A DNA stretch of 64,000 bases, taken from positions 1,426,001 to 1,490,000 of the forward strand of contig NZ_CP139779.1 of the NCBI RefSeq assembly GCF_034421375.1, in the 5' to 3' direction. Position 1 is the first letter of the stretch, and every line of letters begins with the position of its first letter. The stretch is from Microbacterium invictum. Its GTDB lineage: Bacteria > Actinomycetota > Actinomycetes > Actinomycetales > Microbacteriaceae. Shown here in pieces: positions 1-64,000 of the stretch. The translations under genes were made by a program, and so were the position numbers. Below the pieces are notes generated by a model, which saw only the letters and a list, made by a program, of their open reading frames with translations, made no database searches and was not told the origin of the DNA.

Positions 1-509
1 CGGAGGATCCCGGCGGCGCTGACCATCCCGGTGCGCGGATCGATCGGAGCGGGAAGAGCGAGACCGACGCCGAGCAGGTCGTCGACGGAGCCGCCGAGGG
101 AGTCCATCATGTCGCCGAGGAGGAGGGCGAGCCGATCGAGTTCGGCGTCGTGCCGGTGGTCGAGGGGGAGGGGGAGGGAGCTCTGGCTCACCACCGTTCG
201 GGTGACGTCCGAGATCGCGATGTGCAGCTGTCGCGAGCTGAAGTGCGCGCCGGCGACGAGCCCCAGTTGACGGGCGAGGGAGACGAGGGTCGCCCGACGG
301 CCGCTGCGCGAGGTGATCGAGGTGTGGAGCACCCCCGACGCGACGAGCTCCTTGACGATGTTCGACACCGTCGCGGGAGAGAGGCCGGTGATGCCGGCGA
401 GCTCCACCTGCGTCATCCGGCCGTGGCGCTTCAGCGTCTCGAGCAGGCGCGCGCGGTTGGCTTCACGCAGCGACGACTGCGAGCCCGGCGGCGTCTCTCG
501 GCGGATCAC
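1..509 (-). CDS. ROK-family transcriptional regulator/sugar kinase homologue, N-terminal part
   Basis: The C-terminal part lies beyond base 1. The N-terminal ~55 residues form a winged helix-turn-helix, with an MTQVELAGITGLSPATVSNIV helix pair (near positions 420-360 of the window), followed by the beginning of the ROK fold. ROK regulators typically repress sugar catabolism operons and respond to a bound sugar or phosphosugar. A TACAGT -10 hexamer lies exactly 6 bases before the GTG at 509, so I take that GTG as a leaderless start; a GTG two codons upstream (515) is the alternative. The gene starts 17 bases after the stop of the NYN gene on the same strand. The target operon cannot be read from this window. 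Confidence 0.85.
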   Translation of the reverse strand, partial: MIRRETPPGSQSSLREANRARLLETLKRHGRMTQVELAGITGLSPATVSNIVKELVASGVLHTSITSRSGRRATLVSLARQLGLVAGAHFSSRQLHIAISDVTRTVVSQSSLPLPLDHRHDAELDRLALLLGDMMDSLGGSVDDLLGVGLALPAPIDPRTGMVSAAGIL

Positions 510-515
510 ATGCAC

Positions 516-521
516 ACTGTA
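516..521 (-). promoter_or_regulatory. -10 hexamer TACAGT, leaderless promoter of the ROK gene
   Basis: TACAGT followed by 6 bases and then GTG. This is the arrangement shared by many genes in this window. No convincing -35 is visible. Confidence 0.5.
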
Positions 522-526
522 GCGGG

Positions 527-1384
527 TCAGGTCTTCTCACCCGCGAGACGGACCAGCACGATGTGGCCCGACTCGTCGACCTCGGCGACGTCCGCGTGCG
601 CCTTGACGAACTCCGAGAAGCTTCGGAACCCATAGGCCTTCTCGCTGAAGGACGGGTCCAGCCGCTTGATCAGGCTCTTCACCGCCGACGCGTGCTGCCA
701 GGCCTCGCCCTCGCGGTCGCTCTCCAGCCGCAGCGCTCTCTGGAGCAGGTCTGCGCCGGGGTCGACGGTCTTCTTCCGCGACCGGCTGCGCGCCGTCTCG
801 GGCTTCTCCGTCACTGCCGGGGCGGGGATACCGGGGAGGGCGTCGTACGCATGGAACTGGTCGCACGCGGCCGCGAGCGACTTCGCGGTGGATCCCGCCA
901 CGCCGATGCCGACGACGAAGCGTCCGAGTCGCTTGCAGCGCTGCGCGAGCGGGACGTAGTCGGAGTCGCCCGCGACGATGACGACGTGGGTGAGGTCGTC
1001 GAGGCGGAACATGTCCTCGACCGTGTCGACGGCGAGCCTGATGTCCGCGCCGTTCTTGGCATAGGCCGCGGCGGGGAACAGCTGGACGAGATCGACGGCG
1101 CGGGCGACCAGCTGCGACCGGTAGACCGCGTTGACCGGCGACGACCAGTCGGCGTAGGCGCGGGTGAGGACGAGGGTGCCGAAGGTGGCGGCGTAGTCGA
1201 TGATCGCCCCCACGTCGATCATCGCCGCGGCCAGCCGCTCGGTGATCTCGGGGTCGCCGTCCCCGGCGACGATCCGCTGACGGTCGCGGGCATAGGAGTT
1301 GCGCCCGTGGACCCGGTCGTACCAGGACATCACGATGTTGTCGAAGTCGAGGTAGACGGCCACGCGGCCGTGGGAATCGGCCAT
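527..1384 (-). CDS. NYN-domain (LabA/DUF88-like) RNase-fold protein with C-terminal OST-HTH/LOTUS domain
   Basis: 285 residues. The N-terminal NYN (PIN-like) domain begins with VAVYLDFDNIV (acidic residues D13, D15, N16) and carries the second acidic motif VAGDSDYVPL near residue 125, both typical of metal-dependent RNA nucleases. A basic linker near residue 200 (SRSRKKT) leads to a C-terminal OST-HTH/LOTUS-like domain of about 70 residues, an RNA- or G-quadruplex-binding fold. This domain pair is known from LabA-like/MARF1-type proteins; the substrate is unknown. The ATG at 1384 overlaps the stop of the upstream oxidoreductase by one base (TGATG), which suggests translational coupling. A GTG at 1387 is an alternative start. 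Confidence 0.85.
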   Translation of the reverse strand: MADSHGRVAVYLDFDNIVMSWYDRVHGRNSYARDRQRIVAGDGDPEITERLAAAMIDVGAIIDYAATFGTLVLTRAYADWSSPVNAVYRSQLVARAVDLVQLFPAAAYAKNGADIRLAVDTVEDMFRLDDLTHVVIVAGDSDYVPLAQRCKRLGRFVVGIGVAGSTAKSLAAACDQFHAYDALPGIPAPAVTEKPETARSRSRKKTVDPGADLLQRALRLESDREGEAWQHASAVKSLIKRLDPSFSEKAYGFRSFSEFVKAHADVAEVDESGHIVLVRLAGEKT

Positions 1385-2367
1385 CACTTCTCTCCGGGGT
1401 AGCGCACGCCGATCTGCGCGCGGACGTCGTCGAGTGTCCCCATGATCGCCACCGTCTGGTCGATCCCCAGCAGCGGGCTGTCGGTGTCCCCTCGCGCGAT
1501 GATCTCCTCGGCCGCGAGAGCCTGGAACTGCATGCCGCGTCCGGAGATGTCGGTGACGTAGTCCTCGATCACGGTGCCGTCGGGCGCGGTCACCCGGAAG
1601 CTCGTCGGGGCGTACCAGGTGCGGTCGATGTCGATGCGCGCCTCGGTGCCGATGATGTGGGCGGTGTTGGGGCCGGCCGAACGGGACGAGGTGACCGATG
1701 TCGAGAGGGCACCGGAGGCATGGGTGAAGATCGTCGCCACGTCGGAGTCTGCGCCGGTGTCGGCGAGGCGCGCGCGAGCGGTGACCGATACGGGCTCCCC
1801 GAGGATGTCCCAGAAGAAGGAGATCGGGTAGATCCCGAGGTCGAGGAGGGCGCCACCACCCAGGTGGAGCGCGTTCAGCCGGTGCTCGGGGTCATCGGTG
1901 ATCTTCTGGGTGTGATCGGCGAACACCGCGCGGATGTCGCCCAGCGTCCCGGCTGCGATGATCTCGCGGATGCGGATCATGTGGGGGAGGTACCGGGTCC
2001 ACATCGCCTCCATCGCCAGGCGCCCGTTGGCGCGGGCTGCGTCGCGGATCGAGGCGGCCTCGGCGGCGTTGAGGGTGAAGGGCTTCTCGACCAGGACGTG
2101 CTTGCCGTGCTCGAGCGCGAGGATCGCGTTCTCGGCGTGGAAAGGGTGCGGGGTGGCGATGTAGAGGATGTCGACATCGGGGTCGGCGACAAGCGCCTCG
2201 TAGGAGGAGTGCGCGTGCGGGATGCCGAACTCGGCCGCGAACTCGCGCGATGCCTCCTCACGACGCGAGCCGACGGCGACGAGGTCGCGCTCGGCGGTAC
2301 GGAGGTCGGAGGCGAACGCGTGCGCGATGCCTCCCGTGGCGAGGATGCCCCAGCGAAGTCCGGTCAT
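1384..2367 (-). CDS. Gfo/Idh/MocA-family NAD(P)-dependent oxidoreductase
   Basis: 327 residues, normal for the family. The N-terminal Rossmann fold starts with RWGILATGGIAHAFASDL, where the usual GxGxxG is seen as ATGGIA. The family EKPFTLN motif is present near residue 95. The C-terminal half is the alpha/beta dimerisation and substrate domain. Such enzymes oxidise or reduce sugars, inositols or trans-dihydrodiols; the substrate here is not readable. The ATG at 2367 is chosen because a TACGCT -10 hexamer lies 7 bases before it; reading further upstream gives only low-complexity Arg/Ser sequence. The gene is followed by the NYN gene with a one-base overlap. Confidence 0.9.
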   Translation of the reverse strand: MTGLRWGILATGGIAHAFASDLRTAERDLVAVGSRREEASREFAAEFGIPHAHSSYEALVADPDVDILYIATPHPFHAENAILALEHGKHVLVEKPFTLNAAEAASIRDAARANGRLAMEAMWTRYLPHMIRIREIIAAGTLGDIRAVFADHTQKITDDPEHRLNALHLGGGALLDLGIYPISFFWDILGEPVSVTARARLADTGADSDVATIFTHASGALSTSVTSSRSAGPNTAHIIGTEARIDIDRTWYAPTSFRVTAPDGTVIEDYVTDISGRGMQFQALAAEEIIARGDTDSPLLGIDQTVAIMGTLDDVRAQIGVRYPGEK

Positions 2368-2374
2368 GGGTTCG

Positions 2375-2380
2375 AGCGTA
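2375..2380 (-). promoter_or_regulatory. -10 hexamer TACGCT, leaderless promoter of the Gfo/Idh gene
   Basis: TACGCT, 7 bases, then ATG. It fits the recurrent leaderless pattern of the window. Confidence 0.45.
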
Positions 2381-2398
2381 CCGGGGTGGACGGTGTCG

Positions 2399-3337
2399 TC
2401 ACGGATGCAGGATGACCTTCCCCGCGGCGCCCTGCTCGACGGCCCGGTGCGCGGCCGCGGCGTCGCCGAGGGGGAAGGAGGGACCGAGCTCCACGGAGAA
2501 CGCCCCGGCGGCCAGGAGGGAGAGCGCCACGGGGAGGGCCTCGGCACGCCACGCCAGCTGCTGCGACGTGAGCGGGTGCGGCGCACCGCCCCCGAACGCC
2601 CGGATGCCGAAGCCCGCCGCGTCGCGGCCTCGGACGAGGGTAGCGATGCGCTCGGCGGGGGCCAGAGCGAGGGAGGTGCGGATCGCCTCATCCGTTCCGG
2701 CCGCGTCCAGGGCGACGGAGATGCCCTCGGGCGCCACGGCGCGCACCCGGTCGGCGAGGCCCTCGCCGTACGCCACCGGCTCTGCGCCGAGGTCGCGGAC
2801 GCGGTCGAAGCGCTCCGGCGAGGCCGTCGCGATCACCCGTGCGCCCCAGAGGGCGGCGAGCTGGATGGCGGCCTGACCCACCGCGCCGGATCCGGCATGG
2901 AGGAGGAGGGTGTCGCCGTCGCGGACGCCGAGCGAACGCAGCGCCTGATAGGCCGTGCCGACCGGGACCCCGAGTGCCGCACCCTCCGCGGCGGTGACGG
3001 ACGCGGGGCGAGGCTGCACCGCGCGGATGGGGGCGGCGAGGTCGGTGGCGTAGGTGCCCGTCGCGCCGAAGACGACCACGGGATCGCCCGCGCGGAAGCC
3101 GTCCACGCCCTCGCCCACGGCGGTGACGATGCCGGCGGCATCGCTTCCGATGCGCCGCGGCTCCTCGATCGCCGGCGAGGGGCGCAGACCCGAACGCAGC
3201 TTGTGATCGATGGGGTTGACCCCCACCGCTTCGACCCGGACGACGACCTCGCCCGCCCCGGCGACGGGATCGGGGATGTCCACGAGGGTCAGGACCCCGG
3301 GGTCGCCGAAGGAGGAGTACGCGATCGCCTGAGCCAT
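2399..3337 (-). CDS. Zinc-independent medium-chain dehydrogenase/quinone oxidoreductase-like protein
   Basis: 312 residues. The GroES-like N-terminal domain contains VRVEAVGVNPIDHKLRSG, typical of quinone oxidoreductase-like MDR proteins. The nucleotide-binding domain contains LLHAGSGAVGQAAIQLA (glycine-rich AGSGAVG), which normally binds NADPH. No zinc-ligand cysteines are seen. It probably reduces quinones or alpha,beta-unsaturated carbonyls with NADPH in the cytosol. The ATG at 3337 gives a normal-length protein starting MAQAIAYSSFG. It lies 29 bases downstream of hrpA on the same strand and may be co-transcribed with it. Confidence 0.85.
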   Translation of the reverse strand: MAQAIAYSSFGDPGVLTLVDIPDPVAGAGEVVVRVEAVGVNPIDHKLRSGLRPSPAIEEPRRIGSDAAGIVTAVGEGVDGFRAGDPVVVFGATGTYATDLAAPIRAVQPRPASVTAAEGAALGVPVGTAYQALRSLGVRDGDTLLLHAGSGAVGQAAIQLAALWGARVIATASPERFDRVRDLGAEPVAYGEGLADRVRAVAPEGISVALDAAGTDEAIRTSLALAPAERIATLVRGRDAAGFGIRAFGGGAPHPLTSQQLAWRAEALPVALSLLAAGAFSVELGPSFPLGDAAAAHRAVEQGAAGKVILHP

Positions 3338-3366
3338 ACCTGCGGGAACGCGGGGCGGCGGCGCGG

Positions 3367-6300
3367 CTATTCCCGGAGCGCCTTCTGGATGCGCTGCAGC
3401 GACACGGGCTCGGCCGTGCCGAGCGGCTGGGCGAACAGGCTGACCCGGTACTCCTCCAGCATCCACCGGGCGCGCACAAGCGCATGCGGCGCGTCCGGCG
3501 GGAGCGGGATGACCCCGCCCGCCTCGGCGTAGGCCGCCGCGGCGCGTTCGAACTCGGTCAGTCGCTGCCGGTCGCGGCCGGGGTTGTCGGCGAGGGTGGA
3601 CGCCCGGTCGGCGGCGGCACGCAGGTAGCGCGGGAGGTGGGCGAGCCGGGCGGCGCCGGTGCGGGAGAGGAAGCCGGGGAAGATCAGGCCCGCCAGCTGC
3701 GCCTTGATGTCGCCGAGAGCGCCGAGGAGCGCCATCGAGGTCACGGCGCGGACAGCCCGCTCGACCTCGCGCCCGGCCGTGAGGATCTTCGCCGCCAGGG
3801 ACACCAGGGCGAACAGCTCGTCGACGCCTGCGCGAGAGAACTCCTCGCGGGCCCGCGCGAACACCGCGGCCGACCGCACGGGCTCCGAGCCTGCGACACG
3901 GTCGAGGACCGCGTCGGCGAGCGTCGAGCGCGCGTCCTCGATGAGCGCCCGGGCCGACGGGTAGGGGCTCGCGGCGAGCGCGAGCTTCTCCGGGGCGGTG
4001 AGGTGCTCGAGGACGTAGGTCGCCGGGGAGGGCACCGCGAGCAGCAGCAGCCGTCGCACGCCTGCGCGCAGGGCCGCGGCCGCGGCATCCGGAGTCGACT
4101 CGATCCGCAGGGCCACGCTCTCCCGCTCGTCGAGAAGGGCGGGGTAGCCTCGCACGACGCCGCCCGCGACCCGGGTGTCGACGAGGGCCGGGAGGTCGCC
4201 GAGATCCCAGGTCGTGATCCCGGTGCGCTCGGCGACCGTGACTCCCGTCGCCGCAGTCGCCGACGCCCCGGCCGCGGCGACTTTCGCGGTCGGGCGCTCG
4301 AGGGTGCGGGCGACCGAGGAACGTGCGCGGCCGCGGAGGCGGTCCTGGAGTGCGGTGAGGTCGCGATCGCTGCCGAGGGCCCGGCCCCGATCGTCCACGG
4401 CGCGGAACGACATGCGGAGGTGCCCGGGGATCCGCTCCAGATCGAAGTCCTCCTCGCCCACCGGCTGGCTGGCGGCGCGTTGGATCAGCCGCGCGAGGGC
4501 GACGGTGAGCGTCGTGTCGGGACGACCGTCGGTGGCCTCTGGGCCCTGACCGTGGAGCTCATCGCCGAGCCGGGCCGCCCAGTCGGCGGCGGGGACCACG
4601 TGACGGCGGATGGCCTTGGGGAGGGAGCGGATGAGCGCGGCGATGAGCTCGGGACGAAGCCCCGGCACCTGCCAGTCGAAGCCGTCGGGGCGCAGCTGTG
4701 CGAGAAGCGGCAGCGGGATGACGACGGTGACGCCGTCGTCGGGAGCGCCGGGCTCGAACCGGTAGGCGAGCGAGAGCACCTGATCGCCCTGCCGCCACCG
4801 GGTGGGGAAGTCGCGCTCGTCCGCGCGGGCGGCGTCGTCGAGGAGATCGGCCTCGCTCATGTCGAGCAGGCGCGGGGTGCGGGTCGAGGCGTCCTTCCAC
4901 CACCGCTCGAACGAGCGCACGTCGAAGACGTCGGCCGGCAGGCGCGCATCGTAGAACGCGTAGACCGCCTCGTCGCCGGCGAGGATGTCTCGGCGGCGTT
5001 CGCGCTCCTCGAGCTTCTCCAGCCGTCGGCGCAGGTCGGCGTTGCGGCGCTCGAACGCGCTGAGCCGCTTGTCGAGGTACGACAGATCCACGTCGCCCTC
5101 GACGAGCGCGTGGCGCACGAACATCTCCCGGGCCAGCGGCCGGTCGAAGCGGGCCAGCTGCACCCGGCGCCGCGGGATGATCTCGACCCCGAACAGCGTG
5201 ATCTTCTCGTACGCCGACGCCGCGCCCGCGCTCTTGGACCAGTGGGGTTCGCTGACGCTGCGGTGCGCGAGATCGCCGGCGAGGGCCTCCGCCCAGGCGG
5301 GGTCGATCTCGGCGACGGTGCGGGCGAACAGGCGCGAGGTCTCCACGAGTTCGGCGGCCATCACCGCCGCGGGGCGGCGCTTGCGCAGCCCCGAGCCGGG
5401 GAAAATCGCGAAGCGTGTTCCTCGCGCGCCGCGGTACTCGGCGCGTCCCTGGTCGCCGCGCCGGCGATCACGACCGCGCTCATCGGGTCGGGAGCTCGGG
5501 CGCTCGTCGAGGATGCCGATCTGCGAGAGGAGGCCGGACAGGATCGCCCGGTGGATGTCATCGGGATCGGCCGTGTCCGCGGCATCCGCTCTTCTCGCAC
5601 CCAGCAGCGCACTGAGCTGCCGGTGCACGTCGAACCATTCCCGAACGCGCACATAGTTCAGGTGCTCGCTGCGGCACAGCCGCCGGAACGCGCTCGAGCC
5701 GAGCTCGGCCTGCTGCTCGCGCAGGTGCTTCCACAGATTCAGCAGCGTGAGGAAGTCGCTGGTCGGATCGGTGAAGCGGGCGTGGAGGCGGTCGGCCTCC
5801 TCGCGACGCTCCTCCGGTCGCTCGCGGACGTCCTGGATCGACAGGCCCGCGACGATCGCGAGCACCGGAGCGAGCACCTTCGTCCGCTCGGCCTCGATCA
5901 GCATGCGCGCGAAGCGCGGGTCGATGGGCAGCCGCGCGATGCGGCGTCCGATGTCGGTCAGCCGCGGGCCGCGCTCCCCGGCGTGCACGGCGCCGAGCTC
6001 GGTGAGGAGATCGAGCGCCGCTTTCACGCCGCGAGAATCCGGGCGCGTGAGGAACGGGAACGATGCCACGTCTCCGAAGCCGAGGCTGAGCATCTGCAGG
6101 AGCACGGCGGCGAGGCTCGTCCGCAGGATCTCGGGCTCGGTGAATTCGGGTCGAGAGAGGAAGTCGTCCTCGCTGTACAGCCGGATCGCGACGCCCGGCG
6201 CGGTCCGCCCGGCGCGGCCCGCGCGCTGCTGGGCCGAGGCCTGGGAGACCGGCTCGATCGGGAGCCGCTGGATCTTGCTGCGGTTGCTGTACCGCGAGAT

Positions 6301-7236
6301 GCGGGCCGTGCCGGTGTCGATGACGTACCGGATGCCGGGCACCGTGAGGCTCGTCTCGGCGACGTTGGTCGCGAGGATGATGCGGCGACGGATCCCCGCG
6401 GTGCTCGAGCGTTCGAACACCCGGTGCTGCTCCGCCGAGGTGAGCCGGCCGTAGAGGGGGAGGACCTCGGTGGGTGCGACGTCCCTGGCGTACATGCCGC
6501 GGACGGCATCCATGGCGTCGCGGATCTCGGCCTCGCCGGGGAGGAACACCAGCACATCGCCTGCCGGTTCGCGATCGAGCTCTCGCAGGGCCGACAGCAG
6601 CCCGTCGATGTCGTCGTCCTCGTGCTCCGTGGCGGGACGGTAGCGGATCTCGACGGGGTAGGTGCGTCCGGAGACCTCGATGATCGGCGCGGGGGTGCCC
6701 GAGCGGTCGGCGAAGTGCGCCGCGAAACTCTGCGGATCGATCGTGGCGGAGGTGATGATGACTTTGAGGTCGGGACGCTTCGGCAGGATGCGGGTGAGGT
6801 AGCCGATCAGGAAGTCGACGTTCAGCGACCGCTCGTGCGCCTCGTCGACGATGATCGTGTCGTAGCGGCGCAGCAGCCGGTCGCGGTGGATCTCGTTGAG
6901 GAGGATCCCGTCGGTCATGAGGGCGACCCGCGTGTCGTCGGAGACCTGGTCGGTGAAGCGCACCTTGTATCCGACCGTGCCGCCGAGAGGCACCTCGAGC
7001 TCCTCGGCGATCCGCTCCGCGATCGAGCGGGCGGCGATGCGGCGGGGCTGGGTGTGCGCGATGCGCTCCCGCCCGAGCTCGAGGCAGATCTTCGGCAGCT
7101 GCGTGGTCTTGCCCGAACCGGTCGCCCCCGCGACGATCACCACCTGGTGGTCGCGGATGGCGGCGGCGATCTCGTCCCGGGCCGCGCTGACGGGCAGCTC
7201 GGGCGGGTAGGCGATCACCGGGGCGGTCGTGGGCAT
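3367..7236 (-). CDS. hrpA: ATP-dependent RNA helicase HrpA
   Basis: 1289 residues, the usual HrpA size. Domain order: DEAH helicase core with Walker A GATGSGKTTQLPK (near residue 38), DEAH in VDEAHERSLN (near 135) and SAT motif ITSATID (near 160); helicase C domain to about residue 380 with the QRAGRAGR motif; winged-helix/ratchet (HA2) region; OB-fold; then the long HrpA-specific C-terminal region (DUF3418). HrpA unwinds RNA and, in other bacteria, helps resolve stalled ribosomes and process mRNA. It is transcribed divergently from the aldo/keto reductase. A TACGAT hexamer lies 8 bases upstream of the ATG. The long ORF antisense to it is a GC-rich shadow. Confidence 0.95.
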   Translation of the reverse strand: MPTTAPVIAYPPELPVSAARDEIAAAIRDHQVVIVAGATGSGKTTQLPKICLELGRERIAHTQPRRIAARSIAERIAEELEVPLGGTVGYKVRFTDQVSDDTRVALMTDGILLNEIHRDRLLRRYDTIIVDEAHERSLNVDFLIGYLTRILPKRPDLKVIITSATIDPQSFAAHFADRSGTPAPIIEVSGRTYPVEIRYRPATEHEDDDIDGLLSALRELDREPAGDVLVFLPGEAEIRDAMDAVRGMYARDVAPTEVLPLYGRLTSAEQHRVFERSSTAGIRRRIILATNVAETSLTVPGIRYVIDTGTARISRYSNRSKIQRLPIEPVSQASAQQRAGRAGRTAPGVAIRLYSEDDFLSRPEFTEPEILRTSLAAVLLQMLSLGFGDVASFPFLTRPDSRGVKAALDLLTELGAVHAGERGPRLTDIGRRIARLPIDPRFARMLIEAERTKVLAPVLAIVAGLSIQDVRERPEERREEADRLHARFTDPTSDFLTLLNLWKHLREQQAELGSSAFRRLCRSEHLNYVRVREWFDVHRQLSALLGARRADAADTADPDDIHRAILSGLLSQIGILDERPSSRPDERGRDRRRGDQGRAEYRGARGTRFAIFPGSGLRKRRPAAVMAAELVETSRLFARTVAEIDPAWAEALAGDLAHRSVSEPHWSKSAGAASAYEKITLFGVEIIPRRRVQLARFDRPLAREMFVRHALVEGDVDLSYLDKRLSAFERRNADLRRRLEKLEERERRRDILAGDEAVYAFYDARLPADVFDVRSFERWWKDASTRTPRLLDMSEADLLDDAARADERDFPTRWRQGDQVLSLAYRFEPGAPDDGVTVVIPLPLLAQLRPDGFDWQVPGLRPELIAALIRSLPKAIRRHVVPAADWAARLGDELHGQGPEATDGRPDTTLTVALARLIQRAASQPVGEEDFDLERIPGHLRMSFRAVDDRGRALGSDRDLTALQDRLRGRARSSVARTLERPTAKVAAAGASATAATGVTVAERTGITTWDLGDLPALVDTRVAGGVVRGYPALLDERESVALRIESTPDAAAAALRAGVRRLLLLAVPSPATYVLEHLTAPEKLALAASPYPSARALIEDARSTLADAVLDRVAGSEPVRSAAVFARAREEFSRAGVDELFALVSLAAKILTAGREVERAVRAVTSMALLGALGDIKAQLAGLIFPGFLSRTGAARLAHLPRYLRAAADRASTLADNPGRDRQRLTEFERAAAAYAEAGGVIPLPPDAPHALVRARWMLEEYRVSLFAQPLGTAEPVSLQRIQKALRE

Positions 7237-7244
7237 AGCCCTCC

Positions 7245-7250
7245 ATCGTA
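7245..7250 (-). promoter_or_regulatory. -10 hexamer TACGAT, probable hrpA promoter
   Basis: TACGAT with 8 bases to the hrpA ATG. This would give an mRNA that is leaderless or has a 1-2 base leader. Confidence 0.4.
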
Positions 7251-7322
7251 CGGCCGCGGGGGCCGTCGTTAGCGGGTCGCGCGGGATGGCGCAACACGCG
7301 ACCTCCGCACCGGCGGTGATTC

Positions 7323-8168
<846 letters not shown>

Positions 8169-8179
8169 CCCGCAGCGCC

Positions 8180-9418
8180 TCAGCCGGCGGCCGGTGACAC
8201 CGCGCCGCCGGCTTCGGCTGCGCCGTGGTCGACGGTGATCCCGAACACCAGGTCCAGCGCGCGCTCGAACTCCTCCAGCTCGCCGGCGGCGGCCGCTTCG
8301 CGCGCCCGGACGGAGGGCCGGTGCGACAGCACTCCGGCGAGGTGACGGAGCGCGCTGCGGGCCTGCTCGGCGTCGGCGGGCAGCCGCGATAGCTCGTCCT
8401 GAAGGGCGTCCTCGATATGACGGCGCACCGCGACGATCGCGGGAGCCGCGGCCCGCTCGGCGGTGAAGGTCGCCGCCGCCGATCCCACGAGTTCGTGGGC
8501 ACCGGGACCGAGCTCGGGGAGTGCCGCGTGGCGGCCGAGGAGTTCGAGGTCGAGGAGCTCGACACCGGGGAGCTCGCCCACTTCGGGCGAGACATTGCGG
8601 GGGAGGCCCAGATCGATGACGATGCGGCGGGCGGTGTCGGGGATGTCGTCGGGGGTGACGACGTACCGGGCGGTGCAGGTGATGACGATCTCGGCGTGCG
8701 CGATGGCGCGGGAGAGATCGGCCTCGGGCCGGACGCCGTAGCGGGCGGCGAACCGGGCCGCGCGGCCGGTGGCGGAGTAGACGCCGATGTCGCGGGCCCC
8801 GCGGGCGCGAAGGGCGGCGATCGTGGTCGCGGCGTAGCTGCCCGTGCCGACGAGGAGGACGGGAACGCGTCCCCAGTCCGTCACACGGGTGTCGACGAGA
8901 TCCAGGGCGAGGCGCGCGAGGGAGCGACGGCCGGCCCCGACATCGGCCTTGGCGCGCATCTCTCGGGTGGCGTGAGTGGCGCGCTGAAAGACCTGCTCGA
9001 GCTCGGTGCTGGTCGTCCCCTCGGTACGGGCCTGCACGAGCGCCCGCTGCACCTGGCCGCTGATCTCCTCTTCGCCGACGACCATGGACTCCAGGCCTGA
9101 GCTCACGGCGAACAGGTGGCGGACGACATCGTCACCGCAGAGCGAGACGGCCGATTCGCGCAACGCGTGCGCGTCGTCGCCGGCGGCATCGCCGAGTGCC
9201 TCGAGGACCGCCTCCCGCGCGACGACGGCGCCGCCGGTGAGGGGCTCGTCGAGTTCGAGGTACGCCTCGAAGCGGTTGCAGGTCGACAGGACGACCGCTC
9301 CGCGCACGAAGTCGTGCTCCGAGACGAGCGCCCGGCCGGTGGATTCGGCGACGGCCGAGATGCGACCCAGCACCTCGAAATCCGTATTGCGATGATTCGC
9401 CGTCACACAGAACAGCAC
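8180..9418 (-). CDS. hemA: Glutamyl-tRNA reductase (HemA)
   Basis: 412 residues. The first enzyme of tetrapyrrole synthesis by the C5 pathway, it reduces glutamyl-tRNA to glutamate-1-semialdehyde with NADPH. The catalytic Cys47 is in the motif LSTCNRFEAYLEL; MVVGEEEISGQVQRAL and the NADPH-binding segment with VGTGSYAATT (near residue 190) are present, then a C-terminal helical dimerisation domain. It is divergent from hemE-hemL, separated by 56 bases. The GTG start is preceded by TAGACT at exactly 6 bases. The product is handed to HemL, encoded at the far end of the divergent operon. Confidence 0.96.
   Translation of the reverse strand: MLFCVTANHRNTDFEVLGRISAVAESTGRALVSEHDFVRGAVVLSTCNRFEAYLELDEPLTGGAVVAREAVLEALGDAAGDDAHALRESAVSLCGDDVVRHLFAVSSGLESMVVGEEEISGQVQRALVQARTEGTTSTELEQVFQRATHATREMRAKADVGAGRRSLARLALDLVDTRVTDWGRVPVLLVGTGSYAATTIAALRARGARDIGVYSATGRAARFAARYGVRPEADLSRAIAHAEIVITCTARYVVTPDDIPDTARRIVIDLGLPRNVSPEVGELPGVELLDLELLGRHAALPELGPGAHELVGSAAATFTAERAAAPAIVAVRRHIEDALQDELSRLPADAEQARSALRHLAGVLSHRPSVRAREAAAAGELEEFERALDLVFGITVDHGAAEAGGAVSPAAG
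8182..8213. terminator. Hairpin shared by the convergent aldo/keto reductase and hemA genes
   Basis: A perfect 10-bp stem, AGCCGGCGGC pairing with GCCGCCGGCT across a 12-base loop, begins 14 bases after the aldo/keto reductase stop and overlaps the last codons of hemA. There is no T-tract, which is common for actinobacterial intrinsic terminators. It could act in both directions. Confidence 0.45.
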
Positions 9419-9424
9419 CGGACA

Positions 9425-9430
9425 AGTCTA
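9425..9430 (-). promoter_or_regulatory. -10 hexamer TAGACT, leaderless promoter of hemA
   Basis: TAGACT, 6 bases, GTG of hemA. It lies 31 bases from the opposing hemE -10, so the two promoters share their upstream region. Confidence 0.55.
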
Positions 9431-9461
9431 CCCAACCGACGAGCTCCCGGCCGCGCGCGTC

Positions 9462-9467
9462 TAGCCT
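9462..9467 (+). promoter_or_regulatory. -10 hexamer TAGCCT, leaderless promoter of the hemE operon
   Basis: TAGCCT, 7 bases, GTG of hemE. No strong -35 is visible. Confidence 0.5.
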
Positions 9468-9474
9468 TGAGGGC

Positions 9475-10551
9475 GTGTCATCCCCCGAATTCCCGCCCCT
9501 CCTTCCCGCCACGCATCCCCTCGTCGACGGGCGCACCGCCGACAGTCCGCTGGTGCGCGCTGCGCGCGGGGACCGCCCCGACCGGCCCCCGGTGTGGTTC
9601 ATGCGGCAGGCGGGCAGGTCGCTCCCGGAGTACCGCGCGTCGCGCGCCGGCACCGAGATGCTCGACGCGTGCCTGACGCCGGACCTCGCCGCCGAGATCA
9701 CGCTGCAGCCGGTGCGTCGACACGGCGTGGATGCGGCGGTGTTCTTCAGTGACATCGTCGTCCCCGTGCTCCTGGCCGGCGTGGATGTGACCATCGTCCC
9801 GGGCCGGGGCCCCGTCATCGATCGACCGGTGCGCTCGTCCGCCGACATCCTGCGCCTGCGCCCCCTCGACCCCGCGGCGCTTTCCCCCATCCGTGAGGCG
9901 GTCGCGATCGTGGTGGCCGAGCTCGGATCGACGCCCCTGGTCGGATTCGGCGGCGCACCCTACACGCTCGCGAGCTACCTCGTCGAGGGCGGGCCGTCGA
10001 AGGAGCAGCTGCGCACCCGCGCCCTCATGCGCACCGATCCGCACGCGTGGGCGGCTCTGCTGAACTGGTGCGCCGACGTCACGGGTGCGTTCCTGCGCGC
10101 CCAGGTCGAGTCGGGCGCGAGCGTGGCCCAGCTGTTCGACTCATGGGCCGGGTCGCTCTCGCGCGCCGACTATCAGAAGCGGGTGGCCCCCCACTCCCGT
10201 CGGGCGTTCGATGCGCTCCGGGGAAGCGGCGTGTCCCGCATCCACTTCGGTCTCGGCCTCGGCGACGTGCTCGACCTGTTGCCGGGCATCGGCGCCGACG
10301 TCGTCGGCATCGACTGGCGCCTGCCGCTCGATGAGGCCAGCCGCCGCCTCGGGGGCCGTGTTCCGCTGCAGGGCAACATCGATCCCGCCCTGCTGAACGC
10401 CCCCTGGCGCCTTCTCGAGCGTCACGTCGAGGAGGTCATCGAGGCGGGCTCGGCGGCCCCCGCCCACATCCTGAACCTCGGCCACGGCGTTCCTCCCGAG
10501 ACCGACCCGGACGCCCTCACGCGCATCGTCGCGTTCGTCCATGACCGCTGA
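9475..10551 (+). CDS. hemE: Uroporphyrinogen decarboxylase
   Basis: 358 residues with a GTG start. It decarboxylates the four acetate side chains of uroporphyrinogen III to give coproporphyrinogen III. Family hallmarks are visible: PVWFMRQAGRSLPEYR near the N-terminus, FGGAPYTLASYLVEGG near residue 160, QGNIDPALL, and the C-terminal LGHGVPPETDPD. It is the first gene of a six-gene operon in which every junction overlaps; it overlaps hemG by 11 bases. Confidence 0.96.
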   Translation: MSSPEFPPLLPATHPLVDGRTADSPLVRAARGDRPDRPPVWFMRQAGRSLPEYRASRAGTEMLDACLTPDLAAEITLQPVRRHGVDAAVFFSDIVVPVLLAGVDVTIVPGRGPVIDRPVRSSADILRLRPLDPAALSPIREAVAIVVAELGSTPLVGFGGAPYTLASYLVEGGPSKEQLRTRALMRTDPHAWAALLNWCADVTGAFLRAQVESGASVAQLFDSWAGSLSRADYQKRVAPHSRRAFDALRGSGVSRIHFGLGLGDVLDLLPGIGADVVGIDWRLPLDEASRRLGGRVPLQGNIDPALLNAPWRLLERHVEEVIEAGSAAPAHILNLGHGVPPETDPDALTRIVAFVHDR

Positions 10552-11836
10552 CCTCCTCGTCGTCGGCGGCGGCGTCGCGGGCCTCGTCTTCGCACGACGC
10601 GCCGCGCTCGCCGGTCACCGGGTGAGGCTCTTCGAGGCCGCGCGCGTCTTCGGCGGTCAGGTGACGAGGCAGGATGTCGCCGGCGTCGCCCTCGACGCCG
10701 GCGCGGAGTCGTTCGCGACGCGGGGCGGCGACGGGCCCGGGACCGTCCTGGGGCTCCTCGGCGAACTCGGCCTCGCCGGCGATGTCGTCGCTCCGGCCGC
10801 CGGGTCACCCGCCTGGGTGCAGGAGCGCGACGACCGCGCCTTCCCCCTTCCGGCCGCGGGGCTCCTCGGGATCCCCACAGTCCTCGACGACGCGCTCCTC
10901 CCCGCCCTCGGCGAGGCGGGGCTCGCCCGTGCCCGCCAGGACGCGGTCCTGCCTCCCGAGCAGGGCGCCACGGCCCTGACCCTCGGCGAACTCGTCCGCG
11001 CCCGCATGGGCGACCGCGTGGTCGAAGCGCTCGTCGCGCCGGTCGTCCGCGGCGTGCACTCCACCACCCCCGATCAGCTGCCCATCGACAGCGCCTCGCC
11101 CCACCTGCGGGCGGAGTTCGGGCGAACCGGCTCGCTCGCGGCGGCCGTCGCGTCGATCCGCTCGACATCGCCGGCCGGCAGCCAGGTCGCGGGAGTGCGC
11201 GGCGGGGTGTTCCGCCTCGTCGACGCCCTCGTCGCCGACGCCGCCGCGCACGGGGCCGAGCTCACTGCCGGCGCCCGGGTGACGGCCGTCGAAGACGACG
11301 GCGTCGAGGTCGACGGACGCCGCCTCCGCGGCATCCCGGTGCTCGCCCGCGCACAGCGTGCGCCCGACCCGGCCCGGCGGATCACCGTGGTGACCCTCGT
11401 GGTGGAGGCGCCGGGGTGGCGGGATGCTCCGCGCGGGACAGGGGTGCTCGTCGGGCCCGAGGCCGGGCGCGTGCGGGCGCGGGCCCTCACCCACCTCACC
11501 GCGAAGTGGCCGTGGGTCCGCGAGGCGATGGGGGACCGGGAGGCGGTGCGGTTGTCATACGACGGGTCGGCTGCTCCGGATGCCGCGGCCGCGGCCGTCC
11601 GCGATGCCGAGACGCTCCTCGGCGCACCCGTCGACGCGCTCCTGGACCACACCGTCCGCACGTGGGACCGCTCCGGCCGCGCCGTCTCGGATGACGCCGC
11701 CCTCACCGTCGGCGAAGAGCGGGCGGGAACGGGGCTTTCCGCCGTCGTCCGTCAGGCCGAGGGACTGGCCACATCTCTCACCGTCGAGAGGGCGAGTGGC
11801 CGGTGCCCGGGCGAACGGGGGAGGATGGAGGGGTGA
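10541..11836 (+). CDS. hemG: FAD-dependent coproporphyrinogen/protoporphyrinogen oxidase
   Basis: 431 residues. N-terminal FAD-binding motif LLVVGGGVAGLVFARRAAL with the following acidic strand end RVRLFEA, as in the HemY/CgoX flavin amine-oxidase-like family. It is called HemG, HemY or CgoX in different databases. With HemQ next to it, the likely reaction is coproporphyrinogen III to coproporphyrin III using oxygen (inference from pathway type). It sits between hemE and hemQ; its TGA overlaps the hemQ GTG (GTGA). Confidence 0.93.
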   Translation: MTADLLVVGGGVAGLVFARRAALAGHRVRLFEAARVFGGQVTRQDVAGVALDAGAESFATRGGDGPGTVLGLLGELGLAGDVVAPAAGSPAWVQERDDRAFPLPAAGLLGIPTVLDDALLPALGEAGLARARQDAVLPPEQGATALTLGELVRARMGDRVVEALVAPVVRGVHSTTPDQLPIDSASPHLRAEFGRTGSLAAAVASIRSTSPAGSQVAGVRGGVFRLVDALVADAAAHGAELTAGARVTAVEDDGVEVDGRRLRGIPVLARAQRAPDPARRITVVTLVVEAPGWRDAPRGTGVLVGPEAGRVRARALTHLTAKWPWVREAMGDREAVRLSYDGSAAPDAAAAAVRDAETLLGAPVDALLDHTVRTWDRSGRAVSDDAALTVGEERAGTGLSAVVRQAEGLATSLTVERASGRCPGERGRMEG

Positions 11837-12516
11837 CCGATACCGCCTCCTCCGCTGCACCCGAGACCCCGAACGACCGCCACTATGCCCTCTGGGCGGT
11901 GCTGCGGCGTGCGCCCGGGACGCCGGTACCGGACGGTCTGCCGTCGATCGTCGTGGCGGCCGAGGCCGCCGGCGACACCCTCCGCGGCGTCTACGACGTC
12001 TCGGGGCTGCGCGCCGACGCCGACATCCTGCTGTGGTTCGTCGGCCACACCGCCGAGCACCTGCAGGCGGTGCTGCGCGACCTTCGGCGCACCCGCGAGC
12101 TCGCACCGCTGGCCCCGACCTGGAACGCCCTGGGCGTCCACCGCGACGCGGAGTTCAGCCGCGACCACAGTCCCGCCTTCGCCCGGGGGCTCGCTCCCAA
12201 GCAGTGGCTGACGGTCTACCCCTTCGTGCGCAGCTACGAGTGGTACCTCCTCCCCGCCGCCGAGCGCGGCGCGATGCTCGGCGAGCACGGGCGGATGGGC
12301 CGCGACTACCCGCAGGTGCAGAGCAACACCGTCGCGAGCTTCGCCCTGGGCGATTACGAGTGGCTCCTCGCCCTCGAGGCCGACGACGTGATCGACCTCG
12401 TCGACCTGATGCGCTACCTCCGTGCCACCGAGGCGCGCCGTCACGTCCGCGAAGAGGTGCCGTTCTTCACCGGGCGACTGATCGACCCCGCCGAGATCGC
12501 CGACGTGGTGCGATGA
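11833..12516 (+). CDS. hemQ: Coproheme decarboxylase HemQ (chlorite-dismutase family)
   Basis: 227 residues. HemQ (ChdC) converts coproheme to heme b with peroxide, the last step of the coproporphyrin-dependent heme pathway of Actinobacteria and Firmicutes. Family features seen: LLWFVGHTAEHLQAVLRDL, the segment VYPFVRSYEWYLLP that holds the conserved Tyr region, GEHGRMGRDYPQVQSNT, and EVPFFTGRLI near the C-terminus. The GTG start overlaps the hemG stop as GTGA; an in-frame start 10 codons upstream would lie deep inside hemG and is less likely. Its presence marks the pathway type. Confidence 0.95.
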   Translation: MTDTASSAAPETPNDRHYALWAVLRRAPGTPVPDGLPSIVVAAEAAGDTLRGVYDVSGLRADADILLWFVGHTAEHLQAVLRDLRRTRELAPLAPTWNALGVHRDAEFSRDHSPAFARGLAPKQWLTVYPFVRSYEWYLLPAAERGAMLGEHGRMGRDYPQVQSNTVASFALGDYEWLLALEADDVIDLVDLMRYLRATEARRHVREEVPFFTGRLIDPAEIADVVR

Positions 12517-13436
12517 CGCTGCGGCTGGGAACCCGCGCGAGCGCGCTGGCGATGGCGCAGGCCGGCACCGTCGCCGCCGCCCTCGGCGCCGAGCTCGTGC
12601 CGATCGTCTCCGACGGCGACCGCTCGACCGCGCCCCTTGCCTCGCTCGGCGGCGCCGGGGTGTTCGCCACGGCTCTGCGCGCGGCACTCCGCGCCGGCGA
12701 GGTCGACGTCGTCGTGCACTCGTACAAAGACCTCCCCACCGCTCCCGAGGAGGGGCTGGCGATCGGGGCCGTTCCCGCTCGCGCGGACGCGCGGGATGCG
12801 CTCTGCGCGCGCGACGGCTTCACCCTCGACACGCTCCCCGAGGGCGCGCGCGTGGGCACCGGTTCGCCCCGCCGGCGCGCGCAGCTCGCCGCCCGGCGCC
12901 CCGACCTCGACCTCGTCGACATCCGCGGCAACATCGACACCCGGCTCTCGCGGGTGGGAGCGGATGACACGGAGCGGCGTCTGGATGCGATCCTCCTCGC
13001 CGCCGCGGGGCTCAGCCGGATCGACCGCTCCGACGCGGTGACGGAGTTCCTGCCCCTCGAACGCTGGCCGACGGCCCCGGCGCAGGGTGCCCTGGCGGTG
13101 GAGGTCCGCGCGGGGGAGGAGCATCGCGTGTCGCGGCTGGATCACCGCCCGACCCGGATGGCGGTCGACGCCGAGCGTGGCGTGCTCGCGCGGCTCGAGG
13201 CCGGCTGCGCCGCGCCCATCGGCGCCCACGCCTTCTTCGACGACGGGCTGATGTTCCTCACCGCCCGCATCTACCGTCCCGACGGCTCCGCCCAGCTCAC
13301 CAGCGCCCACGCCGCCGACGCCGACGACCCGGGCATCGCCGCCGAGCTGGCGGTCCGCGTCGCCGACGAGCTCCTCGCTCAGGGCGCCGCCGATCTCGCA
13401 CCGGTCGGCCCCGGCGCCCGAGAGGATCACGAATGA
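12513..13436 (+). CDS. hemC: Porphobilinogen deaminase (hydroxymethylbilane synthase)
   Basis: 307 residues. It polymerises four porphobilinogens to hydroxymethylbilane on a dipyrromethane cofactor. Visible features: N-terminal [25 protein letters not shown] (SxKDLPT), [12 protein letters not shown], and cofactor-attachment Cys in [14 protein letters not shown] near residue 245. The ATG overlaps the hemQ stop (ATGA). The length is normal, so no HemD domain is fused to it. The next enzyme, uroporphyrinogen-III synthase, is not encoded between hemC and hemB as it is in many relatives. Confidence 0.96.
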
Positions 13437-14425
13437 CCCCGACCCCTCCGCCGTTCCCCGTCACCCGCCCGCGCCGGCTGCGTCAGAGCGCCGCCTGGCG
13501 GCGGCTCGTCGGCGAGACGCGGCTGCACCCCGCGCAGCTCGTGCTGCCGATGTTCGTCCGCGAGAACGCCGACGCGCCCCTCCCGATCGGCTCGATGCCG
13601 GGTGTGCAGCAGCACTCGCTGGAGTCCTTCCGCCGCGAACTGCAGCGCGCCGCCGCCGCCGGCATCGGCGGGGTGATGCTCTTCGGGGTGCCCGAGCAGA
13701 AGGACGCCGTGGGGTCGGGCGCGACCGATCCCGACGGCATCCTCAACGTCGCCACCCGCATCGCCGCCGACGAGGTCGGTGACGCCCTGGTCGTGCAGAC
13801 CGACCTGTGCCTCGACGAATTCACCGACCACGGTCACTGCGGCGTGCTGGACGCCCGGGGCGAGGTCGACAACGACGCCACGCTCGCCCGGTACCGCGAC
13901 ATGGCGCTCGCGCAGGCTGCCGCCGGCTCTCAGCTGCTCGGGCTCTCGGGGATGATGGACGGCCAGGTCGCCGTCATCCGCGCAGCCCTCGACGAGGCGG
14001 GGTTCACGCGCGTCGCGCTGCTGGCCTACGCCGCCAAGTACGCCTCGGCCTTCTACGGTCCCTTCCGCGAGGCCGTCCAGTCCTCGCTCCGGGGCGACCG
14101 GCGCACCTACCAGCTCGATCCGGGGAACCGCCGCGAGGGGGCCCTCGAAGTGGCGCTGGATGTCGCCGAGGGGGCGGACATCGTGATGGTCAAGCCCGCG
14201 ATGTCGTATCTGGACGTCCTGGCCGACGCCGCGGCATCCTCACCGGTCCCGGTCTGGGCCTACCAGGTCAGCGGCGAGTACGCCATGATCGAGGCCGCCG
14301 CCGCCCACGGCTGGATCGACCGGGAGCGCGCCATCGACGAGTCGCTGCAGAGCATCGTCCGGGCGGGCGCCGACGCGGTGCTGACGTACTGGGCGCTGGA
14401 GGCAGCAGAGAGGTGGGCACGATGA
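13433..14425 (+). CDS. hemB: Delta-aminolevulinic acid dehydratase (porphobilinogen synthase)
   Basis: 330 residues. It condenses two 5-aminolevulinate molecules to porphobilinogen. The two Schiff-base lysines are seen in [16 protein letters not shown] and [13 protein letters not shown]. The active-site metal segment reads [17 protein letters not shown], that is Cys-x-Asp-x7-Cys instead of the three cysteines of classic zinc enzymes, so the metal preference may be intermediate. It overlaps hemC and hemL by ATGA on both sides. Confidence 0.96.
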
Positions 14426-15771
14426 GCACGACCCTCATCCCGACCGACAACGTCGAGGCCGCGGCTCGGGCGCGCGCGGTGATCCCCGGCGGGGTGAACT
14501 CGCCGGTCCGCGCCTTCGGGTCGGTGGGTGGCACGCCCCTGTCGATCGTGGGTGCGCACGGAGCGTACGTCCGCGACGTCTCGGGGCGCGAGTACGTCGA
14601 CCTCGTCGCGTCGTGGGGCCCGGCCCTCCTCGGCCACGCCCACCCCGGTGTCGTCGCCGCCGTGCAGGAGGCCGCCGCTCGCGGACTGTCCTTCGGTGCG
14701 TCCACGCCCGGCGAGACGCTCCTCGCCGAAGAGGTGATCGGTCGCCTGCGCGTGGCGGACGCGTCCGAGATCGAGCGGCTCCGCCTGGTGTCCACCGGCA
14801 CCGAGGCGACGATGACCGCGATCCGCATCGCCCGCGGCGCCACGCAGCGCGACCTCATCGTGAAGTTCTCAGGCCACTACCACGGTCACTCCGACGGCCT
14901 CCTTGCCGAGTCGGGGTCGGGGGTCGCGACCCTCGGCCTTCCCGGTTCGGCGGGAGTGCCGGCCGACATCGCCGCGCTCACCCTCGTGCTGCCCTACAAC
15001 GATCGGGCCGCCATCGCAGAGGCGTTCGCGCTGCACGGCGACCGGATCGCGGCGGTGATCACCGAGGCGGCGGGCGCCAACGCCGGGATCCTGCTGCCCG
15101 AGGACGGCTTCAACGCCTTCCTCGCCGAGACGGCGCACGCGCACGGCGCCCTGCTCATCTCCGACGAGGTGCTGACCGGCTTCCGGGTGGACCCCGCCGG
15201 ATGGTGGGGACTCGAGCATCGCGCCGGGGCGTCGTGGACCCCCGACCTCGTCACCTTCGGCAAGGTCATCGGCGGCGGGATGCCGCTGGCCGGCATCGGC
15301 GGGCGCAGAGACCTGATGGAGCTTCTCGCCCCGCTCGGCCCGGTGTACCAGGCGGGCACGCTCAGCGGGAACCCGCTGGCCGTGGCCGCCGGGCTGGCGA
15401 CGCTGCGGCTGGCCGACGACGCGGTGTACGCCCACGTCGACCGGGCCGCCGCCGCCGTCTCCCGCGCGGCCGGCGAGGCGCTGGATGCCGCCGGGGTCGC
15501 CCACGTGGTCACCCACGCCGGGAGCCTGTTCTCGATCGCCTTCCGCGACCGGCCGGTGCGCGACTACGACGACGCCCGGGCGCAGGAGGGATGGCGCTAC
15601 CGCGCGTTCTTCCACGCGATGCTCGACGCGGGGGTCTCGCTTCCCCCGAGCGTGTTCGAGGCGTGGTTCCTCACGGCCGCGCACGACGACGAGGCGCTGG
15701 AGAAGATCCTCGCCGCCCTGCCGAAGGCGGCCGCCGCCGCGGCATCCGCCACGCCTCCCGACGTGGTCTGA
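14422..15771 (+). CDS. hemL: Glutamate-1-semialdehyde 2,1-aminomutase
   Basis: 449 residues, a PLP class III aminotransferase-fold enzyme. It converts glutamate-1-semialdehyde to 5-aminolevulinate. Motifs: [18 protein letters not shown] at the N-terminus, [40 protein letters not shown] and the PLP-lysine motif [14 protein letters not shown] near residue 270. The ATG overlaps the hemB stop. It is the last gene of the operon, with its stop inside a hairpin shared with pmt. Together with divergent hemA it supplies all ALA for the pathway. Confidence 0.96.
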
Positions 15772-15802
15772 CGCGCTCCGCGCGGCGCGGCGGGTTCAGA
15801 CC
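15765..15802. terminator. Hairpin containing the stop codons of hemL and pmt
   Basis: The outer stem GGTCTGA/TCAGACC carries the hemL TGA in one arm and the reverse-complement of the pmt stop in the other. The inner stem CGCGC-TCC-GCGCG lies between them. It is a likely bidirectional terminator for this convergent pair. Confidence 0.5.
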
Positions 15803-17319
15803 CAGCCGGGGAGCCAGTTGTGCGCCCGCCAGAAGTCGTAGGGCACGGTCGTGGCGGTGAGGATCGGGTACCAGAACGCCGACACCAGCAGCACGATCAC
15901 GAGGAAGGCCAGCACGGCGACCCGTCCCTGGAGGCGACGCTGCGGATCGGGGGAGCGGGTGACGTCGCGGAGGGCGAAGGTGAGCGCGAGCACCGTGAAG
16001 GGCAGGATCGCCACGGTGTAGAACTGGAACACGGTGCGCTCGGGGTAGAGCAGCCACGGCAGGTAGGTCACCGCCACACCGGTCAGGACCAGCGCGTGAC
16101 GCCAGTCGCGGTCGCGGAAGAAGCGGTAGGCGAGGTAGACCACCGCGGCGGCGCCCGCCCACCAGATGACGGGGTTCGGCATGGAGTAGATGTTCTGCAC
16201 GCCCGCGTCGGTCTGGTCGTAGAACATCGAGGTCGGCCGCAGCAGCAACGGCCACTGCCACGCGGGGCTCTCGTACGCGTGATCGGTGTCGAGGGTGACG
16301 TGGAAGTTGTAGATGCCCTGGTGATACAGCCACAGGCTCTCGAGCGCGGTCGCGCCGCGCTGACGACCATAACCCCCGGTCGTAGCGAGCCATCCCCACC
16401 ACGAGGCGAGGTAGATGAGCACCGCCACCGGGACGACCAGCAGGAACGACACCGGCCCCTGCCGCAGCACGCCGTCGACGGCCCAGAGCCGGATGCCCGC
16501 GCGCCGACGCTGGAGCAGGTCGGTGACCACGGCGTAGATGCCGATCCCCGCCAGGGCGTAGAGCCCCGACCACTTCACGCCGGTGGCCGCGCCGGCGGCG
16601 ACCCCGGCGGCGACGAGCCACGGGCGGTCCCAGAGCACCGGTCCGAGCCGGTAGCCGCCGTCGCCGTCGGGTGATCGCGCGGCGAGCGCCGCCGCGAGGC
16701 GGTCGGGAAGGCTTCTGCGGTCGAGGGCGACGAACCAGAAGGCCAGGAGGACGAAGAAGGCCACGAAGATGTCGAGCAGGGCGACCCGGCTCATCACGAT
16801 CGCCAATCCGTCCACGGCCAGGAGCAGCCCCGCGACGCCGGCGAAGACGGTGGAGCCGGTGAGGGTGCGGGCGAGCAGGAACAGCACCAGCACCAGGGCG
16901 GTGCCCACCAGCGCGGTGGCGAACCGCCACCCGAAGGACGAATCGGCGCCGAAGAGCCCCATGCCGGCGCCGATCAGGAGCTTGCCGAGCGGCGGATGGA
17001 CGACGAAAGCGGGATCCCCGGCGAGGAAGATGTCGGTCTCGCCGGCGACGAAGCGGTCGTTGGTGTCGTCGCCCTCGGGCCACTCCGCGGCGTACCCCAG
17101 CACCCACTGGGTCCAGGCGTCCTTGACGTAGTACGTCTCGTCGAAGACGAGCGCGTGCGGATGGGCGAGGTTCCAGAACCGCAGGACGGCCGCGAGAAGA
17201 GTGACGGCGGTGGCGGTGAGGATCGTCCATCGGCGGAGCTGCCGCGGATCGCCCGCGAGGCGATGCTGCCACCGATCCCATGCCGACGGCAGCGTCGGCG
17301 CGGGAGCGGGGGCGGTCAC
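15796..17319 (-). CDS. pmt: Protein O-mannosyltransferase (GT39 family, PMT)
   Basis: 507 residues, a polytopic membrane protein. The N-terminal cytoplasmic segment leads to a first membrane helix, then the catalytic extracytoplasmic loop with VFDETYYVKDA (DE motif) and HPPLGKLLIGAG. About ten further hydrophobic segments follow. Actinobacterial PMT transfers mannose from polyprenol-phosphate mannose to Ser/Thr of exported proteins during Sec export. The pmt/rsmI divergent pair is also found in Mycobacterium. The GTG start is set by a TAGGCT hexamer 7 bases upstream. Possible substrates in this window are the Ser/Thr-rich lipoproteins, above all the FMN-binding protein at 38.6 kb (inference). 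Confidence 0.93.
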   Translation of the reverse strand: MTAPAPAPTLPSAWDRWQHRLAGDPRQLRRWTILTATAVTLLAAVLRFWNLAHPHALVFDETYYVKDAWTQWVLGYAAEWPEGDDTNDRFVAGETDIFLAGDPAFVVHPPLGKLLIGAGMGLFGADSSFGWRFATALVGTALVLVLFLLARTLTGSTVFAGVAGLLLAVDGLAIVMSRVALLDIFVAFFVLLAFWFVALDRRSLPDRLAAALAARSPDGDGGYRLGPVLWDRPWLVAAGVAAGAATGVKWSGLYALAGIGIYAVVTDLLQRRRAGIRLWAVDGVLRQGPVSFLLVVPVAVLIYLASWWGWLATTGGYGRQRGATALESLWLYHQGIYNFHVTLDTDHAYESPAWQWPLLLRPTSMFYDQTDAGVQNIYSMPNPVIWWAGAAAVVYLAYRFFRDRDWRHALVLTGVAVTYLPWLLYPERTVFQFYTVAILPFTVLALTFALRDVTRSPDPQRRLQGRVAVLAFLVIVLLVSAFWYPILTATTVPYDFWRAHNWLPGWV

Positions 17320-17326
17320 ATCGACC

Positions 17327-17332
17327 AGCCTA
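17327..17332 (-). promoter_or_regulatory. -10 hexamer TAGGCT, leaderless promoter of pmt
   Basis: TAGGCT, 7 bases, GTG of pmt. It is only 15 bases from the opposing rsmI -10. Confidence 0.5.
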
Positions 17333-17347
17333 AAGGCGCCGCGCGCC

Positions 17348-17353
17348 TAAGCT
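17348..17353 (+). promoter_or_regulatory. -10 hexamer TAAGCT, leaderless promoter of rsmI
   Basis: TAAGCT, 6 bases, ATG of rsmI. The expected -35 zone (about 17325-17330) coincides with the pmt -10. Confidence 0.5.
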
Positions 17354-17359
17354 GACGGC

Positions 17360-18205
17360 ATGCTGATCCTCGCGGCCACACCGATCGGCAACCTCGGCGA
17401 CGCGTCGGACCGGCTGCGGCGCGCGCTCGCCGAGACCCCCGTGATCGCGGCCGAGGACACCCGCACGACCCAGCGGCTGCTCGCGGCGCTCGGGGTCGAG
17501 AACCGCCCGCGGCTGATCGCCCTGCACGATCACAACGAGAAGGCCAGGGCGGCAGAGATCGTCGACCTCGCCCGTGAGCAGGACGTCCTGCTCCTCAGCG
17601 ACGCCGGCATGCCCACCGTCAGCGATCCCGGCTTCTCCGTCGTCGCGCGGGCGGCTGTCGAGGGGGTCGCCGTCACGGTCATCCCCGGGCCGAGCGCCGT
17701 GGTCACCGCGCTCGCCGCTTCGGGGCTCCCCACCGACCGGTTCACCTTCGAGGGGTTCCCCCCGAGGAAGGCCGGCGAACGCGACACGCTCCTGGCGGAG
17801 CTTTCGACCGAGCGGCGCACGATGGTGTTCTTCGAAGCCCCGTCGCGCCTGGCCGAGACCCTCGCCGCGCTCGCCCGGGCCTTCGGATCGGATCGCCCCG
17901 CAGCGGTCTGCCGCGAGCTCACCAAACTCCACGAGGAGATCCGCCGGGCGTCTCTCGGCGAGCTCGCCGCCTGGGCGGAGGGCGGAGTGCGCGGTGAGAT
18001 CGTCGTCGTGGTCGCCGGTGCCGAACGGCGCGGGGTGTCGCTGGCCGACGGGGTGGCGGAGGTGACGGCGCTGGTCGCGGGAGGAATGCGGCTGAAGGAT
18101 GCCGCCGCGGACGTGGCCGGTCAGACCGGGTTGTCGCGCCGGGATCTGTACGAAGCGGCGCTCGCCGGTCGTCACACGGCAGCCGGCGGCATCCGGTCCA
18201 CCTAG
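17360..18205 (+). CDS. rsmI: 16S rRNA (cytidine1402-2'-O)-methyltransferase RsmI
   Basis: 281 residues. Tetrapyrrole-methylase fold with N-terminal LILAATPIGNLGDAS, AAEDTRTTQRLL, LLLSDAGMPTVSDPG, VIPGPSAVVTALAASGLP and FEGFPPRKAGER, all RsmI hallmarks. It uses SAM to methylate C1402 in the decoding centre of 16S rRNA. Its TAG stop forms part of the -10 element of metG. It is divergent from pmt across a 40-base gap. Confidence 0.96.
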   Translation: MLILAATPIGNLGDASDRLRRALAETPVIAAEDTRTTQRLLAALGVENRPRLIALHDHNEKARAAEIVDLAREQDVLLLSDAGMPTVSDPGFSVVARAAVEGVAVTVIPGPSAVVTALAASGLPTDRFTFEGFPPRKAGERDTLLAELSTERRTMVFFEAPSRLAETLAALARAFGSDRPAAVCRELTKLHEEIRRASLGELAAWAEGGVRGEIVVVVAGAERRGVSLADGVAEVTALVAGGMRLKDAAADVAGQTGLSRRDLYEAALAGRHTAAGGIRST

Positions 18206-18208
18206 AAT
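18203..18208 (+). promoter_or_regulatory. -10 hexamer TAGAAT, leaderless promoter of metG, built on the rsmI stop codon
   Basis: The rsmI stop TAG forms the first half of TAGAAT, which lies 6 bases before the metG GTG. metG can thus be read both by read-through from rsmI and from its own promoter. Confidence 0.5.
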
Positions 18209-18214
18209 TCTCGG

Positions 18215-19819
18215 GTGACTTCCGGCCGATCCTTCTACATCACGACGCCGATCTATTATCCGAGCGACGTGCCCCACATCGGCCACGGCTACACCACCGT
18301 CGCCGTGGACGCGCTGGCGCGCTGGCATCGGCAGGCCGGTGACGACACCTGGATGCTCACCGGCACCGACGAGCACGGGCAGAAGATGCTGCGTGCGGCG
18401 GCGGCGAACGGCGTGACGCCCCAGGAGTGGGTCGACCGCCTGGTGGGCGAGTCGTGGTTCCCGCTGCTGAAGACACTCGACGTGGCCAACGATGACTTCA
18501 TCCGCACCACGCAGGAGCGGCACGAGGGCAGCGTGCAGAAGTTCTTCCAGGCACTGTACGACCGCGGCTACATCTACGCCGGAGAGTACGAGGCGCTCTA
18601 CTGCGTCGGGTGCGAGGAGTTCAAGCCCGAGTCCGAGATCGTCGACGGGACGGGTCCGTTCGAGGGCCTGAAGGTGTGCGCCATCCATTCCAAGCCGCTG
18701 GAGCTGCTGCAGGAGAAGAACTACTTCTTCAAGCTCAGCGAGTTCACCGAGCCGCTCTTGGCGCTGTACGCCGAGAACCCCGACTTCATCCGTCCGGAGT
18801 CCGCCCGCAACGAGGTGATCTCGTTCGTTAAGCAGGGGTTGAAGGATCTGTCGATCTCGCGGTCGACGTTCGACTGGGGCATCCCGCTGCCGTGGGACGA
18901 GAGCCACGTCATCTACGTGTGGGTGGACGCCCTGCTGAACTACGCCACCGCTGTGGGCTACGGCAGCGATCCGGAGACGTTCGCGCGGCGCTGGCCGGCG
19001 TACCACGTGGTCGGCAAGGACATCCTCCGCTTCCACGCCGTCATCTGGCCTGCTCTGCTGATGGCCGCCGGCATCGAGGTGCCCCGCGGTGTCGTCGCCC
19101 ACGGCTGGCTGCTGGTCGGCGGCGAGAAGATGTCGAAGTCGAAGCTGACGGGGATCGCCCCCACCGAGATCACCGACGTGTTCGGATCGGACGCGTACCG
19201 GTTCTACTTCCTCTCGGCGATCGCCTTCGGCCAGGACGGGTCGTTCTCGTGGGAGGATCTGTCGGCCCGGTACCAGGCCGAGCTCGCGAACGGCTTCGGC
19301 AATCTCGCCTCCCGCACGACGGCCATGATCGCCCGTTACCGCGAGGGGATCATTCCGCCCGCGGGGGAGGAGACCGACGGCGACCGGGTCATCCGTGAGA
19401 CGGTGGCGAGCGCTGCCGAAAGGGCGGATGCCGCGATCGAACGCTTCCGGCCCGACGAGGCGATCGCCGCGATCTGGACGATCGTGGATGCGCTGAACCT
19501 CTACATCACCGAGAACGAGCCGTGGGTGCTTGCGAAGGACGACGCCTCGCGCGGACGCCTCGACACCGTGCTGTACACCGCTGCCGAGGGGCTTCGCGCG
19601 CTGGCGGTGCTGCTCTCGCCCGTGATGCCGATCGCCACCGAGAAGCTCTGGGTGGGTCTCGGCGGCGACGCCTCGCTCGGCCGGCTGCAGGATCAGCCGC
19701 TGCGCGACGCGGGGCGTTGGGGGCAGCTTCTCCCCGGGACGAGCGTCAACGCCCTTGCACCCCTGTTCCCGCGCGTGGAGCAGGCGGGGGACGAGAGGCC
19801 CGGAGCGGCGAAGGCGTGA
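18215..19819 (+). CDS. metG: Methionyl-tRNA synthetase
   Basis: 534 residues, GTG start. Class I synthetase: HIGH-type motif VPHIGHGYT near residue 20, zinc-knuckle segment with YCVGCEEFK near residue 130, and GEKMSKSKLTG near residue 300. The helical anticodon-binding domain follows. The length fits the short form without the C-terminal tRNA-binding EMAP-like domain. Stop and tatD start overlap as GTGA. The rsmI-metG-tatD order is conserved in Actinobacteria. Confidence 0.97.
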   Translation: MTSGRSFYITTPIYYPSDVPHIGHGYTTVAVDALARWHRQAGDDTWMLTGTDEHGQKMLRAAAANGVTPQEWVDRLVGESWFPLLKTLDVANDDFIRTTQERHEGSVQKFFQALYDRGYIYAGEYEALYCVGCEEFKPESEIVDGTGPFEGLKVCAIHSKPLELLQEKNYFFKLSEFTEPLLALYAENPDFIRPESARNEVISFVKQGLKDLSISRSTFDWGIPLPWDESHVIYVWVDALLNYATAVGYGSDPETFARRWPAYHVVGKDILRFHAVIWPALLMAAGIEVPRGVVAHGWLLVGGEKMSKSKLTGIAPTEITDVFGSDAYRFYFLSAIAFGQDGSFSWEDLSARYQAELANGFGNLASRTTAMIARYREGIIPPAGEETDGDRVIRETVASAAERADAAIERFRPDEAIAAIWTIVDALNLYITENEPWVLAKDDASRGRLDTVLYTAAEGLRALAVLLSPVMPIATEKLWVGLGGDASLGRLQDQPLRDAGRWGQLLPGTSVNALAPLFPRVEQAGDERPGAAKA

Positions 19820-20700
19820 GCGATCCGAGCGGATACATCCGCGAGCGCCACAACGACGGATCGCGGGACGTGCGCTGGCCCGCCGCTCCGGAGCCGCTGC
19901 CGGTTGCGGTCTACGACAACCACGCGCACCTCGAGATCATCGACGGCGACGAGCCGCTCGACCTCGACGCCCAGCTCGCTCGCGCCCGGGCCGTCGGTGT
20001 GATCGGGGTGGTGCAGGCCGGCGGCGACATCGAGTCCAGTCGCTGGTCGGCCGCCGCCGCGGCATCCCATCCCGACGTCCTCGCCGCCGTCGCCATCCAC
20101 CCCAACGAAGCACCGGCCTACGCCGAGGCCGGACGCCTCGACGAGGCGATCGGCGTGATCGACGCCCTCGCCGCCGAGCCCCGCGTCCGCGCGATCGGCG
20201 AGACGGGGCTGGACTTCTTCCGTACCGGCGAAGAAGGTCTCACCGCCCAGCACACCTCTTTCGAGGCGCACATCGCGCTGGCGAAGAAGCACGGGATCGC
20301 CATGCAGATCCACGATCGCGACGCCCATGACGCCGTGCTCGACACCCTCGCCCGGGTCGGAGCGCCCGACCGGACCGTGTTCCACTGCTTCTCGGGAGAT
20401 GCCGAGATGGCGCGCCGCTGCGCGGACGCGGGCTACTATCTGTCCTTCGCCGGCAATGTGACGTTCAAGAACGCCCAGAACCTGCGTGATGCCCTGAAGG
20501 TGACGCCCAGAGAGCGGATGCTGGTCGAGACCGACGCGCCCTTCCTCACCCCGACGCCGCACCGGGGCCGCCCGAACGCGCCCTACCTCGTGCCCGTGAC
20601 GGTGCGTTTCCTCGCCGCCGAGCTCGAGGTCGAGGTCGATGAGCTGTGCGCCCAGATCGCCTCCAACACCCTCGCCGTCTACGGCGCGTTCACCGACTGA
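19816..20700 (+). CDS. tatD: TatD-family metal-dependent DNase
   Basis: 294 residues. TIM-barrel amidohydrolase-type nuclease with metal ligands in VYDNHAHLEI (HxH), IGETGLDFF, MQIHDRDAHD, VFHCFSGDAEMA and LVETDAPFLTP. Family members are 3'-5' exonucleases in DNA repair and turnover. The GTG start overlaps the metG stop. An N-terminal extension of about 30 residues precedes the barrel. In Mycobacterium an rpf gene and ksgA follow tatD; here a Nudix gene and two transporters intervene and no rpf gene is present. Confidence 0.94.
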   Translation: MSDPSGYIRERHNDGSRDVRWPAAPEPLPVAVYDNHAHLEIIDGDEPLDLDAQLARARAVGVIGVVQAGGDIESSRWSAAAAASHPDVLAAVAIHPNEAPAYAEAGRLDEAIGVIDALAAEPRVRAIGETGLDFFRTGEEGLTAQHTSFEAHIALAKKHGIAMQIHDRDAHDAVLDTLARVGAPDRTVFHCFSGDAEMARRCADAGYYLSFAGNVTFKNAQNLRDALKVTPRERMLVETDAPFLTPTPHRGRPNAPYLVPVTVRFLAAELEVEVDELCAQIASNTLAVYGAFTD

Positions 20701-20706
20701 GGCGCG

Positions 20707-21213
20707 ATGAGCGAGCTGTGGGACCTGGTCGACGAGACGGGCCGTCCGCTCGGGCGGACGCATCGGCGGGATGACCCGGCTTTCCCCGAGGGGGCGTTCC
20801 ACCTCGTCGTGTCGGTGTGCGTCGTGCGGCGGGACGGGCGGGTGCTGACCTCGCGCCGCGCGGCTGTGAAGGACTGGCCGCTGTCGTGGGAGTTCCCTGC
20901 GGGCAGCGCCCTGGCCGGCGAGACGAGCCGGCAGGCGGCGGTACGCGAACTCGCCGAGGAGACCGGTGTCGTCGTCGACCCCGCCGCGCTCGTGCTCGTC
21001 GGTCGCGTGCGGGAGGAGCAGGCCCTGTTCGACCTGTACCTCGCGCGGGTCGACGATCCCGCGGTCGTGCCCGATCCCGCCGAGGTCAGCGAGGCCGAAT
21101 GGGCGCCGGTCGACACCGTCTTCGCCCGCACGGCGGCCGGCGAGATGGCAGGGCCATGGGTGCGGCGTCTGCGCGAACTCGGCGACACGCTGCGGGCGCT
21201 GATCCGGAGCTGA
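20707..21213 (+). CDS. Nudix hydrolase
   Basis: 168 residues. The Nudix box is complete: GSALAGETSRQAAVRELAEE (near residues 65-85) followed by TGVVV, matching Gx5Ex7REUxEExGU. The N-terminal LWDLVDETGRPLGRTHRRD resembles the isopentenyl-diphosphate isomerase/YfcD-type Nudix subgroup, so an isomerase-like or nucleotide-pyrophosphatase role cannot be separated from sequence alone. It starts 6 bases after tatD, probably in the same operon, and ends 3 bases before the convergent MFS gene. Confidence 0.88.
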   Translation: MSELWDLVDETGRPLGRTHRRDDPAFPEGAFHLVVSVCVVRRDGRVLTSRRAAVKDWPLSWEFPAGSALAGETSRQAAVRELAEETGVVVDPAALVLVGRVREEQALFDLYLARVDDPAVVPDPAEVSEAEWAPVDTVFARTAAGEMAGPWVRRLRELGDTLRALIRS

Positions 21214-21216
21214 CGG

Positions 21217-22473
21217 TCAGGCAGGGGTCGGGGCCGCGCCGAGGGCCGGGGGAGCGGCGGCGATGTGGGAGATCGACCGCCACACCAGGGCGAGGGTGAT
21301 CGCCGACCCCGCGAACGCGAACCACCAGGGTCCGGTCGGTCCCCAGATCTGGGCGATCACGCCGCCGAGGAACTGGCCGATCACGAGCCCGCCGAACACG
21401 CCCACCATGTTCACCGACGCGATTCTGCCCTGGAGCGGCAGCGGGACGAGGCGCTGGCGGACGGTGGTCGAGATCGTGCCCCACACGAAGGCGTAGAGGC
21501 CGAAGCCGAACATGATGACGAAGGCCACGGCCGGGACGGTGGTCAGCGCGAAGGCGAGGTGCATGAGCACCTCGCACGTCAGGCACACGCGCATGAGGGT
21601 CGCGAAGCGGACGCGCTTCTCCAGGAATCCGAAGCCGAACACCGCGATGATCCCGCCGAGGGCGGAGGCGGTCGTGAGCGCGCCGTAGCCGACCGGACCC
21701 ATGCCGAGATACTCGGTGGCGTACAGCACCAGCACACCCCACGGGGCTGCCCAGGTGACGTTGAAGACGAGGATGATCACCACGAGCGTCCGCACCGGCG
21801 CGTTGTGACGCAGCCAGCGCAGGCCTTCGCGGATGGCGCGGAGCTTGGACTCCCGCTCGGTCTCGCCGGAATCGGGCGCGGGGGTGCGAGCGATCCGTGA
21901 GATGAGGAGGATCGCCAGGCTCACGCAGAACACCTGCAGCAGGAACGGCACGAACGACCCGGCGGCGAAGAGGAATGCGCCCAGCGGCGGGCCGGCGAGC
22001 TGATTTCCCACGAGGAATCCGGCCTGCATCCGTGCGTTCCCGATGCCGAGATCACCGGGCTGGACCAGCATCGGCAGCAGTGTGCTGCCCGCAGAATCGG
22101 CGAACACCTCGGCGGTGCCGTAGAGGAACGAGGTCACCAGCACCAGCCAGACCGTCGCCTGCCCGGTGAGCAGGAAGATGACGAGCCCGACGATCACCAG
22201 GGCGCGCAGCGCGTTGGCGAGCATGACGAGGCGACGCCGGTCGTGGTGATCCGCCACCGCGCCCGCGAGCAGCCCGAACAGCAGCCACGGCAGGAACTGC
22301 ATCATGGCGCCGGCGGCCACCAGGATCGGGGACGACGTCAGCGAGGCGATGAGCAGGGGTGCGGCGGCCAGCGCGATCCCGTCACCCAGGTTGCTCGTCC
22401 ACGACGACGCCAGCAGCCATCGGAAGTCCCGGCCGAGTCGACGAGGAGCGATGAGGTCGCCGAGGGAGGGCAT
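21217..22473 (-). CDS. MFS transporter (EntS/MFS_3-like exporter)
   Basis: 418 residues with about 12 hydrophobic segments. The start RDFRWLLASSWTSNLGDGIALAAAPLL and the loop DHHDRRRLVMLANALRAL match the EntS/drug-exporter branch of MFS (proton-driven efflux). The substrate is unknown. A TAGGAT hexamer lies 6 bases before the ATG. It is convergent with the Nudix gene; the sugar-porter gene lies upstream on the same strand with a 41-base gap. Confidence 0.88.
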   Translation of the reverse strand: MPSLGDLIAPRRLGRDFRWLLASSWTSNLGDGIALAAAPLLIASLTSSPILVAAGAMMQFLPWLLFGLLAGAVADHHDRRRLVMLANALRALVIVGLVIFLLTGQATVWLVLVTSFLYGTAEVFADSAGSTLLPMLVQPGDLGIGNARMQAGFLVGNQLAGPPLGAFLFAAGSFVPFLLQVFCVSLAILLISRIARTPAPDSGETERESKLRAIREGLRWLRHNAPVRTLVVIILVFNVTWAAPWGVLVLYATEYLGMGPVGYGALTTASALGGIIAVFGFGFLEKRVRFATLMRVCLTCEVLMHLAFALTTVPAVAFVIMFGFGLYAFVWGTISTTVRQRLVPLPLQGRIASVNMVGVFGGLVIGQFLGGVIAQIWGPTGPWWFAFAGSAITLALVWRSISHIAAAPPALGAAPTPA

Positions 22474-22479
22474 CCGATC

Positions 22480-22485
22480 ATCCTA
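22480..22485 (-). promoter_or_regulatory. -10 hexamer TAGGAT, leaderless promoter of the EntS-like MFS gene
   Basis: TAGGAT, 6 bases, ATG. Confidence 0.5.
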
Positions 22486-22514
22486 CGATCGGTGGCCGCA
22501 CAGGGCGCAGCCGG

Positions 22515-23987
22515 TCAGGCTCCTCTGCCGACCTTCGCCTTCGAGACGAACAGCGTCTCGGTCTGCTCCAGCTCCATCCCCTTGGTCTCGGGGATCTTCA
22601 GCAGGACGTAGAAGAACGACAGGCCCGCGAAGACGGCGTACATGGCGTAGGTGAGCGGAAGCGACCAGCTCGACATCGCCGGGAAGCTGACCGTGATGAG
22701 GAAGTTCGCGATCCACTGCGCCCCGGCGGCGACGCCGAGCGCCTTCCCGCGGATGCGACTGGGGAAGATCTCGCCCAGCAGCACCCAGACCAGCGGCCCC
22801 CACGATGCTCCGAACCCGATGACGAACAGGTTCGCCGCGACCAGCGCGATGGGCCCCCAGGCGCCGGGGAGGCTCACCTCGCCGTCCACGGTCTCGGCGA
22901 ACGCGAACGACAGCGCCATGGCTCCGAGCGCGACGGTCATCATCACCGATCCGGTGAGGAGGATGGGCTTGCGGCCCACCCGGTCGACGAGCACGATCGC
23001 CACGATCGTCACGAGCACGTTCGTCACGGACGTGATGACGCTGATCAGCAGCGAGTTCTGCTCGGTGAAGCCGACCGCCCGCCACAGGGTCGTGGAGTAG
23101 TAGAAGATCACGTTGATGCCGACGAACTGCTGGAACACCGACAGGATGATCCCGACCCAGACGATCCCCTGCAGTCCGAACCGGGGGCCGCGCAGCGACA
23201 CGCCCTTGGACTTCTTGTCGGCCGCGATCGCCTGCTCGAGGTCCTTCATCGTCTGATTCAGGTCCGCTTCGGGCACCAGCCGGGCGAAGATCGCCCGCGC
23301 CTCGTCGTACTTCCCCTGCGAGATGAGGAAGCGGGGGGACTCCGGCATCGTGAAGGCCAGGACGCCGTACACGATCGCCGGCACCGCCTCGACCAGCAGC
23401 ATCCACCGCCAGGCCTCCAGCCCCAGCCACAGCGGCGACGAGGCACCGCCGGCGACCCCCGCGAGGAGGGCGTTGGAGAGCAGTGCGCCGAAGATGCCGA
23501 GGGTGATCGCGAGCTGCTGCAGCGAGCCGAGGGTTCCCCGGATCTGCCGCGGGGCGACCTCGGCGATGTAGGCGGGGGCAACGACGGAGGCGATGCCGAT
23601 CCCGAGGCCGCCGATGAAGCGCCAGACGGTGAGGTCAATCGCGCTGAAGGCCAGTCCCGACCCGATCGCGCTGACGAAGAACAGCACCGACCCGAGCATC
23701 ATCACGCGCAGACGCCCCCAGCGGTCGCTGAGAACGCCCGCCAGCACCGCGCCGAGCGCACACCCCAGCAGTGCCACGGCGACGACGAAACCGGTGATCA
23801 CCGCGGTGAGGTCGAACTGGCTCTCGATGGAGTCGACGGCGCCGTTGATGACCGACGAGTCGAACCCGAAGAGGAACCCGCCGACGGCCGCAGCGATCGA
23901 GAGGGCAACGGCTCGGCGCCCGAACGGGCTGCGCATGGAGAAGGCCTGGGTGGGAATCGACGCTGAGGAACTCACGAGGGTCACCAT
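22515..23987 (-). CDS. Sugar-porter MFS transporter (IolT/XylE-like)
   Basis: 490 residues, 12 membrane helices. Sugar-porter signatures: GFLFGFDSSVINGA in helix 1, SDRWGRLRVM in the 2-3 loop, MPESPRFLISQGKYDEA before the central loop, FQQFVGINVIFYYS in helix 7, VDRVGRKPIL and the C-terminal IPETKGMELEQ. It imports a sugar or inositol by proton symport (family knowledge). The ATG at 23987 gives a normal N-terminus; a much longer reading frame upstream runs antisense through rsmA and is rejected. No -10 element at the usual distance is seen. The gene is divergent from rsmA. Confidence 0.92.
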   Translation of the reverse strand: MVTLVSSSASIPTQAFSMRSPFGRRAVALSIAAAVGGFLFGFDSSVINGAVDSIESQFDLTAVITGFVVAVALLGCALGAVLAGVLSDRWGRLRVMMLGSVLFFVSAIGSGLAFSAIDLTVWRFIGGLGIGIASVVAPAYIAEVAPRQIRGTLGSLQQLAITLGIFGALLSNALLAGVAGGASSPLWLGLEAWRWMLLVEAVPAIVYGVLAFTMPESPRFLISQGKYDEARAIFARLVPEADLNQTMKDLEQAIAADKKSKGVSLRGPRFGLQGIVWVGIILSVFQQFVGINVIFYYSTTLWRAVGFTEQNSLLISVITSVTNVLVTIVAIVLVDRVGRKPILLTGSVMMTVALGAMALSFAFAETVDGEVSLPGAWGPIALVAANLFVIGFGASWGPLVWVLLGEIFPSRIRGKALGVAAGAQWIANFLITVSFPAMSSWSLPLTYAMYAVFAGLSFFYVLLKIPETKGMELEQTETLFVSKAKVGRGA

Positions 23988-24031
23988 AGACCCGGGCGGA
24001 TGCGCGCGGGGGCGGTTGCGCGGCGAGTCAC

Positions 24032-24037
24032 TAGGGT
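24032..24037 (+). promoter_or_regulatory. -10 hexamer TAGGGT, leaderless promoter of rsmA
   Basis: TAGGGT, 7 bases, ATG of rsmA. It supports the start at 24045 over an in-frame start at 24000. Confidence 0.5.
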
Positions 24038-24044
24038 GGAACAC

Positions 24045-24905
24045 ATGGCGGTGACCCTTCTCGGTGCGGGCGAGATCCGTGCCCTCGCCGCCGAGCTGGA
24101 CGTCACCCCGACCAAGAAACTCGGTCAGAACTTCGTCGTGGACGCCAACACGGTGCGCCGGATCGTCCAGGTCGCCCGGGTCGCGCCCGGCGAGCACGTC
24201 GTCGAGGTCGGTCCGGGGCTGGGTTCGCTCACCCTCGCGATCCTGGACGCCGGTGCCGAGGTGACGGCCGTGGAGATCGACCATCGCCTGGCCGCACGGC
24301 TGCCGGTCACCGCCGGCGCGCACGGCGTGGCGCCGGGGTCGCTGCACGTCATCGACGATGACGCACTCGCGGTCACCGTCCTCCCCGGCGACCCGACGGT
24401 GCTCGTGGCCAATCTCCCCTACAACGTCTCGGTGCCCGTGCTGCTGCACTTCCTGGAGACGTTCCCGGCGCTTCAGCGAGGAGTGGTGATGGTGCAGGCC
24501 GAGGTGGGGGAGCGGCTCGCCGCCGCTCCCCGGACCAAGGCCTACGGCTCGCCGAGCGTCAAGGCCTCGTGGTACGGCGCATGGCGGCTGGCGGGAACCG
24601 TGCCGCGGCAGGTGTTCTGGCCCGTGCCCAACGTCGACAGCGTCCTCGTGGCCTTCGAGCGGCATCCCGTACCGACCGGCACCGACGACGAGCGGCGCGC
24701 GACCTTCTCGCTCATCGACGCCGCGTTCGGGCAGCGACGGAAGATGCTGCGACAGGCCCTGTCGGCCGCGCTCGGGGGCAGCTCGGCGGAGGCCTCGCTG
24801 ATCCTCGAAGAGGCGGGTGTCGCACCCACTGCTCGAGGGGAGGAGCTCCTCATCGGAGACTTCCTCCGCATCGCGCACGTCCTCGAGGCCCGATCCGCCG
24901 CCTGA
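24045..24905 (+). CDS. rsmA: 16S rRNA dimethyladenosine transferase (KsgA/RsmA)
   Basis: 286 residues. It dimethylates A1518 and A1519 of 16S rRNA with SAM. Motifs: KKLGQNFVVDANTVRRIV, VVEVGPGLGSLTLAIL (SAM-binding), AVEIDHRLA, VANLPYNVSVPVLLHF (catalytic NLPY) and VFWPVPNVDSVLVAF. It is part of the actinobacterial tatD-ksgA-ispE neighbourhood, but separated from ispE here by two inserted genes. Confidence 0.96.
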   Translation: MAVTLLGAGEIRALAAELDVTPTKKLGQNFVVDANTVRRIVQVARVAPGEHVVEVGPGLGSLTLAILDAGAEVTAVEIDHRLAARLPVTAGAHGVAPGSLHVIDDDALAVTVLPGDPTVLVANLPYNVSVPVLLHFLETFPALQRGVVMVQAEVGERLAAAPRTKAYGSPSVKASWYGAWRLAGTVPRQVFWPVPNVDSVLVAFERHPVPTGTDDERRATFSLIDAAFGQRRKMLRQALSAALGGSSAEASLILEEAGVAPTARGEELLIGDFLRIAHVLEARSAA

Positions 24906-25019
24906 CTACATCGCGCGTACACGGGGTGTGCCCCCTGCATTCACCCGAACGCACCCTACGGTTCATATATCCGGCTACCATCGGACGCACCCGACACCGC
25001 CAAGGGGGCGGAGAAGACA

Positions 25020-25970
25020 GTGGACAGACTCCTCGCCGAGTACCCCAGACCCGAACGCGTGCTGCTGCACCTGAGCGACACGCACCTGCGGGCCCATGGC
25101 TCGCGCCTCTACGACCGCATCGACGCGGAAGAGCGCCTGCACAAGGCACTGGCCGCCATCACGGACTCGGGTGTGCGCCCGCACGCGCTGGTGTTCACCG
25201 GCGATCTCGCCGACTTCGGCGAGCCCGAGGCCTACGAGCGGGTGCGCGAGCTGGTCGATCCGGTCGCCCAGGCCGTCGGTGCGCGCGTCATCTGGGTCAT
25301 GGGCAACCACGACCAGCGCTCGGCCTTCCACGCAGGGCTCTGGGGGCACCGGGATGACTCGGGTCGACCGATCGACCGTGTCGACGAGATCGACGGCCTC
25401 CGCATCGTGACCCTCGACACCAGTGTCCCCGGCAAGCACCATGGCGAGGTGACCGACGCCCAGCTGTCGTGGCTTCGCCGGGTGCTCGCCGTCCCCGCGC
25501 CCCTGGGGACGATCCTCGCGATGCACCACCCGCCGGTGCCGAGCGTGCTCGATCTCGCCGCCAGCGTCGAGCTGCGGGAGCAGTCGCGTCTCGCCGACGT
25601 CATCCGGTCGACCGACGTCCGGGCGATCCTCGCCGGTCACCTCCACTACTCCACCTTCGCCACCTTCGCCGGCGTTCCGGTCTCTGTGGCGTCCGCCACC
25701 TGCTACACGCAGGACCTGACCGTTCCGGTCGGGGGCACGAGACCCCAGGATGCCGCACAGGCGTTCAACGTGGTGCACGTCTACGACGACACCGTCGTCC
25801 ACTCGGTCGTGCCGGTGGATGCAGGGCCCGTGCTCGACTTCGTCGATGCGGCCGAGTCGCGGCGACGTCTGGACGACGCCGGCATCGAACTCCGCGGACC
25901 CGAGGGAGTCGACGCGGACGCGATCAACGGGAGTTCGCCGCCGACGTCTCCGCTGCCGGTGCTGCACTGA
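25020..25970 (+). CDS. Metallophosphoesterase, class III cyclic-nucleotide phosphodiesterase (CpdA)-like
   Basis: 316 residues, GTG start with upstream GGAGAA. Metal-ligand motifs of calcineurin-like phosphoesterases appear in order: LLHLSDTHLRAHG (DxH), VFTGDLADFGEPEAY (GDxxD), VMGNHDQRSAFH (GNHD), AMHHPPVPS and LAGHLHYSTFATF (GHxH). The order and spacing resemble the CpdA/GpdQ group, which hydrolyses cAMP or phosphodiesters. The 114-base gap upstream holds an AT-richer stretch with TACCAT at 24976-24981 as a possible -10. The last 47 bases overlap the end of the Stealth gene on the other strand. Confidence 0.88.
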   Translation: MDRLLAEYPRPERVLLHLSDTHLRAHGSRLYDRIDAEERLHKALAAITDSGVRPHALVFTGDLADFGEPEAYERVRELVDPVAQAVGARVIWVMGNHDQRSAFHAGLWGHRDDSGRPIDRVDEIDGLRIVTLDTSVPGKHHGEVTDAQLSWLRRVLAVPAPLGTILAMHHPPVPSVLDLAASVELREQSRLADVIRSTDVRAILAGHLHYSTFATFAGVPVSVASATCYTQDLTVPVGGTRPQDAAQAFNVVHVYDDTVVHSVVPVDAGPVLDFVDAAESRRRLDDAGIELRGPEGVDADAINGSSPPTSPLPVLH

Positions 25971-27501
25971 CCTCGTCCCGCTCCCACGGGGCCCGCACCG
26001 GGAAGTAGCGTTCGAGGCTGTCGCGGATCGCGCGGATGCGCACCTCTTCGGGCAGTTCGGGGAGGCTCCCGTCATTCAGGCAGAACATGTCGGTGTCGCG
26101 GCGGGCGAGCAGCCGTTCCATGCGACGCAGCGACGCGAGCTGCGTCGTCTGGATGTAGCGCACCCGGGGCTTGGTGGTCACGATCGCCCGGCCGGTCAGC
26201 AGCGCGTAGTAGTGGTAAAGGCTGTTCGTGACGGAGATGTCGGTGGCCGACCGGAACGGGCTGCCCGCGGTGCGGGCGTAGTCCTCGGCGAACTCGCGCT
26301 CGAGCTCGTACGCGACCGACCGGCGCATGGGGACGGCGCAGTGCTCGAGGTCGTGCGTGATGAGGCGTCCGAACCGCTCGCGCAACAGGGCTCGGTTCAC
26401 GCGCAGGCCGTTGTCGTGGCCGCTGCGCTCGGGGCGCGGGTCGCCGGTGCCGATCCGCACGCGGCTTTCCACGAACGTGCTGACGCCCCCGGGGGAGAAG
26501 AACAGCTCCGGATCCACCGGCCGCCCGAAGAACATGTCGTCGTTGCTGTAGAGGAAGTGCTCGGCCAGTCCGTCGATGCGGTGCAGCTGCGCCTCCACCG
26601 CGTGCGAATTGTGCGTCGGGAGCACACCCGGGTCGGCGAAGAACTCCTCGCTGCGCACGATCGTGACCCGCGGGTGGTCGGCCAGCCACGCGGGGGCGGG
26701 GGAGTCGGTGGCGATGAAGATCCGCCGCACCCAGGGCGCGTGCATGTGGACGCTGCGCAGGGCGTACTTCAGCTCGTCGATCTGCCGGTAGCGGGCGGGG
26801 GCGTCGTCGCCGTCGCCCACGACATAGCTCTGCATGCGGGCGGCCCGGCTGCGCTGGAATTCGTTGGACGAGCCGTCCACCCACGAGAAGACCATGTCGA
26901 CCTCGCCCGAGAACTCCGTCGCGTGGGTCTCGTACATGCCGGCGAGGGTGCGCCAGCGCCGGCCGTGGCGCTCGACTGTGGTGTAGGACACATCGTCGGT
27001 GCTCATCATCCGGCGGGTGAGGAGCGTGGGGCGCGGTGCCTCGACGAGATCGGCGCCGAATCGCCAGAGATCGACGCGGGTGCCCGAGGACGATCCGTAG
27101 CGGAGAGTGCCGCCCGGCGTCACCCGGGGCCGGAACACCGTCACCGTGGCCAGTCCCGCGGGGTCGGACAGGGTGTGCAGGGGAACCGCGTCCTCGCCGG
27201 GCGTGCGCGCGTAGAACGGGTCATCCGCGCCGAGACGCCGGAGGGCGTCGTACGCGCGCGCACCGTCCTCGACGTCGACGACGAGGCGGTCGCGGCGCTC
27301 GGCGTCGCGTACGAGCAGGACGCCGATGCCGACGGCGGCCAGGGCGTCGGCGACGGCGAGCAGGTCGACGATCGCCGCCTCGCTCACGGGGAGCGTGTCG
27401 TGGACGGTGTGCAGCATGCCGTCGACCAGACGCACGTCGTCGCGAGCGAGCAGGTTCGTCCAGGGATCGCTCATCGACGGAAGGGGAGCGACGCGTGCCA
27501 T
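25924..27501 (-). CDS. Stealth-family sugar-phosphate transferase (capsule/cell-surface polymer)
   Basis: 525 residues. All four Stealth regions are visible: CR1 VDMVFSWVDGSS (near 201), CR2 from YRQIDELKYALRSVHMHAPW through IFIATDSPAPAWL to FLYSNDDMFFGRPV, CR3 with GHDNGLRVNR and TDISVTNSLYHYYALLTGRA, and CR4 MERLLARRDTDMFCLNDG near the end. The family transfers sugar-1-phosphate to build phosphosugar polymers (GlcNAc-1-phosphotransferase relatives); the acceptor is unknown. No signal peptide or membrane helix is seen. The ATG at 27501 has GGAGG 5 bases upstream; the ATG at 27474 (codon 10) is a second candidate. It lies between rsmA and ispE, where most relatives have no gene, so it may be laterally acquired together with the phosphoesterase. 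Confidence 0.9.
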   Translation of the reverse strand: MARVAPLPSMSDPWTNLLARDDVRLVDGMLHTVHDTLPVSEAAIVDLLAVADALAAVGIGVLLVRDAERRDRLVVDVEDGARAYDALRRLGADDPFYARTPGEDAVPLHTLSDPAGLATVTVFRPRVTPGGTLRYGSSSGTRVDLWRFGADLVEAPRPTLLTRRMMSTDDVSYTTVERHGRRWRTLAGMYETHATEFSGEVDMVFSWVDGSSNEFQRSRAARMQSYVVGDGDDAPARYRQIDELKYALRSVHMHAPWVRRIFIATDSPAPAWLADHPRVTIVRSEEFFADPGVLPTHNSHAVEAQLHRIDGLAEHFLYSNDDMFFGRPVDPELFFSPGGVSTFVESRVRIGTGDPRPERSGHDNGLRVNRALLRERFGRLITHDLEHCAVPMRRSVAYELEREFAEDYARTAGSPFRSATDISVTNSLYHYYALLTGRAIVTTKPRVRYIQTTQLASLRRMERLLARRDTDMFCLNDGSLPELPEEVRIRAIRDSLERYFPVRAPWERDEVSAAPAAETSAANSR

Positions 27502-27548
27502 GGGAACCTCCTCGGGATGTCGGGTGGGGCGTGCCCAGGGGTGGGCAC
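27471..27548 (-). CDS. Putative leaderless leader ORF upstream of the Stealth gene
   Basis: A GTG lies exactly 6 bases after a TACAGT -10. It opens a 25-codon proline-rich frame that runs across the GGAGG site and the Stealth ATG in another frame. It stops with TGA overlapping the in-frame Met10 codon of Stealth (ATGA). It may be a translated leader peptide that controls the Stealth gene, or chance. Confidence 0.3.
   Translation of the reverse strand: MPTPGHAPPDIPRRFPWHASLPFRR
27531..27548. repeat. Perfect inverted repeat at the 5' end of the Stealth transcript
   Basis: GTGCCCA-GGGG-TGGGCAC, 7-bp arms with a 4-base spacer. It begins at the predicted transcription start of the Stealth mRNA. 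It could be a 5' stem-loop or a repressor operator next to the -10. Confidence 0.5.
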
Positions 27549-27554
27549 CGGACA

Positions 27555-27560
27555 ACTGTA
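27555..27560 (-). promoter_or_regulatory. -10 hexamer TACAGT, promoter of the Stealth gene
   Basis: The predicted start is about base 27548, leaving a leader of about 47 bases before the Stealth ATG that contains the inverted repeat and GGAGG. Confidence 0.45.
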
Positions 27561-27634
27561 GTTCTCCTTCTGTTTCCTCGGCGTTTCCTCGAAAGTCGGC
27601 CGCGGGCGCGCGGACCGCCCTTCGCCGTGGGCGA

Positions 27635-27640
27635 TAGCCT
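27635..27640 (+). promoter_or_regulatory. -10 hexamer TAGCCT, leaderless promoter of ispE
   Basis: TAGCCT, 6 bases, ATG of ispE. Confidence 0.5.
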
Positions 27641-27646
27641 CGATGC

Positions 27647-28582
27647 ATGACCGTGGACCCTGCCGGCCCCGCCGATCGCGTCCACGTCCGTGCCCCGGGC
27701 AAGCTCAACGTCTTCTTCGAGGTCGGCGCGGTCCAGCCGGACGGCTACCACGACGTCGCCTCGGCCTACCAGGCCGTCTCCCTCGTCGAGGATCTATGGG
27801 CCGAGAACGCCGACGACTTCTCCCTCACGGTGTCGGGCTCGGTGGATGTCGCGGGGGTGCCGGTGGACGATCGGAACCTCGCCCTGCGGGCGGCTCGACT
27901 GCTGGCCGGCGAGATCGGTCACCGCGGCGGAGTGAGACTCCACATCGACAAGCACGTGCCGGTGGCAGGCGGGATGGGCGGAGGATCTGCGGATGCCGCA
28001 GCCGCGCTGGTCGCCTGCGACGCCCTGTGGGGGGCCGAGCTCGGGTCATCCGGACTGCATCGGCTCGCCCGGCGCCTCGGCGCCGACGTGCCCTTCGCCC
28101 TCATGGGGGGCACGGCCATCGGCACCGGTCGCGGCGACCAGCTGAACCGCGCTCTGGCCAAGGGGCGCTTCGACTGGGTGGTCGTGACCTCGGAGGACGG
28201 ACTGTCGACCCCGGAGGTCTACGGGCATCTCGACGTGATGCGGGGTCGATCCAACATCGCCCTGGCCCCGCGGACCCCGGACGTGGATCCGGGTGTGCTC
28301 CAGGCGCTGCGGGTCGGCGACGCCGTCGCGCTCGCCGCCCATGTGCGCAACGATCTGCAGACCGCGGCCCTGTCGCTGCGTCCGGACCTCAGGGACGTCC
28401 TCGAGCTGGGAGAGGGATCGGGAGCCCTCGTCGGCATCGTGTCGGGGTCGGGGCCGACCCTCGCCTTCCTTGCGGCCGACCCCGAATCGGCGCTCGAGCT
28501 GCAGGTCGCGCTGAGCGTCGCCGGACACCGCGCCCTGCACGTTCACGGGCCGGTCGCGGGTGCGCGGATCGTTTCGGAGTAA
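27647..28582 (+). CDS. ispE: 4-diphosphocytidyl-2-C-methyl-D-erythritol kinase
   Basis: 311 residues. GHMP kinase of the MEP isoprenoid pathway, phosphorylating CDP-methylerythritol at the 2-hydroxyl. Motifs: [14 protein letters not shown] at the N-terminus, the ATP loop [18 protein letters not shown] near residue 105, and [11 protein letters not shown] near the C-terminus. It normally follows ksgA in Actinobacteria; here it is separated from rsmA by the phosphoesterase and Stealth genes, and has its own leaderless-type promoter. Confidence 0.95.
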
Positions 28583-28616
28583 GTCGCGATCGGGTCCCGG
28601 TGTCGGCGGCGTCGGC

Positions 28617-28622
28617 TAGCGT
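28617..28622 (+). promoter_or_regulatory. -10 hexamer TAGCGT upstream of the DUF427 gene
   Basis: TAGCGT; the predicted start is about base 28629, 45 bases before the DUF427 ATG. Confidence 0.45.
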
Positions 28623-28629
28623 GAACAGG

Positions 28630-28677
28630 GTGGTCGCCCCGGCGGCGCATCCGCACGACGTCAGGAGGACTCGATGA
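28630..28677 (+). CDS. Putative leaderless leader ORF upstream of DUF427
   Basis: A GTG lies 7 bases after TAGCGT and opens 15 codons (VVAPAAHPHDVRRTR, first residue Met if initiating). They stop with TGA overlapping the DUF427 ATG as ATGA. The AGGAGG ribosome-binding site lies inside it. The arrangement suggests translational coupling, but there is no protein-level evidence. Confidence 0.33.
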   Translation: MVAPAAHPHDVRRTR

Positions 28678-28976
28678 AGGCAGTACTGGACGGAACGGTG
28701 ATCGCCGAGGCATCGAAAGACGAGCTCGTCTCGATCGAGGGGAACTGGTACTTCCCGCCCTCGAGCGTCGTGGAGGGTGTGCTCGTCGAGAGCCCTACGC
28801 CGTACACGTGTCCGTGGAAGGGCGAGTGCCAGTATTACGACGTGACGTCGGGCGAGGGCGCGCTGAAGGACCGCGCGTGGTCCTACCCGACCCCGTACCC
28901 GACCGCGATCGAGCGCGTCGGCACGGATTTCTCCGGATACGTCGCCTTCTGGAAGGAAGTTCAGGTCGTCGACTGA
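28674..28976 (+). CDS. DUF427 domain protein
   Basis: 100 residues, the size of a single DUF427 domain. It has the family pattern of a Trp/Tyr-rich beta fold: GNWYFPPSSV, then TPYTCPWKGECQYYDV and YVAFWKEVQV at the end. The function is unknown. Members occur singly in many Actinobacteria and are sometimes linked with redox or stress genes. AGGAGG lies 5 bases before the ATG. The importer ATPase gene begins 22 bases downstream, so the two may share a transcript. Confidence 0.88.
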   Translation: MKAVLDGTVIAEASKDELVSIEGNWYFPPSSVVEGVLVESPTPYTCPWKGECQYYDVTSGEGALKDRAWSYPTPYPTAIERVGTDFSGYVAFWKEVQVVD

Positions 28977-28998
28977 GGCGACCTGAGGCACCCGCGCG

Positions 28999-29826
28999 AT
29001 GATCGAGTTCCGAGGCATCACCAAACGGTTCCCCGACGGCACGGAGGCGGTTCGATCCTTCGACCTCGTCGTGCCCGCCCACACCACCACGGTCTTCGTC
29101 GGTTCTTCCGGATGCGGCAAGACCACGCTCCTGCGCATGATCAACCGCATGGTCGAGCCCACGGACGGGACCATCCTCATCGACGGCGACGACATCGCCG
29201 GCCGTGATCCGGTCAAGCTCCGCCGGAGCATCGGGTACGTCATGCAGAACTCCGGGCTGCTCCCGCACTTCACCGTCGCCGAGAACATCGCCACCGTCCC
29301 GGTGCTGGAGGGCGCGAACCGCAAGAAGGCCCGCGCGCAGGCGCTCGAGCTCATGGACACGGTCGGACTCGACCGCGGCATGGCCGACCGCTACCCCAGC
29401 CAGCTCTCCGGCGGTCAGCAGCAGCGCGTCGGGGTCGCCCGAGGCCTTGCCGCCGACCCCAACATCCTCCTCATGGACGAACCCTTCGGTGCGGTCGACC
29501 CGATCGTGCGGGCGGAGCTCCAGGAGGAGCTGCTGAGGATCCAGCGCGAGGTCGCCAAGACGATCGTGTTCGTCACCCATGACATCGACGAGGCGTTCCT
29601 GCTCGGGGATCAGGTCGTGATCCTCGAGAAGGGCGCCCAGGTGGCCCAGCGCGGCACGCCGGACGAGATCATCGAGGACCCGGCGACCGACTTCGTCGCC
29701 TCTTTCATCGGCGCGGACAAGGGCAAGCGTGCGCTGAGGTTGAAGCAGACGCCGCACGGCACGGTCGTCGTCGACGGCGAGGGGCGCACGCAGGGAGCTC
29801 TCATCGAGGATGGCGCTCGCACGTGA
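28999..29826 (+). CDS. opuCA: OpuC/ProV-type ABC transporter ATP-binding protein (compatible-solute uptake)
   Basis: 275 residues. Walker A GSSGCGKTTLLRM, Q-loop VMQNSGLLPH, signature LSGGQQQRVGVARG, Walker B ILLMDEPFGAVD and VTHDIDEAF. The residues PFGAVDPIVR and DEAFLLGDQVVILEKG are typical of glycine betaine/carnitine/choline ATPases. Usual OpuCA/ProV proteins carry two CBS domains after the ATPase; here only about 35 residues follow the ATPase domain, so the CBS osmosensor is absent. Stop and next start overlap (GTGA). Confidence 0.92.
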   Translation: MIEFRGITKRFPDGTEAVRSFDLVVPAHTTTVFVGSSGCGKTTLLRMINRMVEPTDGTILIDGDDIAGRDPVKLRRSIGYVMQNSGLLPHFTVAENIATVPVLEGANRKKARAQALELMDTVGLDRGMADRYPSQLSGGQQQRVGVARGLAADPNILLMDEPFGAVDPIVRAELQEELLRIQREVAKTIVFVTHDIDEAFLLGDQVVILEKGAQVAQRGTPDEIIEDPATDFVASFIGADKGKRALRLKQTPHGTVVVDGEGRTQGALIEDGART

Positions 29827-30512
29827 CGTGGGTGCTGAACAACCTCGGACTCATCGGGGAGCTCGCCGTAGTGCACCTGCGGCAGAGCGTCATCGCCCTG
29901 GTCCTGGGCTTCGTCATCTCCGTGCCGCTGGGCTGGGTCGCCTGGCGCTACCGACTGGTGCGCAGCGGCGTGATCACGATCACCGGTCTGCTCTACACCA
30001 TTCCCTCGATCGCCCTGCTGGTGCTGCTGCCCAGCGCCACGGGGTTGTATTCCATCACCAGCGAGACGAACCTCATCGTCGCCCTGACGATCTATGCGGT
30101 GGCGATTCTCGTGCGCGCCGTCGCCGACGGGCTCGACTCGGTCGACGAGGGCGTGCGGCAGTCGTCCACCGCGATGGGGTATGCCTCGTTCCGCCGCTTC
30201 TGGGCGGTGGAGTTCCCGCTGGCGGGTCCCGTCATCCTCGCCGGGCTCCGGGTGACCGCGGCGAGCACCATCGCGCTGGCGACGGTCGGGATCCTCGCCG
30301 GGATCATCAACCTCGGCTACCTGTTCACCAACGGCCTCGACCGACGGATCATCCCCGAGGTCGTCGCGGGTGTCGTCGCCGTCGTGGTCCTCGCCCTCCT
30401 CGTCGATCTCGTCCTCCTCGTCGCGGGCCGGCTCCTCATGCCGTGGACCCGGCGCGTGGCGAGCACGCGGGTGAGGACGGGCCGCGTCGCCCTGACGGGA
30501 GCGGGCGCATGA
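29823..30512 (+). CDS. opuCB: OpuC-type ABC transporter permease 1
   Basis: 229 residues, six hydrophobic segments, BPD_transp_1 type. It contains the ATPase-contact EAA loop in DEGVRQSSTAMGYASFRRFW. GTG start, GTGA overlap with the ATPase gene and ATGA overlap with the second permease. It acts in the membrane with the second permease as a heterodimer. Confidence 0.92.
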   Translation: MTWVLNNLGLIGELAVVHLRQSVIALVLGFVISVPLGWVAWRYRLVRSGVITITGLLYTIPSIALLVLLPSATGLYSITSETNLIVALTIYAVAILVRAVADGLDSVDEGVRQSSTAMGYASFRRFWAVEFPLAGPVILAGLRVTAASTIALATVGILAGIINLGYLFTNGLDRRIIPEVVAGVVAVVVLALLVDLVLLVAGRLLMPWTRRVASTRVRTGRVALTGAGA

Positions 30513-31228
30513 ACTACTTCATCGACGCGTTCGCGTGGATCTTCGGCGGCGACACCGGCTACCTCGATCCCATTCCGGTCGCCTTCGCCCAGCAGGTCGC
30601 CTACACCGTGGTCTCGGTCGTGATCGCCGGCGCCATCGCGACGCCCATCGGATGGTGGATCGGGCACACCGGCAAGGGCCGGGAGATCGCCGTGGCGATC
30701 TCGGGCGCCGCACGCGCCATCCCCTCGTTCGGACTGCTGATCCTCCTCACGCTGCTGCTCGGGGTGCTGCGCAAGCCCGAGGCCGCCGTCATCACGTTCG
30801 TCGTGCTCGCCATCCCGTCGATCCTCGCCGGGGCGTACGCGGGATTCGAGGCCATCGACCGCCGGGTGATCGACGCAGGGCGGTCGATGGGCATGACCGA
30901 ACGGCAGATCCTCTGGCGGGTCGAGGTGCCGCTCGGGCTCTCGCTCCTCGTCGGCGGGATCCGGTCCGCGACCCTCCAGGTGGTCGCCACGGTCACGATC
31001 GCCGCGTATATCGGACTGGGCGGCCTCGGGCAATACATCATCACCGGCTTGGAGCTGCGCCGCATCGAGGTCATCATCGGTGGTGCGATCCTCGTCGCCG
31101 CGCTGGCCCTCGTCCTCGACGGCGTGTTCGCGATCCTGCAACGACTCGCCGTGCCGCGGGGCGTCGTCGCCGGTCTCCGGCAGTCCACCTCCTCACGTGC
31201 CCGGGCCCCCCGCATGGCGGCGGCCTGA
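30509..31228 (+). CDS. opuCD: OpuC-type ABC transporter permease 2
   Basis: 239 residues, about six membrane helices, with an EAA loop seen as DAGRSMGMTERQILWRVEVP. The ATG at 30509 overlaps the stop of the first permease; longer in-frame readings upstream are inside that gene. The basic C-terminal tail (RQSTSSRARAPRMAAA) is cytoplasmic. Confidence 0.92.
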   Translation: MNYFIDAFAWIFGGDTGYLDPIPVAFAQQVAYTVVSVVIAGAIATPIGWWIGHTGKGREIAVAISGAARAIPSFGLLILLTLLLGVLRKPEAAVITFVVLAIPSILAGAYAGFEAIDRRVIDAGRSMGMTERQILWRVEVPLGLSLLVGGIRSATLQVVATVTIAAYIGLGGLGQYIITGLELRRIEVIIGGAILVAALALVLDGVFAILQRLAVPRGVVAGLRQSTSSRARAPRMAAA

Positions 31229-31267
31229 TTCGGCTCCTTCCCTATCCGCATCAGAAAAGAGGAAACC

Positions 31268-32191
31268 ATGTTCACAGCACGACTTCGAAAGGGCCTTGCG
31301 GGCGTCGCGATCCTGACGGGTGCCGTCCTCACGATGGCCGGCTGCGCGTCGAGCGACCCGCTCGACTCCGGCGGCGGCGACGAGAGTGCCGGCGCCGGAG
31401 ACAGCAGCACCATCGTCGTGGGATCGCAGGCCTACTACTCCAACGAGATCATCGCGGAGATCTACGCCCAGGCCCTGGAGAACGCCGGGTTCGAGGTGGA
31501 GAGGCAGTTCAACATCGGGCAGCGGGACGCCTACATCCCGCTCCTGGAGAGCGGCGAGGTGAACCTCTTCCCCGAGTACAGCGGCAACCTGCTGCAGTAC
31601 TTCGACGAGGAGACCACCGCCCGTACCGCCGACGAGGTCTACGCCGCCCTGCCCGACGCGCTCCCGGAGGGGCTGACGGTGCTCGACCAGTCCACCGCCA
31701 GCGACCAGGACTCCTACACCGTGACCGCCGCGTTCGCCGACGAGTACTCCCTGTCCTCCATCGCGGACCTGGCGAACGTCGACGTGCCGCTGACCCTCGG
31801 CGGTCCGCCCGAGCTCGCCGAGCGCCCCTACGGCCCCGCTGGCCTCGCCGAGACCTACGGGGTGGACGTGTCGTTCTCCGCGACCGGTGACACCACGGTC
31901 GAAGACCTCGTGGCCGGCACCGTCAACGTCGCCAACGTCTTCACCGCCGACCCGCGGATCCAGACCGAGGACCTCGTCGTGCTCGAAGATCCCGAGGGCC
32001 TGTTCCTCGCGTCGAACGTGGTGCCGGTGGTCAGCGCCGACGTCGCGGACGAGATCGCCGACGTCATCAACCAGGTCAGCGCCGCGCTGACGCCCGAGGC
32101 CCTGGTCGCGCTCAACGTGCAGAGCACGGTCGACCAGCTCTCCAGCGCCGAGATCGCCACGCAGTGGCTCGAGGAGAACAGCATCTCCTGA
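31268..32191 (+). CDS. opuCC: OpuC-type substrate-binding lipoprotein
   Basis: 307 residues. The signal peptide has basic residues and a hydrophobic stretch ending in the lipobox TMAGC, so the mature lipoprotein begins at Cys26. The OpuAC-type ligand domain has VVGSQAYYSNEIIAEIYAQ, LFPEYSGNLLQYF and VANVFTADPRI, as in proteins binding choline, glycine betaine or carnitine. GAAAAGAGGAAA lies before the ATG. It is the last gene of the importer operon and is followed by a strong hairpin. Confidence 0.92.
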   Translation: MFTARLRKGLAGVAILTGAVLTMAGCASSDPLDSGGGDESAGAGDSSTIVVGSQAYYSNEIIAEIYAQALENAGFEVERQFNIGQRDAYIPLLESGEVNLFPEYSGNLLQYFDEETTARTADEVYAALPDALPEGLTVLDQSTASDQDSYTVTAAFADEYSLSSIADLANVDVPLTLGGPPELAERPYGPAGLAETYGVDVSFSATGDTTVEDLVAGTVNVANVFTADPRIQTEDLVVLEDPEGLFLASNVVPVVSADVADEIADVINQVSAALTPEALVALNVQSTVDQLSSAEIATQWLEENSIS

Positions 32192-32204
32192 CCCGGGAAC
32201 GGGG

Positions 32205-32242
32205 GAGGGGCATCGACGGGCGTGCGCCTGTCGGTGCCCCTC
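32205..32242 (+). terminator. Strong hairpin terminator after the Opu operon
   Basis: The outer stem GAGGGGCA/TGCCCCTC is continued, after one T-G wobble, by CGACGGGCG/CGCCTGTCG (one wobble) around a 2-base loop. That makes a stem of about 18 bp. There is no T-tract. It ends 2 bases before the -10 of the acetyltransferase gene. Confidence 0.65.
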
Positions 32243-32244
32243 AC

Positions 32245-32250
32245 TAGCGT
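32245..32250 (+). promoter_or_regulatory. -10 hexamer TAGCGT, leaderless promoter of the Eis-like gene
   Basis: TAGCGT, 7 bases, ATG at 32258. The expected -35 zone lies inside the Opu terminator hairpin. Confidence 0.5.
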
Positions 32251-32257
32251 GGTGGGT

Positions 32258-33568
32258 ATGGATGCAGCTGCTGCCGACGCCCATCTCGCGCGCGATGTGG
32301 ATCCGGTCTCCCGAGAACGCCTCGAGGCTCAGGGCCTCGAGATGAGAATGGTGACCGACGACGCCGACCGGGACGCCTTCATCCAGGTCGTCGCCCGCGG
32401 GTTCCTCGATCCCGAACTGACCGACGAGCAGGTGCGCGAGACGCGCTCCCGCGGGAGCTACCGTCGCCTCACGGGCGTCTACGACCCGCAGACGCCGACG
32501 GCGTCTGCGCCCGTGGCCACGAGCGCCTCGTGGCTGTCCGAGCTCACGCTGCCCGGCGGCGGCGTGCTGCCCGGAAGCGCCATCAGCGCCGTCACCGTCG
32601 CGCCCACCCATCGGCGACGGGGGGTCGCACGGGCTCTGCTGGAGGCCGAGCTGCGCAGCGCGGTCGCGGGCGGTGTGCCGCTGGCGATGCTGACCGTCAG
32701 CGAAGCCACCCTGTACGGCCGGTACGGCTTCGGCCCGGCGGCCCCGGCGGCGAACTGGGTCATCGACACCAAGCGGGCCGGATGGCGCGGGCCCGGCCGG
32801 TCCGGCCGGGTGGACTTCATCTCACGGGAGACCTGGCGCGAGATCGCGCCCGCCCTCCACGAGGAGGTGCGCCTGCGCTCGGTGGGCGAACTGGAGATCC
32901 CCGCCGGCCATTGGGACAGCTTCGCCGGTACGAGGCCCGACGCGAAAGACCCGGGCAAACGCCGCGCGATCCAGTGGCGCGACGACGCCGGACGGGTCCG
33001 CGGCGCGGCGCTCTACACCGTCACCGAGAACAGCGACGACTGGACGAAGTCCCGCGTCGACGTGACCTCCCTCCTCGCCGTCACGCCCACCGCCTACGCG
33101 GCGCTGTGGCGCTTCCTCCTCGAGCTCGACCTGATCGGCGAGATCCATGCCGGAGAACTCGCCGTGGATGAGCCGCTGTGGTGGATGATCGCCGACCAGC
33201 GCGCAGCCACGATCACGCTCCGCGATCACCAGTACGTGCGGATCATCGACGTCCCCCGGGTGCTCGAGGGGCGGACCTACAGCGGTTCGGGCGAGGTCGT
33301 CCTCGATGTGGAGGACTCGCTGGGCCTGTCCACCGGCCGCTGGCATCTGCGGGTGGTCGACGGCATCGGCACCGTCGAAGACATCGGCGATTCCGCCGCC
33401 GCCGCGCCGGTGGTGCGCCTGGGGATCGAGGAGCTGTCGGCGATCTCCCTCGGTGGCGTGTCGGTCGCGACCCTCGCGGCTGCGGGGCGGCTGGCCGTCG
33501 ACGACGCCGAAACCGTCTCCCTCCTCTTCCTGACCGCTCGTGCGCCACGGCTGAGCTTCTGGTACTGA
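32258..33568 (+). CDS. Eis-like GNAT N-acetyltransferase
   Basis: 436 residues, the size of Eis-type enzymes with two tandem GNAT domains and a C-terminal SCP-like domain. The acetyl-CoA motif VAPTHRRRGVARALLEAEL is in the first domain, and YGRYGFGPAAP follows it. The C-terminus ends in LSFWY; Eis enzymes use the C-terminal carboxylate in catalysis (family knowledge). Eis proteins acetylate amines such as aminoglycosides or lysine side chains; the substrate is unknown here. The ATG at 32258 is favoured over an in-frame start at 32222, which lies in the terminator hairpin. Confidence 0.88.
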   Translation: MDAAAADAHLARDVDPVSRERLEAQGLEMRMVTDDADRDAFIQVVARGFLDPELTDEQVRETRSRGSYRRLTGVYDPQTPTASAPVATSASWLSELTLPGGGVLPGSAISAVTVAPTHRRRGVARALLEAELRSAVAGGVPLAMLTVSEATLYGRYGFGPAAPAANWVIDTKRAGWRGPGRSGRVDFISRETWREIAPALHEEVRLRSVGELEIPAGHWDSFAGTRPDAKDPGKRRAIQWRDDAGRVRGAALYTVTENSDDWTKSRVDVTSLLAVTPTAYAALWRFLLELDLIGEIHAGELAVDEPLWWMIADQRAATITLRDHQYVRIIDVPRVLEGRTYSGSGEVVLDVEDSLGLSTGRWHLRVVDGIGTVEDIGDSAAAAPVVRLGIEELSAISLGGVSVATLAAAGRLAVDDAETVSLLFLTARAPRLSFWY

Positions 33569-33600
33569 CTGCCGTGGTCGGCGCGCCCCGACGGTGGCCA

Positions 33601-33606
33601 TAGCCT
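33601..33606 (+). promoter_or_regulatory. -10 hexamer TAGCCT, promoter of the ABC-F gene
   Basis: TAGCCT with 9 bases to the ATG, giving a leader of 2-3 bases at most. Confidence 0.4.
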
Positions 33607-33615
33607 GGAACGGAT

Positions 33616-35415
33616 ATGGCGCATCTTCTCGGGGCCGAAGCCCTGCACCTGGAATTTCCCACGAAGGTCGTCTTCGACGGCATCTCCCTCGGCGTCGATG
33701 AGGGAGACCGCATCGGCGTCGTGGGACGCAACGGCGACGGCAAGTCCACCCTGCTGGCCATGCTCGCCGGACGCCTCGAGCCCGATTCCGGCCGCGTGAC
33801 CGTCCGGCGCGGCGTCCGGGTGGGGGTCCTCGATCAGTCCGACACCCTGGACGACGACCACACCGTGCGCTTCGCCGTGGTCGGCGACCGCGCCGATCAC
33901 GAATGGGCGGGAGATCCGCGGGTACGCGACGTCATCGAGGGTCTGCTCGAGGGACTGGACTGGGACGGACCGGTCACCGGTCTCTCCGGCGGTCAGCGGC
34001 GACGCGTCGCCCTCGCCGCCCTCCTCGTCGGCGACTGGGACGTCCTCTTCCTCGACGAGCCGACCAACCACCTCGACGTCGAGGCGATCGCGTGGCTGGC
34101 CGACCACATCCGCGGTCGCTGGCCGGCGAACCAGGGGGGACTCCTGGTTGTCACCCACGATCGGTGGTTCCTCGACGAGGTCTGCACGACGACGTGGGAG
34201 GTGCACGACCGCATCGTGGAGCCCTTCGAGGGCGGGTACGCCGCGTACATCCTGCAGCGGGTCGAGCGCGACCGGCAGGCGGCCGCCATCGAAGCGCGCC
34301 GGCAGAACCTCGCCCGGAAAGAGCTCGCGTGGCTGCGCCGCGGCGCCCCCGCGCGGACGTCCAAGCCGAAGTTCCGCATCGACGCGGCGAACGCCCTCAT
34401 CGAGGACGTCCCCGAGCTCCGCGACCCGGTGGCCCTGCAGGCTCTGGCGATCACGCGGCTCGGCAAGGACGTGGTCGACCTGCTCGACGTCTCGGTGGTG
34501 TACGACGACGGAGCCACCCGCACCGAGGTCTTCCACGATGTCGAATGGCGCATCGCGCCCGGCGAGCGCACCGGCATCCTGGGCGTCAACGGCGCGGGCA
34601 AGTCGACGCTGCTGTCGCTCATCTCGGGGGAGTTGGAGCCCAGCTCCGGCCGGGTGAAGCGGGGGAAGACGGTGCGGGTGGCCATCCTCAGCCAGCAGAT
34701 GGACGAGCTCGACCCCCACCTGGACGATCCGGTGCGCGTGGTCATCTCAGGCCTGCGCACGACCTACACCCTCGGTGCCGGGTCGAAGGCCCAGGAGCTG
34801 TCGCCGGGGCAGCTGCTGGAGCGGATGGGCTTCTCCAGCGCGCAGCTGTCCACCCCCGTCCGCGACCTCTCGGGCGGGCAGAAGCGGCGGCTGCAGCTGC
34901 TGCTCATCCTCCTCTCGCAGCCGAACGTCCTGATCCTGGACGAACCCACGAACGATCTCGACACCGACATGCTCGCCGCTCTCGAGGACCTCCTCGACTC
35001 CTGGCCGGGCACTCTCCTCGTCGTCTCCCACGACCGGTACTTCATGGAGCGGGTGACCGACCAGCAGTACGCGCTGCTGGGCGGACGCCTGCGTCACCTC
35101 CCGGCCGGCGTCGACGAGTACCTGCGGCTGCGGGCCGCGGCACGGCACGCTCCGACGGCGCTGCCGACGTCCTCACCGCCGTTCACGACGCTCGGCGGCG
35201 CCGAGCTCCGCGCCGCGCAGAAGGAGGCCGCGGCGCTCGAGCGTCGCATCGAGAAGCTCGAGAGCGAGGTGTCGCGCGCCAAGATCGCCCTCGCAGAGCA
35301 CGACCAGTCCGACTACACGGGGCTCTCGGCGGAGATGAGCCGCATCGGCGCACTCGAGGCCGAGCGCGACGCGACCGAGGAGCGCTGGTTCGCCCTCATC
35401 GAGCAGATCGGCTGA
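33616..35415 (+). CDS. ABC-F family ATPase (Uup-like)
   Basis: 599 residues, two ABC domains without membrane parts. Domain 1: Walker A GRNGDGKSTLL, signature LSGGQRRRVALAALL, Walker B VLFLDEPTNHLD. The linker carries ELAWLRRGAPARTSKPKFR, a Uup signature. Domain 2: GVNGAGKSTLLSL, LSGGQKRRLQLLLILL, VLILDEPTNDLD. A C-terminal coiled coil (near residues 530-599) follows. Uup-like ABC-F proteins act on the ribosome or in DNA/ribosome biogenesis. It is convergent with the marR gene, 3 bases apart. Confidence 0.93.
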   Translation: MAHLLGAEALHLEFPTKVVFDGISLGVDEGDRIGVVGRNGDGKSTLLAMLAGRLEPDSGRVTVRRGVRVGVLDQSDTLDDDHTVRFAVVGDRADHEWAGDPRVRDVIEGLLEGLDWDGPVTGLSGGQRRRVALAALLVGDWDVLFLDEPTNHLDVEAIAWLADHIRGRWPANQGGLLVVTHDRWFLDEVCTTTWEVHDRIVEPFEGGYAAYILQRVERDRQAAAIEARRQNLARKELAWLRRGAPARTSKPKFRIDAANALIEDVPELRDPVALQALAITRLGKDVVDLLDVSVVYDDGATRTEVFHDVEWRIAPGERTGILGVNGAGKSTLLSLISGELEPSSGRVKRGKTVRVAILSQQMDELDPHLDDPVRVVISGLRTTYTLGAGSKAQELSPGQLLERMGFSSAQLSTPVRDLSGGQKRRLQLLLILLSQPNVLILDEPTNDLDTDMLAALEDLLDSWPGTLLVVSHDRYFMERVTDQQYALLGGRLRHLPAGVDEYLRLRAAARHAPTALPTSSPPFTTLGGAELRAAQKEAAALERRIEKLESEVSRAKIALAEHDQSDYTGLSAEMSRIGALEAERDATEERWFALIEQIG

Positions 35416-35418
35416 GAC

Positions 35419-35916
35419 TCAGGCGTCGAAGCCGAGGCTGAGCTTGCGCAGCAGTCCCGCGAGGCGATCCCGATCGCTTCGCGACAACGCGCCGAGAAGG
35501 AGCGCCTCGGCGTCGACGAGGCGGGTGATCGCGGCGTCGACGCGGGTGCGGCCCTCCTCGGTGAGGGTCACCAGGATGCTCCGGCCGTCCCCCGGGTCGG
35601 CCTCGCGTCGCACCAGACGGCGCCCCACGAGGCGGTCGATCCGGTTGGTCATGGTGCCGCTGGAGACGAGCGTCTGCTGGAGCAGCTGCTTGGGGCTCAG
35701 CTGGAACGGCTCGCCCGCGCGTCGCAGCGCCGACAGCACGTCCCACTCCCACGGTTCCAGCTCGCTGCGGCGGAACGCCTCGCGCCGGGCGCGATCGAGA
35801 TGCCGCGACAGCCGATCCACCCGGGAGAGCACCTCCAGGGGAGAGAAGTCGAGGTCGGGCCGCTGCGCGCCCCAGGCCTCGACGATGCGGTCGACTTCGT
35901 CCGACTCTCGGGGCAT
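35419..35916 (-). CDS. MarR-family transcriptional regulator
   Basis: 165 residues. Winged helix: FQLSPKQLLQQTLVSSGTMTNRIDRL (split here: recognition helix SSGTMTNRIDRLVGRRLV) and wing RREADPGDGRSILVTLTEEG, the conserved D-x-R-S/G wing of MarR proteins. It acts as a dimer, usually repressing a neighbouring efflux or stress gene; its target is unclear because both neighbours are housekeeping genes. The ATG at 35916 is chosen; CAGAGT lies 6 bases upstream, a near match to the leaderless -10 pattern. Confidence 0.9.
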   Translation of the reverse strand: MPRESDEVDRIVEAWGAQRPDLDFSPLEVLSRVDRLSRHLDRARREAFRRSELEPWEWDVLSALRRAGEPFQLSPKQLLQQTLVSSGTMTNRIDRLVGRRLVRREADPGDGRSILVTLTEEGRTRVDAAITRLVDAEALLLGALSRSDRDRLAGLLRKLSLGFDA

Positions 35917-35960
35917 GCATCCACTCTGGCAGACTTGTCGGGCGCCCTCAGCGGGCGCGG

Positions 35961-36032
35961 TCCGCCGTGGTGTAATGGCAGCACGACAGCCTTTGGAGCT
36001 GTGAGGTCTAGGTTCGAGTCCTGGCGGCGGAG
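35961..36032 (+). tRNA. tRNA-Gln (anticodon TTG)
   Basis: Acceptor arms TCCGCCG (35961-35967) and CGGCGGA (36025-36031) pair perfectly, with discriminator G at 36032. The anticodon stem ACAGC/GCTGT encloses the loop CTTTGGA, giving anticodon TTG. The T-arm contains GGTTCGAGTCC. CCA is not encoded. The glmU ATG begins only one base after the discriminator, so tRNA 3' processing would leave glmU with a 1-base leader. Confidence 0.97.
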
Positions 36033-36033
36033 C

Positions 36034-37506
36034 ATGACAGACAGCACCGCCCCCGCCTCCCTCTCGGTCATCGTCCTCGCCGCGGGGCAGGGAACACGGA
36101 TGAAGTCCGCCACCCCGAAGGTGCTCCACCGCATCGGGGGCCGCTCTCTTCTCGGTCACGTCCTGCACACGGCGGCGCACCTGAATCCCCGGCGCACCGC
36201 CGTGGTGGTGCGGCATGAACGCGATCTCGTGGCCTCCGAGGTCGCCGCGGTGGCCCCCGGGGCGGTGATCGTCGATCAGGACGAGGTGCCCGGCACCGGA
36301 CGCGCGGTCGAGCTCGGCGTGGAGGCCCTCGGCGACGACACCGCCGACGTCCTGGTGCTCAGCGCCGACGTGCCCCTGCTCGACGTGCCGATGCTCACCG
36401 CGCTCCTCGCCGCGCATCGGGAACGGCGGGCGGCGGCGACGCTGCTGACGGCGGTGCTGGAGGATGCCACGGGCTACGGCCGGGTCATCCGCGCCACGGA
36501 CGATGCCGTCTCCCGGATCGTGGAGCAGAAGGACGCCGCCCCCGACGAACTGGCGGTGACCGAGATCAACGCGGGCGTCTACGTCTTCCGGGCGGACACG
36601 CTCCGGCGAGAGCTCGCACGCGTGGGCACCGCGAACGCGCAGGGCGAGAAGTACCTCACCGATGTCATCGGTCTGCTGCGCGACGCGGCGCTTCCGGTCG
36701 CCGCCGTCACCGCACCCGATGCCGCCGCCGCGCTCGGGGTGAACGACCGGATCCAGCTGTCCGAGGCGGCGCGCACCCTCAACGCCCGCACCGTCCGGCA
36801 CTGGCAGCGGGAGGGCGTGACGGTGATGGATCCGGCCACGACCTGGATCGATGTGACCGCGACCCTCGCCCGCGACGTCACCCTGCTCCCGGGCACGCAC
36901 GTCCTGCGGGCCACGGTCATCGGGGAGGGGGCCGTCGTGGGTCCCGACACCACACTGGTGGATTGCGAGGTGGGGGAACGTGCGACGGTCACGCGCACCG
37001 ATGCGACCCTCGCCGTGATCGGCGCAGATGCCTCGGTCGGGCCGTTCGCCTACCTGCGACCGGGCGCCCGGCTGGGCGCCGGCGGCAAGGTCGGGACGTT
37101 CGTCGAGGTGAAGAACTCCGACATCGGCGAGCGGAGCAAGGTGCCGCACCTGTCGTACATCGGCGACACCACGATCGGCTCCGGAGTCAACCTGGGTGCC
37201 GGAGCGATCACGGCGAACTACGACGACCTCGCCAAGCATCGCACCGAGATCGGCGACGAGGTCCACAGCGGCTCGCACAACGTCTTCGTCGCGCCCGTTA
37301 GGATCGGAGACGGCGCGAAGACCGGAGCCGGCGCCGTCATCCGCAAGGACGTCCCCGCCGGAGCTCTGGCCCTGAGTGTGGCCCCTCAGCGCAACATCGA
37401 GGGGTGGGTCGAGAAGAACAGGCCCGGGACGGCAGCGGCCGAGGCCGCCGCGCGAGCCCGGACGTCACAGGAAGCGGACGATGGCGCGCAAAACGAAGAC
37501 GGTTGA
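36034..37506 (+). CDS. glmU: Bifunctional UDP-GlcNAc pyrophosphorylase/glucosamine-1-phosphate acetyltransferase
   Basis: 490 residues. The N-terminal nucleotidyltransferase begins VIVLAAGQGTRMKS and contains VPLLDVPML and GYGRVIRA. The C-terminal left-handed beta-helix (from about residue 260) carries acetyltransferase motifs VGPFAYLRPGARLG, VEVKNSDIGERSKVPHLSYI and GAITANYDD. It makes UDP-GlcNAc for peptidoglycan. It directly abuts tRNA-Gln and overlaps prs by 26 bases; glmU-prs order is conserved in Actinobacteria. Confidence 0.96.
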   Translation: MTDSTAPASLSVIVLAAGQGTRMKSATPKVLHRIGGRSLLGHVLHTAAHLNPRRTAVVVRHERDLVASEVAAVAPGAVIVDQDEVPGTGRAVELGVEALGDDTADVLVLSADVPLLDVPMLTALLAAHRERRAAATLLTAVLEDATGYGRVIRATDDAVSRIVEQKDAAPDELAVTEINAGVYVFRADTLRRELARVGTANAQGEKYLTDVIGLLRDAALPVAAVTAPDAAAALGVNDRIQLSEAARTLNARTVRHWQREGVTVMDPATTWIDVTATLARDVTLLPGTHVLRATVIGEGAVVGPDTTLVDCEVGERATVTRTDATLAVIGADASVGPFAYLRPGARLGAGGKVGTFVEVKNSDIGERSKVPHLSYIGDTTIGSGVNLGAGAITANYDDLAKHRTEIGDEVHSGSHNVFVAPVRIGDGAKTGAGAVIRKDVPAGALALSVAPQRNIEGWVEKNRPGTAAAEAAARARTSQEADDGAQNEDG

Positions 37507-38515
37507 CCTCGACCTCGACAACGACATCGCCCCGGGCATCGTCGCCAAGACCAAGAAGCGGCTCGTCGTCGCATCCGGCCGTTCACACCAGACCCTGGCG
37601 GTCGACGTCGCCGCGGCGCTCGGGACGCAGCTCGTCCCCACCGAGTACCGCACCTTCGCGTCGGGCGAGATCCTCACGCGCTTCGAGGTCTCCATCCGCG
37701 GGTGCGACTTCTTCCTCATCCAGTCCTTCGGTCCTCCCGTCAACGAGTGGCTGATGGAGACCCTCATCATGCTCGACGCCGCCAAGCGGGCATCCGCCAA
37801 GCGCATCACCGTCGTCGCGCCGTACTATCCCTACAGCCGGCAGGACAAGAAGGGCCGCGGTCGTGAGCCGATCAGCGCCCGCCTGGTCGCCGACCTCCTC
37901 CGCACCGCCGGCGCCGATCGTGTGATGAGCGTGGATCTGCACGCCGCCCAGATCCAGGGCTTCTTCGACGGACCCGTGGATCATCTGTTCGCCAAACCCG
38001 TGCTGCTCGAGTACTTCCGCAGCACCCTCAGCACCGAGGACCGCGCCAAGCTCACCGTCGTCTCGCCCGACACCGGACGCGTGCGGGTGGCCGACACCTG
38101 GTCGGACAGCCTCGGGGCGCCGCTGGCGATCATCCACAAGCGGCGCGATCCGAATGTGGCGAACCAGGTCACCGTGAACGAGATCGTCGGTCAGGTGGAT
38201 GGCCGCGTCTGCCTCCTCGTCGACGACATGATCGACACCGGCGGCACCATCGTGAAGGCCGCCGAGGCGCTCAAGGCCAGCGGCGCGGAGCGGGTCATCG
38301 TCGCGGCGACCCACGCGATCTTCAGCGACCCCGCCGCCGAGCGTCTGCGCAGCGACGCCATCGATGAGGTCGTCGTCACCGACACCGTGCCCGTCCCCGA
38401 CTCCAAGCGCTTCCCGGGGCTGACGATCCTCCCTATCGCGCCGCTCTTGGCCCGGGCGATCCGAGAGGTCTTCGAGGACGGCTCGGTCACGAGCATGTTC
38501 GACGGCGCCGCGTGA
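37481..38515 (+). CDS. prs: Ribose-phosphate pyrophosphokinase
   Basis: 344 residues. It makes PRPP from ribose 5-phosphate and ATP. Motifs: SGEILTRFEVSIRGCDFFLI, VVAPYYPYSRQDKKGRGREP, SVDLHAAQIQGFFDGPVDHL and the PRPP loop LLVDDMIDTGGTIV. A short N-terminal extension (about 25 residues, acidic then basic) precedes the core. The ATG at 37481 follows AGGAAGC and lies inside the end of glmU; the longer frame upstream is a glmU shadow. Confidence 0.95.
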   Translation: MARKTKTVDLDLDNDIAPGIVAKTKKRLVVASGRSHQTLAVDVAAALGTQLVPTEYRTFASGEILTRFEVSIRGCDFFLIQSFGPPVNEWLMETLIMLDAAKRASAKRITVVAPYYPYSRQDKKGRGREPISARLVADLLRTAGADRVMSVDLHAAQIQGFFDGPVDHLFAKPVLLEYFRSTLSTEDRAKLTVVSPDTGRVRVADTWSDSLGAPLAIIHKRRDPNVANQVTVNEIVGQVDGRVCLLVDDMIDTGGTIVKAAEALKASGAERVIVAATHAIFSDPAAERLRSDAIDEVVVTDTVPVPDSKRFPGLTILPIAPLLARAIREVFEDGSVTSMFDGAA

Positions 38516-38557
38516 GCTGACTCTTTGCTGCGCCTGCGCCGGCTCAAAGCCACTCCA

Positions 38558-38563
38558 TAGGGT
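38558..38563 (+). promoter_or_regulatory. -10 hexamer TAGGGT, probable promoter of the flavin module
   Basis: TAGGGT at the right distance for transcription starting near 38570, giving a leader of about 42 bases with GGAGG before the lipoprotein ATG. Confidence 0.4.
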
Positions 38564-38611
38564 GACCGCGGGAGGATGACGGTATCGGCCCCCGTCCCCC
38601 TTGGAGGAACA

Positions 38612-39121
38612 ATGATCCGTCTCGATCTCGCCCCCCGTCCCGTCCGCGTCGGTGCCGCCGGAGTCGGTATCGCGGGTGTGCTCCTGCTCGCCGGCTGTGC
38701 GAGCGGCGCCGCCGACGGTGCGGATGACTCCGGTTCGACCTCCACCGACACGGGGGCCACCTCGAGCGATTCGGGCACCCCGTCGAGCGATTCGAGCTCC
38801 ACCGACACCGGATCCTCCAGCGGCGCCTACGCCGACGGCACATACACGGCCGAGGGCACCTACAACACCCCCGAGTCCGTCGAGCAGATCACGGTGACCC
38901 TGACCCTCGAGGACGACATCGTCACCGCTGTCGAGGTGACCGGAGACCCGCAGGCCCGCGAGTCGCAGCAGTACCAGTCGCAGTTCATCGGCGGCATCGC
39001 CGACGAGGTGGTCGGTCAGAACATCGACGATCTCTCGGTCGATCGCGTCGCGGGCTCTTCGCTGACGAGCGGCGGCTTCAACGCCGCGGTCGAGGAGATC
39101 AAGGCCGAAGCGGCGGCGTGA
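38612..39121 (+). CDS. FMN-binding domain lipoprotein
   Basis: 169 residues. The signal peptide ends in LLLAGC (lipidated Cys29). A linker of about 35 residues made almost only of Ser, Thr, Asp and Gly (residues 39-70) follows, then an FMN_bind domain. The flavin-attachment motif near the C-terminus reads DRVAGSSLTSGG, where the consensus is D-x-x-S/A-G-A-T/S, so FMN is expected on Ser150. The next gene is ApbE, the enzyme that makes this bond. It likely carries electrons outside the membrane. GGAGG lies 4 bases before the ATG; an in-frame ATG at 38576 is the alternative. The linker is a plausible O-mannosylation target of Pmt. Confidence 0.9.
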   Translation: MIRLDLAPRPVRVGAAGVGIAGVLLLAGCASGAADGADDSGSTSTDTGATSSDSGTPSSDSSSTDTGSSSGAYADGTYTAEGTYNTPESVEQITVTLTLEDDIVTAVEVTGDPQARESQQYQSQFIGGIADEVVGQNIDDLSVDRVAGSSLTSGGFNAAVEEIKAEAAA

Positions 39122-39122
39122 G

Positions 39123-40025
39123 ATGACCCCGCCCGCCGCAGTACGCACGACGCCCGAGATCTGGCGCTTCGAGGCGATCGGCACCCGGTGGGAGGTCGGC
39201 ACCGCCCAGGCTCTGACCGCGGACGACCGCGCGGCGGTGGCCGAGGCTGTCGACGCGTTCGATCGGGCGTGGTCGAGGTTCCGCGACGACTCCGCGGTGA
39301 CCACCCTCGCACGCGGGGGCGGAGCCGTCGCCGCCCCGGCCGACACCGACCTGCTGCTCTCGCGCCTGGCCGAGATCGCCGACGCCACCGGCGGTGCGGT
39401 CAGTCCGCTCGTCGGCGGTGTGCTCGCGCGCCGCGGATACGACGCCGGGATGTCGCTGACCGACCGGGGCGCCGAACCGGCACCCCTGTGGCGCGAGACC
39501 CTGTCGTGGACCCCGGACATGCTGCGCCTGTCCGAACCGGCGACCATCGATGTCGGGGCCCTCGGCAAGGGCCGCCTCGTCGACATCGTCCACGACCTCC
39601 TCGCCGAGCGGACGAGCGGCCCCCTCGTCGTCGACGCGTCGGGGGATCTCCGGGTGAGCGGCGCCGAGCTGCGGATCGCGCTCGAGCACCCCTTCGACAC
39701 CACGCGGGCGATCGGCGTCGTGACCGCGTCGTCCGGGGCGGTCTGCGCGTCAGCGACCAATCGACGCCGCTGGGGCGACGGCCTCCACCACGTGCTCGAC
39801 GCGCGCACCGGCATACCGGTCCGCACCGTCGCCGCGACCTGGGCGTTCGCGCCCGAGGCGATGACGGCGGACGCGGTCGCCACCGCGCTGTTCTTCGACG
39901 GCGGCCCCGAGATCGCCCACCGATGGGGTGCGGAATGGGTGCGCATGACCACCGACGGCCGTGTCGACTGGTCACCGGGTAATCCGGCCGAGCTGTTCCG
40001 GCGGACAGCTACGGTGGCATCGTGA
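39123..40025 (+). CDS. apbE: FAD:protein FMN transferase (ApbE)
   Basis: 300 residues. Features of the family: FEAIGTRWEV, AFDRAWSRFRDDSAV near residue 50, IDVGALGKGRLVDIV (GALAKG-like) near 145, LVVDASGDLRVSG, and the metal/FAD segment FAPEAMTADAVATALFF near 255. No signal peptide is visible, so it is probably cytosolic or anchored otherwise. It transfers FMN from FAD to Ser/Thr of FMN-binding domains, here most likely the preceding lipoprotein. It is followed by the membrane reductase gene with a GTGA overlap. Confidence 0.93.
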   Translation: MTPPAAVRTTPEIWRFEAIGTRWEVGTAQALTADDRAAVAEAVDAFDRAWSRFRDDSAVTTLARGGGAVAAPADTDLLLSRLAEIADATGGAVSPLVGGVLARRGYDAGMSLTDRGAEPAPLWRETLSWTPDMLRLSEPATIDVGALGKGRLVDIVHDLLAERTSGPLVVDASGDLRVSGAELRIALEHPFDTTRAIGVVTASSGAVCASATNRRRWGDGLHHVLDARTGIPVRTVAATWAFAPEAMTADAVATALFFDGGPEIAHRWGAEWVRMTTDGRVDWSPGNPAELFRRTATVAS

Positions 40026-41593
40026 ACTCGCTGACCGTCGGTATCCGGGCCTTGACCGCCCGGGTCTTCGCGATTCTCGGCCGATACTCGATGTACCGGA
40101 TCATGCTCCTCGCGCTGGCCGCGCTGACGGCCGTCTCGCTCGTGCTGTCGCTCTTCGGTGTCCTGTCTCAGGGGCCGCTGGAGATCCTCGCCACCGCCGT
40201 CGTTCTCGTCGTCGCCTGCGGTGCGGTCGACCTCCTCGCCCAGCGCGTGCTCCGCCTGCCCTGGCGGTGGGAGTCCTCGGTGATCACCGCCGGCATCCTG
40301 CTGTTCGTCCTCCGTCCGTCGCTGGACCCGCTGCTGCTCCTCGGCGCCGCCCTGGCCGGTGCGATCGCCGCGCTGTCGAAGTACGTCCTGGCCTGGCGCG
40401 GCCGGCACATCCTCAACCCCGCCGCGACGGGCGCCTCGGCGCTGACCCTGCTCAGCGTCTGGGTGCCGGCGCTCGGTGCGTCGGCGTGGTGGGTCGGCAG
40501 CCCGGTGCTGGCCGCGCCCGTCATCCTCCTCGGGATCATCGTGCTCTGGCGTGCGGAGAAGCTCCGGATCGCCGCCCTCTTCCTCGTCGTCGCCGTCGGA
40601 GTAGCCCTCGTCCGGGTCTTCTCGCAGTACGCGGCGCTGGGTGCGCCGGTGACGCTCGGCGACATCCTTCCTCAGGTGCTGTTCTCGTCGCCGTTCCTGT
40701 TCCTCGGCGCCTTCATGCTCTCCGAACCGCTCACCCTGCCGCCCCGGAGGTGGCAGCAGCTGCTCGTCGCCCTCGTCGTGGGCGTCCTCGCGGGGTGGCC
40801 GATCGTGATCGGATCGTTCAGTCTCGGGCAGGAGCGGGCCCTGTTGATCGGGAATCTCCTCGGCTTCCTACTCGCCGTCCGCGCGGCGAATCGGCTTCGG
40901 CTGCACCAGCGCTCCCATCTCAGCCCCACGGTGCGCGAGCTCACCTTCCGGGTGTCCGGCCCGATGACCTTCGCGCCCGGTCAGTACCTCGAGCTGGACG
41001 TGCCCCACCGGCGCGCCGACAGCCGGGGCACCCGCCGTGAGTTCAGCATCGCCAGCGCCCCCGAAGACCTTCCAGAGGTGAAGATCGCCTACCGCGAGCC
41101 GGCCCGCAGCGCCCCCTCGAGCTTCAAGCGCGCTCTCGCGCAGCTCGACGCCGGCACCGACCTCTCGGTCACCGGGGTGTGGGGAGACTTCGTCCTCCCG
41201 CGGAGTACCGCCGCACCGGTGCTCCTCGTCGCCGCCGGCATCGGGATCACCCCCTTCGTCTCCCAGCTGCGCCATCACCGTCTCGCGGGCGAGGACCGCG
41301 ACATCGTGCTCGTCTACGTCGCCTCGGATGCCGCCGAGCTGGCCTATCGCGACGAGATCGCCGCCTCGGGGGTGCCCGTGATCGTCTTCACCCGCGGAAC
41401 ACCCGCCGATCTTCCCCCGCACTGGCGATGGGCGCGCGGTGTCCGCCTCGATGCCGACGGTCTGCTCGGTGTCGTTCCCGACATCTCCGCCCGTGACGCG
41501 TTCGTCTCGGGCCCGGCCGGGCTCATCGCCGAGCTCGCTCCGGCGCTTCGGCGGGCCCGGTCGCTGACGACGGACGCCTTCAGCGGGTACTGA
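40022..41593 (+). CDS. RnfD/NqrB-like membrane protein fused to a ferredoxin-NADP reductase-type domain
   Basis: 523 residues. The N-terminal 290 residues have about nine hydrophobic segments and the RnfD/NqrB-like motif RHILNPAATGASALT. The C-terminal part is an FNR-type flavoreductase: FAPGQYLELDVPH, RREFSIASAPED (the RxxS FAD motif appears as RREFS), NAD-binding VAAGIGITPFVSQLRHH and FVSGPAGLIAEL near the end. It should move electrons from cytosolic NAD(P)H across the membrane to the FMN lipoprotein. GTG start overlapping the apbE stop; its stop overlaps the kinase gene tail by 14 bases on the opposite strand. Confidence 0.88.
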   Translation: MNSLTVGIRALTARVFAILGRYSMYRIMLLALAALTAVSLVLSLFGVLSQGPLEILATAVVLVVACGAVDLLAQRVLRLPWRWESSVITAGILLFVLRPSLDPLLLLGAALAGAIAALSKYVLAWRGRHILNPAATGASALTLLSVWVPALGASAWWVGSPVLAAPVILLGIIVLWRAEKLRIAALFLVVAVGVALVRVFSQYAALGAPVTLGDILPQVLFSSPFLFLGAFMLSEPLTLPPRRWQQLLVALVVGVLAGWPIVIGSFSLGQERALLIGNLLGFLLAVRAANRLRLHQRSHLSPTVRELTFRVSGPMTFAPGQYLELDVPHRRADSRGTRREFSIASAPEDLPEVKIAYREPARSAPSSFKRALAQLDAGTDLSVTGVWGDFVLPRSTAAPVLLVAAGIGITPFVSQLRHHRLAGEDRDIVLVYVASDAAELAYRDEIAASGVPVIVFTRGTPADLPPHWRWARGVRLDADGLLGVVPDISARDAFVSGPAGLIAELAPALRRARSLTTDAFSGY

Positions 41594-43064
41594 CCCCGGC
41601 GGGATCCTCGGGTCTGACGGGCAGCCGCATCTCGAAGGTCGTGTCGCCCGGCGCGCTCGTGACGGCGAGGGTGCCGCCGTGAGCCGCGACGATCGCGCGG
41701 GCGATCGACAGACCGAGCCCCGTGCCGCCGGTGTTCCTCGCCCTCGACCGGTCGGCACGGGAGAACCGCTCGAACAGTTCGTCGGCGACGGCGGGATCGA
41801 TCCCGGGGCCGTCGTCGTGCACCCGCACCACCGCGTGTGTGCCCTGCCGCTCGATCGAGACGCGCACCGTGGTGCCCGCGGGGGTGTGGATGCGCGCGTT
41901 GCCGAGGAGGTTCGTCATCACCTGATGCAGGCGCCGCGCGTCGCCCGCGACCACGATCGGATCCTCGTCGACATCGGTCTCCCAGTGGTGATCCGGCCCC
42001 GCCGCCTGGGCGTCGCCGAGGGACTCCACGACCAGCTGCGACAGATCGACCGTGCCGTAGACCAGCTCCTGGCCCTCGTCGAGGCGCGCGAGGAGGAGCA
42101 GGTCCTCGACGAGCGAGGTCATCCGCAGCGACTGGCTCTGGATGCGCTCCAGAGACGCCTCGGCGGTGTGCACCGCGCCGTCGTCGTGCCCGCGCTCGAG
42201 GGCGCGGAGCGACAGCTCGGAGTAGCCGCGGATCGACGCCAGCGGGGTGCGCAGCTCGTGGCTGGCGTCGGCGACGAAGGAGCGCATCCGCTCCTCGTTG
42301 CGCTGTCGTGCGGTGAGCGAGGTCGACACGTGATCCAGGAGCGTGTTCAGGGCCTGCCCCACCTGCCCGATCTCGGTGCGCGGGTCGGCCTCGTCGTCGG
42401 GGACGCGGTCGCGGATGGAGACCTCGCCCTGATCGAGAGGGACCGCCGCGACCCGACGGGCGGTCTCGGCGACGGAGCGGAGCGGGGCGAGGCCCGCCCG
42501 CACCGTCCATGCCGTGGCCACCGCCAGAAGCAGCAGGCCTCCGAGGGTGAGCAGGGCGATGGTCAGCAGCATCTCGCCGATCGTCGTCGCCACCGCGGTG
42601 CGGGAGATGCCGACGACGACGATCGCGGGGGAGGCGGGCACGTTGGCCAGTCGGTAGGTCCCGACGCCGTCGAGGGCCGACACGGCGGGGCCGGCGGTGT
42701 CGAGCCGATCCACCAGCTCGGTGATCTGGTCGTCGCTGAGCTCGACCACCTTGCCACCGTCGTCGGTGGCGGCCGCGGTCGTCTCGCCGGTGACCGGATC
42801 ACCGACGACGAGGAGGAAGCCCGGTTGCGGGGCCTGTTCCTCCAGGATGTCCGCGGCCGTGGCGCCGCTGCCGATCAGGGGCCGGATCCAGATCGCCGCC
42901 CGGTTCGCGGTCGCCTCGACCTGGCTGTCCAGACTCCGCTCCAGCACCGATCCGAGGATCGCCGAGGTGGCGACGCCGACGAGGATCAGGATGAGGGAGA
43001 CGATGGCGGCGATCGTGACGATCAGTCGTCGTTGGAGGGTCCAGGGGCGGCGGGCTGGCCTCAC
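41580..43064 (-). CDS. Sensor histidine kinase (HAMP-HisKA-HATPase)
   Basis: 494 residues. The N-terminal membrane helix (near residues 13-35) is followed by an extracytoplasmic sensor of about 120 residues, a second helix, HAMP (RAGLAPLRSVAETARRVA), H-box FVADASHELRTPLASIRGYS, N-box LLGNARIHT, G1 VHDDGPGIDP, F-box LFERFSRADRS and G2 GGTGLGLSIA. The GTG at 43064 overlaps the regulator stop (GTGA). The longer frame upstream is a shadow of the regulator. It probably reports a cell-envelope signal to control the divergent ABC exporter. Confidence 0.93.
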   Translation of the reverse strand: MRPARRPWTLQRRLIVTIAAIVSLILILVGVATSAILGSVLERSLDSQVEATANRAAIWIRPLIGSGATAADILEEQAPQPGFLLVVGDPVTGETTAAATDDGGKVVELSDDQITELVDRLDTAGPAVSALDGVGTYRLANVPASPAIVVVGISRTAVATTIGEMLLTIALLTLGGLLLLAVATAWTVRAGLAPLRSVAETARRVAAVPLDQGEVSIRDRVPDDEADPRTEIGQVGQALNTLLDHVSTSLTARQRNEERMRSFVADASHELRTPLASIRGYSELSLRALERGHDDGAVHTAEASLERIQSQSLRMTSLVEDLLLLARLDEGQELVYGTVDLSQLVVESLGDAQAAGPDHHWETDVDEDPIVVAGDARRLHQVMTNLLGNARIHTPAGTTVRVSIERQGTHAVVRVHDDGPGIDPAVADELFERFSRADRSRARNTGGTGLGLSIARAIVAAHGGTLAVTSAPGDTTFEMRLPVRPEDPAGVSTR

Positions 43065-43792
43065 TGCGGCGCCTTGATCATGTATCCGACACCACGGACG
43101 GTGTGGATCAGGGGCTCCTGGCCCTGGTCGATCTTCTTGCGCAGGTACGAGATGTAGAGCTCGACGACGCTGGAGCGCCCGCCGAAGTCGTAGTTCCACA
43201 CCCGATCGAGGATCTGGGCCTTGGAGACCACGCGTCGCTGATTGCGCATGAGGAAGCGCAGCAGTTCGAACTCCGTGGCTGTCAGCTCGATCTCCACCCC
43301 GGCGCGCTGGACCTCGTGGCTGTCCTCGTTCAGCGAGAGGTCGCCGACCCGGAGGATCGGCTCGGCCTCGGCGGTCTGAGCCGTTCCCGCACGCCGCATG
43401 AGTCCGCGAAGGCGCGCGACGACCTCTTCGAGGCTGAACGGCTTGGTGACGTAGTCGTCGCCGCCGGCGGTGAGTCCGGCGACCCGGTCCGAGACGGCGT
43501 CCTTCGCCGTGAGGAAGAGCACCGGCACATCGTCGCCGGAGGCGCGCAGGCGCTGCAGCACCGACATGCCGTCGAGGTCGGGCATCATGATGTCGAGCAC
43601 CATGGCGTCGGGACGGAAGTCGCGCACCGCCTGCAGCGCCTCGAAGCCGGAGGACGCCGTCTTCACCTCCCACCCCTCCATCCGCAGGGCCATCGAGAGC
43701 AGGTCGGTGAGCATCTGCTCGTCGTCGACGACGAGGAGACGGAGCGACTCGCCGTCGGGGCGGCGGAGGGCGGAGGGCGAGAGGGCGGTCAT
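43061..43792 (-). CDS. OmpR/PhoB-family response regulator
   Basis: 243 residues. The receiver domain has LRLLVVDDEQML (D23, D24), phospho-acceptor D67 in MVLDIMMPDLDGMSV and Lys in DDYVTKPFSLEE. The winged-helix output domain contains ELTATEFELLRFLMRN and SSVVELYISYLRKKID with the wing RGVGYMI. It is co-transcribed with the kinase and divergent from the ABC exporter; TATGG half-sites in the shared gap are its likely binding site. Confidence 0.94.
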   Translation of the reverse strand: MTALSPSALRRPDGESLRLLVVDDEQMLTDLLSMALRMEGWEVKTASSGFEALQAVRDFRPDAMVLDIMMPDLDGMSVLQRLRASGDDVPVLFLTAKDAVSDRVAGLTAGGDDYVTKPFSLEEVVARLRGLMRRAGTAQTAEAEPILRVGDLSLNEDSHEVQRAGVEIELTATEFELLRFLMRNQRRVVSKAQILDRVWNYDFGGRSSVVELYISYLRKKIDQGQEPLIHTVRGVGYMIKAPQ

Positions 43793-43813
43793 GGTGCCCA
43801 GTGTGCCTCGTCT

Positions 43814-43876
43814 CCTATGGATTACCTATGGCGTCCGCTATGCACCGGCTGAGAGCGTCCCATAGGGATCCCATAA
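43814..43876. promoter_or_regulatory. Cluster of TATGG half-sites, probable response-regulator binding region
   Basis: CCTATGG at 43814 and 43825 (11 bases apart) and GCTATGC at 43837. Inverted copies are CCCATAG at 43859 and CCCATAA at 43870 (11 bases apart). Same-face spacing of one helical turn is typical for OmpR-family dimers. The inverted pair ends about 45 bases upstream of the predicted ABC-exporter transcription start, a position suited to activation. Confidence 0.55.
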
Positions 43877-43908
43877 CTCCTCCTGACGATGCTCTTTGCC
43901 GGCATCCC

Positions 43909-43914
43909 TAGCGT
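43909..43914 (+). promoter_or_regulatory. -10 hexamer TAGCGT, promoter of the ABC exporter
   Basis: Predicted start near 43921, with GAGAGGA before the permease ATG. No good -35 is visible, as expected for an activated promoter. Confidence 0.4.
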
Positions 43915-43955
43915 CTCCTCGACGGCCGGTACCGCAGCCCGGCGAGAGGAGACCC

Positions 43956-45428
43956 ATGTACGGGACGTATCTTCGGCGAGAGCTCGCCGGACGGAAGAAA
44001 CAGACGATCATCGTGGCAGCCGGGCTCGCGCTGGCCATCGCTCTGGTGATGATCGTGACCTCGTTGGCGGCCGGTGTCCGCGATGCCCAGGCCCAGGCGT
44101 TGGAATCGGTCTACGGGATCGGCACCGATCTCACGGTGACCGGCAGCACCGCCGAGCCCGGACAGGGCGGCGCCCAGTTCGATTTCGACGAGGACGCCGG
44201 GCAGACCGGTGACGACGGCACCACCCAGTTGAACCAGTCGCGCCTGATGACCGAGCCCTTCCGCTCGACGCTCGACGCATCCGTCATCGAGACCGTGACC
44301 TCGACCGACGGCGTCGCCTCCGCAGCGGGCGCGCTGAGCCTGACCAACGTGACCTTCTCGGGCGAGCTCCCCGAGCCGCCGAGCGGCACGGGTGACGACA
44401 CGACGATGCAGGGGCAGCCGCCCCAGCAGTCCGAGGGCGGAGGCGGCGGATTCGGTGGCGGATCCTTCGACCTGAACTCCTTCACCGTGCTCGGCCTGGA
44501 GCCCGGCGCCGAGGGCATCGGGCCCATGTCCGCCGTCGACGTGACGGATGGCCGCACGCTGGCAGCCGACGATGCCGGTCAGGACGTCGCCGTGCTCGAC
44601 GCGACCTACGCCACGAGCGAAGAGCTCGGCGTCGGAGACACCATCGAGATCGGCGGCGCCGAATTCGAGATCGTGGGGATCGTCGCGTCGACCTCGGACG
44701 AGGCCGACACGGCGGCGAACGTCTACATCCCGCTCGATGTGGCTCAGGAGCTGTCCGGAGCGGGCGTTGCCGTCTCGACCGTCTACGTGCAGGCCACGTC
44801 GTCCGACGCGATCAGCACCGTCCAGACGGCGCTGCAGGACGAGCTTCCCGACGCCACGGTGAGCTCCCAGTCGGACCTCGCCGCCTCGGTGTCGGGGTCG
44901 CTCTCCAGCGCCTCGTCCCTCATCACCGACCTCGGCACCTGGCTCGCGCTCATCGTCCTCGCGCTCGCTCTCGCCCTGGCCGTGCTGTTCACGATCTCGG
45001 GTGTGTCGCGGCGGACGCGGGAATTCGGCACGCTCAAGGCCATCGGGTGGTCGAACGGCCGCGTGGTCGGTCAAGTGGCCGGTGAGTCGGTGGTCCAGGG
45101 ACTCATCGGGGGAGCGGTGGGCGTCGCTCTGGGACTGGCCGGCATCCTCGTGGTCAATCTCATCGCCCCGACGATCTCCTCGACGGCCACCGCCCAGACC
45201 ACGACCGGTCCCGAAGGTGCCGGCGGCCCGGGCGGACCGGGCGGTGGTGGCTTCGGCGAGGCGATGACGACGGCTGCCGCCGACGTGGTCCTTCAGGCTC
45301 CCGTCACCCTCTGGGTGATCCTCGCCGCCGTCGGCATCTCGATCCTCGGCGGTCTGGTGGCCGGGGCCTTCGGCGGATGGCGCGCCGCCCGGCTGAGCCC
45401 GGCCGAGGCCCTCAGGTCGGTGGGCTGA
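43956..45428 (+). CDS. MacB/FtsX-like ABC transporter permease
   Basis: 490 residues. One N-terminal membrane helix (IIVAAGLALAIALVMIV), a large extracytoplasmic MacB_PCD domain of about 300 residues, then three C-terminal helices with the FtsX region (SRRTREFGTLKAIGWSNGRV). Glycine-rich insertions occur in the outer domain (near residue 170, GGGGGFGGGSFD) and between helices (near 430, GGPGGPGGGGFGEA). Such permeases act mechanically on envelope substrates or export peptides and antibiotics. It is followed by its ATPase 80 bases downstream. Confidence 0.92.
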   Translation: MYGTYLRRELAGRKKQTIIVAAGLALAIALVMIVTSLAAGVRDAQAQALESVYGIGTDLTVTGSTAEPGQGGAQFDFDEDAGQTGDDGTTQLNQSRLMTEPFRSTLDASVIETVTSTDGVASAAGALSLTNVTFSGELPEPPSGTGDDTTMQGQPPQQSEGGGGGFGGGSFDLNSFTVLGLEPGAEGIGPMSAVDVTDGRTLAADDAGQDVAVLDATYATSEELGVGDTIEIGGAEFEIVGIVASTSDEADTAANVYIPLDVAQELSGAGVAVSTVYVQATSSDAISTVQTALQDELPDATVSSQSDLAASVSGSLSSASSLITDLGTWLALIVLALALALAVLFTISGVSRRTREFGTLKAIGWSNGRVVGQVAGESVVQGLIGGAVGVALGLAGILVVNLIAPTISSTATAQTTTGPEGAGGPGGPGGGGFGEAMTTAAADVVLQAPVTLWVILAAVGISILGGLVAGAFGGWRAARLSPAEALRSVG

Positions 45429-45508
45429 CCGTGATCGACCCGCATGCCGCTGCGCCCTCTCATCCTCATCCCCCCTCTCATCCGGCATCCCAGACAGGAG
45501 AACCCGTC

Positions 45509-46237
45509 ATGACCCTCGACACCCCCGCAGTGCAGACACCAGCGACTGATTCGACGTCGGCAGCGCTCTACCGACTGAACGGCGTCACCCGCACCTACTC
45601 CCAGAAGGGCCGCGAGGTCACCGCGCTCGTCGGCGTCGATCTGGAGATCGAGGCGGGGGACTTCGTGACGATCCAGGGACCCACGGGAGGGGGGAAATCG
45701 ACGCTCCTGCAGCTGCTCGGCGCCCTCGACCGCCCGAGCACCGGATCGGTCCACCTCGGCGAGCTCGACATCGCCACCGCCGACAACCGCCGCCTCGGTC
45801 GCATCCGTGCGCACGAGATCGGTTTCGTGTTCCAGGGGTTCAACCTCATCCCGACCCTCACCGCAAGCGAGAACGTCGACATGGCTCTCGAGCCGCTGCG
45901 CCTTCCCGCGACCGAGAGGGCCGAGCGCGTGAGCGATGCGCTGAGGCGCGTCGGTCTCGCAGAGCGCGCCGATCACCGGCCGGGAGAGCTCTCCGGGGGC
46001 CAGCAGCAGCGCGTCGCGATCGCACGGGCCATCGTGAAGAGACCCCGCGTCCTGCTCGCGGACGAACCGACCGGCAACCTCGACGAGAGCATGAGGGACG
46101 AGATCCTCGGGGTTCTGCAGCGGCTGAACGACGACGGACTCACCCTCATCATGGTGACCCACGATTCCGCGGTGGCCCGGCGCGCGCGCCGCCGGCTCCG
46201 CCTCGAGAAGGGGGTGGTCCGCGACATCACGCGGTGA
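45509..46237 (+). CDS. MacB/LolD-type ABC transporter ATPase
   Basis: 242 residues. Walker A GPTGGGKSTLLQLL, Q-loop FVFQGFNLIPTLTA, signature LSGGQQQRVAIARA, Walker B VLLADEPTGNLD, VTHDSAVARRA. GFNLIPTLTA and DEPTGNLD mark the LolD/MacB/FtsE branch. CAGGAG lies 8 bases before the ATG. It pairs with the upstream permease; the complex is probably controlled by the divergent two-component system. Confidence 0.93.
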   Translation: MTLDTPAVQTPATDSTSAALYRLNGVTRTYSQKGREVTALVGVDLEIEAGDFVTIQGPTGGGKSTLLQLLGALDRPSTGSVHLGELDIATADNRRLGRIRAHEIGFVFQGFNLIPTLTASENVDMALEPLRLPATERAERVSDALRRVGLAERADHRPGELSGGQQQRVAIARAIVKRPRVLLADEPTGNLDESMRDEILGVLQRLNDDGLTLIMVTHDSAVARRARRRLRLEKGVVRDITR

Positions 46238-46243
46238 TCCGTC

Positions 46244-47236
46244 TTACCCGGCACTCCGGGCGTGGGCCGCGATGCGATCGAACAGCGCATCGCGGTCCGC
46301 GTCCGTGCGCAACCGGGCGGGGTCGGCGTCGTAGAACGCCACGATCTGCCGCGCGCCCTCGTCGAACGTGATCGTGGTGGTGAACTCCGGCACGAGGGTG
46401 CTGACCTTGGTGTTGTCGAAGATCATCGAGTGCGCCTTGTCTCCGAGGAGAGTCGGCCCGAGCTCCGGGGCGAACGCGGCGATCGTCTCGGATGCCACGT
46501 GGACGAGGTCGGGGGACGGCACTCCGGCCGCATCGGCGAGCCACCCGTAGATCCGATTCCAGCTCGGTGCGTGATCGCCCGTGACGGTGAAGGCCTCGCC
46601 CACCGCGTCGGGATGACCGGCCAGCCCGACGATCGCCACCGCGACGTCATCGCTGTGAGTGATCGTCCACAGGCTCGTCCCGTCGCCGTGCACGATGACC
46701 GGGCGACCCGCCCGCATCCGGGCGATGTCGGTCCACCCGCCGAGGGTGGGGAGGAGCTGCTCGTCGTACGTGTGCGACGGACGCACCACGGTCACGGGGA
46801 AGCCGCGGTCGCGGTAGGCCTCGACCAGCAGATCCTCGCAGGCGATCTTGTCCCGCGAGTACTGCCAGAACGGATTGCGCAGCGGCGTCGATTCCGTCAC
46901 CGGGAGCCGCAGGGGCGGCTTCTGATAGGCGGACGCGGAGCTGACGAAGACGTACTGTCCGACGCGGCCGTCGAACAGCTCGAGGTCGGACCGGACGTGC
47001 TCGGGGGTGAAGGCCAGGAACTGCAGCACGACGTCGAACCCCTCGGAGCCGAGCGCCGCGCGAACCGCGTCGGGGTCGCGCAGATCCGCTGTGAGCGAGC
47101 GCACCTCCGGTGGGAGCACCCGACGCCCCGTCCCGCGATTGACCACGGTGACCTCGTCGCCACGTGCCACGGCGCGGCGCACGCAGGCCGCGCTGATGGT
47201 TCCGGTGCCGCCGAGGAAGAGGATGCGTCGCGTCAT
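46244..47236 (-). CDS. Atypical/extended SDR NAD-dependent epimerase-reductase
   Basis: 330 residues. N-terminal NAD(P)-binding ILFLGGTGTISAACVRRAV (GGTGxI), VTVVNRG, VFVSSASAY, and an active-site Tyr/Lys pair in WQYSRDKIACEDLL (YxxxK). It resembles plant CSP41-like and bacterial RNA-binding/reductase SDRs; the true substrate is unknown. A TAGGGT hexamer lies 6 bases before the ATG, the spacer being CGGAGG, so it could be leaderless or have a Shine-Dalgarno. It lies 37 bases downstream of gnd. Confidence 0.88.
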   Translation of the reverse strand: MTRRILFLGGTGTISAACVRRAVARGDEVTVVNRGTGRRVLPPEVRSLTADLRDPDAVRAALGSEGFDVVLQFLAFTPEHVRSDLELFDGRVGQYVFVSSASAYQKPPLRLPVTESTPLRNPFWQYSRDKIACEDLLVEAYRDRGFPVTVVRPSHTYDEQLLPTLGGWTDIARMRAGRPVIVHGDGTSLWTITHSDDVAVAIVGLAGHPDAVGEAFTVTGDHAPSWNRIYGWLADAAGVPSPDLVHVASETIAAFAPELGPTLLGDKAHSMIFDNTKVSTLVPEFTTTITFDEGARQIVAFYDADPARLRTDADRDALFDRIAAHARSAG

Positions 47237-47242
47237 CCTCCG

Positions 47243-47248
47243 ACCCTA
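47243..47248 (-). promoter_or_regulatory. -10 hexamer TAGGGT, leaderless promoter of the SDR gene
   Basis: TAGGGT, 6 bases (CGGAGG), ATG. Confidence 0.45.
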
Positions 47249-47273
47249 GATCCTCGGGGCGACCGGCGGCGGA

Positions 47274-48869
47274 TCAGTGCGTGTCTTCGGCCGCCGTCTC
47301 GGAGCGATCACCCGACCACAGCGTGTGGAAGGTGCCGTCCTGGTCGATGCGCCGGTAGGTGTGCGCCCCGAAGAAGTCGCGCTGTCCCTGGATGAGCGCC
47401 GCCGGGAGCCGCGGAGCGCGCAGTCCGTCGTAGTACGCCAGCGAGGACGAGAAGGCCGGGGCCGGGATCCCCGCCGTAGCCGCGGTCGCGACGATGCTCC
47501 GCCACGAGTCCTGTGCACGGCCCAGCGCCTCGACGAAGTACGGCGCCGACAGCAGGACCGACAGGTCGGCGGCGTCGGCGTAGGCGTCGGCGATGCGGTT
47601 GAGGAACTGCGCCCTGATGATGCAGCCGCCGCGCCAGATGCGCGACACCGCTCCGAGGTCGATCTGCCATCCGTACTGCGCGGCGCCGGCGCGGATGGCG
47701 TCGAACCCCTGCGAGTACGCGACGATCTTCGACGCGTACAGCGCGAGCCGGACCTGTTCGATGAAGGCGTCGGGATCGGTGACGGACGTGCCCACCGCGT
47801 CCTCCGCCGGCCCGGGGAGCCCGGCGGCGGCCGCACGCTGCTCGGGGTGGGAGGACAGCGATCGTGCGAAGACCGCTTCGGCGATCCCCGACACGGGGAC
47901 GCCGAGGTCGAGCGCGGTCTGCACCGTCCACGCACCGGTGCCCTTCGCTCCCGCCTGATCGACGATGACGTCCACGAGCGGACGTCCCGTCGCCGCATCG
48001 CTCTGCCGGAGCACCTCGGCGGTGATCTCGATGAGGTACGACTCCAGTTCGCCGCGGTTCCATTCGGCGAAGACGTCCGCGATCTCGGCGGGGGACTTGC
48101 CGGTGCCGCGGCGGATGAGGTCGTACGCCTCGGCGATCAGCTGCATGTCGGCGTACTCGATGCCGTTGTGGATCATCTTCACGAAGTGACCCGCGCCGTC
48201 ACGGCCCACGTGCGTCACACACGGTTCGCCCTCGGCGATCGCCGCGATCGAGCGCAGGATCGGGCCGAGGGTGACCCAGGACTCATCGGACCCGCCCGGC
48301 ATGAGCGACGGGCCGAGCAACGCGCCCTCCTCCCCGCCCGAGACGCCCATGCCCACGAAGTTGATCCCGGTCTCGCGGACGGCCTTCTCGCGGCGGATGG
48401 TGTCGCTGAACAGCGCGTTGCCGCCGTCCACGATGATGTCGCCCGGCTCGAACACGCGGACCAGTTCGTCGATGACCGCGTCGGTGCCGCGACCGGCCTT
48501 GACCATGATGATCGCCGTGCGGGGGGTGGTGAGGGCGGCGGCGAACTCCTCGTAGGAGAAGGCGGCGACGAAGCCCGCCTCGGGGTGCGCCTGCAGCAGG
48601 TGATCGGTCTTCTCGCGGCTGCGGTTGAACACGGCCACCGTGTTGCCCTCGCGGCTGGCGAGATTGCGGGCGAGATTCGAGCCCATCACCGCCAAGCCCA
48701 CGACACCGATGTTGGCCGTCGGGGCGGCATCGGACGGGCTGGCGACTCCGGCCTCGGCCCGGGGGCGGGGAACGTCTTCCGGCGCCGGAGCGCCTTCGTG
48801 TTCCTCGGTCGACCCGGGCTGGTCGTCGCGGTCGGTGGAGATCTTCGGCGCGTGGGAAGGATCGGTCAC
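47274..48869 (-). CDS. gnd: 6-phosphogluconate dehydrogenase, decarboxylating
   Basis: 531 residues. NADP-binding NIGVVGLAVMGSNLARNLA (near residue 54), VAVFNRSREKTD, substrate motif GMGVSGGEEGALLGPSLMPG and catalytic HVGRDGAGHFVKMIHNGIEY (Lys and Asn). It oxidises 6-phosphogluconate to ribulose 5-phosphate and makes NADPH. About 52 extra acidic, Pro/Ala-rich residues precede the Rossmann fold; family members usually start close to the fold. The GTG at 48869 is backed by TAATCT 6 bases upstream, so the extension is probably real. Confidence 0.95.
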   Translation of the reverse strand: MTDPSHAPKISTDRDDQPGSTEEHEGAPAPEDVPRPRAEAGVASPSDAAPTANIGVVGLAVMGSNLARNLASREGNTVAVFNRSREKTDHLLQAHPEAGFVAAFSYEEFAAALTTPRTAIIMVKAGRGTDAVIDELVRVFEPGDIIVDGGNALFSDTIRREKAVRETGINFVGMGVSGGEEGALLGPSLMPGGSDESWVTLGPILRSIAAIAEGEPCVTHVGRDGAGHFVKMIHNGIEYADMQLIAEAYDLIRRGTGKSPAEIADVFAEWNRGELESYLIEITAEVLRQSDAATGRPLVDVIVDQAGAKGTGAWTVQTALDLGVPVSGIAEAVFARSLSSHPEQRAAAAGLPGPAEDAVGTSVTDPDAFIEQVRLALYASKIVAYSQGFDAIRAGAAQYGWQIDLGAVSRIWRGGCIIRAQFLNRIADAYADAADLSVLLSAPYFVEALGRAQDSWRSIVATAATAGIPAPAFSSSLAYYDGLRAPRLPAALIQGQRDFFGAHTYRRIDQDGTFHTLWSGDRSETAAEDTH

Positions 48870-48875
48870 GGTGAA

Positions 48876-48881
48876 AGATTA
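48876..48881 (-). promoter_or_regulatory. -10 hexamer TAATCT, leaderless promoter of gnd
   Basis: TAATCT, 6 bases, GTG of gnd. The surrounding GATAATCTTTC is the most AT-rich stretch nearby. Confidence 0.5.
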
Positions 48882-48924
48882 TCGGTTCGGTCGCTCTCGA
48901 CCCGACCCGGGTCTGGCGCCGCGT

Positions 48925-49047
48925 TCAGTCCTTGCGGTATGCCGTGCGTCCCATCGAGAAAATCGCGCCGACGAGGCCGACGGCGCCGATGACGGTGATC
49001 GCCCCGACCACCCAGACGATGACGTGCGAGAGAAAGCCGTAATCCAT
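48925..49047 (-). CDS. 40-residue single-helix membrane protein
   Basis: Starts MDYGFLSHVIVWVVGAITVI, ends FSMGRTAYRKD. One membrane helix (residues 8-30) with a basic tail, so N-out/C-in is likely. GGAGG lies 5 bases before the ATG and TAGCAT is a suitable -10. The function is unknown. It sits between gnd and divergent rplY. It is too short for usual gene callers, but the start signals are good. Confidence 0.65.
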   Translation of the reverse strand: MDYGFLSHVIVWVVGAITVIGAVGLVGAIFSMGRTAYRKD

Positions 49048-49077
49048 GGTGTCCTCCGTTGGGATGGCCGGACTCCC

Positions 49078-49083
49078 ATGCTA
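49078..49083 (-). promoter_or_regulatory. -10 hexamer TAGCAT upstream of the 40-residue membrane protein
   Basis: Predicted start about 24 bases before the ATG, leaving room for the GGAGG site. Confidence 0.35.
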
Positions 49084-49097
49084 TCGCCGGTCGCTGG

Positions 49098-49103
49098 TAG
49101 ACT
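49098..49103 (+). promoter_or_regulatory. -10 hexamer TAGACT, promoter of rplY
   Basis: TAGACT; predicted start about base 49110, 167 bases before the rplY ATG. Confidence 0.45.
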
Positions 49104-49109
49104 CTCCCA

Positions 49110-49276
49110 CTGGACTTCGGCGAGGGATCCCTCCTGCTGCGGCAGGGGAGTGGATCCGTGATCGACGGGGGTGTGCAGGCTCGTTTTCCTCACGCGCTCG
49201 CGTTCGAGTCGACCCAGACCCAGACCCAGGCCCCCGCGGGCCGAGACGACAGGCGAGAGCCTGCGAGGAGAACATC
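49110..49276 (+). promoter_or_regulatory. Long 5' leader of rplY
   Basis: About 167 bases between the predicted transcription start and the rplY ATG. It contains three tandem CCAGAC/CCAGG units (49213-49230) and a GGCCC-CCGC-GGGCC hairpin (49229-49242). AGGAG lies 7 bases before the ATG. L25 proteins bind 5S rRNA, so autoregulation by RNA mimicry is possible (inference). Confidence 0.35.
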
Positions 49277-49948
49277 ATGCCCACCGAGACCGACACCACC
49301 GTCGTCGCCGAGCGCCGCGAGAACTTCGGCAAGGGATTCGCCCGCCGCCTTCGCGCCGCAGGCAAGATCCCCGCCGTGCTCTACGGCCACGGCACCGACC
49401 CCGTGCACCTTGCGCTGCCGGGTCACCAGACGGCGCTGCTCATCCGCCGTGCCAACGCCGTCCTCGACCTCTCCGTCGACGGTGCCCCGCAGCTGGCCCT
49501 CGTCAAGGACGTGCAGAAGGACCCGGTGCACCAGATCATCGAGCACATCGACCTGCTCGTGGTCAACAAGGGTGAGAAGGTCCAGGTCGACGTCCCCGTC
49601 GTCATCACCGGCGAGCCCTTCGCCGGCACCATCGCGAACCTCGACTCGGCCACGGTCGCGCTCGAGGTGGAGGCCACCCACATCCCCGAGACCATCGAGG
49701 TCGACGTGGAGGGTCTCGAGGACGGCACCCACATCACCGCCGGCGACCTCACCCTGCCGCGCGGTGCCGCGCTCCTCACCGAAGCCGATGTGCTGGTCGT
49801 GGCGATCTCCGTGCCGATCTCCACCCTCATCGCCGAAGAGGAGATCGCAGAGGCCGACGCCGAGGTCGCGGCCGAGCAGGCCGAGGAGTCCGAGCAGGGC
49901 GAGGGCGAGGCGTCGGGCGACGACGACAAGGCCTCCGACAGCGAGTAA
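49277..49948 (+). CDS. rplY: 50S ribosomal protein L25/general stress protein Ctc
   Basis: 223 residues, the long CTC form. The N-terminal 5S rRNA-binding domain (ERRENFGKGFARRLRAAGKI, VLYGHGTDPVHLAL) is followed by a beta-rich TL5/CTC C-terminal domain and a very acidic tail from about residue 185 (EEIAEADAEVAAEQAEESEQ). Followed by pth after 9 bases, a conserved actinobacterial pair. Confidence 0.95.
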   Translation: MPTETDTTVVAERRENFGKGFARRLRAAGKIPAVLYGHGTDPVHLALPGHQTALLIRRANAVLDLSVDGAPQLALVKDVQKDPVHQIIEHIDLLVVNKGEKVQVDVPVVITGEPFAGTIANLDSATVALEVEATHIPETIEVDVEGLEDGTHITAGDLTLPRGAALLTEADVLVVAISVPISTLIAEEEIAEADAEVAAEQAEESEQGEGEASGDDDKASDSE

Positions 49949-49957
49949 TCACCGGCC

Positions 49958-50542
49958 GTGCCGGAGACGTGGCTCGTGGTGGGCCTGGGAAACCCGGGAC
50001 CCCGCTACGAACGCACACGTCACAACGTCGGCCAGCTCGTCCTCGACGAGCTGGCCGGCCGTCGTGACGCCTCCTTCCGCGCTCACCGCGCGAATGCGCG
50101 CGTCGCGGAGACCTGGTTGCGAGCCGGTGGGGCGAAGCTGATCCTCGCCAAGCCCAATTCGTTCATGAACGTCTCCGGCGGCCCGGTGTCGCAGCTCGCG
50201 CGGTTCTACCGCACCGAACCGGAGCGGATCGTCGTCGTCCACGACGAACTCGACATCCCCTTCGACACGGTCCGACTGAAGTCAGGCGGTGGACACGGCG
50301 GTCACAACGGCGTCCGCGATGTGGCCGCCGCCCTCGGGTCACCGGACTTCGCCCGGGTGCGGGTGGGGATCGGCCGTCCGCCCGGCAGACAGGACGCGGC
50401 GGATTGGGTGCTGCAGCCCTTCGCCGCGGGCGACCGGGAGGCCGTCTCGATTCTCGTCGCCGACGCCGCCGACGCGGTCGAAGAGCTGATCGAGCACGGC
50501 CTCGTCACGGCCCAGCAGCGATTCCACGCGCCCCGCGCCTGA
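49958..50542 (+). CDS. pth: Peptidyl-tRNA hydrolase
   Basis: 194 residues, GTG start. It releases tRNA from stalled peptidyl-tRNA. Motifs: [20 protein letters not shown] (catalytic His in RHNVG), [32 protein letters not shown] (catalytic Asp) and [11 protein letters not shown]. Co-transcribed with rplY. Confidence 0.96.
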
Positions 50543-50550
50543 CGCGGACT

Positions 50551-51075
50551 TCAGCCCGTCGCCGCGGACGCCGCCAGCCCCGCGACGATCACCGCCTGCA
50601 GCGTCAGCCCGAAGATGACGGGTCCGAGGGCCGCGCAGACGACGGCGGCGATACCCCAACCGCGTCCCGCGCGCCGCGCGATGGCCACGATGCCCTGGAG
50701 GAGGGCCCAGACACCGAGGAGGGTGCCGCTCCAGAAGCCGATCTCGGCCAGCAGCACCCAGTCGCGCACCGGACTGAGCAGCGACCAGTCGAAATCCGTT
50801 CCCAGGGTGCCCGCCAAGAGTCGCTCACCGGTTCCTGCGCCGATGAAGTACCCGCCGACGCCGCCCACCGCGGGCGCGACCACGGCGGCGGCGAGCGCCA
50901 GGAGGAAGGCCGTCAGCCCCAGGGCTGCGCCGCGGATGGGTTTGGGCGATGAGGGCTCCCACCCCTGCCCGGGCGCGAACCCCGACGGTGGAAGGTACCC
51001 CGTGGGCGGCGCGTAACCGGCGGCAGGGGGGTAGCTGCCGGGCATCGGCGCTCCGGGCGCGGGGGGTGTGCTCAC
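50551..51075 (-). CDS. DUF4190-like small membrane protein with Pro/Gly/Tyr-rich N-terminus
   Basis: 174 residues. The first 45 residues are rich in Pro, Gly, Ala and Tyr (PMPGSYPPAAGYAPPTGYLP), then about four hydrophobic helices. Such proteins are common in Actinobacteria with unknown role; the low-complexity tail is probably cytoplasmic. The GTG start is set by TAGGAT 6 bases upstream. Divergent from mfd with only 50 bases between, and convergent with pth. Confidence 0.82.
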   Translation of the reverse strand: MSTPPAPGAPMPGSYPPAAGYAPPTGYLPPSGFAPGQGWEPSSPKPIRGAALGLTAFLLALAAAVVAPAVGGVGGYFIGAGTGERLLAGTLGTDFDWSLLSPVRDWVLLAEIGFWSGTLLGVWALLQGIVAIARRAGRGWGIAAVVCAALGPVIFGLTLQAVIVAGLAASAATG

Positions 51076-51081
51076 GCTGAC

Positions 51082-51087
51082 ATCCTA
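51082..51087 (-). promoter_or_regulatory. -10 hexamer TAGGAT, leaderless promoter of the small membrane protein
   Basis: TAGGAT, 6 bases, GTG. Confidence 0.5.
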
Positions 51088-51113
51088 GGAGCGCCGATGT
51101 CGGCGGGCGACCG

Positions 51114-51119
51114 TAGACT
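51114..51119 (+). promoter_or_regulatory. -10 hexamer TAGACT, leaderless promoter of mfd
   Basis: TAGACT, 6 bases, GTG of mfd. It lies 26 bases from the opposing -10, so the two promoters overlap. Confidence 0.55.
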
Positions 51120-51125
51120 TCTGCG

Positions 51126-54100
51126 GTGACAATTCCCGGGATCGTGCGCGCCCTCGAGCAGGCTGACTCCTTCCGGGAGGCGGTGGCCGCCGGCGCGGCC
51201 GACGCCGAGTACTCGGTGGTCGAGGGGCTGGACGCGCCGTTGCTCGCGTCCCTCCTGCAGCGGCGACGCACCGCCGGCAAGCCCGCGGTGCTGCTGGCCA
51301 TCGCTCCCACCGGCCGCCGGGCCGAGACCCTCGGGCCGGCACTGCAGGCGCTCCTTCCCGACGCCGAGGTGCGTCACTTCCCCGCGTGGGAGACGCTGCC
51401 GCACGAACGGCTGAGTCCGACGCCCGAGATCGTCGGCCGTCGGCTCGACGTCCTCGGCCGTATCGCGCGTCTGCACCCGGACGACACGCTCGTCGTCACC
51501 GCCTCGGTGCGCGGGGCGGTGCAGCCGCTGGCCGCGGGGCTCGATGCGGCCACCCCGATCGAACTCGCGGTCGGCGAGCGCGGCCATGACCTGGGGCAGG
51601 TGGCCGCGCAACTGGTCGAGCGCGCCTACCACCGGGTGGACATGGTGTCGCGGCGCGGCGAGTTCGCCCTGCGCGGCGGCATCCTCGACGTCTTCCCTCC
51701 CACCGCCGAGCACCCGTTCCGAGTCGAGTTCTTCGGGGACGAGGTCGATCAGATCCGAGCGTTCTCGGTGGCGGATCAGCGCTCCCTTCCCGGCGAGGTG
51801 GCCGTGGTGAGTCTCCTGGCGAGCCGCGAGCTTCTCCTGACCGAGGCCGTCCGCGACCGGGCGCGGGAGTTGAAGGACGAGTTCCCGGGCCTGCGCGGCA
51901 TGCTCGAGAAGATGGCCGAGGGCATCCCCGTCGAGGGGATGGAGTCGCTGATGCCGGCCGTGGTGGACCAGCTCGTCACGCTGGTGGACTATTTCCCCCG
52001 GGGAACGGCGGTCGCCCTGGTGGACCCCGAGCGGGCGATCGCGCGTGCCACCACGCTGAGCGACACCAACCGCGAGTTCCTGGATGCCGCATGGAACGCC
52101 GCGACGTCGGGAGCCGAGTCTCCCATCGATCTGGGCGCCGGCGACTTCGTGCCGCTTCCGCGCCTCCGCGAGGTCGTCGCCGAGCGCGGCGGCGTGTGGT
52201 GGAGCCTCAGCTCCTTCGATTCGGGGGCGGCCGATGCCTCGGCCGAAGGACTGCTGGATGTCGGCGACACCGGCGTCGCGCGCGTGGCGGCGACCTCCCT
52301 CCCCGCCTTCCAGGGGAATGTCGACGGCGCGATCAGCCATGTCGCGGAGCGACTGCGCGCCGGGTGGCGGGTCGTGGTCATGGCCTCGGGGGGTGGGCTC
52401 GTCGAGCGTGCCCGCGATGTCCTCGCCGAGCGGGGCCTGGCCGCGCGGCGGGTGGAATCGATCGAGGATCTGCCCGAACCCGGCGTCGCCCAGGTGGTCG
52501 CGTGCTCGCTCGAGCGCGGATTCGAGGTCGCCGAAGCACAGCTGTCGGTGATCACCGAGTCGGAGTTCTACGGCCGCACCATCGGCGGCGACGCGCGGGT
52601 CGTCAAGAAGCTCGCCTCGCGCCGGCGCAACGTGGTGGACCCGCTTCAGTTGAAGACCGGCGATCACGTCGTCCATGCCACTCACGGCATCGGGCGTTTC
52701 ATCGAGCTCACCCAGCGCGAGGTGTCCAGCGGCGGACGCAACGCCGTCAAGAGCGTCCGGGAGTACCTGGTTCTCGAGTACGCGCCCTCCAAGCGCGGTT
52801 ACCCCGGCGACAAGCTCTTCGTGCCCACCGATCAGCTCGACCTGCTGTCGAAGTACGTCGGCGGAGAGGCTCCCACGCTGTCGAAGATGGGCGGGAGCGA
52901 CTGGGCGCAGGCGAAGGGACGTGCGCGCAAGGCGGTCCGCGACATCGCGGTGGAGCTGGTCAAGCTCTACTCCGCGCGGATGGCGGCGCGCGGTCACGCC
53001 TTCGGACCCGACACCCCCTGGCAGCGCGAGCTCGAGGAGGCCTTCCCGTTCGCCGAGACGCCCGATCAGCTGCAGACGATCGATGAGATCAAGGCCGACA
53101 TGGAGAAGCCGATCCCGATGGACAGGCTGCTCTCGGGCGATGTCGGATTCGGCAAGACCGAGGTCGCGGTGCGTGCCGCCTTCAAGGCCATCCAGGACGG
53201 CAAGCAGGTCGCGATGCTCGTGCCCACGACCCTCCTGGTCAAACAGCACCTCGAGACCTTCACCGAGCGCTTCGCCGGGTTCCCCGTGAAGGTGCGGGCG
53301 CTGTCGCGATTCCAGACAGACAAGCAGGCCAAGGAGATCGTCGCGGGCCTGGCCGACGGGACGATCGACATGGTCATCGGGACGCACCGCATCCTCACCG
53401 AGCGCGTGGTCTTCAAAGACCTGGGGCTGATGATCATCGACGAGGAGCAGCGGTTCGGCGTCGAACACAAGGACGCGCTGAAGAAGCTCAAGACCAACGT
53501 CGACATCCTCGCGATGAGCGCGACCCCGATCCCGCGCACGCTCGAGATGGCGGTGACCGGGATCCGCGAGATGTCGACCCTCGCGACACCGCCCGAGGAC
53601 CGGCATCCGATCCTCACCTACGTCGGAGCCCGCAACGACAAGCAGATCACGGCGGCGATCCGTCGGGAGCTGCTGCGCGAGGGGCAGGTGTTCTACGTGC
53701 ACAACCGGGTCTCGTCGATCCAGCGGGTGGCCGCCCACCTCGCCGAGCTCGTGCCCGAGGCCCGTGTCGTCGTGGCGCACGGCCAGATGGGCGAGCATCA
53801 GCTCGAGCAGGTCGTAGACGATTTCTGGGAGCGCCGCGCGGACGTCCTGGTGTGCACGACGATCATCGAGACCGGGCTCGACATCGCCAATGCCAACACG
53901 ATCATCATCGACCGGGCCGACAAGTACGGGCTGTCGCAGCTGCACCAGCTCCGCGGGCGCGTGGGTCGCGCACGCGAGCGCGCATACGCGTACTTCCTCT
54001 ACGACGAGAACAAGCCGCTGTCCGAGACCGCCGCCGATCGGCTGGAGACGATCGCGGTGAACAACGATCTCGGCAGCGGCATGCAGGTGGCGCTGAAAGA

Positions 54101-54746
54101 CCTCGAGCTGCGCGGCGCAGGGAACCTCCTCGGCGCGGAGCAGGCCGGTCACATCGCCGGCGTCGGCTTCGACCTCTACCTCCGCATGATCGGTGAGGCC
54201 GTGGCGACCTTCCGCGGCGAGGACACCGAGGGGCCGACCGAGCTCAGGCTCGAGCTGCCCGTGCAGGCGCGTCTGCCCGAGGAGTACATCGACAGCGAGC
54301 GGCTGCGGCTGGAGGCCTACCAGAAGCTCTCCGCCGCCGCGACGCCGACCGCGGTCTCGCGCGACGCGGATGGCCGCGATCCGATCGACGCGGTGATCGA
54401 CGAACTGCGCGATCGCTACGGCGAGCCGCCCGCAGAGGTCGACGGACTCGTCGCCGTCGCCCGACTGCGTCGCAGGGCGGCACGTGCGGGTCTCACCGAC
54501 GTGGTCGCGATGGGGCCGAATCTGCGTATCGCGCCGGCGGACCTCCCCGACTCGATGCGGGTGAGGCTCCAACGCCTGCACCCCAAGGCCAAGCTCCTCG
54601 CCGGCGGCGAAGCGCTGGTCGTCCCGCTTCCTCGCGCGGGGGACGCCCCGCTCGGGGATGCCGAGCTGCTGGCGTGGGTCGAGCAGCTGCTCACGCAGCT
54701 GTGGCCCGACGCGACGGTCGACGCGGCGGCCCCGGCGACGGCCTGA
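51126..54746 (+). CDS. mfd: Transcription-repair coupling factor Mfd
   Basis: 1206 residues. Domain order: UvrB-like N-terminal region (to about 350), RNA-polymerase-interacting CarD-like domain (KTGDHVVHATHGIGRFIEL, near 510), SF2 translocase with LLSGDVGFGKTEVAVRAAF (Walker A, near 675), MIIDEEQRFGVEHK (Walker B), MSATPIPRTLEMA, then helicase C with THRILTERV and LHQLRGRVGR, and the C-terminal TRCF domain. It removes stalled RNA polymerase at lesions and recruits UvrA. Confidence 0.97.
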   Translation: MTIPGIVRALEQADSFREAVAAGAADAEYSVVEGLDAPLLASLLQRRRTAGKPAVLLAIAPTGRRAETLGPALQALLPDAEVRHFPAWETLPHERLSPTPEIVGRRLDVLGRIARLHPDDTLVVTASVRGAVQPLAAGLDAATPIELAVGERGHDLGQVAAQLVERAYHRVDMVSRRGEFALRGGILDVFPPTAEHPFRVEFFGDEVDQIRAFSVADQRSLPGEVAVVSLLASRELLLTEAVRDRARELKDEFPGLRGMLEKMAEGIPVEGMESLMPAVVDQLVTLVDYFPRGTAVALVDPERAIARATTLSDTNREFLDAAWNAATSGAESPIDLGAGDFVPLPRLREVVAERGGVWWSLSSFDSGAADASAEGLLDVGDTGVARVAATSLPAFQGNVDGAISHVAERLRAGWRVVVMASGGGLVERARDVLAERGLAARRVESIEDLPEPGVAQVVACSLERGFEVAEAQLSVITESEFYGRTIGGDARVVKKLASRRRNVVDPLQLKTGDHVVHATHGIGRFIELTQREVSSGGRNAVKSVREYLVLEYAPSKRGYPGDKLFVPTDQLDLLSKYVGGEAPTLSKMGGSDWAQAKGRARKAVRDIAVELVKLYSARMAARGHAFGPDTPWQRELEEAFPFAETPDQLQTIDEIKADMEKPIPMDRLLSGDVGFGKTEVAVRAAFKAIQDGKQVAMLVPTTLLVKQHLETFTERFAGFPVKVRALSRFQTDKQAKEIVAGLADGTIDMVIGTHRILTERVVFKDLGLMIIDEEQRFGVEHKDALKKLKTNVDILAMSATPIPRTLEMAVTGIREMSTLATPPEDRHPILTYVGARNDKQITAAIRRELLREGQVFYVHNRVSSIQRVAAHLAELVPEARVVVAHGQMGEHQLEQVVDDFWERRADVLVCTTIIETGLDIANANTIIIDRADKYGLSQLHQLRGRVGRARERAYAYFLYDENKPLSETAADRLETIAVNNDLGSGMQVALKDLELRGAGNLLGAEQAGHIAGVGFDLYLRMIGEAVATFRGEDTEGPTELRLELPVQARLPEEYIDSERLRLEAYQKLSAAATPTAVSRDADGRDPIDAVIDELRDRYGEPPAEVDGLVAVARLRRRAARAGLTDVVAMGPNLRIAPADLPDSMRVRLQRLHPKAKLLAGGEALVVPLPRAGDAPLGDAELLAWVEQLLTQLWPDATVDAAAPATA

Positions 54747-54778
54747 GAATTCGTGGGGGCGATTCGACCACCAGGTCG

Positions 54779-54784
54779 TAGAGT
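54779..54784 (+). promoter_or_regulatory. -10 hexamer TAGAGT, leaderless promoter of the MFS-cNBD gene
   Basis: TAGAGT, 6 bases, ATG. Confidence 0.5.
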
Positions 54785-54790
54785 CACCCC

Positions 54791-56485
54791 ATGACGTCGG
54801 GCGTTCGCAGCCGGCTGGCCACGGGGGCCCAGGCGTTCGTCAGCAACGCCCGCAATCCCAATCTGCGACGGGCGCAGCTGAGCTTCCTGGGCGCGTGGAC
54901 CGCGGAGTGGGCGTTCACGGTGGCTCTCGGGATCGTCGCGTACAACAGCGGCGGACCTCTCGCCCTCGGCTTGGTCGGGCTGCTGCGGATGCTGCCGTCC
55001 GCCCTCCTGGCTCCCGTCCTGTCTCCTCTGGCCGACCGGGGAAGACGCGAGCGGGTCCTCATCGTGGTCTCGGTCGCGCGCGGCGTCGCCACGGCTCTGG
55101 CCGCCGTCACCATCGCGTTCTCAGGACCGGTGGCGCTCGTCTACGTGCTCGCCGTGATCTCCACGATCGCGGCCACGCTCTTCCGCCCCGCCCACTCCGC
55201 GCTCCTGCCGACGCTGTGTCGGACCGGGCACGAGCTGGCGAGCGCCAATGTCGTGCGCGGGATGCTCGACTCGATCGCGACCCTCGTCGGGCCCCTGCTG
55301 GCAGCCATCCTGCTCGCGGTCGCCGACGTGTGGGTGGTGTTCGGTGTTGCCGCGGCGGCGTCGTTCTGGGCTGCGCTTCTCCTCCTGCGTCTGCGCTACG
55401 ACGCGCCGGCCCGTGGGCGGTCCGCGCGTCCGGCGCTTCTGAAGGAGACCGTCGAGGGTCTCCGCGCGGTCAGAGGTGACGGCGGCCTGATGCTCATCCT
55501 CGGACTGGCCGCAGCGCAGTCGCTCACCCGGGGGGCCTTGACCGTCTTCTCGGTCGTCGTCGCGATCGAGCTCCTCGGACTCGGCGAGCCCGGTGCGGGG
55601 GCTCTGATGGCCGCGGTCGGGGTGGGGGCCGTGGTCGGATCGCTCTTCGCCTCCCTGCTCGTCGGCAGCGGACAGCTCGGGGCGTGGTTCGCGATCGGCG
55701 TGGCGCTCTGGGGGCTTCCGATCGCCCTCATCGGCGTCTTCCCTGCGCAGGCCGCCGCGCTCGTGCTTCTCGCCTTCGTGGGCATCGGCAACGCCCTGAT
55801 CGATCTCGCCGGCTTCACCCTGATCGGCAGGCTCGCCCCGGATGCGGTGATGGCGCGCGTCTTCGGAGTGCTCGAGAGCCTCGTCACGATCTCGATCGGG
55901 GTCGGGTCCGTTCTCGCGTCGATCGTCATCGCGTGGGTCGGTCTTCCGTGGGCGCTGATCTCGATCGGACTCGTCTGTCCCGTCCTCGCCGCAGCGTCGT
56001 GGTGGCGGCTGCGGCGCCTGGATCGATCCGTGGGGGCCTTGGACGCGGACGTGAGTCTGCTGCAGCGGGTCCCCATGCTGGCGCCCCTGCCTCTCCCCGC
56101 CATCGAGCAACTCGCTCGGGGTCTCGACGACAGCGAGCTCGCCGCCGGCGAGACGGTCTTCCGCCAAGGCGACGTCGGGGACCTCTACTACGTGATCCGA
56201 TCCGGCACGGCGGAGGTCCTCGGCGACGGACGACGGGTGGCGAGCCTCGGCCCCGGCGACGGATTCGGTGAGATCGCCCTTCTGCGCCGAAGTCGCCGTA
56301 CGGCATCAGTCGTCGCCACCGAGCGGCTGAACCTCACTTCGCTGACCGCCGATCGATTCGCGACCGCCGTCCTCGGCTATGCGCCGGCGACCGCTCGTGC
56401 CGAGCAGGACGTCGTCGACCATCTCGCCCGCTTCTCGCCGGCCGGGGACCACGCGCACACTGACGAAGAGAGTCACGATCGATGA
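54791..56485 (+). CDS. MFS transporter fused to a C-terminal cyclic-nucleotide-binding domain
   Basis: 564 residues. Residues 1-410 form a 12-helix MFS domain of the MFS_3 type, with the cytoplasmic loop ADRGRRERVLIVVSVARG. Residues 427-540 form a cNMP-binding domain: VFRQGDVGDLYYVIRSGTAE and the phosphate-binding cassette FGEIALLRRSRRTAS. Glu494 and Arg503 are nine residues apart, as in proteins that bind cAMP or cGMP (PKA RIalpha E200/R209). Transport may therefore be gated by a cyclic nucleotide. The substrate is unknown. The next gene, 19 bases on, is a cyclase-like DUF2652 protein. The gene has its own leaderless-type promoter after mfd. Confidence 0.9.
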   Translation: MTSGVRSRLATGAQAFVSNARNPNLRRAQLSFLGAWTAEWAFTVALGIVAYNSGGPLALGLVGLLRMLPSALLAPVLSPLADRGRRERVLIVVSVARGVATALAAVTIAFSGPVALVYVLAVISTIAATLFRPAHSALLPTLCRTGHELASANVVRGMLDSIATLVGPLLAAILLAVADVWVVFGVAAAASFWAALLLLRLRYDAPARGRSARPALLKETVEGLRAVRGDGGLMLILGLAAAQSLTRGALTVFSVVVAIELLGLGEPGAGALMAAVGVGAVVGSLFASLLVGSGQLGAWFAIGVALWGLPIALIGVFPAQAAALVLLAFVGIGNALIDLAGFTLIGRLAPDAVMARVFGVLESLVTISIGVGSVLASIVIAWVGLPWALISIGLVCPVLAAASWWRLRRLDRSVGALDADVSLLQRVPMLAPLPLPAIEQLARGLDDSELAAGETVFRQGDVGDLYYVIRSGTAEVLGDGRRVASLGPGDGFGEIALLRRSRRTASVVATERLNLTSLTADRFATAVLGYAPATARAEQDVVDHLARFSPAGDHAHTDEESHDR

Positions 56486-56504
56486 ACGAAAAGCGGAGGA
56501 TCGG

Positions 56505-57221
56505 ATGACGACACGCAGGACGGCGTTGCTCATCGCCGACATCGGCGGGTACACCGCCTATATGGGCACGCACCGCATGAGCCTCGCTCACGCGGAGGTG
56601 AACACCGCACGCCTGCTCGACCGCATCGTGGCCGCCGCGCCGGGATTCGATCTCGTCGAGATCGAAGGGGATGCCGCGTTCCTCTCGCGACGCGTGGCAC
56701 CCGAGTCCGACGCGACCCTCTCGGACGTGCTGCGCACGGCCGCCGCCATGCACCGGGCGTTCCACGCCGAGCGTGAGTACGTCGTCGCCAATCTCTGCCC
56801 GTGCGGCGGGTGCCGGGAGGCGAAGGGGCTGACGCTGAAGTTCGTGGCCCACGTCGGCGACGTGGCACTCCAGAGCATCCGGGGCCGGACCAAACCGGTC
56901 GGCATCGACGTGATCCTCCTGCACCGTCTGCTGAAGAACGATGTCTCGATCCGCGAATACGTGCTGCTGACGGACGATCTCTACGCCGGCGGCGCCGATC
57001 TCCCGGCTACGGCGACCGGGATCACCGCCGATCTGGAGGGCATCGGGCCGGTGCCCGCCCATTTCGTCGACGTCACGGAGCTCGACGCCGGACCGGGACC
57101 GTCCCGTCCGGGCCTCGGGGCGCGCCTTGCCAGCACGTTCTCCGCCGTCGGGCGAGGACTGCCCTACATGGTGGGCTCGAAGAAGCCGCGGAGGGACAGA
57201 TCGCCGGCGGCGATGGGGTGA
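56505..57221 (+). CDS. DUF2652 protein, divergent class III nucleotidyl-cyclase-like
   Basis: 238 residues. N-terminal LLIADIGGYTAYM matches the DIxxFT motif (Asp12) and VEIEGDAAFL the GD motif (Asp56); the 44-residue distance equals that of the two metal aspartates of class III cyclases (D396/D440 in adenylyl cyclase C1). Other key residues differ: the Lys before GD is Glu52 and the transition-state Asn is Ile137, while the Arg (141) is kept. A Cys cluster CPCGGC (98-103) lies before FVAHVGDVAL. It may be a degenerate cyclase, a nucleotide sensor or a metal-binding protein. GCGGAGGA lies before the ATG. It sits in an operon with the MFS-cNBD gene. Confidence 0.85.
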   Translation: MTTRRTALLIADIGGYTAYMGTHRMSLAHAEVNTARLLDRIVAAAPGFDLVEIEGDAAFLSRRVAPESDATLSDVLRTAAAMHRAFHAEREYVVANLCPCGGCREAKGLTLKFVAHVGDVALQSIRGRTKPVGIDVILLHRLLKNDVSIREYVLLTDDLYAGGADLPATATGITADLEGIGPVPAHFVDVTELDAGPGPSRPGLGARLASTFSAVGRGLPYMVGSKKPRRDRSPAAMG

Positions 57222-57225
57222 ACGC

Positions 57226-57232
<7 letters not shown>
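57215..57232. terminator. Hairpin containing the stop codons of DUF2652 and ppc
   Basis: GGGGTGA-ACGC-TCACCCC, a perfect 7-bp stem with a 4-base loop. It holds both stop codons of this convergent pair. No T-tract. Probably bidirectional. Confidence 0.5.
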
Positions 57233-59895
<2,663 letters not shown>

Positions 59896-59901
59896 CCCCC
59901 C

Positions 59902-59907
59902 ACGGTA
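59902..59907 (-). promoter_or_regulatory. -10 hexamer TACCGT, leaderless promoter of ppc
   Basis: TACCGT, six G residues, ATG. The G-run could also serve as a ribosome-binding site. Confidence 0.45.
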
Positions 59908-59916
59908 TCGCCGCTG

Positions 59917-59934
59917 TGTGACGGGGATGTCACA
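59917..59934. repeat. Palindrome between ppc and nhaA, candidate operator
   Basis: TGTGAC-GGGGAT-GTCACA, perfect 6-bp arms. It covers the expected -35 zones of both divergent promoters. It looks like a CRP/GlxR half-site pair but has 8 bases, not 6, between TGTGA and TCACA. Confidence 0.5.
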
Positions 59935-59945
59935 GGGCCGACCGG

Positions 59946-59951
59946 TAGAAT
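59946..59951 (+). promoter_or_regulatory. -10 hexamer TAGAAT, promoter of nhaA
   Basis: Predicted start near 59958, leader of about 69 bases with GAAAGGA before the nhaA GTG. Confidence 0.45.
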
Positions 59952-60026
59952 GGGCGACGGTGTGCCGGGAAGCCTGGTCGGCGTACGTTCCGACGTGCCC
60001 GCCAGACACCGACGAAAGGACCGCCC

Positions 60027-61223
60027 GTGTCCCTGCTTCGTTCTGCCCGCTTCCCCGCCGTCGTGCTGCTCGCCGCCGCCGCCGCCGCGCTCATCATCGC
60101 CAACTCACCGCTCGGCGCCTCCGCCCAGGCGCTGAAGGAGACCTACCTCGGCATCCCCGGGGTGTTCGAGATGTCCGTGGGCCACTGGGTCCAGGACGGC
60201 CTGCTGGCGATCTTCTTCTTCGTCGTCGCCGTCGAGCTTCAGTACGAGCTCACCAGCGGCGAGCTCAACTCGGCGAAGAAGGCGCTCCAGCCCGCGATCG
60301 CCGCCGCAGGCGGCGTCATCATCCCGATCGCGATCTTCCTCCTCATCGCCGGACGCTCGGATGCCGCGCAGGGATGGCCGATCCCCACGGCGACCGACAT
60401 CGCCTTCGCCCTCGGGGTCCTCGCCGTCTTCGGAAAGGGGCTGCCCTCCGGCATCCGCATCTTCCTCCTCGCCCTGGCGATCCTCGACGACATCGTCGGC
60501 ATCATCTTCATCGCGGTGCTGTTCACCACCGACGTCAATGTCGGGCTCCTCGCCGTCGCTGCGCTGCTCGTCATCGTGTTCGGCTTCCTCAGCCGGCGCC
60601 TGGACACCCGCGGGCGGATCCCGATCGCGGTCGCCCTCGTCGTCGTCGGGCTTGCAACCTGGGTGCTGGTCTACCTCTCCGGCGTGCACGCGACGATCGC
60701 CGGCGTGGCACTCGGCATCGCCATGGCCCAGCAGCCGGCCCTTCGCGCGCGCCACGCGCTCGAGCCCTGGGTGAACGGGCTGGTCCTGCCGCTCTTCGCC
60801 TTCTCGGCGGCGCTCGTGGTCATCCCCGCCGTCTCGCCGACCGAGCTGTCACCGGCGTTCTGGGGCATCCTCGTCGCCCTCCCCGTCGGGAAGATCATCG
60901 GCATCTCGATCTTCAGCTGGATCTCGATGAGGCTGCTGAGCCGCGGCGCGACGCCGCCGCTGTCGTTCCTCGACCTCCTGGCGGCGGGAGCGCTCGGGGG
61001 CATCGGGTTCACCGTGTCGCTGCTGCTGTCCGAGCTCGCCTTCGCGGGCAGTCCGCTCGTGCGCGACGAGGCGACACTGGGCGTCCTCGCCGGATCGGCG
61101 ATCTCGATCATCCTCGCCGCCCTCCTGGTCGCGCAGCGCGCGCGCCACTATCGTCGGGTGTCTCCCGAGACCGCCGACGACGAGCTGCCGGAGCCGGCTC
61201 GGACGACGGGCGACCTCGCCTGA
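60027..61223 (+). CDS. nhaA: Na+/H+ antiporter NhaA
   Basis: 398 residues, about 12 membrane helices. The ion-binding aspartate pair is intact: LAILDDIVGI (Asp154-Asp155), and the TM4 motif IPTATDIAFALGVLAV (Asp124). It exports Na+ in exchange for protons, serving pH and salt tolerance. GTG start with GAAAGGA 6 bases upstream. Followed by mazG after 13 bases. It may work with the Opu importer in salt stress (inference). Confidence 0.95.
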   Translation: MSLLRSARFPAVVLLAAAAAALIIANSPLGASAQALKETYLGIPGVFEMSVGHWVQDGLLAIFFFVVAVELQYELTSGELNSAKKALQPAIAAAGGVIIPIAIFLLIAGRSDAAQGWPIPTATDIAFALGVLAVFGKGLPSGIRIFLLALAILDDIVGIIFIAVLFTTDVNVGLLAVAALLVIVFGFLSRRLDTRGRIPIAVALVVVGLATWVLVYLSGVHATIAGVALGIAMAQQPALRARHALEPWVNGLVLPLFAFSAALVVIPAVSPTELSPAFWGILVALPVGKIIGISIFSWISMRLLSRGATPPLSFLDLLAAGALGGIGFTVSLLLSELAFAGSPLVRDEATLGVLAGSAISIILAALLVAQRARHYRRVSPETADDELPEPARTTGDLA

Positions 61224-61236
61224 GCGAGAGGTGCGG

Positions 61237-61923
61237 ATGAGCGAGAACGACGGACTTCGGCGGGCGGCCGAGGTGATGCACGCCGTGCGAGAGCGGTGCG
61301 CGTGGTCACGGCTGATCACCCACGACGACCTCGTGCCCTACCTGGTGGAGGAGTCCGCAGAGCTCATCGATGCCGTCGAGGAGGGGTCTCGAGCCGAACT
61401 CCGCGAGGAGCTCGGCGACCTCCTCTGGCAGGTGCTCTTCCATGCCGAGATCGCCTCGGAGGATCCCGGCGACCCCTTCGACATCGACGATGTCGCCGCC
61501 GCGCTCGCCGAGAAGATGCTGCGCCGTCATCCGCACGTCTTCGGGGACGCCGTCGCCGAGACGCCCGAGGAGGTGCTGGTGCACTGGAACGCCGCCAAGG
61601 CGGCGGAGAAGAGCACGCGCACGAGCGTCCTCGACGGGGTGTCGGAGCGGATGCCGGCTCTCGCCCTCGCCCAGAAGATGCTGGGGAAGGCGGCACGCGT
61701 GCCGGGCGTCCCCCCGCGTGGGGCCGCCCACCCGGCATCCCCGGCGCCGTCCACCGAGACCGAGCTCGGCGAGGCCCTCCTCGCGCTGACGGCGCACGCG
61801 CGCGAGCAGGGGTGGGATGCCGACCGGGCGCTCCGTGCTGCGCTGCGGAACCTCGGGGAGCAGATCCGCACGGCCGAGGCGTCGGAGCGCGCGGCGACCC
61901 GCGGCGACGACCTGGAAGGATAG
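61237..61923 (+). CDS. mazG: MazG-family nucleoside triphosphate pyrophosphohydrolase
   Basis: 228 residues. One MazG domain: VPYLVEESAELIDAVEEG (ExxE), REELGDLLWQVLFHAEIA (EExxD) and LRRHPHVFGD near residue 105. The C-terminal region is a helical extension with a Pro/Ala-rich linker. MazG removes pyrophosphate from NTPs or dNTPs, including oxidised ones. In Actinobacteria it usually follows mfd; here MFS-cNBD, DUF2652, ppc and nhaA lie between. ATG at 61237 is preferred over GTG 61231 because GAGAGG lies at a better distance. Confidence 0.9.
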   Translation: MSENDGLRRAAEVMHAVRERCAWSRLITHDDLVPYLVEESAELIDAVEEGSRAELREELGDLLWQVLFHAEIASEDPGDPFDIDDVAAALAEKMLRRHPHVFGDAVAETPEEVLVHWNAAKAAEKSTRTSVLDGVSERMPALALAQKMLGKAARVPGVPPRGAAHPASPAPSTETELGEALLALTAHAREQGWDADRALRAALRNLGEQIRTAEASERAATRGDDLEG

Positions 61924-61927
61924 TGCG

Positions 61928-63235
61928 GTGCCCTCCATGACCCCGCCGCGCGGCATGCGCGACTTCCTCCCCGCAGACAAAGCCCGCCGGGAGCGGGTGC
62001 TTCGCACCATCCGGGACCGCTACCGCGTCCACGGGTTCGACGAGATCGAAACCCCGGTGATGGAGGATTACGACCGCCTCCACGCCGGCATCGGCGGCGA
62101 CAACGAGAAGCTCGCCTACAACGTCCTCAAGCGCGGACTCGACGCCGATGCCATCCGCGCGGCCGCCGACGACCCGGCATCCCTGACGGATCTGGGCCTG
62201 CGGTACGACCTCACCGTGCCGCTCGCGCGCTTCTACGCCAGTCACCGCGCTGAGCTGCCGAGCGTCTTCCGCGCGGTGCAGATCGCTCCGGTGTGGCGCG
62301 CCGAGCGCCCCCAGAAGGGGCGGTACCGCCAGTTCCTGCAGTGCGACATCGACATCATCGGCGACGGCACGTCCCGTGCGGAGGCCGAGCTCGTCACGGC
62401 CACCCTCGACACCCTCGATGCGCTGGGGCTCGAGGGCGGCGAGGTGCGGGTCGGCGACCGGCGACTGCTGGATGCGATGCTCGAGGCCTTCGGCTTCCCC
62501 GCCGACGCCCGCCCCGGTGTGCTCATCACCCTCGACAAGCTCGACAAGGTCGGGCCCGAGGGTGTGACGGCGGAACTGCGCGAGCGCGGGGCCGACGAGA
62601 CCGCGGTGATGGCGGTGGCGAGACACCTCGACAGGGCGGCGGCCGCGGCCTCCGGGTCCGGTCACGCGCTCACCATCGAGGGCATCCGCGCCGCCCTCCC
62701 CGACGGCATGCCCGACGAGGTCGTGGCCCACCTCGCGGGGATCGGCGACGCCGTCGCCGCCGCACGCGGGCTGCGCGGGAGAGACGCCGAGATTCCGCTG
62801 CGATTCGACCCGTTCCTCGTACGGGGGATGGGCTATTACACCGGAACGATCTTCGAGCTGGCGCACCCCTCGGTGTCGTACTCGCTGGGCGGCGGCGGCC
62901 GCTACGACGGGATGATCGGGAGATTCCTCGGGCAGGACGTCCCCGCGGTGGGTTTCTCGCTCGGATTCGAGCGGCTCGTCGACCTTGTGCCGTCGGGCGA
63001 GGACACCGTCGCCGACGCGGTCGTGCTGGTGCACGATCGCGAGGCTTCCGTCGACGACCTGCTGGCTCTGAAGTCCGCGCTCGTGGGCCGCGGCGCACGC
63101 GTGCGCCTCGAGCAGCGGACGAAGAACCTCAAGGCCCTCCTCGAGCGCGCTCGCGCCGACGGTTTCACCGCTTTCGCGACGGTCGCACCAGGCGAGCGCG
63201 ACGCGGAGCGGCTCGAGGTCAAGTCGCTCGGCTGA
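61928..63235 (+). CDS. hisS: Histidyl-tRNA synthetase
   Basis: 435 residues, class II. Motif 1 region GMRDFLPADKARRERVLRTI, motif 2 APVWRAERPQKGRYRQFLQC (followed by DIDIIG), His-specific FLVRGMGYYTGTIFEL and motif 3 SLGFERLVDLV. The C-terminal anticodon domain carries VRLEQRTKNLKALLERA. GGAAGGA lies 7 bases before the GTG at 61928; the ATG at 61937 is the alternative. Its stop directly abuts the stop of the convergent permease gene. Confidence 0.95.
   Translation: MPSMTPPRGMRDFLPADKARRERVLRTIRDRYRVHGFDEIETPVMEDYDRLHAGIGGDNEKLAYNVLKRGLDADAIRAAADDPASLTDLGLRYDLTVPLARFYASHRAELPSVFRAVQIAPVWRAERPQKGRYRQFLQCDIDIIGDGTSRAEAELVTATLDTLDALGLEGGEVRVGDRRLLDAMLEAFGFPADARPGVLITLDKLDKVGPEGVTAELRERGADETAVMAVARHLDRAAAAASGSGHALTIEGIRAALPDGMPDEVVAHLAGIGDAVAAARGLRGRDAEIPLRFDPFLVRGMGYYTGTIFELAHPSVSYSLGGGGRYDGMIGRFLGQDVPAVGFSLGFERLVDLVPSGEDTVADAVVLVHDREASVDDLLALKSALVGRGARVRLEQRTKNLKALLERARADGFTAFATVAPGERDAERLEVKSLG

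Positions 63236-64000
<765 letters not shown>

Follow-up and report, generated by a model that had tools for sequence, protein, structure and literature searches.

We found that a gene for an MFS transporter with a C-terminal cyclic-nucleotide-binding domain (cNBD) and a gene for a cyclase-like DUF2652 protein are kept together in many soil bacteria, and that the pair probably works as a compact built-in switch for signalling. The pair described here comes from Microbacterium invictum and lies in a 64,000-nucleotide stretch of contig NZ_CP139779.1, which we call the window. It is very likely that the two proteins act together, and we give a probability of about 0.55 to the idea that the cNBD reads a cyclic nucleotide made by DUF2652. 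The ORFs run head to tail on the same strand, with a gap of 19 bases, and an earlier note on this DNA had their positions, the gap and the residues it named all correct:

54791..56485, + strand: MFS transporter with C-terminal cNBD, 564 amino acids (ORF list, Pfam, predicted model with pLDDT 87.3)
54884..55996, + strand: MFS membrane domain, about residues 32–402 (Pfam MFS_1, model helices, Foldseek)
56093..56434, + strand: cNBD, about residues 435–548, a beta-roll with C-terminal helices (Pfam, model, Foldseek)
56264..56305, + strand: phosphate-binding cassette FGEIALLRRSRRTA, residues 492–505, with E494, R503 and T504 (E494 and R503 invariant, 24/24)
56505..57221, + strand: DUF2652 protein, 238 amino acids, predicted class III cyclase fold
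56538..56540, + strand: D12, first metal aspartate position (invariant, 42/42)
56658..56672, + strand: E52-I-E54-G-D56, comprising base-specifying E52, family-specific E54 and the second metal aspartate D56 (invariant, 42/42)
56796..56813, + strand: CPCGGC (C98, C100, C103), the family-wide CxCxxC motif (318/318 entries), a possible metal or redox site
56892..56894, + strand: K130, second base-specifying position and charge partner of E52 (E/K here, K/E in 118/120 mycobacterial-type proteins)
56925..56927, + strand: R141, transition-state arginine position, in HRLLK (invariant, 42/42)

The Pfam matches are all above their gathering scores (MFS_1, E = 4.5e-27; cNMP_binding, E = 3.2e-17; DUF2652, E = 4e-34). 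Upstream of the pair is mfd, which ends at position 54746, and downstream, on the opposite strand, are PEP carboxylase and then nhaA.

With the DUF2652 protein as query, a single scan of the collected genomes gave 63 named loci (L028–L090). We took flanks of up to 8 kb per side (less at contig ends) and searched their ORFs with DUF2652, MFS-part and cNBD profiles; a simple gene caller, which misplaces some genes, served for orientation only. Of the 63 loci, 57 have an MFS-cNBD gene close to DUF2652: upstream on the same strand in 42, downstream on the same strand in 9, upstream and divergent in 3, and downstream and convergent in 3. Four loci that have no full MFS-cNBD gene (L054, L072, L076 and L079) have a fusion of a PIG-L hydrolase to a cNBD near DUF2652, and L079 also has an MFS gene cut by the contig end. 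No MFS-cNBD was found at L063, which begins 149 bases from a contig end, or on the 5.7 kb contig of L090 (a KSB1 MAG whose DUF2652 is 40% identical). Nine further loci from genomes of the same family, some of which also contribute to the 63, were kept apart; eight have the upstream same-strand arrangement and one lacks DUF2652. Among 398 family genomes, 9 contain DUF2652 and 10 contain MFS-cNBD (at 1e-60), and all nine are among the ten.

The pairing has outlasted rearrangement. We built a quick tree of DUF2652 from 67 rows, including 4 mycobacterial ones; support is weak at 25 of its 64 inner branches. It requires 6 changes among the four arrangements, where 3 is the minimum possible, and the strongly supported branches force 3, 2, 1 and 2 changes for the four arrangement groups. 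Inside a clade whose partner is upstream, L057 has a different MFS-cNBD (positions 1111–2844, 37% identical to the window's) downstream of DUF2652; here the partner has been replaced, once, by one on the other side of the gene. At three other loci MFS-cNBD is in two overlapping frames (L038, 5136–7948; L041, 6209–7951; L069, 6121–8001), as is DUF2652 at L089 (7683–8707); these are broken genes or sequencing errors.

The near-constant association with cNBDs belongs to one DUF2652 clade. Mycobacterial and other-clade DUF2652 genes have no cNBD in the longer flanks fetched for them at 15 of 15 loci, some on short contigs (for example L108, 4.6 kb, and L112, 5.7 kb), so we reject an association of all DUF2652 proteins with cNBDs. 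The neighborhood survey proposed in the earlier note thus upholds the linkage within the clade, where the pair is kept despite changed order and orientation and one partner swap, but not in the other clades. Two Glu52-type DUF2652 genes have no cNBD in view: L090, on its short contig, and L115, which reads E/R at the base positions. A sixteenth other-clade match is a divergent DUF2652 fragment (38-residue match) at a contig start (L016, 1–1006), with a lone intact-cassette cNBD gene less than 0.5 kb away on the opposite strand. Separately, the divergent DUF2652 proteins of L105–L114 have frames of 331–854 amino acids with, by eye, apparent extra C-terminal domains.

The window's DUF2652 protein scores 117.6 bits against PF10851 (curated cut-off 22.1), which is its sole Pfam family at E = 1, with no match to the class III cyclase family PF00211. 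Assigning catalytic residues to known cyclases by motif spacing, we found that the two metal aspartates noted earlier at canonical spacing, D12 and D56, do not vary in any of 42 aligned DUF2652 proteins, and neither does R141, which had been overlooked. The catalytic Lys and Asn had been described as lost, with CPCGGC in their place. The two positions indeed read E52 and I137, but the cysteine motif (residues 98–103) replaces nothing: it is kept in all 318 DUF2652 entries examined (in partly overlapping sets) and lies just ahead of the strand that begins at residue 110; it is thus a trait of the family rather than a stand-in for Lys and Asn. The Glu at position 52, also overlooked, is a guanylyl-cyclase-type residue. 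The class III transition-state pair is therefore incomplete, with Arg kept and Ile at the Asn position (in 119 of 120 window-like entries, the remaining one being unread), and the base-specifying pair E52/K130 is neither the canonical Lys/Asp of adenylyl cyclases nor the Glu/Cys of guanylyl cyclases. The charges at these two positions are swapped relative to the mycobacterial-type proteins.

Structure prediction gives DUF2652 a predicted class III cyclase fold which, with these residues, supports the relationship that the earlier note had proposed to check in this way. Searching the PDB with the single DUF2652 sequence found no cyclase, only one chance-level match to a different fold, and searching with the DUF2652 profile found nothing; when the profile was compared with canonical cyclases, the D12 and GD motifs lined up but the score fell short of significance. 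What supports the relationship is thus the predicted fold together with published profile work. Compared with class III cyclases of PF00211 (for example CyaC and Cya2), DUF2652 has Ile for Asn, the E/K pair, E-G-D for I-G-D, and CxCxxC. The Asn-to-Ile137 change, the non-canonical pair, the lack of a PF00211 match and the non-significant profile comparison all speak against a cyclase reading.

DUF2652 may instead be a pseudocyclase, a protein that keeps the fold and the binding of metal and nucleotide, senses something (for example via CxCxxC) and acts on MFS-cNBD by contact rather than by making a signal. The loss of Asn, the lack of a canonical base pair and the unbroken conservation of CxCxxC fit this idea, and where canonical cyclases are present, as in 22 of 31 genomes, they could supply the cNBD. 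We nevertheless consider a pseudocyclase rather unlikely. Both metal aspartates and R141 are invariant, as would be expected of an enzyme; compensation of the base pair through a charge swap is also enzyme-like; and the variety of cNBD proteins nearby (distinct MFS-cNBD types, PIG-L-cNBD and lone cNBDs) fits a diffusible signal better than contact.

The cNBD scores 62.7 bits against PF00027 (cut-off 27.5), and the predicted model of MFS-cNBD contains the beta-roll strands and C-terminal helices. The claim that its cassette is intact, with Glu494 and Arg503 nine residues apart, is borne out, both residues being constant in the window's protein and the 23 relatives aligned with it, which were picked from 56 usable loci. 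The first Foldseek row for the model is the CNBD of HCN4 (3u11). A Thr (T504) directly follows the cassette Arg; Thr at this position is common in cGMP-responsive domains, yet it also occurs in HCN channels, so it is only a hint of cGMP. The transporter part matches the broad families MFS_1 and MFS_3, and scores 139.4 bits against TIGR00900 (MFS, H+ antiporter subfamily), below the NCBIfam cut-off of 319.6. Among the top 50 Foldseek matches, the MFS rows are VMAT1/2, VAChT, SLC37A4/G6PT, SotB, MdfA, PEPT-type transporters and 6oom, so by predicted structure the likeness is mostly to antiporter-type proteins, though some of these are not exporters.

This likeness to antiporter-type exporters, and the tight pairing of the genes, would also suit a transporter whose exported cargo is the cyclic nucleotide, the cNBD serving as product sensor or feedback valve. 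We think this improbable, because the PIG-L-cNBD and lone cNBD proteins that share these loci point to a ligand with a regulatory role, and MFS-cNBD relatives exist without DUF2652.

The M. invictum genome has one DUF2652 gene, two cNBDs and no PF00211 cyclase match. The second cNBD, the genome's only other PF00027 domain, is at L116 (5308–7023; contig C1, about 445.3–447.0 kb), where it makes up the N-terminus of a pyridine-nucleotide-disulphide (TrxR-like) oxidoreductase and has no cassette Arg. In this genome we thus found one candidate producer of class-III-like type and one receptor with an intact cassette. PF00211 occurs in 11 of 100 family genomes; eight of the 9 family genomes with DUF2652 lack it, and G670 has one match. 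The family genome that has MFS-cNBD without DUF2652 (G761) shows no remnant of it by tblastn in the fetched 16 kb; its 6 PF00211 matches fall in 5 reading frames. Its orphan MFS-cNBD (L117, 7364–9082) is directly upstream of what by eye appears to be ftsH.

Beyond the family, strict substitution of canonical cyclases by DUF2652, nearly true in the family set (8/9), fails: the 22 genomes with PF00211 are among the 31 behind the named DUF2652 loci, at least four of which repeat the family set (L030, L035, L053 and L062, all without PF00211). DUF2652 is therefore often not the sole candidate source of the signal. In the phylum set, MFS-cNBD (at 1e-40) is present in 26 of 396 genomes, and PF00211 is found in 25 of the 25 besides M. 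invictum, the background draw giving 73 of 149 (62 of 138 after removing 11 shared genomes); kinship with cyclase-rich lineages confounds this comparison. DUF2652 is also present in two of the 25 (G025 and G200), on a different contig. Of 29 orphan MFS-cNBD loci, 6 have a canonical cyclase in the flanks fetched, adjoining the gene in L156 and L174; five of these six supplied the seeds of the profile, and the one in L159 is a 123-residue piece. Only one of the 63 DUF2652 loci, L056, has a canonical cyclase in its flanks.

Other cNBD proteins recur beside DUF2652. A PIG-L (LmbE-like) hydrolase with a C-terminal cNBD is near it in 16 of the 63 loci (L054, L056, L058, L065, L067, L070–L079 and L086). 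The motifs AHPDD and HPDH are visible in its translation (for example in L056), the three proteins scanned against NCBIfam came closest to the thiol-pathway deacetylases BshB2, MshB and Mca, each below cut-off, and one protein has MshB as its best PDB match. An all-against-all neighbor search over 37 of the 63 loci (ORFs of at least 150 amino acids) gave clusters that were chained and included antisense shadows. At four loci a lone cNBD and a PALP-family gene lie beside PIG-L-cNBD (L056, 9982–11878; L058, 4161–6049; L072, 8793–10511; L076, 8029–10338). Two of the four PALP-family genes were scanned, and their match to cysteine synthase falls below cut-off; in L054 an ordinary cysteine synthase A is located about 5 kb away. 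These neighbors possibly indicate a thiol-metabolism theme, and since the PALP-family gene proved real on rechecking, it slightly raises the odds of a reading in terms of thiol or electrophile detoxification.

We propose that the two genes constitute one co-inherited signalling module. DUF2652 would dimerize like a class III cyclase and convert an NTP into a 3',5'-cyclic nucleotide, which would bind the cNBD and switch the antiporter-like MFS domain. The leading guess for the reaction is GTP to cGMP, suggested by E52/K130 on the enzyme side and by the Thr that follows the cassette Arg on the receptor side, and it is possible, if somewhat doubtful, that cGMP is the product. The signal may also reach the PIG-L-cNBD hydrolase in Geodermatophilaceae, Kribbella and others and, in four loci, the lone cNBD protein. 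CxCxxC would be the likeliest input site, for metal or redox, and is the least certain step. The earlier note had suggested a self-contained nucleotide-gated transport module; its conserved linkage and, by predicted fold and residues, its cyclase relationship stand, and the binding, gating and product we infer. A more elaborate version is speculative: a noncanonical cyclase, perhaps switched by metal or redox at its three cysteines, would run a closed circuit gating an exporter, and in relatives would drive a cNBD-fused hydrolase related to the thiol deacetylases, so that thiol- or electrophile-triggered detoxification and export would be under cyclic-nucleotide control at the protein level.

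The statement that no system of this make-up had been described needs correction. In 2016 Ramakrishnan et al. (PMC4886424) proposed that DUF2652 is a subfamily resembling class III cyclases, with cNMP-binding genes close to some of its members; a 2023 review (PMC10710835) mentions MFS-cNBD fusions, in a passage that gives neither a cyclase partner nor a function. The sections consulted of the 2016 paper describe the same family (PF10851), metal aspartate pair and Arg, an E,K pair in a subset predicted to be guanylyl cyclases, and cNMP-binding genes listed near M. tuberculosis members; they give associations for 12 proteins and name no MFS-cNBD or PIG-L-cNBD partner, whereas the window's clade has a near-constant dedicated cNBD partner. 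We did not find the specific DUF2652 and MFS-cNBD pairing in the literature searched, which excluded most subscription journals, nor, in the portions of it consulted, any biochemistry of DUF2652. The parts are thus partly described already, the pairing was not found in print, and the system is a variant of cyclase-plus-cNBD-effector logic. As described in excerpts from PMC10620091, the SLC9C1-type sperm Na+/H+ exchanger is likewise a secondary transporter with a cNBD, but it is an animal protein with another transporter unit and its own voltage sensor.

Pycsar shares the two-gene logic of a class III-like cyclase and a cNBD effector but, in the parts of PMC11224242 consulted, has TIR or pore-protein effectors and other base-pocket residues. 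A Pycsar-like antiphage system, with MFS-cNBD as membrane effector, would account for the patchy distribution (9 of 398 family genomes), and the cNBDs do score weakly to PADLOC Pycsar models, via the cNBD alone. We consider it very improbable: DUF2652 has no PADLOC match at 0.01, PycC-type models included; no phage record matches, and only two plasmid records do (30–31% over 60% of the length); the window's flanking genes are those given above; and the recurrent neighbors are metabolic (PIG-L-cNBD, and a cysteine synthase-like gene in 4 loci). A mobile or defence origin is unsupported by PADLOC, the window flanks and the phage and plasmid records. That an old gene pair simply stayed joined, as the single arrangement in 42 of 63 loci would be expected to show from descent alone, is hardly credible given its persistence through several changes of order and orientation, the replaced partner in L057 and the 9/9 co-occurrence in family genomes.

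If DUF2652 does signal to the cNBD, the family would gain a function and a signal, and the pair would be an example of a bacterial secondary transporter whose gating signal, a cyclic nucleotide, comes from a cyclase dedicated to it. The E/K versus K/E swap would be a defined specificity switch. The M. invictum genome, with no PF00211 cyclase and a single intact-cassette PF00027 domain, offers a clean test bed with few confounders.
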